Shown in pieces: positions 1-38,675 of a stretch of DNA of 38,675 nucleotides. The DNA lies in contig VGUA01000018.1 of NCBI GenBank assembly GCA_016874535.1, positions 1 through 38,675 of the forward strand. The letters run 5' to 3'. The position numbers and the translations under genes are program-made. The notes under the pieces are model-generated. The model was given only the letters and a program-made list of their open reading frames with translations. It did no database searches and had not been told where the DNA came from. Every line of letters begins with the position of its first letter. Position 1 is the stretch's first letter. This DNA comes from Gammaproteobacteria bacterium. Lineage in GTDB: Bacteria; Pseudomonadota; Gammaproteobacteria; Ga0077536.

Positions 1-456
1 ACCGCGCTGCTCCGCGGCAAAGGCGTGCCCTTCACCGAACATCCCTACGACTATGTGGAGCATGGCGGCGCACAGCACAGCGCGGCCACTCTGGGCCTGG
101 ACCCTTTCGCCGTGGTGAAGACCCTCATCATGCAGGATGCAAAGGCGAGTCCCCTCGTGGTGTTGATGCACGGCAACCGTAACGTCTCCACGCGCAACCT
201 GGTCCGGCAGATTGGCACCAAATCAGTGGAGCCCTGCACGCCGGAAGTGGCCAACCGGCACAGCGGCTACCTGGTAGGGGGCACCTCGCCCTTTGCCACC
301 CGCAAACGGATGCCGGTGTACCTCGAGCGCAGCATTCTTGGCTTGCCCCGGATCTGGCTCAACGGCGGGCGACGGGGGTATCTCATCGGGCTCGACCCCG
401 CCGTCTGCGTGACCCTGCTGGCCGCCACCCCCGTGGACTGCGCACTGGAGAAATGA
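1..456 (+). CDS. ybaK: YbaK/EbsC-type Cys-tRNA(Pro) deacylase, 5' partial
   Basis: This is an aminoacyl-tRNA editing-domain protein of the YbaK/EbsC family, which in E. coli hydrolyses Cys-tRNA(Pro) made in error by prolyl-tRNA synthetase. The frame is open from base 1, with TALLRGKGVPF before the GTG at 25. The first strand of the fold would be lost if that GTG were the start, so the real start lies left of the window and only a few residues are missing. The visible 151 residues include the conserved VVKTLIM strand with its lysine, the GNRNVSTRNL helix region and the SPFATRKRMPV loop, where the family has GG(I/T)SP. It ends in TGA at 454-456. The next gene starts 95 bp downstream with its own ribosome binding site, so they need not be co-transcribed. 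Family identity is firm; the exact tRNA substrate is inferred. Confidence 0.88.
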   Translation, partial: TALLRGKGVPFTEHPYDYVEHGGAQHSAATLGLDPFAVVKTLIMQDAKASPLVVLMHGNRNVSTRNLVRQIGTKSVEPCTPEVANRHSGYLVGGTSPFATRKRMPVYLERSILGLPRIWLNGGRRGYLIGLDPAVCVTLLAATPVDCALEK

Positions 457-551
457 GGCAGCGGCTGATTCCCAGCCACGGCTGATTTGTGTACTGTCGG
501 ACGCAACCGGATCACACGATCCATTTCCACCCCACACAAAAGGAAGCGCCC

Positions 552-1748
552 ATGTCGCAGCATCGCCTTCGCTTCGGGATGTTCATCCCGCCCCACAACC
601 CGCCGGACGAGCATCCCCTGCTGGCGCTGGAACACGACATGGATCTCGTCGAGTGGGCGGACAAGCTCGACTACGACGAGGTCTGGGTGGGGGAACATCA
701 TTCCGGCGGCTGGGAGATCACGGCAAGCCCCGAGCTTTTCATCGCTGCGGCCGCCCAGCGCACGCGCACCATCCGCCTTGGCACCGGTGTGTCGTCCTTG
801 CCCTATCACCATCCCTACATCCTCGCGGATCGCATACGCCAGCTCGATTACATGACCCGAGGCCGCGCGATGTTCGGCGTGGGGCCGGGTTCGCTGCCCT
901 CGGATGCCTATATGCAAGGCATTCCCACGGCGCGTGCGCGTGATCGCATGGAGGAGGCCATCGAGCCGCTGGTGCGCCTCTTGAATGGCGAGACCGTGAG
1001 CTGTAAGACCGACTGGTTCGAACTGGAACATGCCACCCTGCAGTTCCCGTCCTACCGTGCCGAAGGCGTGGAGATGGCGGTGGCGAGCCAGGTGTCGCCG
1101 ACCGGCGCCAAGGCGGCCGGCAAATTCGGGCTGGGCCTGCTGTCCATCGGTGCCACGTCCTCCGGCGCCTTCAACCAGCTCGCTGCCAACTGGGCAATTG
1201 CCGAAGAAACCGCGCGCGAGCATGGCAAGACCATGGATCGCAGCAGCTGGCGTCTGGTCGGGCCGGTGCATGTGGCGGAGACCCGCGAGAAAGCCCGCGC
1301 CAATGTGCGCTTTGGTCTCGCGCGTTGGGTGGATTACATGTCCAAGGTGGCATCACTGCCGCTCGGCACGCCGCCGGGCGTAGATCCGGTGGATTACATG
1401 ATCGATACCGGGTTTGCGGTCATTGGCACCCCGGATGACTACGTGGCGCAAATCGAACGGCTCATGGCGCAGTCGGGCGGCTTCGGAGCGTTTCTGCATC
1501 TCGATCACCACTGGGCGGACTGGGCGGAGACCAAGCGCTCGTATGAACTGATCGCGCGCTTCGCCATTCCGCGCATCAACAACCTCACGGCCTTGCGCCA
1601 ATCCTCGGAAGACTGGCTGCGTGAGAACAATGCCACCTTCAAGGGCGAGCTCACGGCGGCGGTCGCGGCCAAGATTGCCGAGCATGCCGCAGCCAAGGGC
1701 ACGGACAAGCTCTCCCCGGATTACCTGAAGCTCTTCAAGGCGGGCTGA
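552..1748 (+). CDS. LLM-class flavin monooxygenase, limonene 1,2-monooxygenase-like
   Basis: This 398-residue protein is a bacterial-luciferase-like monooxygenase (TIM barrel, reduced flavin). The N-terminus RLRFGMFIPPHNPPDEHP, then LALEHDMDLVEWADKLDYDE and VWVGEHHSGGWE, is the pattern of the LimB/limonene 1,2-monooxygenase subgroup, whose members have about the same length. I chose the ATG at 552 because AAGGAAG lies seven bases upstream; an in-frame upstream TTG or GTG would add 21 residues unlike the family. It would need a separate flavin reductase or a reduced deazaflavin; none is adjacent. The gene stands alone between the ybaK-like gene and a secreted PepSY protein. A terpene or other cyclic alkene is a plausible substrate by family only. 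Related sequences are often annotated simply as alkane or luciferase-like monooxygenases. Confidence 0.85.
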   Translation: MSQHRLRFGMFIPPHNPPDEHPLLALEHDMDLVEWADKLDYDEVWVGEHHSGGWEITASPELFIAAAAQRTRTIRLGTGVSSLPYHHPYILADRIRQLDYMTRGRAMFGVGPGSLPSDAYMQGIPTARARDRMEEAIEPLVRLLNGETVSCKTDWFELEHATLQFPSYRAEGVEMAVASQVSPTGAKAAGKFGLGLLSIGATSSGAFNQLAANWAIAEETAREHGKTMDRSSWRLVGPVHVAETREKARANVRFGLARWVDYMSKVASLPLGTPPGVDPVDYMIDTGFAVIGTPDDYVAQIERLMAQSGGFGAFLHLDHHWADWAETKRSYELIARFAIPRINNLTALRQSSEDWLRENNATFKGELTAAVAAKIAEHAAAKGTDKLSPDYLKLFKAG

Positions 1749-1764
1749 GCCCTGTGTGATGTTT

Positions 1765-1784
1765 CCCCGGCGCGCGCGCCGGGG
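1765..1784. terminator. Perfect 20-bp GC palindrome behind the LimB-like gene
   Basis: CCCCGGCGCGCGCGCCGGGG is fully self-complementary and lies 17 bases after the monooxygenase stop codon. As RNA it would fold into a very stable hairpin with a minimal loop. No T-run follows on the plus strand, so it is not a textbook intrinsic terminator. It may stop transcription with Rho, stabilise the 3' end, or be a protein-binding palindrome. Confidence 0.35.
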
Positions 1785-1872
1785 ACTTGATCCTGTTCAG
1801 TGACGGTTTCTTCGATAGCCACCATACTGGTATCAAGATTGAACCCTCTCATCTGATTTCAGGAGATATCGC

Positions 1873-2136
1873 ATGCGTTCCGTCCTCATCCCCCTCGCCT
1901 TGTTCAGCGCGGCCGCCGTGGCCGGCCCTGAATGCACCACTGTAGATCAGGCTCAGTGGCAGGATCAGGCGAAATTCCAGGAAGCGCTGAAGGCCGAAGG
2001 CTACGAGATCAAGAAATTCAAGGTCACCAGCGGCAACTGCTATGAAATCTATGGCTGGAACAAGGACAAGCAGAAGGTAGAGATCTATTTCGACCCTGTC
2101 TCCGGTACGCCGGTGAAGACCAAAATCGAGGACTGA
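1873..2136 (+). CDS. Secreted PepSY-domain small protein
   Basis: This 87-residue protein starts with a signal peptide (MRSVLIPLALFSAAAVA, then GPEC) and continues as one PepSY-like repeat: the helix FQEALKAEGYEIKKFKV, then CYEIYGWNKDKQKVEIYFDP and the closing strand GTPVKTKIED. PepSY repeats are periplasmic and are often found beside heme or redox membrane proteins; the fold is thought to bind peptides or act as an inhibitor. Two cysteines (in PECTT and GNCYEI) could form a disulfide. AGGAG lies eight bases before the ATG. The stop is only four bases before the cytochrome b561 gene, so the two almost certainly form one transcript and may work together at the membrane. Confidence 0.8.
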   Translation: MRSVLIPLALFSAAAVAGPECTTVDQAQWQDQAKFQEALKAEGYEIKKFKVTSGNCYEIYGWNKDKQKVEIYFDPVSGTPVKTKIED

Positions 2137-2140
2137 GCCG

Positions 2141-2668
2141 ATGTCTGGCAGCGTGAAGCTCTGGGATCCGCTGGTGCGGATCTTTCACGCTTCGCTGATC
2201 GTTGCCTTCTTCGGGAATTATTTCTTTACCGAAGAGGGCGAGGCGGTGCATGAATGGCTGGGCTATTACGCTGGTGCCTTCGTGCTGGTGCGTCTCTTCT
2301 GGGGCGTGCGCGCCACCGGTGCGGCGGCATGGCGCGATTGCTGGCCGACTCCCGCGCGGATCGTGGCGCATGTCAGCGCGTTACTCCGTCGCCAGCCGTT
2401 TCACCGGTTGGGCCATTCGCCGCTTGGGGCATTGGTAATGCTCACCATGATGGCGCTCATGGCAAGCCTCGCCATTACCGGCTTCATGATGGAGGAAATC
2501 GATTATTTCTGGGGCGAGGAGTGGCTTGAGGAATTCCACGAACTGCTTGCCAATGGCTTGTTCGGTCTCGTCTGCCTGCATGTGGTGGCGGCGATCCTCG
2601 AAAGCGTGCAGCTCAAGGAGAATCTGCCGCTTTCCATGATTACCGGGAAGCGTCGGCCGTTGCCTTGA
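2141..2668 (+). CDS. Cytochrome b561-family membrane protein
   Basis: This 175-residue integral membrane protein belongs to the bacterial di-heme cytochrome b561 family (Ni/Fe-hydrogenase b-subunit-like), which moves electrons across the inner membrane. It has four hydrophobic segments. Candidate heme histidines are in RIFHASL, AVHEWLG, the [10 protein letters not shown] segment, EFHELLAN and CLHVVAA, in the usual order. The opening [11 protein letters not shown] is typical. It follows the PepSY gene by four bases. Its last 29 bases overlap, on the opposite strand, the decayed ArsH tail, so the two 3' ends converge. The electron donor and acceptor are unknown. Confidence 0.85.
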
Positions 2669-2840
2669 CATCACCAATCGCCGCGGCGGCAACAGCCGCC
2701 CCGGGTGACGCCCGCCCCTCCGCCTTGCGTTCGCTATAGCGGTCCACCAGATAGCCGGCGACGTCGCGGGTGAGCAGGGTGAATTTGACCAGCTCCTCCA
2801 TCACATCCACCACGCGATCGTAATAATTAGAGGGCCGCGA
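2640..2840 (-). pseudogene. arsH: ArsH C-terminal remnant
   Basis: On the minus strand the 66 codons directly after the ACR3 stop are open in the same frame and read [18 protein letters not shown], then [21 protein letters not shown], up to TAA at 2640-2642. This matches the C-terminal helix of ArsH, the NADPH-dependent FMN reductase of arsenic operons that oxidises trivalent organoarsenicals; family members typically have PSAYYDRIVDVMEEL there. The flavodoxin core (roughly the first 170 residues) and any start codon are missing, so the gene is broken. The tail after SERK is alanine-rich and unlike ArsH, which suggests drift. The in-frame junction to acr3 implies that a deletion removed the arsH front. 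The last bases overlap the cytochrome b561 gene. Confidence 0.8.
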
Positions 2841-3860
2841 TCACTCACGAGACAGCTCCGCCTGGGCGGGTCGCCAGGCATTCACCAGGGACAACATCAC
2901 CGGCACTTCCACCAGCACACCCACGACGGTCGCCAGCGCTGCGCCGGAATTCAATCCGAAAAGCGAGATGGCAACCGCGACTGCCAGCTCGAAGAAATTC
3001 GAAGTGCCGATGAGACAGGCCGGCCCCGCAACCTCGTGCGGCAGCTTGAGCCAGCGTGCACCCCACCAGGCGATGAAGAAGATGCCATAGGTCTGTAGCA
3101 GCAGCGGCACGGCGATGAGGCCAATCACCGCAGGTTGCGCGAGGATGGTCTCTGCCTGAAAGCCGAACAGCAGCACGACCGTTGCAATAAGGCCGCTGAT
3201 CGACCAAGGCTTGAGCCGCGCAATGTATACGGAGAGTGCCTGTTTCGACCTGGCCAGCAGCAGACGCCGCGTGACGATGCCTGCAACAAGAGGCAGCACC
3301 ACATAAAGCACCGTGGCCAGCACGCGCGTGGCCCAAGGGACAGTGACCTTGGACACACCCAGAAGGAACGCCGCCAACGGCGCGAAGGCGACCACCATGA
3401 TGAGGTCGTTCACCGACACTTGTCCCAGCGTGTAGTTGGCATCGCCGCGCACTAGCTGGCTCCACACAAACACCATCGCGGTACACGGGGCCACACCCAG
3501 CAGAATCATGCCGGCGATGTATTCGGACGCGGCTTCTGCCACGACCCAGTCCGCGAACAGGTGTTCGAAGAAAATCACACCCAGAGCCGCCATGCTGAAG
3601 GGTTTGATCAACCAGTTGACGACCAGGGTCAGGGCGAGCCCCCGAGGTTTTCGTCCGATATCTTTGATGGCAGACCACTCGATCTGGGTCATCATGGGAT
3701 AAATCATCACCCAGATGAACACCGCCACCGCGAGATTCACGTGGGCGTATTCCAACCCGGCCACCTGCTGGAACAGCTCGGGCGTCACCACGCCAAGGCC
3801 CACGCCAACGGCGATCCCCAAGGCCACCCGCAGCGTCAGATAACGTTCAAACAGTCCCAT
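2841..3860 (-). CDS. acr3: ACR3-family arsenite efflux permease
   Basis: This 339-residue, ten-segment membrane protein exports arsenite (and perhaps antimonite) using the proton motive force. Diagnostic features are the [12 protein letters not shown] segment with the conserved essential cysteine (Cys126), [12 protein letters not shown] before it, and [15 protein letters not shown] with the conserved glutamate near the C-terminus. The start is the ATG at 3860, with GGAGGG about nine bases upstream; a TTG two codons earlier is less likely. The protein ends ...AELSRE and its TGA is followed in frame by the ArsH remnant. No arsR or arsC is visible nearby, so the ars operon is reduced here or its other genes lie elsewhere. 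Confidence 0.92.
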
Positions 3861-3909
3861 GCGCAAAACCCTCCGTTTCCCGAAACCTGTGAAGACTGGA
3901 CGGTGCTTG

Positions 3910-3938
3910 TGACGGAGCGATGACGGATGGAGCCGTCA
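3910..3938. promoter_or_regulatory. Direct and inverted repeat upstream of acr3
   Basis: TGACGGA occurs at 3910-3916 and again at 3921-3927, exactly 11 bases (one helical turn) apart. The second copy also forms an inverted repeat, TGACGG-N6-CCGTCA (3921-3938). The block sits 50-78 bases before the acr3 start in the 260-bp divergent gap to the GFA gene. The arrangement looks like a regulator binding site, but it does not resemble a published ArsR box that I can recall. Confidence 0.3.
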
Positions 3939-4120
3939 GGCATGCCGGGGCAGACGTACACATCGCAGCACGCTCTTGAGATATTCACCGGCGTGGGATG
4001 CTCGAGCGCAAGAAATCCGAGAGAATCCTGACTCAGGGCCGATAGCCGTACCGTGGTGGCGATGCAGGGCAGCTGCCGGACCAAGAGACTGTATTCCAAG
4101 TTGCGTCAGGAGGCCTCGAC

Positions 4121-4966
4121 ATGAACCATCTCGGACATTGCCTCTGCGGGACCGTGCGCTGGCGGCACGCGGGGACTTTTGAGCGCATGACCCACTGTCA
4201 CTGCGGCTTGTGCCGCAAGGCCCATGGCAGTGCGTATGGTACTTATGTGATCGGCGCACGCCGCGATTTCCAGTGGGAGGCCGGTGAGGAGGCCATCACG
4301 CGACGGGAATCCTCGGCAGGGTTCACCCGTTCCTTCTGCCAACACTGCGGCTCTGTGCTACCGAACCCACATTTCGATGACATCGTGGCGGCTCCTGCCG
4401 CCGGTTTCGAGGGTGACCTCGGGATTCGTCCATCCGCTCACATCTTTGCGCGCTGGAAGGCGCCGTGGTTTCCGATCACAGATGCGCTACCCCAACACGA
4501 CAACTATCCCGGTGAGGCGGCGCCCGCCGTGACGTGCGCTGCTCCGACACCGTCACAGGATGGCCTGCTACGGGGCAGTTGCCTGTGCGGCGCGGTGGGC
4601 TTTGAGGTGAGCGAAGCCTTCAAGGTGGTCCAGCATTGCCATTGCACGCGCTGCCAGCGTGGCCGGGCGGCAGCCTTCGCCACCAACGGGTTTACGAGTC
4701 TAGCCGGGGTTCACTTTACCCGGGGTGAGGACAATCTACGGGTTTATCGACACCTGGAGGCGCGCTACTTCGCGCAGGTGTTCTGCGTGATCTGTGGCAG
4801 CAAGCTGCCCCGGCACTGCCCCGAGCGCCAGATTGCCATCGTGCCGTTTGGAACCCTGGACGACGACCCCGGCCGCATGGCGGAGCGCCATGTGTTCACC
4901 GCCAGCAAGGCATCCTGGGACGAGATTACCGACCAGCTCCCCTGCTATGCCGCCATGCCAACCTGA
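4121..4966 (+). CDS. Tandem GFA/CENP-V domain protein
   Basis: The 281-residue protein holds two complete GFA domains (the zinc fold of glutathione-dependent formaldehyde-activating enzyme Gfa). Domain 1 has Cys7 and Cys9, Cys26, Cys28 and Cys31, and Cys73 and Cys76. Domain 2 repeats the pattern at Cys154/156, Cys173/175/178 and Cys222/225. All zinc ligands of both copies are kept, so both can bind metal. Single-domain members are about 120-160 residues, so this is a duplication and fusion. AGGAGG lies eight bases before the ATG. Catalysis by GFA proteins is disputed; a role in binding or detoxifying glutathione or formaldehyde adducts is only a family-level guess. The gene diverges from acr3 and is followed by the palindromic repeat cluster. 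Confidence 0.88.
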   Translation: MNHLGHCLCGTVRWRHAGTFERMTHCHCGLCRKAHGSAYGTYVIGARRDFQWEAGEEAITRRESSAGFTRSFCQHCGSVLPNPHFDDIVAAPAAGFEGDLGIRPSAHIFARWKAPWFPITDALPQHDNYPGEAAPAVTCAAPTPSQDGLLRGSCLCGAVGFEVSEAFKVVQHCHCTRCQRGRAAAFATNGFTSLAGVHFTRGEDNLRVYRHLEARYFAQVFCVICGSKLPRHCPERQIAIVPFGTLDDDPGRMAERHVFTASKASWDEITDQLPCYAAMPT

Positions 4967-4976
4967 AATTGGCGAC

Positions 4977-5006
4977 GGGAAATTAGTGACAGTTACCCTA
5001 TTTCCC
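4977..5006 (+). repeat. REP-like palindromic unit, copy A
   Basis: The 30-base unit starts GGGAAATTAGTGACAGTTAC and ends CCTATTTCCC. It lies just after the GFA gene stop and is inverted relative to copies B and C. Together with copy B it can form a long hairpin around a 33-base spacer. Units of this type (GACAGTTACCCTATTTC) are known to me from REP/RAYT-related sequences of gammaproteobacteria; no RAYT transposase gene is in the window. Confidence 0.75.
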
Positions 5007-5039
5007 GGAGCGGTAAGTGCCACCAATTTCCGTAATTTC

Positions 5040-5068
5040 GGGAAATAGGGTAACTGTCACTAATTTCC
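5040..5068 (-). repeat. REP-like palindromic unit, copy B
   Basis: This is the reverse complement of copy A: it starts GGGAAATAGGGTAACTGTCA and ends CTAATTTCC. A and B match over at least 29 bases without a mismatch, so exchange or recent insertion is likely. The spacer between them contains a further partial copy (CACCAATTTCCGTAATTTC). Confidence 0.75.
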
Positions 5069-5087
5069 GTCACCAATTCCCCGTCCC

Positions 5088-5116
5088 GGAAATAGGGTAA
5101 CTGTCACTAATTTCCC
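5088..5116 (-). repeat. REP-like palindromic unit, copy C
   Basis: This third unit has the same orientation as copy B (GGAAATAGGGTAACTGTCAC, then TAATTTCCC). It is separated from B by the 19-base spacer CGTCACCAATTCCCCGTCC, which resembles in reverse the GGCGACGGG that precedes copy A. Copy C ends 11 bases before the azoreductase stop codon, so the cluster fills the convergent gap between two genes, the usual position for such elements. Confidence 0.75.
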
Positions 5117-5126
5117 GGCACCTATT

Positions 5127-5756
5127 TCAGAAGGTGGTGGCTACTTCGTGGGCGCGGGCCGTGGCGTCGGCGGTTGCCTTGGCGGTGGCTTCCGGTCCGT
5201 AGAGCGTGCCGGCCACCGTAATGCGGGTGACATCCGTGATGCCGATGAATCCCAACCAGCCTTCGAAAGGGGGGCGCAGGAGATCGTAGCCTTCGGCGCC
5301 ACTGCCCGCTTCATAGATTCCACCGCTGGAATACACCACCGCCGCCTTGCCTTTGACGAGGCCACTGTAGCTGCCGCTTGCCGGATCGAAACTCCAGGCC
5401 AGTCCCGGCTGGGTGATCACATCGATGTAGTGCTTCAGCATGTACGGCATGCCGAAATTCCACATGGGCATGCTGAACAGATACTTGTCCGCCGCGTTGA
5501 AGCGCTGGAACAGGCGCTCCACCTCCGCCCACGCTGCCCGTTCGGCCACGCTGGGATTTTCGCCGTGCATGATGGCGTACTTCGCATTCAGCATGTCGCC
5601 GTCAAAGCGCGGGAGCGGCTCTTTCCAGAGGTCCAGACGATCGATTCGGTCACCGGGGTGGGCTTTCTGGTAGGCCGCGAGGAATTCCTCGGCAACCTTG
5701 ATTGAGTGCGAGCGCTGCTTGCGCGGGGAGGCTTCGACGTACAGCAGTGTGGACAT
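5127..5756 (-). CDS. FMN-dependent NADH azoreductase / NAD(P)H quinone reductase
   Basis: This 209-residue flavodoxin-fold reductase starts MSTLLYVEASPRKQRSHSIK, the usual AzoR-type opening in which ASPR...S.S binds FMN phosphate. The middle segment FSMPMWNFGMPYMLKHYIDV and the later VYSSGGIY loop are the conserved flavin-contact regions of the family. Enzymes of this type reduce quinones and azo dyes with two electrons and protect against electrophilic quinones. The ATG at 5756 has GAGGAG about seven bases upstream; the longer open frame adds an arginine-rich stretch unlike the family. A plausible promoter lies about 55-85 bases upstream. It converges on the GFA gene across the repeat cluster. 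Confidence 0.87.
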   Translation of the reverse strand: MSTLLYVEASPRKQRSHSIKVAEEFLAAYQKAHPGDRIDRLDLWKEPLPRFDGDMLNAKYAIMHGENPSVAERAAWAEVERLFQRFNAADKYLFSMPMWNFGMPYMLKHYIDVITQPGLAWSFDPASGSYSGLVKGKAAVVYSSGGIYEAGSGAEGYDLLRPPFEGWLGFIGITDVTRITVAGTLYGPEATAKATADATARAHEVATTF

Positions 5757-5811
5757 GACTGGGCTCCTCGGATTTTTTGTCCCACCGCGGCAAACCCGGG
5801 TGGCAGACCCG

Positions 5812-5841
5812 ATTATGGTGAGCGAGCCGAAGGGGCGGCAA
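5812..5841 (-). promoter_or_regulatory. Candidate sigma-70 promoter of the azoreductase gene
   Basis: On the minus strand TTGCCG (5841-5836) is followed after 18 bases by CATAAT (5817-5812), matching the consensus at four and five of six positions. Transcription would start near 5805 and leave a leader of about 50 bases. This is a pattern match only. Confidence 0.4.
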
Positions 5842-5864
5842 GCGCAACGGGGTCGCCTGTCCCT

Positions 5865-5883
5865 AAAAGCCCGCAAACGGGCT
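5865..5883 (-). terminator. Intrinsic terminator on the minus strand
   Basis: Read on the minus strand, AGCCCG-TTTG-CGGGCT is followed at once by TTTTAGG: a perfect six-base-pair stem, a four-base loop and a short U-run. It lies about 170 bases after the stop of the NtaA-type monooxygenase gene and just before the azoreductase promoter, where one would separate the two leftward units. Confidence 0.6.
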
Positions 5884-5999
5884 CCCAAGCAGGGAAAACC
5901 ATCAAGGGAGCTCCCACCATCACAGCCGCCGATTTCGTGGTGGTGTAGCGAGGCGGGAGAGGGCCTTGGGCCGAATCCGGGTCAGGGCCAGTGACTACC

Positions 6000-6026
6000 C
6001 CCCGGCACCGGGTTTCGGTACCGGGG
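6000..6026 (-). terminator. GC-rich hairpin after the NtaA-type gene
   Basis: On the minus strand CCCCGGTACCG-AAACC-CGGTGCCGGGG forms an eleven-base-pair stem (one G-U pair) starting 27 bases after the stop codon. No U-run follows. It may protect the mRNA 3' end or act together with the intrinsic terminator further downstream. Confidence 0.4.
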
Positions 6027-6052
6027 CGCCGACCGAGCGCTCAGCGCCGACG

Positions 6053-7423
6053 TCAAGGAACCACGCAGCGATGGGCGGGATGATTGGCGGGCAGGCGTGT
6101 CTGGCCGGCGCCGAAATAGTGCTCGCGCAAGGTATTGCCTTCGTAGGCGTTGCGCAGGCGCCCGCGTCGCTGCAGCTCCGGCGCGACCAGCTCGACAAAA
6201 TCGCGGAAGCCCGAGGGCTGGGTGATGGGCACGAGATTGAAGCCGTCCACATCGCCGTCTTCCATCCATGTCTCCAAGGCATCGGCGACCGTCCGCGGGC
6301 TGCCGATGATCTTCGGCATGATGCTGCCCACCGACATGTATTCGCCGATATCGCGCATGGTCCAGGCGCGCCCGGGGTCGGCAGCTTTGAAGTAACCCAG
6401 GAGACCCTGGATGGCATTGGACTCGAACTGATCCAGCGGCTTCTCCGCGGACACCTGTGACACATCCACACCCGCCCAGCCACTGAACAGGGCGAGCGCG
6501 CCTTCGGGGCTGGCGTGGCGCCGGCAGGTTTCGAACTTCATCCGGGCTTCTTCATCCGTGGGCGCCACCACTACCGTCACCCCTTGGCAAATTCGGACAT
6601 CCTCAGCGCGCCGTCCCGCCTCGAGCGCCGCCTTGCGCAGGGCCGCGGCGCCCTTCGCGCAGCTCTGCAGGTTGGGATGCACGCTGAAGATGGCTTCGGC
6701 GTGTTGAGCGGCGAAACGTGTACCGCGTCCCGATTGTCCGGCCTGAAAAATCAGAGGCGTCCGTTGCGGTGAAGGTTCGCACATGTGCGGGCCTGGCACC
6801 TGGAACCAGGTTCCCCGGTGCTGGATGTCGTGCACCTTCGCGGGGTCCGTGAACACATCACCCATGGCATCCCGTCGCACCGCATCTTCGTCCCATGAGT
6901 GCTCCCAGAGCTTGTAGACCACGTCCATGTATTCGTCCGCGCGGTCATAGCGTGCATCGTGGTCCAGATCCTCCTCGATGCCGAAATTGGCGTTGGCATC
7001 CGCAAGGTAGGAAGTAACGACATTCCAGCCCACGCGTCCCTGCGTGAGGTGATCGAGCGTGGAGAAAAGCTTGGCGGTCTGGTAGGGCGCGAAGTAGGTC
7101 GTGCTGTAAGTACAGGCGAAGCCGAGATAGCGGGTTGCCGCCGCCATGGCCGGAATGATCACCGTGGGATCGTTGCTTGGAAACTGCACCGCATGGCGTA
7201 CTGCAGTATCGCGGGAATTCCGGTAGACGCTGTAAGTGCCATGCACATCTGCCAGGAACAGGCTGTCGAAGCAGCCGCGTTCCAGCAGCTTCGCGAGCTC
7301 CATCCAGTAATGGATATCGCGATATCCCCGCTGCGTGCCATCGAGCGGGTGTTTCCACATGCCTTCCGAATGGTGGTTGATGCAGCACTGGGTAAATCCG
7401 TTGAGACGCATCTGTTTGATCAT
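6053..7423 (-). CDS. LLM-class monooxygenase, NtaA/SnaA/DszA (DmoA) type
   Basis: This 456-residue flavin monooxygenase belongs to the NtaA/SnaA/DszA/DmoA branch of the luciferase superfamily, which uses FMNH2 to attack nitrilotriacetate, dibenzothiophene sulfone, dimethyl sulfide and similar compounds. Visible family blocks include YWMELAKLLERGCFDSLFLAD, the DPTVIIPAMAAAT segment, FSTLDHLTQGRVGWNVVTS, the tyrosine-rich ARYDRADEYMDVVYKLWE block, and PLIFQAGQSGRG. I use the ATG at 7423 (GGAG about ten bases upstream) because it gives the normal N-terminus KQMRLNGFTQCC; the frame extends 13 codons further. No flavin reductase is adjacent. The gene diverges from a DMT exporter with only 59 bases between the starts, which suggests shared regulation. 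The substrate cannot be read from sequence. Confidence 0.87.
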   Translation of the reverse strand: MIKQMRLNGFTQCCINHHSEGMWKHPLDGTQRGYRDIHYWMELAKLLERGCFDSLFLADVHGTYSVYRNSRDTAVRHAVQFPSNDPTVIIPAMAAATRYLGFACTYSTTYFAPYQTAKLFSTLDHLTQGRVGWNVVTSYLADANANFGIEEDLDHDARYDRADEYMDVVYKLWEHSWDEDAVRRDAMGDVFTDPAKVHDIQHRGTWFQVPGPHMCEPSPQRTPLIFQAGQSGRGTRFAAQHAEAIFSVHPNLQSCAKGAAALRKAALEAGRRAEDVRICQGVTVVVAPTDEEARMKFETCRRHASPEGALALFSGWAGVDVSQVSAEKPLDQFESNAIQGLLGYFKAADPGRAWTMRDIGEYMSVGSIMPKIIGSPRTVADALETWMEDGDVDGFNLVPITQPSGFRDFVELVAPELQRRGRLRNAYEGNTLREHYFGAGQTRLPANHPAHRCVVP

Positions 7424-7482
7424 GATTTCCCCCACTCCGATCAGCACTTGCCAGTGAACCATCTTGGGGCAACCATGCGGAG

Positions 7483-8343
7483 ATGCCTACCCCCACCTTC
7501 TCCGCGTTGACCACGCCCGTGCTGGTGCTGGCGAGCCTGCTCGCCTTTGCCGCCAATTCCGTGCTGTGTCGTCTTGCCCTTGCACCGGGGCTCATCGATC
7601 CCGTGTCCTTCACCACCCTGCGCATCGCGAGCGGTGCCGCGGTGTTGCTCGTTGTGCTGGCGTTGCGCGGTGCTTGGCGGATGCCGGATTTCCGACTTGC
7701 TTCATCGCTCGCGCTGTTTCTCTACGCCATCGCATTCTCCGTGGCCTATGTCACCTTGCCGACCGCGAGCGGCGCCTTGCTGCTCTTCGGCTCCGTGCAG
7801 ATCACGATGATCGGCGCTGGGCTCATCAAGGGCGAGCGACCATCGACCCAAGCTTGGCTGGGCATTCTGCTGGCCGTGGGTGGGCTGGTCTGGTTGTTGG
7901 CGCCGGGCGTGCAGGCCGTGCCCTTGCTGCCGGCCAGCGCGATGATGCTCGCCGGTGTGGCCTGGGCGTGTTATTCCCTGTTGGGCGCCCGTCGGGGTGA
8001 TCCGGTACTGGCCACCACGTGGAACTTCGTGGGGGCGGTGCCCTTTGCCCTGGTGGCGAGCGTGATGGCTCGCTCACAATTCCACGTGACTCCGGAAGGC
8101 GCGCTGTGGGCCCTCATCTCCGGTGGCCTCACCTCGGGTCTAGGCTATGTCATCTGGTATCGGGTACTGCCTGTACTGCGCACCACCACAGCCGCTGCCC
8201 TGCAGGTGTCCGTGCCGGTGCTGGCGGCCTTGGCAGGCGTGCTGCTGCTGGGCGAACCCTTGGCGCCGCGGCTGGTGTTGGCCGGTGTGGTGGTGCTGGG
8301 AGGAATTGCGCTGGTCGTGAGAGCGCGTGCGCGGAGTGCTTAG
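7483..8343 (+). CDS. DMT-superfamily EamA transporter
   Basis: This 286-residue protein has ten hydrophobic segments in two EamA repeats (about residues 9-140 and 150-282). The start of the first repeat, LLAFAANSVLCRLAL, and the second-repeat pattern ending LAALAGVLLLGEPLAPRL are typical of drug/metabolite transporters that export amino acids, metabolites or drugs. The charged loops are short, and the C-terminus is the usual short basic tail (RARARSA). It diverges from the NtaA-type monooxygenase; an exporter for a toxic substrate or product of that enzyme is possible but unproven. A hairpin follows the stop codon. Confidence 0.85.
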   Translation: MPTPTFSALTTPVLVLASLLAFAANSVLCRLALAPGLIDPVSFTTLRIASGAAVLLVVLALRGAWRMPDFRLASSLALFLYAIAFSVAYVTLPTASGALLLFGSVQITMIGAGLIKGERPSTQAWLGILLAVGGLVWLLAPGVQAVPLLPASAMMLAGVAWACYSLLGARRGDPVLATTWNFVGAVPFALVASVMARSQFHVTPEGALWALISGGLTSGLGYVIWYRVLPVLRTTTAAALQVSVPVLAALAGVLLLGEPLAPRLVLAGVVVLGGIALVVRARARSA

Positions 8344-8344
8344 C

Positions 8345-8367
8345 GCGGCTTGTGTCGGCAAAGCCGC
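8345..8367 (+). terminator. Hairpin directly after the EamA gene
   Basis: GCGGCTT-N9-AAGCCGC begins two bases after the TAG stop. The seven-base-pair stem has no following U-run, so termination is possible but not certain. Confidence 0.4.
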
Positions 8368-8558
8368 TATGTGACGAAAGCCATTGATCACGAATGACGA
8401 TGATGCGCCGCAATATCTCGCGTCGGACATCGCCGACCCCATGACGGAAAGATAAATCGGTAGTAAGTTCAGGAGGCCAACAAGATCCGGGCGTGGTGAC
8501 GTTGCCAAGAAACACGGCCACGCGATTTTAGAGAAAAACAGTGTAGGGGAGTGAACTC

Positions 8559-10220
8559 ATGTCCAGTACTGCCTGCATTCCTGCCGCGAGTAACGACTGC
8601 AGGGAATTTGATGTCATCGTGATCGGCGCCGGCTTCAGCGGCATGTATGCCCTGCATACCCTGCGTGCGCAGGGCCTCAAGGTGCGTGTATACGACGAGG
8701 GACACAACGTCGGTGGCACCTGGAACTGGAACCGCTATCCGGGCGCGCGCGTGGATTTCCCGGTCGCTCCCTACTACTGCTATACATTCAGTGACGAGCT
8801 CATGAACGAGTTCGACTGGCCTGAACGCCAACCCGATCAGGCGACGGTGCTGCGGTATCTCAATTTCGTCGCCGACCGCATGGATCTCAGGCGGGACATA
8901 GAGCTTGGCACGCGAATCAACAGTGCAAGCTGGCACGAGACCACCCAGCGCTGGCGGGTGGAAACCAGCAGAGGCACACAGCTGGAGGCGCAGTTCGTGG
9001 TCTGCGCGAGCGGTGCACTGTCGTCCGCCAACATGCCGAAAATACCGGGTATCGAAACCTTCGCTGGCGAGTGCTACCACACCGGGCGCTGGCCGCAGGA
9101 CAAAGATGTCGATTTTGCCGGCAAGCGCGTCGCCGTACTCGGCACCGGTTCCTCCGGGGTGCAGTCCATCCCGATCATTGCGCGCCAGTGCAAGCACCTT
9201 ACGGTCTTGCAGCGTACGCCACAGTACACCGTGCCGGCCGGCAATCGCCCGGTCGATCCTGCTTTCATTGCCGAGGCCCGGGCCACCTGGCCGAAAGTGA
9301 AGCGGCGCATGCGGGTCACGCCATTCGGCTCTCCCTTCATTGCTTCCACCACGCGCGCCAAGGATCACACGCCTGAGCAGCGCCGCGAAGTTTATGAAAG
9401 GTTCTGGCAGGTCGGTGGTTTCAACATCGTGATCGACACCTACTGCGATCTCTTCACTGACGAATTCGCCAACGAGACCCTGTCCGAATTCATCCGTGAA
9501 AAGATCAGGGGTATCGTCAAGGATCCGGAAATCGCGAAGAAACTGCTGCCGGATTACCTCGTGGGTACCAAGCGGCAAATCCTCGATGAGGGGTATTACG
9601 ACACCTACAACCGAGACAACGTGACTCTGGTGGATCTGCGCGCGGATCCGATCGTGGAATTCCACGCCGGAGGTGTGCGCACGCGCTCGGGAGATCATCC
9701 GATTGACGTGCTGGTGCTGGCCACGGGCTTCGATGCCATCACCGGCACCCTGCAGCGGCTCAATCCCCGCGGTCGTGGTGGCGTCACCCTCAACGAGTGC
9801 TGGAAGGGCCGTTTCAGTTCCTACCTGGGGCTCACCATTCCCCACTTTCCCAACCTGTTCATGATCCACGGTCCGGAATCGCCGGGCGTGCTGTTCAACA
9901 TGCCGCTGGGCGCCGAACTGGAGAGCGACTGGATCAGGGACTGCATCCTGCACATGCGGAGCAAGGGCCTCGGTGCCATCGAACCGGCACCGGGCGTGGA
10001 CGTGGCGTGGGGCGAGGAAGTGGCGAGTTTCGCCCGCATGACCCTCTTCGAGAAAACCGACTCTTGGTACACGGGCGCGAACATTCCCGGCAAGCACCGG
10101 CAATTTGCCGTGCATGTGGGGGGGCCGCAATATTTCGCCAAGATTGCGGAGGTGGCCGCGTCTGGCTACCCGGGGTTCGCGCTGGAGCAGGAGAACACGG
10201 TTACCACTTCGGCTGCGTGA
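8559..10220 (+). CDS. Baeyer-Villiger monooxygenase (class B flavoprotein)
   Basis: The 553-residue enzyme has the type I BVMO signature FAGECYHTGRWP (residues 168-179, pattern FxGxxxHxxxWP). Two Rossmann glycine motifs flank it: GAGFSG (residues 23-28, FAD) and GTGSSG (195-200, NADPH). NVGGTWNWNRYPGARVD is the usual cyclohexanone- and steroid-monooxygenase substrate/flavin region. Such enzymes insert oxygen beside a ketone to give an ester or lactone. GGGGAG lies about nine bases before the ATG, and 215 bp separate it from the EamA gene, so it probably has its own promoter. It converges on a beta-lactamase-fold hydrolase across a clean hairpin; that hydrolase could open the product ester, but this pairing is inference. 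Substrates could be cyclic ketones, terpenoid ketones or steroids. Confidence 0.93.
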   Translation: MSSTACIPAASNDCREFDVIVIGAGFSGMYALHTLRAQGLKVRVYDEGHNVGGTWNWNRYPGARVDFPVAPYYCYTFSDELMNEFDWPERQPDQATVLRYLNFVADRMDLRRDIELGTRINSASWHETTQRWRVETSRGTQLEAQFVVCASGALSSANMPKIPGIETFAGECYHTGRWPQDKDVDFAGKRVAVLGTGSSGVQSIPIIARQCKHLTVLQRTPQYTVPAGNRPVDPAFIAEARATWPKVKRRMRVTPFGSPFIASTTRAKDHTPEQRREVYERFWQVGGFNIVIDTYCDLFTDEFANETLSEFIREKIRGIVKDPEIAKKLLPDYLVGTKRQILDEGYYDTYNRDNVTLVDLRADPIVEFHAGGVRTRSGDHPIDVLVLATGFDAITGTLQRLNPRGRGGVTLNECWKGRFSSYLGLTIPHFPNLFMIHGPESPGVLFNMPLGAELESDWIRDCILHMRSKGLGAIEPAPGVDVAWGEEVASFARMTLFEKTDSWYTGANIPGKHRQFAVHVGGPQYFAKIAEVAASGYPGFALEQENTVTTSAA

Positions 10221-10243
10221 GTCTCCGGGAGCTCCCATCTCGT

Positions 10244-10267
10244 GCCGCAGGACTCATGACCTGCGGC
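10244..10267. terminator. Bidirectional hairpin between convergent genes
   Basis: GCCGCAGG-N8-CCTGCGGC is a perfect eight-base-pair inverted repeat in the 70-base gap between the BVMO stop and the esterase stop. The position fits a shared terminator for the two converging transcripts, though neither side has a strong U-run. Confidence 0.5.
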
Positions 10268-10290
10268 GCTGAACCCGAAACGTCTCGCCG

Positions 10291-11457
10291 CTACCGTGCA
10301 GCGTAGACTTCCTGCTCGAATGTCTTCAGGAAGGGCACCATCTTCGGGTCGAAGAAAGGCAGCACCTGGGTGCCGATCATCACGCTGAGGTTGCTGGCTG
10401 AATCCAGCCAGTAATACACATTGGAAAGACCCGCCCAGGCCGCGCTGCCCGCGGCCCGGCCACCTGGAATGTCCTTGCGATTGATGAGGAAACTCAGGCC
10501 CCAGCCACAATCTTCCGGCGGGAAGAAGCAGGCATCATGTGACAGGGCCGGCGCCACGGATCGCATGTGTCCACACGCAAGAGTGGGGCATTGGTCGCGG
10601 AGCATCTCCTTGACGGTCGCTTCCTGCAGTACGCGCTGGCCTTCGAGTATTCCGCCGTTGAGCAGCATGCGCATGAAGCGCAGATAGTCCTGCGCCGTGC
10701 CATAGAGCGCGCCCCCGCCCATCTCGAATTCAGGCTCTGCGGGCATGGCAAACGGCATGGGTGAGAGTTCACCTCCCGGGCTACGGGCATGGAAGCCACT
10801 TACCCGGGCCTGCATCTGTTCACTCAACTGGAAGCCCGTGCTGTGCATGGACAAGGGCTTGAACACATTCTCGGCCAGATAGGCGCCCAGAGTCTGGCCG
10901 CTCACCGCCTCCAGCATGAGGCCACCCCAGTCGATGCCGATGCCATACTCCCAGCGTTCACCCGGGTCGAACAGCAGCGGTGCCGCCAACGCGCCCTTCG
11001 CGCAACCGAGGATGCTCGGCATGCCGGTGGCTTCCATGTATTGCGCGATGGCTGCACTCGAGAATTCATAACCGAGACCGGAAGAATGGGTGAGCAGATG
11101 ACGGAGTGTGATGGCGCGCTTCGGCGCGCGCAGCTGTGGCTTGCCACCGGCATCGAAGCCGGTCAGGACCTGGGTGTCCGCCAGCTGGGGCACGACCTCA
11201 GAGGCCGGCGTATCAAGCGACAGCCGGCCCTGCTCCACCAGCTGCATCACGCCCGTGGTGGTGATGGCCTTGGTCATGGAGGCCAGCCAGACCACGGTGT
11301 CCGGTGTCATGGGCGTGCTTCCACCGAGAGTGCGGGCGCCGAAGGCGCCTTCATACAAGGTGCCGTCGCGTGAGCCGATGGCACACACCACATTGGGCAT
11401 GTCGCCATTGGCCACGGCGCGCGCAAGCAGGGTATCAAGTCGGGTTTGCAGGCTCAT
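10291..11457 (-). CDS. Beta-lactamase-family serine hydrolase / esterase
   Basis: This 388-residue protein belongs to the class C beta-lactamase/EstB-like family (penicillin-binding-protein fold), most members of which are esterases. The nucleophile motif is SMTK (Ser60, Lys63) in WLASMTKAITTTGVMQL. The second motif is Tyr171 in GERWEYGIGIDWGG, typical for EstB-type members. No signal peptide is seen, which argues against a periplasmic beta-lactamase. The start is the ATG at 11457, with GGAGAAG about six bases upstream; a longer frame would add 29 atypical residues. It lies 117 bases downstream of the NDH-SelD fusion on the same strand, so read-through is possible. It converges with the BVMO gene and may hydrolyse ester products. 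Confidence 0.87.
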   Translation of the reverse strand: MSLQTRLDTLLARAVANGDMPNVVCAIGSRDGTLYEGAFGARTLGGSTPMTPDTVVWLASMTKAITTTGVMQLVEQGRLSLDTPASEVVPQLADTQVLTGFDAGGKPQLRAPKRAITLRHLLTHSSGLGYEFSSAAIAQYMEATGMPSILGCAKGALAAPLLFDPGERWEYGIGIDWGGLMLEAVSGQTLGAYLAENVFKPLSMHSTGFQLSEQMQARVSGFHARSPGGELSPMPFAMPAEPEFEMGGGALYGTAQDYLRFMRMLLNGGILEGQRVLQEATVKEMLRDQCPTLACGHMRSVAPALSHDACFFPPEDCGWGLSFLINRKDIPGGRAAGSAAWAGLSNVYYWLDSASNLSVMIGTQVLPFFDPKMVPFLKTFEQEVYAAR

Positions 11458-11574
11458 GGGATCTTCTCCAGCCGGATGATGAAGCAGCGCGGTCGTCCGC
11501 GCGTGGATAAGGGGACTATAGAAGTGAGGGGCGTGACCTCGCAACCCGAGGGCTGCCGCCCGCGTGAATCCTGT

Positions 11575-13776
11575 TCAGATCGCGCGCACCGCGCCGATGA
11601 TTGCGGCGGCACAGCCCGCATCTTGCAAGTTTCGCAGGCATTCCTGTGCTTGCTCCGCCGGTAGGGCGGCGAGCAGGCCGCCGGAAGTCTGGGGATCAAA
11701 CAGCAGCGGATGGCGCTCCGGATGCGCCGCCGCATTCCGCAGCGTGATTGAATCCGGCAGATGCTCATTGCGGGTGTGGAGTGTGCTGCGCACTCCGCCT
11801 GCGACCCTGTCTTCGGCACCCGCAAGCACCGGCAGCTCGGCCAGATCGAGTTCCGCGCGGAGCAGGCTGCCCTCCAGCATCTCACCCAGATGGCCGGCAA
11901 GCCCGAAGCCCGTGACGTCGGTCAGCGCGTGCACTTCGTATCCACGCAGAATTCGCGCCGCCCGTCCGTTGTCCTCGCTCATGGTCCGCAGGGCGGCATC
12001 GAGCCAGGGACTGAAACAGCGGCCCTGCATGTCGGCCGCGAGCAAAACGCCTGTGCCGAGTGCCTTGGTCAGGATGAGCACATCCCCGGGGTGCGGTGCG
12101 CGCTTCGGACGCAGCGCGCCGCGTGGCGCGAAGCCAGTGACGCTGAAAGCCAGGGACATCTCGGCGCCTTCCGCGGTATGCCCACCCACCAGAGCGGCAC
12201 CCGCGGCACCGAGCGTGGCACGTGCCCCTGCGATGAGCTGCACCAGATCGCGGCGCGTGATGTCCTCGCCATTCACCGGCAAGGTCACGTGAGCGAGGGC
12301 GCTGTGCGGCGTGGCACCCATGGCAAAAAGATCGGACACGGCATGCGCGGCGGTGATCCGGCCAAAGAGCCAGGGATCATCGATGAAGCTGCGGAAGCCA
12401 TCGAGCGACTGCACCGCGAGTTCACCTGCCGGAAATTCACTGACCGCGGCGTCGTCGAATTCCATGCCGGCGTCAGCGCCCGGCAAGGCACACAGCGCAC
12501 TGCGCAGCGTGTGTGCCGCAACCTTGGCACCACAGCCACCGCAACGCCCCTCCAGCGGACCAAGGGCGGCGATCTCGCCCTGCAGAGCGTTCGGGATCGC
12601 ATGGTCCGGAGCAGCCATGATTGCCGGCAGTGACTGGAATTTCCGCATGAAGCGACGATCGATCCAGTCCTTCCAGCGCCAGACCCAAGCCCCTTGAACG
12701 GACCAGCGACCGCGCGTGGCGAGCGCATGGCGTGGGCCCGTGGCGAGGATTGCCAGCGCCTGCTGCTGTGGAACCCAGTGTTGCAAGGACTGACCGAGGA
12801 AGAACCGCTGCAGGTTTTCCGCCAGCAAGGCGCCCTGACGCACGGCATGCACGCCGGCCTTGGGGCGAGGATGTCCCGCAATCGCTGCACAGTCGCCAGC
12901 GGCGAAGACCGACGCATGCGAGACCGAGCGCAGGTCGGTGCCCACTTGCACATAACCTTGCGCATCCGTGTCCAGGCCTGATGCCCGGAACCAGGGCGCA
13001 GGTGCGGCCGTGGTTACCCAGAGGATTTCATCAAAGGAGAAGCTGCGGCCATCCGCCGCCGCCACGCGCTCGCCATCCACCTCCTGCACGCGGGTACCGG
13101 TGTGCAGCGCGATGCCGCGCGCGGCGAGAATCCGCGTGAATGCGGCGCGGGTAGATGCATTGTGACCGGGCAATACCGAAGCGTCCGCACAGAGCAGGGT
13201 GAAGGACAGATTGTCCACCCTGGCTCCTCGCTCCCGCCGGGCGGCCTGCAGACGATGTTGCATGGCGAGCACCAGCTCGACGCCGCCCGCCCCGCCGCCA
13301 ATGACGCCCACGTGGCAGGCCGTCACGCTTGACAGCACCCGCGCTTCGATCGCCTGCCAACGGTGCGCGAAGGCATCGATCGGTTTGACCGGAGTCAGTT
13401 TCAAGTCATTGAGGATTTTGGCCGGCAGCGCGGGGGTGGAGCCGGTATTGAGGGCAAGCAGATCGAATTCCAGCGGCGGACGGTCGGCGAACCGAATCTC
13501 GTGTGCCGCGAGGTCGAGGCCGGTCACTTCGCCCAGAATGAAGCGACAGCGGGCTTGATGCGCGAGCGCCCTCAGGTCGAAATGCATCTCCCGGGCGGTG
13601 TAATGACCGGCGATGAATCCCGGAAGCATGCCCGAGTAGGGGGACTGACTGGTCCGGCTCACCAAGGTCAGACGCACGCCCGGCAGTGGCCGCATGGCAA
13701 AGCGCCGCAACACCGACAGATGCGCATGCCCGCCTCCGATGAGGACCAGATCCTTGACTGCGGGTGTTTGCTGCAC
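11575..13776 (-). CDS. selD: FAD oxidoreductase - selenide, water dikinase (SelD) fusion
   Basis: The 733-residue protein joins two enzymes. Residues 8-390 form an NDH-like pyridine nucleotide-disulfide oxidoreductase: FAD motif IGGGHAHL (13-20), second motif GGGAGGVE (160-167) and FAAGDCA (291-297). Residues 405-733 are SelD, which makes selenophosphate from selenide and ATP. SelD features are RCGGCGAK with Cys415 and Lys418 matching E. coli Cys17 and Lys20, HAVSDLFAMGATP, LTDVTGFGLAGHLGEM and DPQTSGGLL. The start is GTG; no better start is seen. The fusion is known in some bacteria, and the FAD part may supply or reduce the selenium donor, but its reaction is not settled. No selA, selB, tRNA-Sec or mnmH is in the window, so the use of the product (selenoprotein or selenouridine tRNA) is open. 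Confidence 0.9.
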   Translation of the reverse strand: MQQTPAVKDLVLIGGGHAHLSVLRRFAMRPLPGVRLTLVSRTSQSPYSGMLPGFIAGHYTAREMHFDLRALAHQARCRFILGEVTGLDLAAHEIRFADRPPLEFDLLALNTGSTPALPAKILNDLKLTPVKPIDAFAHRWQAIEARVLSSVTACHVGVIGGGAGGVELVLAMQHRLQAARRERGARVDNLSFTLLCADASVLPGHNASTRAAFTRILAARGIALHTGTRVQEVDGERVAAADGRSFSFDEILWVTTAAPAPWFRASGLDTDAQGYVQVGTDLRSVSHASVFAAGDCAAIAGHPRPKAGVHAVRQGALLAENLQRFFLGQSLQHWVPQQQALAILATGPRHALATRGRWSVQGAWVWRWKDWIDRRFMRKFQSLPAIMAAPDHAIPNALQGEIAALGPLEGRCGGCGAKVAAHTLRSALCALPGADAGMEFDDAAVSEFPAGELAVQSLDGFRSFIDDPWLFGRITAAHAVSDLFAMGATPHSALAHVTLPVNGEDITRRDLVQLIAGARATLGAAGAALVGGHTAEGAEMSLAFSVTGFAPRGALRPKRAPHPGDVLILTKALGTGVLLAADMQGRCFSPWLDAALRTMSEDNGRAARILRGYEVHALTDVTGFGLAGHLGEMLEGSLLRAELDLAELPVLAGAEDRVAGGVRSTLHTRNEHLPDSITLRNAAAHPERHPLLFDPQTSGGLLAALPAEQAQECLRNLQDAGCAAAIIGAVRAI

Positions 13777-13889
13777 GATTGGGGGAAGCGGTCCGGTTGT
13801 CGAACCCCGACTCTAGCCGAGCCGGCCGTCCACCCCAAGCGCGGAGGCCTGGTTTACACTTGCAGCCGGCTCTTTTGTGGAAACCTCTG

Positions 13890-14555
13890 ATGCAATGGCA
13901 GGAAATCTCGCGTCGCCTCGGCGCAGTGGAAACATCCCATCTGGCAGATTCCGACAAGACCGTGCGTTTGATGGACCGCGGCCTGCGTCCGCTGGTGCCC
14001 GGCAGGAAAATGATCGGCCGCGCCTTCACGCTGTTCTGCCGGGAGGATTTTCTCACCGTGATGGTGGCGCTCGCCGAGGCACAACCCGGTGATGTGCTCA
14101 TCATCAATACCCTGGGCAGCGAGCGCGCCGTGCTGGGCGAACTCTTCAGCATGGAGGCCCATCGCCGTGGCCTCGCGGGCATCGTGGTCGATGGTCTGGT
14201 GCGTGACACGGTGACCCTGCGGACTCTCGATATCCCGGTCTATGCGCGTGGGGCGACCCCGCTTGCCGGCACCATCACCCGGCTCTTTCCCACCCAGGTG
14301 CCGCTCGCCTGCGGCGGGGTGCAGGTCCAGCCCGGCGATGTCGTGTTCGGGGATGATGATGGCATCATCGTGGCAAGCGAGGCGGAGCTTGCGACCCTGC
14401 TGCCGATCGCCGAGCAGATAGAGGCCCGTGAGCGGGCCACCATCGCCCGCCTGCAGGCGGGCCAGAGCCTGTTGTCGCTTCTCAACTTCGAGGAGCATCG
14501 GGCGAACGTCGCAGCGGGTCGCGAGAGCGCGCTGCGTTTCCTTCAGGATTCGTGA
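13890..14555 (+). CDS. RraA-family protein
   Basis: This 221-residue protein belongs to the RraA/HMG-aldolase family. The signature is the glycine, 20 residues, then arginine-aspartate pattern: GELFSMEAHRRGLAGIVVDG followed by LVRD. In aldolase members this region binds the divalent metal and substrate; in E. coli RraA the same fold inhibits RNase E. The catabolic setting (lipocalin-like, methyltransferase and quinone reductase genes follow) favours an aldolase, decarboxylase or lyase on a 2-oxo acid over RNase E control, but that is inference. The ATG at 13890 gives the normal N-terminus; the ribosome binding site is weak. It is the first gene of a rightward operon and diverges from the SelD fusion over 113 bases. 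Confidence 0.82.
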   Translation: MQWQEISRRLGAVETSHLADSDKTVRLMDRGLRPLVPGRKMIGRAFTLFCREDFLTVMVALAEAQPGDVLIINTLGSERAVLGELFSMEAHRRGLAGIVVDGLVRDTVTLRTLDIPVYARGATPLAGTITRLFPTQVPLACGGVQVQPGDVVFGDDDGIIVASEAELATLLPIAEQIEARERATIARLQAGQSLLSLLNFEEHRANVAAGRESALRFLQDS

Positions 14556-14567
14556 ACGAGGATTTCC

Positions 14568-15011
14568 ATGATCAGCCAACACTTCATCGGCACCTGGCAA
14601 CTGCTTGATGCCTGCGCCCTGACCGAAGACGGTCGCCGTGTCCCTTCTCCGTTGGGTGAGAAAGTCCTCGGGCAGATCATGTACGACGCCCACGGCAACA
14701 TGTCCGCTCAGCTCATGAGCGCGACGCGGCGGCGCTTCTCCTCCCGCAATCCCGAGGAGTGCGGAGATGCCGAATTCCGCGAAGCCTTCATGAGTTTCAC
14801 GAGCTACTGGGGCAAGTACCGCATCGATGAGGCGGCGGGCACGGTCACCCATACGGTCACTGGCGCTTCGGCCCCCAGCTGGCCGGGTTCGGAGCAGGTG
14901 CGCTACTACGCGCTTGAGGGACGCACGCTCACCCTCAAGACGCCACCCATCCGTGGCCGCGATGGCGTAAAGCAGGTGCAGATGCTGGTGTGGGAGCGCA
15001 TCGCGCCCTGA
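14568..15011 (+). CDS. Lipocalin-like domain protein
   Basis: The 147-residue cytoplasmic protein shows the lipocalin_5-type pattern: the opening FIGTWQLLDACALTEDG, then GQIMYDAHGNMSAQLM, then YWGKYRIDEAAGTVTH and a closing strand pair ending VLVWERIAP. The family has a small beta-barrel that may bind a hydrophobic ligand; no reaction is established and there is no signal peptide. The ATG lies 12 bases after the RraA stop, preceded by GAACGAGGA, so translation is probably coupled. In this operon it could carry or bind an intermediate, but nothing in the sequence proves that. Confidence 0.8.
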   Translation: MISQHFIGTWQLLDACALTEDGRRVPSPLGEKVLGQIMYDAHGNMSAQLMSATRRRFSSRNPEECGDAEFREAFMSFTSYWGKYRIDEAAGTVTHTVTGASAPSWPGSEQVRYYALEGRTLTLKTPPIRGRDGVKQVQMLVWERIAP

Positions 15012-15063
15012 ACCGGGCAGGCATTTCACAGGCGGAACGCAGGAATAGCCGGAGGAGGCTCGC

Positions 15064-16119
15064 ATGTCGCTCGATATGGCGAAGGTCAAGACGCTCGCAT
15101 TCCGCATGCTCGACGACATTGGCGCTGCGGCCAGCGGTGCGCTGGTGCTGCTGGGTGACCGGCTGGGGCTCTATCAAGGGTTGGTCCAGCATGGGCCGGC
15201 AACATCTGCAGTTTTCGCCGAGAAGATGGGCCTGCATGAACGCCATGTCCGCGAATGGCTGCATGCGCAGGCCGTTTCGCGCTACATCGACTATGACCCG
15301 GCGACCGAACAGTTCTCGCTCAGTCCCGAGCAGGCAATGATTCTCGCCAATCCCGACAGCCCGGTGGCAATGGCCGGTGCCTACTGGGGCGTGGCGGATC
15401 TCTATGGCATCGAGCCCCGGGTCGCCGAAGCCTTCCGCACCGGCGAGGGCGTGCCCTGGGGTGAGCACAGCAGCTGTCTCTTCTGTGGCACGGCGCGCTT
15501 CTATGGGCCGGCATACCGCACCAGTCTCATCAGCCAGTGGTTGCCCGCGCTGGAGGGCGTGGTGCCGCGCCTGGAGCAGGGCGCACGCGTGGCCGATGTG
15601 GGCTGCGGGCATGCACTCACCACACGCCTGATGGCCAAGGCCTTCCCGGCCTCACATTTCACAGGAGTCGACTTCCATGCGCCGTCCGTCGCGCATGCCG
15701 CGGAGCTCGCGCGGGATGAAGGCCTCACCAATGTACGTTTCGAGCAGGGTTCGGCGCTGGCTTTCCCGGGTGACGGCTACGATCTGGTGACCTTCTTCGA
15801 CTGCCTGCATGACATGGGCGACCCGCTGGGTGTGGCGCGCAGCGTGGCCGAACGTCTGGCCCCTGACGGTACCTGGATGATCGTGGAACCGCAGGCCGGG
15901 GATACACTCGCCGACAACATGAATCCGGTGAGTCGGGCCTATCTCGCGTTTTCCACCATGGTGTGCGTGCCCGCCTCCCTGAGCCAGGAAGGACGCGCTG
16001 GCCTCGGTGCCCAGGCCGGCGAAAAACGCCTGACGGAAATTATCAAGGCCGCCGGCTTCCGCCATGTGCGCCGCGCCCTCGACACCTCCACCAACATGAA
16101 TCTCGAAGCCAGACTCTGA
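15064..16119 (+). CDS. SAM-dependent methyltransferase with N-terminal winged helix
   Basis: The 351-residue protein starts with a helical winged-helix-like dimerisation region (about residues 1-95, including AEKMGLHERHVREWLHAQ). A class I methyltransferase core follows: motif I VADVGCGHAL near residue 178, the acidic loop GVDFHAP and the post-motif YDLVTFFDCLHDM. The layout matches the Rv2258c-like family. GGAGGAG lies six bases before the ATG. It is third in the RraA-lipocalin-methyltransferase-quinone reductase operon. A small hydroxylated metabolite is a reasonable substrate class, but none can be named. Confidence 0.83.
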   Translation: MSLDMAKVKTLAFRMLDDIGAAASGALVLLGDRLGLYQGLVQHGPATSAVFAEKMGLHERHVREWLHAQAVSRYIDYDPATEQFSLSPEQAMILANPDSPVAMAGAYWGVADLYGIEPRVAEAFRTGEGVPWGEHSSCLFCGTARFYGPAYRTSLISQWLPALEGVVPRLEQGARVADVGCGHALTTRLMAKAFPASHFTGVDFHAPSVAHAAELARDEGLTNVRFEQGSALAFPGDGYDLVTFFDCLHDMGDPLGVARSVAERLAPDGTWMIVEPQAGDTLADNMNPVSRAYLAFSTMVCVPASLSQEGRAGLGAQAGEKRLTEIIKAAGFRHVRRALDTSTNMNLEARL

Positions 16120-16133
16120 ACAGGACAAAGCCC

Positions 16134-17108
16134 ATGACCCATGCCATACGCGTTCATCAAACCGGCGGCCCCGAAACTCTGCGTTGGGAAGGGGTCGACC
16201 TGCCGTCCCCCGCCGCAGGCGAGATCCAGGTGCGCCATACGGCCGTCGGTCTGAATTACATCGATGTGTACTTTCGCACCGGCCTGTACCCGGCACCCCT
16301 GCCACTCACCCCGGGCTTTGAAGCAGCCGGTGTGGTGGCCGCCGTCGGCGCCGGTGCGACCGAATTCAAGGTCGGCGAGCGCGTGGCCTATGCCACAGGG
16401 CCGCTCGGTGCGTATGCCGAGGCGCGCAACATGCCGGCCGACCGGGCGGTGAAGATTCCGGAGGGCGTGAGCGACCAGCAGGCGGCGGCGATGATGCTGC
16501 AAGGCATGACGGCGGAATATCTCCTGCGTCGCACGTATCCGGTGAAGAAAGGCGACACCATCCTCGTGCACGCGGCAGCGGGAGGCGTGGGCCTCATTCT
16601 CTGCCAGTGGGCGAAGCATCTGGGCGCCACGGTCGTCGGCACCGTGGGGTCGGATGCGAAGGCGGAGCTCGCGCGCGCCAATGGCTGCGATCATCCCATC
16701 GTCTACACCCGCGAGGATTTCCAGACGCGGGTGATGGAGCTCACTGGCGGCGCCAAGTTGCCGGTGGTTTATGACTCGGTGGGCCAGGACACTTTCGCCA
16801 AGTCGCTGGACTGCCTCGCGCTGCGCGGCATGATGGTGTTGTACGGTCAGGCCTCGGGCAAGGTGCCACCCTTTGATCTGGGGGAGCTCTCGGCCAAGGG
16901 TTCGCTCTTCATCACCCGGCCGACCCTCTTTTCCTATACCGCCACGCGCCAAGAACTCGTCGACTGCGCCAATGCGCTGTTTGATGTGGTGAAGCGCGGA
17001 ATCGTGAAGATAGCGATCAACCAGACCTATCCGCTGCGTGAAGCCGCTCAGGCGCATAGCGATCTGGAAGCCCGCAAGACCACGGGCTCGACGGTGTTCA
17101 CCGTCTGA
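16134..17108 (+). CDS. qor: NADPH:quinone oxidoreductase (zeta-crystallin type)
   Basis: This 324-residue MDR-superfamily enzyme lacks the catalytic and structural zinc ligands, as quinone reductases do. Family blocks are VGLNYIDVYFRTGLYP, PGFEAAGVV, the NADPH motif AAAGGVGLILCQWAKHLGA (about residues 144-162) and VVYDSVGQDTF. Length and blocks match E. coli QorA well. It reduces quinones or enones with NADPH in the cytoplasm. The ATG is 14 bases after the methyltransferase stop with AGGACA in front, so it is the last gene of the four-gene operon. A strong hairpin follows. Confidence 0.9.
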   Translation: MTHAIRVHQTGGPETLRWEGVDLPSPAAGEIQVRHTAVGLNYIDVYFRTGLYPAPLPLTPGFEAAGVVAAVGAGATEFKVGERVAYATGPLGAYAEARNMPADRAVKIPEGVSDQQAAAMMLQGMTAEYLLRRTYPVKKGDTILVHAAAGGVGLILCQWAKHLGATVVGTVGSDAKAELARANGCDHPIVYTREDFQTRVMELTGGAKLPVVYDSVGQDTFAKSLDCLALRGMMVLYGQASGKVPPFDLGELSAKGSLFITRPTLFSYTATRQELVDCANALFDVVKRGIVKIAINQTYPLREAAQAHSDLEARKTTGSTVFTV

Positions 17109-17119
17109 GGACTGGCTGC

Positions 17120-17161
17120 TGACGCTACGGCGGCCCGTATCGGCGGCCGCCGCGTGCGTCA
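17120..17161. terminator. Bidirectional terminator-like stem-loop
   Basis: TGACGC-TA-CGGCGGC pairs with GCCGCCG-CGT-GCGTCA around an 11-base loop, giving a 13-base-pair interrupted stem. It fills most of the 71-base gap between the convergent quinone reductase and F420-type LLM genes. There is no U-run on either side. Confidence 0.45.
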
Positions 17162-17179
17162 ACACATCCTCCGAGGCGG

Positions 17180-18031
17180 TCAGAGCCCCAGCAGCTTCGC
17201 GTAGCTGTCGAGTACCGGCAGCACCTTCTCCCGGCCCTCAGACGGCAGCGGCAGCACTCCACGAATCGCGCCGCGGTCCCGGTCCTTGGCCAGATCGTCT
17301 GCCGTGACTGCCCCAAGATAGAAAATCTGCAAGTTCACGCTGGCAGGATCGCGCCCCGCCGTGCGGCAGGCTTCACCGATCATCGCGCGCCCGTCTTCGA
17401 TGCTGTAACGGCTGGCAATCGGGATCCAGCCGTCACAGAACTCGGCGATATGCGCGGCGGTACTCGGACCGATGCCGCCACCCAGGATGATGGGCGGATG
17501 CGGGCGTTGCACGGGCTTGGGCCAGGCCCAGCTTTTCTCGAAGTGGATGTGCTCGCCATGGAACTCGGCTTCATCCTGCGTCCACAACGCCTTCATGAGC
17601 AGGATGTTCTCGCGCAGGATCGCCCGGCGCTTCTTGTAGTCGAGCCCATGGTTGCGCATTTCCTCTGCGCACCAGCCATAGCCGATCCCGAGCTCGAAGC
17701 GTCCACCGGAAATCATGTCAAGGCTGGCAACTTCCTTGGCGAGCCAGATGGGATCGCGCTGCGCCACCAGGGTGATGCCGGTGCACAGCCGGAGTTTGGT
17801 CGTGACGGCTGCCGCGGCTGCGAGGGCCACGAACTGGTCATGCGAGCGCCAGTAGCATTCCGGCAGCGGCGGCGCATTCTTGCGCCCACCCCAAGGCGTC
17901 TCGCGGCTGGTGGGTATGTGGCTGTGCTCGGGAAACCACAGGGATTCGAAGCCTCGTGCCTCCACTTCGCGGGCAAGTTCCACGGGTTGAATTGATTTGT
18001 CGGTCGGGAAGATGACGACGCCGAGCTTCAT
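17180..18031 (-). CDS. LLM-class oxidoreductase, F420-type (TIGR03619-like)
   Basis: This 283-residue TIM-barrel protein starts MKLGVVIFPTDKSIQPVELA and has ARGFESLWFPEHSHIP, the LRLCTGITLVAQRDPIWLAKE segment and FELGIGYGWCAEEMRNHG, the pattern of the Rv2161c/TIGR03619 group called F420-dependent in actinobacteria. Whether this host makes F420 cannot be seen, and proteobacterial relatives may use FMN. AGGAGGT lies about seven bases before the ATG. It is the last gene of a leftward thiolase-MHS transporter-LLM group. The substrate is unknown; the neighbours point to uptake and breakdown of an organic acid or cyclic compound. Confidence 0.83.
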   Translation of the reverse strand: MKLGVVIFPTDKSIQPVELAREVEARGFESLWFPEHSHIPTSRETPWGGRKNAPPLPECYWRSHDQFVALAAAAAVTTKLRLCTGITLVAQRDPIWLAKEVASLDMISGGRFELGIGYGWCAEEMRNHGLDYKKRRAILRENILLMKALWTQDEAEFHGEHIHFEKSWAWPKPVQRPHPPIILGGGIGPSTAAHIAEFCDGWIPIASRYSIEDGRAMIGEACRTAGRDPASVNLQIFYLGAVTADDLAKDRDRGAIRGVLPLPSEGREKVLPVLDSYAKLLGL

Positions 18032-18058
18032 GCAGGACCTCCTGGTCTGGGTTGCTGT

Positions 18059-18077
18059 GCATCCCGCATGGGGATGC
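18059..18077. other. Intergenic hairpin between MHS transporter and LLM genes
   Basis: GCATCCC-GCATG-GGGATGC forms a perfect seven-base-pair stem in the 58-base gap upstream of the LLM gene. Without a U-run it is more likely an mRNA-stabilising or attenuating element, or an operator, than a full terminator. Confidence 0.35.
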
Positions 18078-18089
18078 TTCTGAGATGGA

Positions 18090-19373
18090 CTACGCCAGTG
18101 TCTGGTGCCGGGTCTCCGGAATGAGGAGCAGGGTGGTCAGCAGGCTGATGCCCGCAGCTCCCGCCACCCACCAGGCGGGCGCGAGGGGATTGCCGGTTTC
18201 GCGAATCAGCCAGGCAGCCACCAGCGGTGTGGTACCGCCAAACAAGCCGATGGCCGTGTTGTAGGCGATGGCAAGACCGGTACAGCGCACGGCGCGCGGA
18301 ATGAGCTCCACGTTGATCACGACCGCACCGCCGATGCAGGCGAAAGCCACGGCGAAGCCGATCTCTCCCAGGAAGATGAGGGTGGGATCGGTATGGTGCA
18401 TCAACTGGAACAAGGGCAGTGCGCCAAAGGTCGCCAGACCAAAACCTGCAATCAGCATCGGTCGCCGCCCGAAACGATCAGCCAGCCATGCGGCCAGCGG
18501 TAGCAACAAGAGCAGCACGGCCATGGCGGCGGTGTTGTTGTTGAAGGCGATGCCTTCCGGCAGCGCATCCACCACCTTGATGTAAGTCACGGCATAGACG
18601 AAGGCGGCGTAGAACGTCACGCCCTGGCCGATATTGACCAGCGCGACGCGCAGCACCGAACCCCGGTGGCGACCGAAAGTGTCACGCAGCGGCTGCGTGC
18701 TCTCCGCAGGCGCGCTCTCGGCATGCAGGGCGCGACGCACCAGCAGGCCGGTCACGGCCACCAGTGCGCCCAGCAGGAAAGGCACTCGCCAGCCCCAGGC
18801 GGCCAGATCCTCCGGCGACAGGGTATCCGCTACGATGGAGCCCATCAGTGAGCCGAGCAGGATGCCGGCCACCGATCCCCACACGCCCCACACCGTATTG
18901 AAGGCGCGGCGATCAGAGGGTGAGTGCTCCACGAGGAAAATGACCGAGGTGGTGTACTCGCCACCCACCGACAGGCCTTGAACCATGCGCAGCACCACGA
19001 TGAGTACAGGCGCCGCGACCCCGATGCTGGCGTAAGTCGGCAGGAGGCCGATGAGCACGGTCGGCACCGCCATGCACAGCACGGAGAGCATCAGGGCGCG
19101 GCGTCGCCCCACCAGATCGCCGATACGGCCGAACACCAGACCCCCGAGCGGGCGCACGAGGAAGCCTGCGGCAAAGGCACCGAAGGCGGCGATCAAGGAG
19201 ACCGCGGGATCCGTGGACGGGAAGAACAACTGCCCGATGACAGAGGCGAAATAGCCGTAGACCGCAAAGTCGTACCATTCCATCACGTTGCCGGCGAGGC
19301 CGGCCATGATGATGCGCGCGCGACTCGGGCCGGGCTGGGATGAGGGGAGTGACTCAGGGGTGCCAGATGCCAT
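18090..19373 (-). CDS. MFS transporter, metabolite:H+ symporter (MHS/ProP-like)
   Basis: This 427-residue inner-membrane protein has twelve hydrophobic segments. The N-terminal block GNVMEWYDFAVYGYFASVIG, then FLVRPLGGLVFGRIGDLVGR with the loop motif GDLVGRRRAL, and GLSVGGEYTTSVIFLVEH are typical of the MHS family, which includes ProP, KgtP and ShiA and imports organic acids or osmolytes with protons. GGGAGA precedes the ATG. It sits between a thiolase and an LLM oxidoreductase on the same strand, which suggests import of a carboxylic acid for degradation. The substrate is not determined. Confidence 0.88.
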   Translation of the reverse strand: MASGTPESLPSSQPGPSRARIIMAGLAGNVMEWYDFAVYGYFASVIGQLFFPSTDPAVSLIAAFGAFAAGFLVRPLGGLVFGRIGDLVGRRRALMLSVLCMAVPTVLIGLLPTYASIGVAAPVLIVVLRMVQGLSVGGEYTTSVIFLVEHSPSDRRAFNTVWGVWGSVAGILLGSLMGSIVADTLSPEDLAAWGWRVPFLLGALVAVTGLLVRRALHAESAPAESTQPLRDTFGRHRGSVLRVALVNIGQGVTFYAAFVYAVTYIKVVDALPEGIAFNNNTAAMAVLLLLLPLAAWLADRFGRRPMLIAGFGLATFGALPLFQLMHHTDPTLIFLGEIGFAVAFACIGGAVVINVELIPRAVRCTGLAIAYNTAIGLFGGTTPLVAAWLIRETGNPLAPAWWVAGAAGISLLTTLLLIPETRHQTLA

Positions 19374-19486
19374 GGGGGGATTCTCCCGGCCTGGATTCCT
19401 GGCCGTTGTTGCGTGAATTACCGTGACTTTGGATGAACCCGACGATGCCGTGTGGGCAGCGCCGGGCGCAGACGTTCAGAAAAAGC

Positions 19487-20665
19487 TCAGCAAACCTCGA
19501 ACAGGCCGGCAGCGCCCATGCCGGTGCCTATGCACATGGTGACCACCACGTACTTCACTCCCCGGCGCTTGCCCTCGATGAGCGCATGGCCCACGAGACG
19601 GCTGCCCGTCATGCCATAGGGATGGCCCACTGCGATGGCGCCACCGTTGACGTTGAGGCGATCGGCGGGAATGCCGAGCTTGTCGCGGCAGTAGAGCACC
19701 TGCACCGCGAACGCCTCGTTCAGTTCCCACAGGCCGATGTCCTCCATCTTCACACCGGTCTGCTTGAGCAGCTTCGGCACGGCGAACACGGGGCCTATGC
19801 CCATTTCATCCGGCTCGCAGCCGGCCACCGCGAAACCGCGGAAGATCCCCATGGGCTTCAGGCCCTTCTGCGCGGCCAGACGGTCGCTCATCAGCACCTG
19901 CACGGCCGCGCCATCCGAGAACTGGCTGGCATTGCCGGCAGCGACACATCCGCCTTCGACTGCCGGCTTGATCACGGAGACCCCTTCATAGGTGGTGTCT
20001 GCGCGGATGCCTTCGTCTTCGCTGGCGGTGACTTCGCGGCAGCTTTCCTGTCCGGTCGCCTTGTCAATGATCTTCATCTTCGTGGTGATGGGCACGATCT
20101 CGTCCACGAACTTGCCCTCGCTGCGCGCACGGGCTGCCTTCTGCTGGCTTTCCACGCCGAAACGATCCTGCACCTCGCGGCCGATGCCATAGCGCTGGGC
20201 CACATTTTCCGCCGTCTGCAGCATGGGCCAGTACACGGCGGGCTTGTTGGCCTTCAGCCACTCTTCCTCGAACATGTGCTTGTTCATCTCGTTCTGCACG
20301 CAGGAGATGGATTCGACACCGCCCGCGACATAGACCTCGGCTTCACCGGTGAGGATGCGCTGAGCGGCCAGTGCCACAGTCTGCAGGCCGGATGAACAGA
20401 AGCGGTTCACGGTCATGCCGGACACGGACACCGGCATGCCCGCACGCAGCGCTGCCTGGCGGGCGATGTCCCAGCCGGTGGCGCCTTCGGGATTGGCGCA
20501 GCCGAGGATCACGTCATCGACTTCGCCCGGCTCGATTCCGGCGCGCTCGACTGCGGCCTTGACCACGTGGCCTGCCATGGTCGCGCCATGCGTCATGTTG
20601 AGAGCGCCGCGCCAGCTCTTGCAGAGTGGGGTGCGGGCGGTGGAAACGATCACGGCGTCGGTCAT
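19487..20665 (-). CDS. Acetyl-CoA C-acyltransferase (thiolase)
   Basis: The 392-residue enzyme has all thiolase catalytic residues: Cys90 in [11 protein letters not shown], His348 in [11 protein letters not shown] and Cys378 in MCIGTGMG. It also has the family blocks [11 protein letters not shown] at the N-terminus and ELNEAFAVQ. It cleaves 3-ketoacyl-CoA with CoA, as in fatty-acid, dicarboxylate or ring degradation; some relatives work in the biosynthetic direction. No hydratase/dehydrogenase (fadB type) is adjacent, so a role for a special side-chain or ring-derived acyl-CoA is likelier than the general beta-oxidation FadA. AGGAGAGG precedes the ATG. A 113-base gap leads to the MHS transporter gene. 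Confidence 0.93.
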
Positions 20666-20818
20666 GGGCCTCTCCTGATGCTGGGTGCCTGGTAGGGGAC
20701 TGGCACTTTAGCCGAGGGGCGGAGTGGCGTCACCCGGCCGCGTCCGTGCCTGTTTCGACACCACTCTCGGTGGGTGGTAGCGTGTGGTGCTGTCCGTGCA
20801 CGAGGGAGTCACGACGCC

Positions 20819-22336
20819 ATGCCTGATGACGCCAGCCACGCTATCCGCGGTCGTTGGGGACATCCCCCGGGCCTGAGCCCGCTCTTCCACACCGAGCTGT
20901 GGGAGCGTTTCAGCTTCTACGGCATGCGTGGCCTGCTGGTGCTCTACATGACGGCGGCGGTCGGCGAGGGCGGACTGGGGTTCGATGTGGCGCGAGCCGG
21001 CGCCATCTATGGCCTCTACTCGGGGCTCGTTTACCTCGCCTGCCTGCCCGGTGGCTGGCTGGCGGATCGTTTCCTCGGTACCCGTCGCGCCACCCTGGGC
21101 GGCGGCCTCCTGATCCTGACCGGTCATCTCTGCATGGCCTGGCCGGTCCCCGATGGCCTGTATCTCGGCATGGCCTTCCTCATCCTCGGCACCGGCCTGC
21201 TCAAGCCCAGCATCAGCACCCTGGTGGGACAGCTCTACGCACCGGGCGATCCGCGTCGCGACAGCGGCTTCTCGCTCTACTACATGGGCATCAACATCGG
21301 TGCCTTCCTCGCCCCCCTGGCCTGCGGCTGGCTCGCGCTCTCGCCGCCGGTGCGCACCTGGCTGCAGGATGCCGGGCTTTCCCCGCACCTCGCCTGGCAT
21401 GCCGCCTTCGGCACGGCTGCCATCGGCATGTTCATTGGCCTCGTGATCTTCCTGCGGGCACGCGCCTGCCTGCCCGAGGCCGGCGAGCGTCCCGCGCATC
21501 CACCCGGGCCCGGTGACTGGCGTCTCCTGCGCTGGGCAGTGCTCCTATTATTCAGCCTGGTGCTGCTGGTGGGTGCACTGGTGGCCGGCGGAGCGCTGTC
21601 CGTCCAGGGCCTCAGCGATCTCTTTGGCGGGCTGTTGCTGGTGCTGGTCCTGGCCTTCTTCGGCTGGCTGCTCCTGGCGCCCGGCTGGACTGCGGAAGAG
21701 CGGCACAACCTGCGACTGATCTTCGTGCTGTTTCTGGGTGCGGTCGTGTTCTGGTCGCTGTTCGAGCAGGGCAGTTCGACGCTCACGCTGTTCGCGGAAA
21801 GAAACACCGACCGTCATCTCGATTGGCTGGGGTATGCCTTCCCCACCACCTGGTTCCACTCCCTCAATCCGCTGCTCATCATCTCGCTTGCACCGGTATT
21901 CGCCGTGCTGTGGGTACGGCTGGGACAGCGCAATCCGGGCTCGACCACCAAGTTCGCGCTCGGCTTGCTGCTGGTGGCCGCCGGATTTGGCGTGCTGGTG
22001 ATCGCGGCGCAACTCGCGGCCACCGGGGCCAAGGTCAGTCCGCTCTGGCTGGTGGCGACCTATGTGCTGCACTCCCTGGGCGAACTGTGCCTCTCACCTG
22101 TTGGCCTGAGTGCCATGACCCGTCTCGCACCGGCCCGCATCGCGGGCCTCACCATGGGCGTGTGGTTCCTCGCCGCCTCCGTCGGCAACTATCTCGGCGG
22201 ACGAGTGGCTGCCGTGTACGAGCGCTTCACCTTGAGCGAGCTTTTCGGTACGGTCGCCGCGGTCGGCGTCCTCGCCGCCGCCTTGCTCGCGTGGTGCATG
22301 CGCGGGCGCGCCACCCATTCCCAAGTCCAGGCCTGA
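20819..22336 (+). CDS. POT/PTR-family proton-dependent peptide transporter
   Basis: This 505-residue membrane protein belongs to the proton-coupled oligopeptide transporters. It has the helix-1 ExxER motif in ELWERFSFYGMRGLLVLYM, the loop GGWLADRFLGTRRATLGGG, the PTR2 signature region YYMGINIGAFLAPL and the later SLFEQGSSTLTLFAER. These import di- and tripeptides with protons. I take the ATG at 20819 (GAGGGAG about nine bases upstream); the frame begins earlier with a GTG that gives an atypical N-terminus. It diverges from the thiolase over 153 bases and is followed at 21 bases by the DsbA-fold isomerase gene, probably on one transcript. Confidence 0.9.
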   Translation: MPDDASHAIRGRWGHPPGLSPLFHTELWERFSFYGMRGLLVLYMTAAVGEGGLGFDVARAGAIYGLYSGLVYLACLPGGWLADRFLGTRRATLGGGLLILTGHLCMAWPVPDGLYLGMAFLILGTGLLKPSISTLVGQLYAPGDPRRDSGFSLYYMGINIGAFLAPLACGWLALSPPVRTWLQDAGLSPHLAWHAAFGTAAIGMFIGLVIFLRARACLPEAGERPAHPPGPGDWRLLRWAVLLLFSLVLLVGALVAGGALSVQGLSDLFGGLLLVLVLAFFGWLLLAPGWTAEERHNLRLIFVLFLGAVVFWSLFEQGSSTLTLFAERNTDRHLDWLGYAFPTTWFHSLNPLLIISLAPVFAVLWVRLGQRNPGSTTKFALGLLLVAAGFGVLVIAAQLAATGAKVSPLWLVATYVLHSLGELCLSPVGLSAMTRLAPARIAGLTMGVWFLAASVGNYLGGRVAAVYERFTLSELFGTVAAVGVLAAALLAWCMRGRATHSQVQA

Positions 22337-22357
22337 ATCCGCACCGGAGGACCACCC

Positions 22358-22987
22358 ATGTCGCGCGTGAAGCTTCGCTGGTATTTCGATGTCATCTCGC
22401 CCTATGCCTACCTGTGCTTCAAGCGCCTGCCCGAGCTCGCCGATCAGGCTGACATCGAATATGTGCCTGTGCTCTTTGCGGGACTGCTCAAGAATTGGGA
22501 GATGAAAGGCCCGGCCGAACTGCCAGCCAAGCGGATTCACACCTATCGTCATAGTGTGTGGGTCGCGCGACAGCGCGGTATCAAGTTCGTCATGCCGCCA
22601 CGCCATCCCTTCAATCCGCTGTCCGCCCTGCGTCTCATCATCGCCCGAGGTGTGCAGCCGGCGGACATCGCGCGCACCTTCGATTTCATCTGGGCAGAGG
22701 GCCGCGATCCGGAGCACGAGTTCGAGGCGCTCGCGGCAGCCTTGGGAGAGGTGGAAGCCCCTGCGCGCATCGCCGAGCCGGCAGTGAAAGCCGTGCTTGC
22801 CGACAACACCGCAGAGGCCGCGGCGCGAGGACTGTGGGGCGTACCGACCTTCGAAGTCCGTGGGGAGCTTTTCTGGGGTGAGGATACGGTGGACTGGGTG
22901 CGGGCCTTCCTGGCCGAGCCTACGCTGCTCGAGGCGCCGGATTTCCGGCGTGCCGATGCCACTCAGCAAGGCATCGTGCGCCGCTGA
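22358..22987 (+). CDS. 2-Hydroxychromene-2-carboxylate isomerase-like (DsbA-fold) protein
   Basis: This 209-residue protein of the kappa-GST/HCCA-isomerase family starts VKLRWYFDVISPYAYL. Ser14 of the SPYAY segment sits where NahD-type isomerases carry the catalytic serine instead of a CxxC, and GVPTFEV near residue 165 holds the cis-proline. NahD isomerises 2-hydroxychromene-2-carboxylate in naphthalene breakdown using glutathione; many relatives have unknown substrates. GGAGG lies eight bases before the ATG. The gene follows the POT transporter at 21 bases and converges with the Rieske oxygenase, so an aromatic-degradation role is possible but not shown. Confidence 0.85.
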   Translation: MSRVKLRWYFDVISPYAYLCFKRLPELADQADIEYVPVLFAGLLKNWEMKGPAELPAKRIHTYRHSVWVARQRGIKFVMPPRHPFNPLSALRLIIARGVQPADIARTFDFIWAEGRDPEHEFEALAAALGEVEAPARIAEPAVKAVLADNTAEAAARGLWGVPTFEVRGELFWGEDTVDWVRAFLAEPTLLEAPDFRRADATQQGIVRR

Positions 22988-23029
22988 GCGCACCTGCGAG
23001 GTCTGCCCTCGCCGTGGGCGAAGATGGGG

Positions 23030-24109
23030 TCAGGCTTCCAGCGGAATGCCGTTTTCCACCAGCACGCGGCGCAGGCCGCGGATGGCTGGAAAGATCTCCT
23101 GGTTCTGATCCTCGCCCTGGGCATCGAATGCCGCCTGTTCCAGCTCGCAGATGAAGCGGTCCTCGGCAAAGATGCCATTGGTGAACCATACGATTGCCGG
23201 CCACAGCAGGTTGATGAGACCGGGAATGGAAGGGCGACGAATCATCATCAAGCCATAGGTGTGGTTGCTGCGCTGGGCGCGATCCAGCGGGATGTAGCAG
23301 TTCCACAGATCAAGCGCCGGATGGGTACTGCCGCCAGTCCAGAAGCGCAAGGTCTGGTAGGGGTAGCCGGTGCGGATGGTCATGAGGTCGCGTTCGCCTT
23401 CCTGCGCCTCCGGCCGCTTGCCCAGCATGAATTTCTCACCCAGCGGCTGCTTGCCGGCATTGCGCTTGAAGGTGTAGTCCGTCTCTATCCAGTTCGGGCC
23501 ACTGCGCACGCCGAGGAATATCGTCTTGATCCCGCCCATCAGCCTGCGATGCAGAAACTGATGGTTCATGTCCATCAGGTTTTCGTGCATGAAGCTGTAG
23601 TGGCAGTTCACGCGCCGGTTGAGGTAACGCGTCTTGTAGGCGGGATCGTTGGCGGACGGCACTTCCGGGAAAGCCACCTCGTTCGCCTTGGCGCTGTCAC
23701 CGGGAAAGACAAACACCAGACCATAGGCCTCGCGGCAGGGATAGGCCTTCACGCTGTTCGGCTTGCTCGCGCACTGATCGAGATAGGGCACGCTCACGCA
23801 ACGGCCGGTGCTGTCGTAGGTCCAGCCGTGGTAGCCGCATTTGATGCCGTCGCCGACCACTTCGCCCACATGCAGCGGCACCTGACGATGGGCACAGCGA
23901 TCTTCCAGGGCGAACACCCTGCCCTCCTTGCCCCGCACCAGCACGATGGCTTGACCGGCAAAGGCCGCTGCGTGCGCCTTGCCGGGCTTGACCTCGCGAC
24001 TGTGGGCGATCGGATACCAGAAATCCGGATCAAGTCCGGTCTTGCGGATATCGCGGAGCGGCGTTCCGGCGTCTCCTGTCGGCAGGCGGACGGTGTTGTT
24101 CGCAGTCAT
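23030..24109 (-). CDS. Rieske non-heme iron oxygenase, VanA/PobA-like
   Basis: The 359-residue oxygenase component has a Rieske [2Fe-2S] site with Cys72, His74, Cys91 and His94 (RCAHRQVPLHVG and CGYHGWTYD). Its mononuclear iron site is Asp180, His183 and His187 in HENLMDMNHQFLHRR. The layout fits vanillate O-demethylase- or phenoxybenzoate-dioxygenase-type monooxygenases and O-demethylases. AAGGA lies eight bases before the ATG, and a perfect TATAAT lies upstream inside an inverted repeat. No ferredoxin or reductase gene is adjacent; the partner must be encoded elsewhere. An aromatic methyl ether, steroid or similar ring compound is a plausible substrate class. Confidence 0.92.
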   Translation of the reverse strand: MTANNTVRLPTGDAGTPLRDIRKTGLDPDFWYPIAHSREVKPGKAHAAAFAGQAIVLVRGKEGRVFALEDRCAHRQVPLHVGEVVGDGIKCGYHGWTYDSTGRCVSVPYLDQCASKPNSVKAYPCREAYGLVFVFPGDSAKANEVAFPEVPSANDPAYKTRYLNRRVNCHYSFMHENLMDMNHQFLHRRLMGGIKTIFLGVRSGPNWIETDYTFKRNAGKQPLGEKFMLGKRPEAQEGERDLMTIRTGYPYQTLRFWTGGSTHPALDLWNCYIPLDRAQRSNHTYGLMMIRRPSIPGLINLLWPAIVWFTNGIFAEDRFICELEQAAFDAQGEDQNQEIFPAIRGLRRVLVENGIPLEA

Positions 24110-24140
24110 GACGCATCCTTGTTCAGAGAGCCCTGAGCGC

Positions 24141-24157
24141 CTGCATTATAAGTGCAG
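24141..24157 (-). promoter_or_regulatory. Rieske-gene -10 box inside an inverted repeat
   Basis: On the minus strand TATAAT (24150-24145) lies about 35-40 bases before the oxygenase ATG. The -35 region is weak (GTCGCA at 17 bases). The box sits within CTGCA-N7-TGCAG, so a protein binding this palindrome could block or activate the promoter. The start distance fits; the operator role is a guess. Confidence 0.4.
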
Positions 24158-24211
24158 TGGGCTTGCGTGCGACTGTCGAAAAGAGCCGCTGCCGGTCCGG
24201 GAATGCCGCCC

Positions 24212-24673
24212 CTAGAAAATGCCCCCGGCAAGGCCGGCCGCGAGGCTGAGTCCCAGTTCGCGGGCCTCGTGGAGTGCCGTGTCCTCGAGCGGACCGCGGG
24301 CGATGAGCACGGGCGCCACCTGGCGCCAGCGCAGGCCCGTGACGATACGCTGCACCGCCTGCTCCGCGCCGCGACCATCATTGCCGGCGCGGATGAAGAG
24401 TCCGAAGGGCAGCCCCGCCGTGCGTTCCAGGCAGGGGGTATAGATGCGGTCGAAAAAGTCCTTCAAGCCGCCGGACATGTAACCGAAGTTCTCGGGTGTG
24501 CCGAGCAGGATGCCCTGCGCTCCCAACACGTCCTCGGGCCCCGCGGACAGGGCCGGGCGGACGAGAATATCCACCTCGCCCGCTTCCGGATCACGCGCCC
24601 CCTCGAGCACGGCCTCCAGCAACTTCAGGGTGCCGCCCGAAGCCGAGTGATAGACGACCAGCAGGCGCTTCAC
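24212..24673 (-). CDS. Flavodoxin-like NAD(P)H reductase
   Basis: This 153-residue flavodoxin-fold protein starts VKRLLVVYHSASGGTLKLLE, the FMN-phosphate loop of WrbA/flavodoxin-type reductases. It continues with LLGTPENFGYMSGGLKDFFDR, the usual segment stacking on the flavin ring. Its redox partner is unknown. I choose the GTG at 24673; the frame is open to a GTG at 24733, but those 20 extra residues do not fit the family. The TGA of a 24-codon ORF with a strong ribosome binding site overlaps this GTG (GTGA), which suggests coupled translation. It follows typA and dtd on the same strand. Confidence 0.8.
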   Translation of the reverse strand: MKRLLVVYHSASGGTLKLLEAVLEGARDPEAGEVDILVRPALSAGPEDVLGAQGILLGTPENFGYMSGGLKDFFDRIYTPCLERTAGLPFGLFIRAGNDGRGAEQAVQRIVTGLRWRQVAPVLIARGPLEDTALHEARELGLSLAAGLAGGIF

Positions 24674-24744
24674 GTCGGCGCGTGCTCCGAGCCTTCCAAG
24701 GACTCTGTTCCAGACACGAGATCGGTCGGCCACGCGGTATCCAT
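24670..24744 (-). CDS. Possible 24-residue leader ORF
   Basis: On the minus strand ATG at 24744 is preceded by AAGAGGAG with ideal spacing. It opens a 24-codon frame (MDTAWPTDLVSGTESLEGSE, then HAPT) ending in a TGA that overlaps the GTG of the flavodoxin gene. The flavodoxin GTG has only a distant GGAG, so ribosomes finishing this ORF could re-start there. The peptide resembles nothing I know. It may only be a translation-coupling device, or chance. Confidence 0.4.
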   Translation of the reverse strand: MDTAWPTDLVSGTESLEGSEHAPT

Positions 24745-24762
24745 ACGGTGCTCCTCTTGGGT

Positions 24763-25200
24763 TCAGGCCTCCAGCCAGAAGGTGACCGGGCCATCGTTGA
24801 TCAGCGCGACCTGCATGTCCGCCCCGAAGCGGCCGGTCTGCACCTGCGCGTGCTGTGCCGAGGCCAGGCTCACGCAGGTGGCGAACAGCTGCTCGCCCTG
24901 TGCGGGAGGGGCCGCACTGGTGAAGCTCGCGCGGGTGCCTTTGCGGGTATCCGCGGCCAGCGTGAACTGGGGCACCAGCAACAGTCCGCCTTCCACCTCG
25001 CGCAGGGCGCGGTTCATGCGACCGGTCTCGTCGGCAAACATCCGGTACCCGAGAATGCGCTCGATCAGGCGCCGCGCACTCGCCTCATCATCCTGCGGCT
25101 GCACCGCGATGAATGCCAGCACGCCGGGGCCGATGCTGCCAATGATTTCCCCCGCCACCGTCACGCGTGCTTCGGTGACCCGTTGCAGCAGGGCGATCAT
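24763..25200 (-). CDS. dtd: D-aminoacyl-tRNA deacylase (Dtd)
   Basis: This 145-residue enzyme hydrolyses D-aminoacyl-tRNAs (D-Tyr and others) and Gly-tRNA(Ala), which protects translation. It starts MIALLQRVTEARVTVAGEII and keeps the two active-site motifs: PQFTL in LLVPQFTLAADTRKGTR (usually SQFTL) and the NxGPVT motif in NDGPVTFWLEA. Length matches E. coli Dtd. The ATG follows the typA stop by 15 bases and has no clear ribosome binding site, so translation may depend on typA ribosomes. SQFTL to PQFTL is a minor variation at a motif position. Confidence 0.95.
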   Translation of the reverse strand: MIALLQRVTEARVTVAGEIIGSIGPGVLAFIAVQPQDDEASARRLIERILGYRMFADETGRMNRALREVEGGLLLVPQFTLAADTRKGTRASFTSAAPPAQGEQLFATCVSLASAQHAQVQTGRFGADMQVALINDGPVTFWLEA

Positions 25201-25215
25201 GGGAGCGGTGGGGGT

Positions 25216-27036
25216 TCAGGCGGTCTTCTGGCGCGATTCGCGCTTGCGGTCGGTTTCCTTCAGCATGCGCTTGCGCACCCGGATGGCGCCGGGCGTGACT
25301 TCCACCAGCTCGTCGTCCGCGATGAATTCCAGCGCCTGTTCCAGATCGAAACGAATCGGCGGGGTGAGCAGGAGATTCTCGTCACTGCCGGCGGCGCGGA
25401 TGTTGGTGAGCTGCTTGGCCTTCAGCGGATTCACCACGAGATCGTTGTCGCGGGAATGCAGGCCGATGATCATGCCTTCGTACACTTCATCGCCATGGCC
25501 CACGAAGAGGCGGCCGCGCTCCTGCAGGCTGAACAGTGCATAGGCCAGGGCCTTGCCTTCGCCGTTGGAGATCAGCACACCATTCACCCGGCCGCCCAGA
25601 TTGCCCGTCTTCACCGGCGCGTACTTCTCGAAGGTGTGATAGATGAGGCCCTCACCCGAAGTGGCGGTCATGAACTCGGTGCGGAAGCCGATGAGTCCAC
25701 GCGAAGGAATGGAGTAATCGAGGCGCACACGGCCCTTGCCGTCCGGCACCATGTCGTTGAGCGTGCCTTTGCGTGATCCCAGCTTTTCCATCACCGCGCC
25801 CTGGGCGTCGGTCGGGACATCCACGGTGAGCTGCTCATAGGGTTCGCACATCTCGCCGTTGACTTCCTTCAGGATGACCTGCGGTCGGCCTACGGCGAGC
25901 TCATAGCCCTCGCGGCGCATGTTCTCGATCAGCACTGCCAGATGCAGCTCGCCGCGACCGGAGACATTGAACACCTTGGGGTCGTTGGTGGGCTCCACCC
26001 GCAGGGCGACGTTGTGGATCAGCTCGCGTTGCAGGCGTTCGCCGAGCTGGCGGCTCGTCACGAACTGGCCCTCGCGGCCCACGAACGGCGAATCGGAGAC
26101 TTCGAAGCTCATGCTGACCGTGGGCTCATCCACCAGCAGCGCAGGCAGCGCCTCCACCGCGGTGGGCAGGCAGAGCGTGTCCGAGATGCGCGGCGCCTCG
26201 ATGCCGGTCAGGGCCACGATGTCACCGGCGCTGGCCTCGGTGCGTGCTTCCCGGGTGAGGCCGTGGAAGCCGAGCACTTCCAGAATGCGGCCGTTACGTG
26301 TGGCGCCCTGGGCGTCGATGATGGTGACATTGGTATTGGGGCGGATGGTGCCGCGCTTGATGCGACCGATGCAGATGGCACCCACGTAGCTCGAATAGTC
26401 GAGCGAACTCACCTGCATCTGGAACGGGCCTTCGGTATCCACATCCGGCGGAGGTACGTGCTCCACGATGGCCTCGAAAAGCGCCGTCATGTCCGTCTCC
26501 GGGCCATCAGGCGTGCGTCGGGCATAGCCCAACATGGCGGAAGCATAGATAACCGGAAAATCGAGCTGCTCTTCTGTCGCACCGAGGCGATCGAAAAGAT
26601 CAAAAGTCTGATCGAGCACCCAGTCCGGCCGCGCGCCGGGGCGGTCTATCTTGTTGATCACCACGATGGGCTTGAGGCCTTGGGCGAAAGCTTTGTGGGT
26701 GACGAAGCGGGTCTGCGGCATGGGACCTTCCACCGCATCCACTAGCAGCAGCACGGAGTCGACCATGGAGAGCACGCGCTCCACCTCGCCACCAAAATCG
26801 GCGTGGCCGGGGGTGTCGACGATATTGATGTGATAGTCGCCCCAGTTGATGGCGGTGTTCTTGGCGAGAATCGTGATCCCGCGCTCGCGCTCGAGATCGT
26901 TGCTGTCCATCACGCGCTCACCGGTGTCCTTGCGCTGATTGAGGGTGCCGGATTGACGGAGCAGCTGGTCGACGAGCGTGGTCTTGCCATGATCGACGTG
27001 CGCGATGATGGCGATATTGCGGAGCTTCTGGATCAC
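25216..27036 (-). CDS. typA: Translational GTPase TypA/BipA
   Basis: This 606-residue ribosome-binding GTPase is needed for 50S maturation and growth under stress or cold. G motifs are AHVDHGKTT (G1), the RERGITI switch I region, [13 protein letters not shown] (G3) and [13 protein letters not shown] (G4). Domains II, III, V and the BipA C-terminal domain follow, and the length equals that of E. coli BipA (607). The GTG at 27036 gives [19 protein letters not shown], the family N-terminus (E. coli [14 protein letters not shown]). Upstream ATG and GTG codons at 27069 and 27090 fall in or before the predicted -10 box, so they are excluded. It is the first gene of a leftward typA-dtd-flavodoxin operon. 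Confidence 0.96.
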
Positions 27037-27067
27037 GGGGATGTCCGGGTGGGGGCGAGGGGCCGGC

Positions 27068-27073
27068 ATTATA
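27068..27073 (-). promoter_or_regulatory. -10 box of typA
   Basis: The minus strand reads TATAAT here. Transcription would start near 27061 and give a leader of about 25 bases to the GTG at 27036. The -35 region is weak. The match fixes the start choice for typA. Confidence 0.5.
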
Positions 27074-27108
27074 CGCACGCAGTGCGGCAAAAGGGGTTGG
27101 CACGGGCC

Positions 27109-27114
27109 TATAAT
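27109..27114 (+). promoter_or_regulatory. -10 box of the ppx/gppA transcript
   Basis: The plus strand reads TATAAT here, 41 bases before the ppx ATG and divergent from the typA -10 box 36 bases away. No good -35 box is visible at 17 bases, so this promoter may need an activator. Confidence 0.45.
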
Positions 27115-27155
27115 CCCGGACTTGCTCCCACAGGCCCTGCCTGACCGCCCTATTC

Positions 27156-28646
27156 ATGCCCCAGACCCACCCCATCGCGGCCATCGATCTCGGCTCCAAC
27201 AGTTTCCATCTGGTGGTGGCAGAGCCGCGTCCCGGGCATTTGAAGATTCTGGATCGGCTGCGGGAAGTGACCCGCCTGGGCGCCGGGCTCGATGTCGAGG
27301 GCAGGCTCACGCCCGAGGCCATGGAGTCCGCCCTCGCTTGCCTGCAGCGCTTCGGGGAGCGGGTGCGGCATCTGCCGGCCGGTGCGGTGCGGGCCGTGGG
27401 CACCAATGCCCTGCGCAGGGCACGCAATTCGGAAGCTTTCCTGCGCCGGGCGGAACGGCTGCTGGGGCATCCCATCGACATCGTGTCGGGCATCGAGGAG
27501 GCCCGCCTCATCTATATCGGTGTGTCGCATGGTCTTGCCGAGGTCGCCGGGCAGCGTCTGGTCATGGACATCGGCGGCGGCAGCACCGAGCTCATCCTGG
27601 GGCGGCGCTTCGAGCCGCGAATCATGGAGAGCCTGCACATGGGCTGCGTGAGCATGACCGCGCAGTTCTTCAGTGACGGGCGCATCGATGCCAAGCGGCT
27701 GCGGGCGGCCGAGCTTGCGGCCGGCCAGGAATTCGAGCCCATCGAGGAGCAGTTCCGGCGGGAAGGCTGGCAGTCGGCCATCGGCTCCTCCGGCACCCTG
27801 CTGGCGGTGGCGGATGCACTGGCTCTGCACAAATTCAGTGCAGAGGGCATCACCCGTGCAGGCCTGCAGCGCCTGCGGGCTGCGCTGCTCGAGCTCGGTC
27901 ATGTGAACCAGCTGGCCCGCTTTGGTATCCGGGAGGATCGCTGCCCGGTTTTCCCCGGCGGTTTTGCCGTGGTGATGGCAGCCTTCGAGGAGCTCGGCAT
28001 CGAGCAGATGCAGGTTTCCACGAGCGCTCTGCGCGAGGGCGTACTGTATGACCTTGTCGGACGCATCGAGCATGAGGATATCCGCGAGCATACGGTGGAG
28101 GCACTCGCCCAGCGCTTCCAAGTGGATGCAGCCCAGACCGCGCGCGTCTCGGCAACAGCCGAAGCCCTTTACCTGCAGGTCGCCGAGGCCTGGGATCTCG
28201 CCGACCCGGCGCATGGACAACTGCTGCGCTGGGCGGCGCGCCTGCACGAGATTGGCTCCAGCGTCTCCCATTCCCAGTACCAGAAACACGGCGCCTACCT
28301 GCTGCAGTACCTGGACATGCCGGGCTTCTCGCGCGGCGAGCAGCGGCGTCTCGGCTTCCTGGTGCGGGCCCACAGACGCAAGTTTCCGCTTGCGGAGCTC
28401 GCCCAGCTGCCCGAGTCGGAGCGGGAAAGCTGCCGCCGTCTGAGCGCGCTCCTGCGGCTCGCCGTGGTCCTGCACCGGGCGCGCCGCGCCCAGGCCTTGC
28501 CCGCCATGGGCCTCTCGGTGGCGGCCGCGACCTTGCGACTGGTGCTGCCCAAATGCTGGCTCGACGACCACGCGCTCGTAGCGGCAGACCTCGACCAGGA
28601 AGCGGATTACCTGAAGACCGCGGGTTTCAAGCTGCGCCTGCGCTGA
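27156..28646 (+). CDS. ppx: Exopolyphosphatase / guanosine pentaphosphatase (Ppx/GppA)
   Basis: The 496-residue enzyme belongs to the Ppx/GppA branch of the ASKHA fold. The N-terminal phosphate loop is AAIDLGSNSFHLVV, the second is VMDIGGGSTELILG, and the helical C-terminal part from about residue 300 is the HD-like domain with HEIGSSVSHSQYQKHGAYLL. The enzyme releases Pi from polyphosphate ends or converts pppGpp to ppGpp; the two functions cannot be separated by eye. It heads a rightward cluster with an MCP-like protein and an Na/Pi transporter and converges with ppk1, so a polyphosphate role is favoured. The upstream TATAAT faces that of typA. Confidence 0.93.
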   Translation: MPQTHPIAAIDLGSNSFHLVVAEPRPGHLKILDRLREVTRLGAGLDVEGRLTPEAMESALACLQRFGERVRHLPAGAVRAVGTNALRRARNSEAFLRRAERLLGHPIDIVSGIEEARLIYIGVSHGLAEVAGQRLVMDIGGGSTELILGRRFEPRIMESLHMGCVSMTAQFFSDGRIDAKRLRAAELAAGQEFEPIEEQFRREGWQSAIGSSGTLLAVADALALHKFSAEGITRAGLQRLRAALLELGHVNQLARFGIREDRCPVFPGGFAVVMAAFEELGIEQMQVSTSALREGVLYDLVGRIEHEDIREHTVEALAQRFQVDAAQTARVSATAEALYLQVAEAWDLADPAHGQLLRWAARLHEIGSSVSHSQYQKHGAYLLQYLDMPGFSRGEQRRLGFLVRAHRRKFPLAELAQLPESERESCRRLSALLRLAVVLHRARRAQALPAMGLSVAAATLRLVLPKCWLDDHALVAADLDQEADYLKTAGFKLRLR

Positions 28647-28691
28647 GTGCAGGACACCCAACCGTCACATTCACATGGCAATCTCCCGGGC

Positions 28692-29399
28692 ATGAACACC
28701 TCAGCTTCGAGACTCCGTGCCTCCGTCCTGCGCAGTGCGTTGATGTCGGTATCGTCCACCCTGGTGGGCGTGCTGGTGGTGGTGGGGGTGCTGTCCCTGT
28801 TCTCCATCTGGTCCGTCAACCGGGCCTGGAATCGCGGGATCGCTGAAACCGAAGGGCTGCGGGAGGCGGCGCGTCTCGGCACCCAGGCCCAGGTCGAATT
28901 CAAGATTCAGGTGCAGGAATGGAAGAACATCCTGCTGCGCGGCGCGGAAGCGCAAGAACTCTCGCACTATCAAGCGGCCTTCCACAGCAGGCGTGAGCGG
29001 GTGGATGCGGTGCTGAAGCAACTTGCAGGAGAAATCTCCGCCTTGGCGCTACCCGGACATGCGCGGGAGCTCTACTCACTGCGGCAGGATTTCGAGGCGT
29101 TGGGCGCGGTCTATGACCAGGCTCTGGTCGAAGTCCTCGCGGAGCGGGATCATCTGCCGCTGGCCGAGGCCGGGCGCATCGATCGCGAGGTGCGGGGTAT
29201 CGACCGGGCCTTGGAAAAGCGCCTGGATGCTCTCGGCGATACCCTGAGCGATCTCGCTGTCACCCGACGCTCTGCACTCACCGTCGAGATGCGGAATCGT
29301 TATGACACCCTGCGCACGACCTTGCTGACGGTACTCACCGCTGCACTTCTCATCGTGGGGCTCGCCTTGTTCAGCGCGTTGCGCAAACTGCGCGACTGA
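28692..29399 (+). CDS. Two-TM sensor-like membrane protein without signalling domain
   Basis: The 235-residue protein has an N-terminal membrane segment (about residues 20-45, LVGVLVVVGVLSLFSIW) and a second near the C-terminus (about 205-228, LTAALLIVGLALFSALRKL). Between them is a roughly 160-residue helical region resembling the four-helix-bundle ligand domain of chemoreceptors. After the second segment only a few basic residues follow: the HAMP and methyl-accepting parts are absent. The ATG at 28692 has no strong ribosome binding site. It lies 45 bases after ppx and 12 bases before the Na/Pi transporter. A helper or sensor for the transporter or for polyphosphate turnover is a guess from position only. 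Confidence 0.65.
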   Translation: MNTSASRLRASVLRSALMSVSSTLVGVLVVVGVLSLFSIWSVNRAWNRGIAETEGLREAARLGTQAQVEFKIQVQEWKNILLRGAEAQELSHYQAAFHSRRERVDAVLKQLAGEISALALPGHARELYSLRQDFEALGAVYDQALVEVLAERDHLPLAEAGRIDREVRGIDRALEKRLDALGDTLSDLAVTRRSALTVEMRNRYDTLRTTLLTVLTAALLIVGLALFSALRKLRD

Positions 29400-29411
29400 T
29401 TTGGCACACAC

Positions 29412-30986
29412 GTGAGCCAGACGGCCACCAGTCTCGCGGGCCTCGGTCTTTTCATGAGTGGCCTGCATCTGCTCTCGCAGGGTATGCAGGCCGTGGCTGG
29501 GCGTCGGGCCCGTGCCCTCTTGGGGCGGGTCACCGGTGGGGCTTCCTCGGCGGCGCTCACCGGAGTGGTGCTGGGTTCGCTCACGCAGAGCACCAGCGCC
29601 GCAGCCTTCATCTGCATCGGTCTGCTGGATGCGGGCGCGCTCTCACTCGCTGGCGCCATGACCCTCAGTGCCTGGGCCAGCGTGGGCACTTCGCTGCTGG
29701 TGTTCCTGGCCGCCGTGGATGTGCGGTTGATCGGCCTCTACGCCATTGCCTGCGTGGCGCTTGCGTATCTCTTCAATCTGAATCGCCACCCTACTGCGCG
29801 CCACCTGGTCACTTTGGCCTTCGCCTTGGGGACTCTCATGCTTGGCCTTGGCCTCATCAAGGACGGAGCGGCGGCGCTGCGCGCTTCACCCTGGGTCATC
29901 GAATTCTTCGAGTTCTCGGCAGAGTCGCCGGCCGTTGCCTTGTTGATTGGCGTCATCGTCACCTTGATCGCGCAATCGTCCGCCACCGTGAGCGTGCTGG
30001 CCGTAACCCTCAACCTGTCGGGTGTGTTGCCCGTCACGGAAGCGTTGCTGCTGGTGTGCGGCGCGAGCCTGGGGTCGGGCTTGAGTGTGGCGCTGGTGAC
30101 TTCGCATCTCGTGGGAGTGCCACGCCAACTTGCGCTCTGGCAGTGTGTGGTCAAGGTGCTTGGCGTTGCCTTGATATTGCCTTGGTTACTCGTCTTTCCG
30201 GATCCGCAGGCGGCGTGGACCCGTGTGACAGAAGCGGAGCTGCCGGTGTCGACTCTGGTGGCGTGTGTCTACCTGCTGCTGCAGGTGGCAGGTGCGCTGG
30301 CGGGCGGGCTGCTGCAGACCCGGGGCCTCAGGCTGGTGCAGCGACTCGCCGGCACCCATGCCGCTGCGGCGAGATTCTCCCCCAAACACCTCTATGCCGA
30401 TGCGGCGCGATATCCGGAAACGGCCTTGACACTTGCGGACCAGGAGCAGCGCGAATTGATGAGGGAGTTGCCGCGCAGCCTCGATCCGCTGCGACTGGCG
30501 GTGGACCCCGAGGCCGAGATCCTGTCGAACGACGACTGGCATCAGGGTGCTGGCGCCCTCAACACTCGCATTGCCGAATTCATTGCCGAGACCACGGCCA
30601 TGGGTGGTGCGGATGAATGGGTGGCGCGCATCTTCGCTCTGCAAGGTCGCAACGAAACCCTGCGTTCGCTGCTCGATGCCCTGCACGGCTTCGTGCAGAC
30701 CTTGGACAATGAAGCGCTGCGCGAAGGTCTCGCCGCCTCGATGACCGAATCCCTGCACCTGATCCTGAGCCTGCTGGCCGAGCAAGTGGCCGAAGGCGAG
30801 GACAACAGCGACATCCTGCAGGAGCTGACTTCCGATCGCAGTGATCTCATGGAGCAGATCCGCGGTGCCTTGCTGGCGCAGGCCGGCGAGGGCCAGGAAG
30901 CGCGTCAGGCGCTGTTCATTGCAACCGGCATCTTCGAGCGCATCCTGTGGCTGGCGCGGCGGCTGGCACAGCCACTGGCGGGCTGA
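29412..30986 (+). CDS. Na/Pi cotransporter family protein with PhoU-like C-terminus
   Basis: This 524-residue protein of the NptA/YjbB type moves inorganic phosphate with sodium, often outwards in bacteria. The two inverted repeats carry the QSS-type motifs TQSTSAAAFI and AQSSATVSV that form the transport centre. About residues 330-520 form a soluble helical region resembling PhoU (REQRELMRELPRSLD in related form, then ITEFIAE-like helices). The start is a GTG 12 bases after the preceding stop; no good Shine-Dalgarno sequence is seen, so translational coupling is likely. It converges with ppk1 over 27 bases. It could dump or recapture Pi released by Ppx. Confidence 0.86.
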   Translation: MSQTATSLAGLGLFMSGLHLLSQGMQAVAGRRARALLGRVTGGASSAALTGVVLGSLTQSTSAAAFICIGLLDAGALSLAGAMTLSAWASVGTSLLVFLAAVDVRLIGLYAIACVALAYLFNLNRHPTARHLVTLAFALGTLMLGLGLIKDGAAALRASPWVIEFFEFSAESPAVALLIGVIVTLIAQSSATVSVLAVTLNLSGVLPVTEALLLVCGASLGSGLSVALVTSHLVGVPRQLALWQCVVKVLGVALILPWLLVFPDPQAAWTRVTEAELPVSTLVACVYLLLQVAGALAGGLLQTRGLRLVQRLAGTHAAAARFSPKHLYADAARYPETALTLADQEQRELMRELPRSLDPLRLAVDPEAEILSNDDWHQGAGALNTRIAEFIAETTAMGGADEWVARIFALQGRNETLRSLLDALHGFVQTLDNEALREGLAASMTESLHLILSLLAEQVAEGEDNSDILQELTSDRSDLMEQIRGALLAQAGEGQEARQALFIATGIFERILWLARRLAQPLAG

Positions 30987-31013
30987 GCCGGGCGCCACGC
31001 GAGAGGGCGGCGC

Positions 31014-33086
31014 TCACTCCGCAAGCTTGGCCAGCAACTGGGCTTGCGCATCCTTCGGCTTGCTGCCAGTGCGTGCGCGGTGGTACTGGCCCTCGGCGTC
31101 CAGCAGCCACGCGCGGCTGTTGTCGTTGAGGTAGGTCTCCAGTCCTTCGCGCAATACCCGCTCGCGCAGCCGCTTGTCCTCGATGGGAAAGCACACTTCG
31201 ATGCGATTGAAGAAATTGCGACCCATCCAGTCCGCGCTGGAGAGATAGAGCTCGGGCTCTTCGTGATTCTGGAAATAGAAGATGCGCGAATGTTCCAGGA
31301 ATCGCCCCACGATGGAACGCACCCGGATGTTGTCCGAGATGCCGGGCAGGCCCGGGCGCAGGGCGCAGATGCCGCGCACGATCAGCTCAATCTTCACACC
31401 CGCCTGTGACGCCGCATAGAGCGCCTTGATCACGTTGATTTCGATGAGCGAATTCATCTTGGCGACGATGCGAGCTGGCCGCCCTGCGGTGGCGTGGCCA
31501 GCCTCGCGCTCGATCATGGCCACCACGCTCTGGTGCAGGGTGAAGGGGGATTGCAGCAATTTCTTCAAACGCAGCGCCCGCCCCGGCGCGGTGAGCTGGT
31601 GGAAGATTTTCTGCACATCCATGCCGACCGTGTTGTCGCAGGTGAAGAACCCGAAGTCGGTGTACTGGCGGGCGGTGCGCGGGTGATAGTTTCCGGTGCT
31701 CAAGTGCACATAGCGGCGGAGCTGCTTGCCTTCGCGGCGCACGATGAGAATCATCTTGGCGTGGGTCTTGTAGCCCACCACCCCATAAACCACGTGTGCG
31801 CCGGCCTCCTGCAGACGCGTGGCCAGCTCGATGTTGGCCTCCTCGTCGAAGCGCGCCTTGAGTTCCACCACCACGGTCACTTCCTTGCCGGCCCGCGCGG
31901 CTTCCACCAGGGTCTTGGCGATGGGCGAATCCGGCCCCGTGCGATAGAGGGTCTGGCGGATCACCACCACCTCGGGGTCGGCCGCCGCTTGTCTCAGCAG
32001 TTCCACCACGGGTGAGAAGGACTCATAGGGATGGTGGATGAGCAGATCGTTCTGGCGGATGGCTTCGAAGAAATCGATGCCGACCGGTAGCTGCCGTGGT
32101 CGTGAGGGTGTGAATGCCGGGAACTTGAGATCGGGGCGATCGATCATGTCCGGCACCGCCATGAGGCGCGTCAGATTCACCGGGCCATTGCAACGGTAGA
32201 TGTCTTCAGGGCCCAGCTCGAATTCACTGCGCAACAGCGACACCATCTCGTCCGGGCATTCGGCTGCCACTTCCAGGCGCACCGAATCGCCAAATCGGCG
32301 CTGATGCAATTCACCCTCCAGAGCGTGCAGCAGATCCTCCACGTCTTCATCGTCCACGAAGAGGTCGCTGTTGCGCGTGACGCGGAACTGGTAGCAGCCC
32401 GTGACCTGCATGCCGGGGAAGAGGTCTTCCACGTGGGCATGGATGATGGAAGACAGGAACACAAACTCATGCGGGCTGTTGGCATAGGAAACCGGGATGT
32501 TGATCACGCGCGGCAGGGCGCGGGGGGCCTGCACGATGGCGATGACACTGTTGCGTCCGAAGGCGTCGGTGCCCTCCAGCGAGACCAGAAAATTGAGACT
32601 CTTGTTCAGGATGCGCGGGAAGGGATGCGAGGGATCGAGCCCAATGGGGCTCAGCACGGGCAGCAGTTCGCGGTAGAAGTACCGTTTCACCCACTGCGCC
32701 TGTTTCACGTTCCATTCGCTGCGCTTGAGGAAGCGGATGCCCTCCTCGGCGAGTGGGGGACTCAGCACATCGTTCAGCACCCGATACTGTTCGGCGACCA
32801 GTTGGTGTGCCACCTCCCCGATACGCCTCAGCTGCTCGGCGGGCGTGAGCTGGTCCGGCCCCATCTGCCCGGAGTTGAAGGCCACTTGCTCCTTGAGACC
32901 CGCAACGCGGATTTCGAAGAATTCGTCCAGGTTGCTGCTCGAGATGCAGAGATAGCGCAGGCGCTCCAGCAGTGGGTTGCCCTCGTCCTTGGCCTGCTCC
33001 AGAACCCGTCGGTTGAACTCCAGCAACGAGAGCTCACGGTTGATGTAGAGCGCGGGGTCGCTCAGGTCGCGCAGACGGGTATCCAC
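31014..33086 (-). CDS. ppk1: Polyphosphate kinase 1
   Basis: The 690-residue Ppk1 polymerises the gamma-phosphate of ATP into polyphosphate and can act in reverse. The N-domain block YINRELSLLEFNRRVLEQA, the head domain, and the two phospholipase-D-like catalytic domains are all present. The autophosphorylated histidine is His461 in RRYVHLSTGNYHPRTA, and the second active-site histidine His599 in GRFLEHSRIFYF. I choose the GTG at 33086 because GAGGAG lies nine bases upstream and the length then matches E. coli Ppk (688); the frame is open to a TTG at 33128. It converges with the Na/Pi transporter and diverges from a methyltransferase, with ppx nearby: a synthesis/breakdown pair. Confidence 0.95.
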   Translation of the reverse strand: MDTRLRDLSDPALYINRELSLLEFNRRVLEQAKDEGNPLLERLRYLCISSSNLDEFFEIRVAGLKEQVAFNSGQMGPDQLTPAEQLRRIGEVAHQLVAEQYRVLNDVLSPPLAEEGIRFLKRSEWNVKQAQWVKRYFYRELLPVLSPIGLDPSHPFPRILNKSLNFLVSLEGTDAFGRNSVIAIVQAPRALPRVINIPVSYANSPHEFVFLSSIIHAHVEDLFPGMQVTGCYQFRVTRNSDLFVDDEDVEDLLHALEGELHQRRFGDSVRLEVAAECPDEMVSLLRSEFELGPEDIYRCNGPVNLTRLMAVPDMIDRPDLKFPAFTPSRPRQLPVGIDFFEAIRQNDLLIHHPYESFSPVVELLRQAAADPEVVVIRQTLYRTGPDSPIAKTLVEAARAGKEVTVVVELKARFDEEANIELATRLQEAGAHVVYGVVGYKTHAKMILIVRREGKQLRRYVHLSTGNYHPRTARQYTDFGFFTCDNTVGMDVQKIFHQLTAPGRALRLKKLLQSPFTLHQSVVAMIEREAGHATAGRPARIVAKMNSLIEINVIKALYAASQAGVKIELIVRGICALRPGLPGISDNIRVRSIVGRFLEHSRIFYFQNHEEPELYLSSADWMGRNFFNRIEVCFPIEDKRLRERVLREGLETYLNDNSRAWLLDAEGQYHRARTGSKPKDAQAQLLAKLAE

Positions 33087-33207
33087 GGGCGCAATCTCCT
33101 CAAAGTTCCCAAAAGGGGGGCGGGCCAAGGCTGCGGATTACCACGAGCCCTCCCTGATAATATCCACCCCCGGTTTTTCCCGAGTATAGCGAGGTCAATC
33201 GAACGCC

Positions 33208-34050
33208 ATGTGTGCCGCACGCACTTCCCGCACCACGAGCCGCAAGGCCTCGGGTCAAACCCTGGCGGCCAAGGCCGACCGCCATCGCCTCTACGAGAAT
33301 TCGGTGCAGGATGCCGACGCCGAGCTCGATTTCGTGGAGCGCGAGTTCCGCCAGCTGCGGGGCCGCAATGCGCGCTACCTGCGTGAGGACTTTTGTGGCA
33401 CGGCCAGCGTGGCGACCGCCTGGGTGCGCCGGCACCGCCAGAATCGCGCCGTGGGCGTAGACCTCGACCCGGAAGTGCTGGCCTGGGGTCGGACCCAGCA
33501 TGTGAATGCCCTGCCCAGGGGCGAGCGTGGCCGGGTCACCTTGCTGAATGAAAATGTGCTGCAGGCGGTGACCCCGCCCCAGGACGTGATCCTCGCCATG
33601 AACTTCAGTTACTGGATCTTCAAGACCCGGGATGCCCTGCGCGATTATTTCAAGGCCACCCTGGCTGCCCTGGGTGAGGATGGCGTGTTCCTGCTGGATT
33701 GCTTCGGCGGCTATGACGCTTTCCGGGTGTTGAAAGAGCGGCGCGAATTGAAAGGTTTCACCTATGTGTGGGACCAGGCGAGCTACAACCCCGTGACTGG
33801 CGATCTGCGCTGCCATATCCACTACGAGTTCCCTGACCGCTCTTTGCTGCGCAAGGCCTTCACCTATGACTGGCGTCTCTGGACCCTGCCGGAAATCCGC
33901 GAAGTGCTGGCCGAGGCCGGCTTCGCGCGCACGGTTGTGTACTGGCAGGGCTGGGATGATGAAGCCGACGAGGGCGACGGTGACTACCAGCCGGTGGAGT
34001 CGGCAGACGCCGACGCCGGTTGGATAGCCTATCTCGCGGCGCTGCGCTAG
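33208..34050 (+). CDS. Class I SAM-dependent methyltransferase, divergent motif I
   Basis: This 280-residue Rossmann methyltransferase has an unusual motif I: YLREDFCGTASVATAWVRRH in place of the common DLGCGTG. The acidic loop AVGVDLDPEVLAWG, the VILAMNFSYWIFK strand (motif IV position) and GVFLLDCFGGYDAF follow. The substrate is unknown. It lies between ppk1 (divergent) and the pst operon (same strand), but the Pho box stands after its stop, so it is not part of the Pho-controlled transcript. The first 25 residues are basic and threonine/serine-rich and may be disordered. Confidence 0.78.
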   Translation: MCAARTSRTTSRKASGQTLAAKADRHRLYENSVQDADAELDFVEREFRQLRGRNARYLREDFCGTASVATAWVRRHRQNRAVGVDLDPEVLAWGRTQHVNALPRGERGRVTLLNENVLQAVTPPQDVILAMNFSYWIFKTRDALRDYFKATLAALGEDGVFLLDCFGGYDAFRVLKERRELKGFTYVWDQASYNPVTGDLRCHIHYEFPDRSLLRKAFTYDWRLWTLPEIREVLAEAGFARTVVYWQGWDDEADEGDGDYQPVESADADAGWIAYLAALR

Positions 34051-34053
34051 GCG

Positions 34054-34082
34054 CTGTCACGAATCTGTAATATTTCAGTCCA
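34054..34082 (+). promoter_or_regulatory. Pho box with three half-sites
   Basis: CTGTCAC (34054), CTGTAAT (34065) and CAGTCCA (34076) are spaced exactly 11 bases apart. The first two, CTGTCAC-GAAT-CTGTAAT, fit the E. coli PhoB consensus CTGTCAT-N4-CTGTCAT closely; the third is weaker. The box lies 59-87 bases before the pstS GTG, the usual position for PhoB activation, and starts just after the methyltransferase stop. The operon is therefore probably induced by phosphate starvation. Confidence 0.78.
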
Positions 34083-34140
34083 ACACTCGCCGCGGCCCCG
34101 GGCCCCCAGACGAACCCCGCAAAATCCAAGGAGAAATCCC

Positions 34141-35124
34141 GTGCTGACACCCAATCGCACAGTGCTGCTGCTGACCGCGGCATTGCTCGCCCCCACCAGC
34201 TTCGCAGCGGGCCCCGAGGACGCTCTCGACCCGAGCCTTTCAGGTTACGCCAAGGTCAGTGGCGTGACGGGTAACCTCTCCAGCATCGGCTCCGATACGC
34301 TCGCCAACCTCATGACCCTGTGGGCCGAGGACTTCAAGAAGCTCTATCCCAATGTGAATGTGCAGATTCAGGCCGCGGGTTCGAGCACCGCGCCCCCGGC
34401 ACTCACCGAGGGCACGGCCAACTTGGGCCCCATGAGTCGCACCATGAAAGGTGAAGAAATCGGCGCTTTCGAAACGAAGCACGGCTACAAGCCGACGGCC
34501 ATCCCCGTGGCGGTGGATGCGCTTGCCGTATTCGTGCACAAGGACAACCCCCTCCAGGGGCTTTCCATTCCGGAGGTGGATGCCATTTTCTCGGCGACCC
34601 GGCTTTGTGGTCATGCGAAGGACCCGAAGACCTGGGGTGATCTCGGCCTGACGGGCGAACTGGCCGGACAGAACATCCAGCTCTTCGGCCGCAATTCTGT
34701 TTCCGGAACCTATGGGTTCTTCAAGGAAGTGGCGCTCTGCAAGGGCGATTTCAAGCACAGTGTGAACGAGCAGCCGGGTTCGGCCTCGGTGGTGCAGGGC
34801 ATCACCAAATCCGTGAACGGCATCGGCTACTCTGGCGAGGGCTACAAGACGTCCGGAGTGCGCATCGTGCCCCTGTCCCGCAAGCCGGGCGGGGAGCTGG
34901 TGGACGCCACCCCGGCCAACGCTCTCTCCGGCAAATACCCGCTGGCCCGCTTTCTGTATGTCTATGTGAACAAGGAGCCGGGCAAGCCGCTGCCGCCACT
35001 GGAGCGCGAATTCATGAAGATGGTGCTCTCCAAGGTGGGCCAGCTCACCGTGGTCAAGGATGGCTACATCCCCCTTCCGGCCAGCGTGGCCAAGAAGTTC
35101 CTTGCCTCGGAACTCGCCGACTGA
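34141..35124 (+). CDS. pstS: Phosphate ABC transporter substrate-binding protein PstS
   Basis: This 327-residue periplasmic phosphate-binding protein has a signal peptide ([18 protein letters not shown], then GPE). Phosphate-contact blocks are [13 protein letters not shown], the [12 protein letters not shown] loop, [11 protein letters not shown] and [13 protein letters not shown]. It starts at GTG 34141 with AAGGAG seven bases upstream. It captures Pi for the PstCAB importer and also feeds the PhoR signal. Two cysteines (in RLCGHAK and ALCKGDF) could form a disulfide. A three-half-site Pho box lies upstream and a strong hairpin lies between its stop and pstC. Confidence 0.94.
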
Positions 35125-35137
35125 GGCCTCTTTCCCC

Positions 35138-35170
35138 CGAAGCGGCGGCTGTGTTTCAGTCGTCGCTTCG
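35138..35170 (+). other. Intercistronic hairpin between pstS and pstC
   Basis: CGAAGCGGCGGCTG-TGTTT-CAGTCGTCGCTTCG gives a 14-base-pair stem (two G-U pairs) with a five-base loop, starting 14 bases after the pstS stop. No U-run follows. Such a structure would stabilise or partly terminate the pstS message and yield more binding protein than permease; this is inferred from position. Confidence 0.55.
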
Positions 35171-35265
35171 TCATAATGCGCCCGCACACTCGAGCCTCTG
35201 CCCCTGACCTGCAGAACCGGGAGCAGTCCCGGTGCTTCACCTGTTCACAGCAAGACGGATAGCCC

Positions 35266-37521
35266 GTGACTGAGCCGACCCTTTCGGATCTCGCCCAATC
35301 TGAAGCCCGCCTGCGCAACTTCCGCATGCTGAAGGACCGCCTGTTCGGCCTCGTGATGGGCGTCGGCGGCATTGTCGTGATCGGCGCAATTCTCGCCATT
35401 TTCGTGTACCTGCTGGCGGTGGTGATTCCCCTTTTCCGGTCTGCAGAGGTCACCCCCGCCGCCGCGCTGCGCTTCGAGCAAACCATCGCTGGCACCCGGC
35501 TCGCGCTCAACGAATACGCCGACATCGCCTTCACCATGGGGGCGGACGGCTCTTACGCCTTCCATGACGTGGCGGACGGACAGGTCCGTCTGAGCGGTAC
35601 CCTGGTGCCGCCAGGACGCCAGTTGCAGGCCAAGAATGACAGCACGCGCAGTGCGCGCACCCTGGCCCTCGCGCTGGACGACGGAACTGCCGTCATCGCC
35701 CGCCCCGCCTATGTGGAGAGTTTCGAGAATCAGCAAAGGACGTCGAAGCCAACCCTGGCCTGGCCCCTGGGGGAAGCCCCGGTCGCAGTGGTCCCAGCCG
35801 GCAGTGAAGTCACGCGGATCGCGGCCGAGGCAGGGGATGACGGCGCGACCATCGCCGCCCTCACGAGCGACGGTACGCTCCACCTCACGAGTTACGCGCG
35901 CGCCATGTCTCTGCTGCAGCTGGATGGCGCCTTTGAATCCACCCAGGTCGTGGTGGGCAAGCTCCCGGAGGGCGTTGCCTGGCTCGCCATCGATGCGGAT
36001 CAGCAGGAACTCTACGCCGTTTCGCGCACCGGGCTCGTGCATTACTTCGATATCCGCGACAAGGCCGAGCCCCGCCTCGTGCAGGAATTACAGGTGCTGC
36101 AACCCGGCGGAGAAGTGACTGCGGTGGAGTTCCTGGCCGGTGGCGTGTCGCTGCTGATTGGTGACAGCAGCGGCCGGATCGCGCAGTGGTTTCCGGTGCG
36201 GGACGAGCAGAACAATTACCGCCTGACACGGGTGCGCAGCTTCGAGGGCTTTGCCGCGCCGATCGCGCTTCTCATCCCCGAACATTTTCGCAAGGGCTTT
36301 CTGGCCGTGGATGCGCAGGGCACGCTCGGCATCTTCCACGCCACGGCGGAACGCACCCTGCTGCTGGAGGAAGGGCTGCTTGCCCGCCAGCCGGTGCTCG
36401 GCGCCGTCTCGCCGCACGCCGATTCCCTCATACTCATGGGCGCACAAGGCGAAGTGGAGACTTTCGAGGTATACAACAAGCACCCGGAGGTGTCGCTCAA
36501 ATCCCTGTGGGGCAAGGTGTGGTACGAGGGACGTGATGCGCCGGAATACATCTGGCAATCCTCCTCCGCCTCAAATGATTACGAGCCGAAGTTCAGCCTC
36601 ACTCCCTTGACTTTCGGCACGCTCAAGGCAGCCGTCTACGCCATGCTCTTCGCGATCCCCGTGGCGATTTTTGGCGCGGTCTACACCGCGTATTTCATGC
36701 AGCCCCGCCTGCGCATGCTGGTCAAGCCCTCAATCGAGATCATGGCCGCGCTGCCGACCGTGATCCTCGGTTTCCTGGCCGGGCTCTGGCTCGCACCGCT
36801 GATCGAAAGCCATCTCATCGGCGTACTGCTCGCCACGACACTCATGCCGCTGGCCATCCTGCTGGCGGCGTATGTGTGGACGCATCTACCGGAAGCAGCA
36901 CGCCACCGGGTACCCGATGGCTGGGAAGCCATCATCATCGTGCCGGTGGTTTGCGGTGTGCTCTGGGCCACGATGGCACTCAGCCAACCGGTGGAACAGC
37001 TCTTTTTCGGCGGCAACCTGCCGCGCTGGCTGGCCCAGGAATGGGGCATCACTTATGACCAGCGCAACTCGCTGGTGGTGGGCATTGCGATGGGTTTTGC
37101 GGTGATTCCCAACATCTTCTCAATCAGCGAAGACGCCGTGTTCGGCGTGCCCCGCCAGCTGACGACGGGCTCACTTGCGCTGGGCGCCACGCCCTGGCAG
37201 ACCGTGACGCGCGTGGTGCTGCTCACTGCAAGTCCGGGCATTTTTTCGGCCGTCATGATTGGCCTGGGCCGCGCAGTAGGCGAAACGATGATCGTGCTGA
37301 TGTCCACCGGCAACACGCCCATCATGGACCTCAACATCTTCCAAGGCTTCCGCGCGCTGTCCGCCAACATCGCGGTGGAGATGCCGGAGTCGGAAGTGAA
37401 CAGCTCGCACTACCGCATCCTCTTCCTCGCTGCGCTGGTGCTGTTCGGCGTGACTTTCCTGTTCAACACCATTGCCGAAATCGTGCGCAGCCGCCTGCGC
37501 GCCAAGTACGGAAACCTCTGA
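35266..37521 (+). CDS. pstC: Phosphate ABC permease PstC, long form with beta-propeller insert
   Basis: This 751-residue permease is more than twice the length of E. coli PstC (319). Membrane segment 1 is at residues 28-57, a large periplasmic region at about 60-440, and the permease core (six segments, MetI-like) starts near 445. The core includes MAALPTVILGFLAGLWLAP and the EAA-loop-like stretch VPRQLTTGSLALGATPWQTV. The insert contains about seven WD/propeller-like repeats (near residues 79-108, 127-150, 181-212, 236-265, 282-312, 330-362 and 376-405), for example VTAVEFLAGGVSLLIGDSSG. Long PstC proteins are known in Pseudomonas and relatives. The start is GTG with a weak ribosome binding site. 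TGA overlaps the pstA ATG (TGATG). Confidence 0.9.
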   Translation: MTEPTLSDLAQSEARLRNFRMLKDRLFGLVMGVGGIVVIGAILAIFVYLLAVVIPLFRSAEVTPAAALRFEQTIAGTRLALNEYADIAFTMGADGSYAFHDVADGQVRLSGTLVPPGRQLQAKNDSTRSARTLALALDDGTAVIARPAYVESFENQQRTSKPTLAWPLGEAPVAVVPAGSEVTRIAAEAGDDGATIAALTSDGTLHLTSYARAMSLLQLDGAFESTQVVVGKLPEGVAWLAIDADQQELYAVSRTGLVHYFDIRDKAEPRLVQELQVLQPGGEVTAVEFLAGGVSLLIGDSSGRIAQWFPVRDEQNNYRLTRVRSFEGFAAPIALLIPEHFRKGFLAVDAQGTLGIFHATAERTLLLEEGLLARQPVLGAVSPHADSLILMGAQGEVETFEVYNKHPEVSLKSLWGKVWYEGRDAPEYIWQSSSASNDYEPKFSLTPLTFGTLKAAVYAMLFAIPVAIFGAVYTAYFMQPRLRMLVKPSIEIMAALPTVILGFLAGLWLAPLIESHLIGVLLATTLMPLAILLAAYVWTHLPEAARHRVPDGWEAIIIVPVVCGVLWATMALSQPVEQLFFGGNLPRWLAQEWGITYDQRNSLVVGIAMGFAVIPNIFSISEDAVFGVPRQLTTGSLALGATPWQTVTRVVLLTASPGIFSAVMIGLGRAVGETMIVLMSTGNTPIMDLNIFQGFRALSANIAVEMPESEVNSSHYRILFLAALVLFGVTFLFNTIAEIVRSRLRAKYGNL

Positions 37522-38675
37522 TGAAGCAGAACTTCCAGCAGTGGGTGGCAAGCGGCAACCCGTGGATCTGGCTCACGGCGGGTGCGGTGAGCCTGAGTCT
37601 GGTGATGGTGTTCGGCCTGCTGGTGTTGATTGCCGCCAATGGACTAGAACATTTCTGGCCCAAACAGGTGGCAGCGCTCACGGTGCAGGCGGGTGACGCG
37701 GAGCCCGAAGTCTTGCTCGCCGAGATCGTGGATGAAGAAACTGTCTCCGCCACGCGTGTGCGGGAGGCAGGAGGCACCGTCCCCGAGGGCATGGTGGCGG
37801 TGCGCCGGCTGCTGGTGAAGGTGGGCAACCGTGACGTGGGCGGCAGTGACTTCCGCTGGATCCCTGAAACCGAGATCCGGCAAGTGGAATATCCCTCGAG
37901 CGCGCTGGTTGCCGAGCGCACGGAGTGGGGCAATTTTTACGGCTACCTCGTGGCGGTGCGCGAGGGTGAAGAAACCCTGACCGCCGAAGATCCCTGGCAG
38001 GAAATCCCCGCCCGCCTCGCCCGGGTGGAAGAGATGCGTTCTGAACTGCGCCAGCTCGAGCGGGTGGAGATGGGACACATCAACGCCGCGCTGGAGGCAC
38101 TGCGCCTGCGGGAACGCAGTCTGCGGGCGCAAGGCAATGAGGCGGCCGCCGCGGCGCTCGCACCTGAACGTGGCGAACTTGATGCGCAGTTCAAGGTACT
38201 CAGCGCGCGCATCGCCGAGCTGCACGCAAGCTTTGATCGCGACAGTCTGCTGGTGCGCACCGCAGCTGGTGAGGAGCGGGTGCTGCCCTTCGGCAAGGTG
38301 GTGCGAATCTTCCAGCCCAACGACATGCACTGGGGCGAAAAAGCCTGGCACTACGCCATGAAAGTGGGCGAATTCGTGGGTGACGAGCCGCGCGAGGCCA
38401 ACACCGAGGGTGGTGTGTTCCCGGCCATCTTCGGCACGGTGCTGATGGTGATGGTGATGTCCGTCATCGCCACGCCCTTCGGCGTGGTGGCTGCAGTCTA
38501 CCTGCGTGAATATGCCAAGCCCGGTCCGGTCACCAGTGCCATCCGCATCGCGGTGAACAATTTGGCTGGCGTGCCTTCCATCGTGTACGGCGTGTTCGGC
38601 TTCGGCTTCTTCGTGTACTTCCTCGGCGGCAACATCGATCGCGCCTTCTTTGCAGAAAGACTCCCGGCACCGACT
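37521..38675 (+). CDS. pstA: Phosphate ABC permease PstA, long form, 3' partial
   Basis: The ATG at 37521 shares a base with the pstC stop, and the frame stays open to the window end (385 codons). Residues 15-39 are membrane segment 1. Residues 45-290 form a periplasmic insert whose part 163-238 is a likely coiled coil (ARLARVEEMRSELRQLERVE and the following heptads). The permease core begins near 298 with GGVFPAIFGTVLMV, then ATPFGVVAAVYLREYAKPG and the AVNNLAGVPSIVYGVFGFG motif typical of PstA. E. coli PstA is 296 residues and lacks the insert. The remaining membrane segments, and probably pstB and phoU, lie to the right. Confidence 0.92.
   Translation, partial: MKQNFQQWVASGNPWIWLTAGAVSLSLVMVFGLLVLIAANGLEHFWPKQVAALTVQAGDAEPEVLLAEIVDEETVSATRVREAGGTVPEGMVAVRRLLVKVGNRDVGGSDFRWIPETEIRQVEYPSSALVAERTEWGNFYGYLVAVREGEETLTAEDPWQEIPARLARVEEMRSELRQLERVEMGHINAALEALRLRERSLRAQGNEAAAAALAPERGELDAQFKVLSARIAELHASFDRDSLLVRTAAGEERVLPFGKVVRIFQPNDMHWGEKAWHYAMKVGEFVGDEPREANTEGGVFPAIFGTVLMVMVMSVIATPFGVVAAVYLREYAKPGPVTSAIRIAVNNLAGVPSIVYGVFGFGFFVYFLGGNIDRAFFAERLPAPT

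Follow-up and report, generated by a model that had tools for sequence, protein, structure and literature searches.

The window analysed here is an entire contig (C18; 38,675 bases) that ends within pstA, and the pst genes on it, with the features described below, lie on its forward strand. pstS (34141–35124) encodes a periplasmic phosphate-binding protein of the TIGR02136 type (NCBIfam, 256.6 bits against a cut-off of 206.6) and is followed, after a gap of 141 nt, by a long form of pstC (35266–37521), which opens with a GTG start codon and encodes 751 aa. pstA (37521–38675) overlaps pstC by one base and is truncated by the contig end; its 5′ part encodes a periplasmic domain of its own between TM1 and TM2, as judged from the predicted fold of a homologue (L001). 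A second contig of the same genome, C32, begins with a permease piece that fits the remainder of pstA, continues with pstB and phoU, and carries phoR and phoB further along. The arrangement is thus that of a pstSCAB operon, with pstS 5′ of pstC, pstA 3′ of it, and pstB and phoU behind the matching permease end on C32. PstC matches TIGR02138 (E 2.4e-57) but narrowly misses its curated cut-off (194.2 against 196.45 bits, in two stretches), so that its identity rests on homology and operon position, not on that cut-off. Across Pfam and NCBIfam, the permease part alone, including BPD_transp_1 at residues 468–745, scored above cut-off or with a strong E-value. Long reverse-strand reading frames antisense to the genes (for example 35245–36042) were taken for artefacts that arise from base composition and codon usage.

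What lies between TM1 and TM2 of this long PstC? An earlier note, written from the sequence alone, had counted about seven repeats there and proposed a closed periplasmic propeller at residues 60–440. We modelled PstC with AF2 on an alignment of 53 homologues (A1; mean pLDDT 78.8), and residues 61–403 are predicted to be a closed seven-bladed WD40-like propeller with 3+1 closure; by ten-residue blocks, the pLDDT of this insert is mostly 81–92, with five blocks at 66–76. The TM1 helix (residues 8–57; 35287–35436) has its N-terminus inside. Because the basic residues R17, R20, K23 and R25 precede its hydrophobic part, we place the insert that follows in the periplasm.

The insert comprises 28 strands, which, read in order, give seven four-stranded blades; the assignment of blades and faces follows the order of the modelled strands and not their coordinates. 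Blade 1 spans residues 76–112 (35491–35601), blade 2 residues 120–165 (35623–35760), blade 3 residues 182–232 (35809–35961) and blade 4 residues 237–276 (35974–36093). They are followed by blade 5 (284–326; 36115–36243), the most conserved one, which carries a QWFPVRD motif, and by blade 6 (333–368; 36262–36369), whose conserved residues E339, R342, K343 and T360 lie on the face from which both ends of the propeller emerge. Blade 7 closes the ring in velcro fashion, its strands a–c (376–403; 36391–36474) being completed by the first strand of the insert (61–69; 35446–35472). The range of the earlier note therefore holds as the propeller region up to residue 403; residues 404–443 (36475–36594) are a separate conserved neck, which leads into the permease core from TM2 onward (444–751; 36595–37518), as delimited by Pfam, NCBIfam and AF2.

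Fold prediction, structure comparison and profile search all back a closed seven-bladed periplasmic propeller. When the propeller profile was aligned to itself, off-diagonal repeats appeared at E 1.3e-10 and 6.4e-8, and the repeats are thus above chance. The two motifs that had first drawn attention to them are present (GRIAQWF at residues 303–309 and GLVHYFDIRD at 256–265), and a glycine occupies the equivalent place in all seven b–c turns (ADG 95, DDG 140, SDG 203, RTG 256, SSG 303, AQG 352 and AQG 395). These turns read as xxG followed by a strand, and the GH and WD dipeptides canonical for WD40 repeats look irregular by eye. The 344 residues of the insert include 30 glycines; they include no cysteine, in keeping with a periplasmic location. 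The top Foldseek matches of the model are WD40 rings (E 8e-14), and in VIA residues 58–414 align to WD40 rings (best Z 24.6, rmsd 3.7, 292 aligned), closed rings being matched over residues 60–404. Likewise, a profile of 27 propeller sequences matches WD40 proteins of the PDB (LST8, E 1.9e-7; TLE1, 6.1e-5). Up to 11 of these 27 members match a single propeller Pfam model at E < 0.01; the window's own member matches none, and its insert gives weak Pfam and NCBIfam propeller matches (Lactonase, E 0.07–0.19; WD40_Prp19, 0.06–0.35). A domain profile search of the genome at E up to 0.1 returned no second copy of the propeller.

Conservation is unevenly spread over the protein. Jensen-Shannon means over the 53 rows of A1 are 0.49 for TM1, 0.43 for the propeller, 0.72 for the neck and 0.66 for the permease. 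Within the propeller, the loop means differ between the two faces, with 0.494 on the side from which both termini emerge and 0.387 on the other (label shuffle over 27 loops, p 0.014), and the model suggests that the termini face is the membrane-proximal one. The best conserved propeller residues include R158, Q307, W308, R312, R324, E339, R342, K343 and T360, and ten propeller residues are invariant across the 27 sequences, 26 of which are 23–52% identical to the window's. The neck is predicted with low confidence in the lone chain (pLDDT below 50 at 416–442), which would fit folding against a partner.

Long PstC was found in 25 of 25 searched genomes of the window's family (its own included), and five of 15 other genomes of the class in the same search gave a match into the propeller, one of them from residue 191 only. 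A wider draw from the class yielded matches of at least 920 bits in 113 of 369 genomes, again with the window's own, two of which start late, at model positions 167 and 182. In a draw from the phylum, 55 of 398 genomes, own included, reached the insert with at least 570 bits; all belong to the same class, and one match is a half-size form. Eighty of 152 relatives were kept from a contig scan, and 79 of them have matches that start no later than residue 45 and end at residue 748 or 751; the exception, L019, starts at residue 133. Pseudomonas citronellolis (L062) has a long PstC, as does P. putida KT2440. Two metagenome bins that carry other-class labels, L059 (Desulfobulbus) and L028 (Epsilonproteobacteria), may be mislabelled. 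In family f32, ten of 59 genomes have the permease type in reading frames of just 355–376 aa; on a quick, unrooted permease tree with long branches, these systems may either have lost the propeller or never have had it. The PstC proteins of three f17 loci (L127, L130 and L131; 716–749 aa) have a full-size insert that matches the propeller profile weakly (E 1.6e-4, probability 51%) and may be either a diverged propeller or another domain.

Family f24 contains the propeller in graded states of reduction. The 45 loci compared, which were picked from a search of 81 f24 genomes and from the phylum search and give counts, not frequencies, comprise (i) 12 full propellers, (ii) nine divergent full-size inserts, (iii) 11 half-size inserts of 213–238 residues, (iv) five neck-only forms of 36–45 residues and (v) eight with nothing, in which 5–8 residues remain. 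In each of the 11 half-size proteins, the match to the propeller profile begins only at position 193–211 and continues to the profile's end; by sequence, these proteins appear to retain the propeller from roughly late in blade 4 onward, with blade 7 and the run into the neck. The LW...W neck is kept in all five neck-only proteins. When the permease part was placed in a quick tree of 119 rows, the divergent, half-size, neck-only and empty forms clustered in a single group (33 rows; support 94, unstarred), and starred branches of the tree require at least two changes for the neck-only state. Thus, the permease type occurs naturally in a propeller-free form, and what is kept longest is also what is most conserved. 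Three f24 genomes hold a full and a half-size system together (G776, G809 and G820, with loci L143 and L152, L144 and L155, and L145 and L154), and one f24 permease (L139) has exactly the sequence found in Marinospirillum perlucidum (L052).

The partner permease also carries a periplasmic domain. A model of PstA with L001 as first row (50 sequences, mean pLDDT 76.5) predicts that its periplasmic part, residues 46–290 between TM1 and TM2, consists of beta elements and a hairpin of two helices (158–203 and 214–238). In L001 (7256–8911), the beta-domain motifs KxGNRD (100–105) and ERxEWGNxYG (132–141) are strongly conserved, and both are recognisable in the propeller-less systems L120, L122 and L123. 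In 110 loci with a propeller score above 300 bits and a measurable PstA, a set that includes near-duplicates such as L012 and L183, the periplasmic part is 233–252 residues long. Strict co-loss of the propeller and the PstA hairpin, suggested by L120, L122 and L123, was contradicted by wider f24 sampling: a PstA periplasmic part shorter than 160 residues was found with none of 12 full, two of nine divergent, two of 11 half-size, none of five neck-only and six of eight propeller-less forms. Joint loss is thus a tendency, not a rule. Four loci (L148, L156, L159 and L163) have a PstA part of 134–149 residues, too short for the hairpin, together with a half- or full-size PstC insert. A coevolution analysis of propeller against PstA residues, with 126 sequence pairs (effective number 103 at 80% identity), was set aside; its positive control, intra-propeller pairs on predicted strand ladders, was too weak for interpretation (none of the top 20, three of the top 50 and seven of the top 100, over a background of 0.9%). 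The pairs of the PstA hairpin showed an antiparallel trend.

What could be the role of the propeller? The earlier note had named PstS, PstA or a sensor such as PhoR as docking partners, and PstS and PstA are possible ones. Tentatively, and with somewhat less than even confidence, we propose by analogy that the propeller acts as a MalF-P2-like accessory that positions PstS on PstC/PstA. Because both propeller ends exit the same face, we infer that this face, above all blades 5–7, and the neck would lie on the periplasmic side of the PstC/PstA dimer. Termini face and neck would form one wall of a docking place for PstS, with the neck and blades 5–7 as its fixed end, and the beta domain and helical hairpin of PstA would form the opposite wall. 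Held in this way, the propeller would catch, orient or retain PstS and so tune phosphate delivery, a role much like that of the unrelated MalF P2 towards MalE. Pho signalling, if affected, would be reached by way of the transport cycle and the intracellular PstB and PhoU rather than via periplasmic contact with PhoR.

Eighty loci combine a propeller score of 100 or more with 1.5 kb or more of upstream sequence, and 55 of them have a PstS-like gene within 1.5 kb upstream (single-sequence search); the 25 loci with no upstream match may reflect divergence or another gene order. Such a gene was found at four of six propeller-less loci with enough upstream sequence, at none of three f17 loci and at the one half-size locus examined. 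Thus, a related PstS occurs with propeller-less PstC. In favour of docking, the last blades and the neck are the parts that remain in the reduced f24 forms; against it, the PstA hairpin and the propeller are not strictly coupled, and a structural brace would account for the conserved face equally well. A bolder version, which we consider rather unlikely, is that the PstC propeller and the PstA coiled hairpin are the two arms of a periplasmic cage that keeps PstS on the transporter, representing an undescribed class of ABC importer; the stepwise stripping of blades within family f24, from seven to three or four, then to the neck and finally to nothing, would then be a natural deletion series.

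The strongest rival of docking is a structural brace: propeller and neck would fasten PstC onto PstA and serve the stability or assembly of the dimer, with no contact to PstS. Such a brace would explain why the neck and the termini face are the most conserved parts, why the neck outlives the propeller in the five neck-only proteins, and why PstA carries a periplasmic domain in the corresponding position. However, the eight fetched f24 systems with neither propeller nor neck and the short f32 permeases argue that a brace is dispensable, and the joint loss with the PstA hairpin is incomplete. We place this explanation on the unlikely side.

Could the propeller instead work as a sensor in the periplasm, with PhoR or a different envelope sensor as its receiver? 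Contig C32 of this genome carries pstB, phoU, phoR and phoB, and a published account (PMC5775613) states that Pst signals phosphate sufficiency. Yet the genome's own PhoR (L223, 12442–13761; 402 bits to TIGR02966) starts with two adjacent hydrophobic segments near residues 10–45, followed by the cytoplasmic part; read by eye, its sequence has no room for a periplasmic domain between the two segments. E. coli PhoR likewise has no periplasmic sensory domain, according to the same account (PMC5775613). Direct contact between propeller and PhoR is therefore unlikely, and PhoR is a poor candidate for a docking partner. Moreover, the opposite face of the propeller, which would be free for a partner, is the less conserved one, and we regard a sensor of either kind as improbable.

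Several basic residues rank among the best conserved ones of the propeller, and R158, R312, R324, R342 and K343 could in principle mark a domain that binds or converts another phosphorus compound, or a funnel for anions. Propellers often bind ligands at the face away from the termini. The loops on that face are the more variable ones here, no enzyme family of Pfam or NCBIfam scored above cut-off on the insert, and the Lactonase propeller model stayed below it; we give this explanation little credence. Repeated reduction within a single family (f24) would suit a lineage decoration that is kept by inertia and has no strong function, but this is hard to believe of a domain that is present in every searched genome of the window's family and holds ten invariant residues in such divergent sequences.

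Pst is the main high-affinity phosphate importer and also the input of the Pho regulon. Its best studied form, that of E. coli, has no propeller, and a large share of the sampled class has this second architecture; the graded f24 forms are ready-made variants for asking how a permease recruits its binding protein and whether phosphate signalling can be uncoupled from transport. In agreement with the earlier note, which knew of no assigned role, none of the papers listed by a literature search outside most subscription journals treats the PstC domain; the fold itself may already appear in public structure databases.

How does this PstC compare with known systems? The PstC of PDB 9k3s and 9k3x (chain B), which we take to be that of E. 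coli, has a homologous permease core, matched by residues 603–745 of the window's PstC at E about 3e-16, but at 319 residues it has no room for propeller or neck. The insert is predicted to fold like the seven-bladed WD40 propellers of AIP1, Ski8, Ciao1, WDR5, LST8 and the bacterial PkwA (5yzv). The WD40 matches listed, at about 8–16% identity to the insert, are mostly eukaryotic scaffold or complex subunits and include no transporter permease, and the window's PstC stays below the cut-off of every Pfam propeller model. Within the same operon, the periplasmic domain of PstA is also inserted between TM1 and TM2, but it is not a propeller, and its hairpin is lost alone in some systems. The closest functional parallel may be MalF P2 of MalFGK2, which has a non-propeller fold and lies in another permease loop than the PstC insert. 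MalF is absent among the Foldseek and VIA matches listed, which are filled by WD40 propellers. Like P2, the PstC insert (residues 58–443) is an extra periplasmic domain in the permease subunit of a type I importer, as its position behind TM1 and the basic N-terminus indicate, and both domains occur beside a binding protein. Studies cited in two papers (PMC3150292, PMC8134467) describe the P2 loop as interacting with MalE throughout the cycle and communicating substrate availability to MalK. Contact with the binding protein is thus reported for MalF P2, and for the PstC propeller we propose it by analogy.
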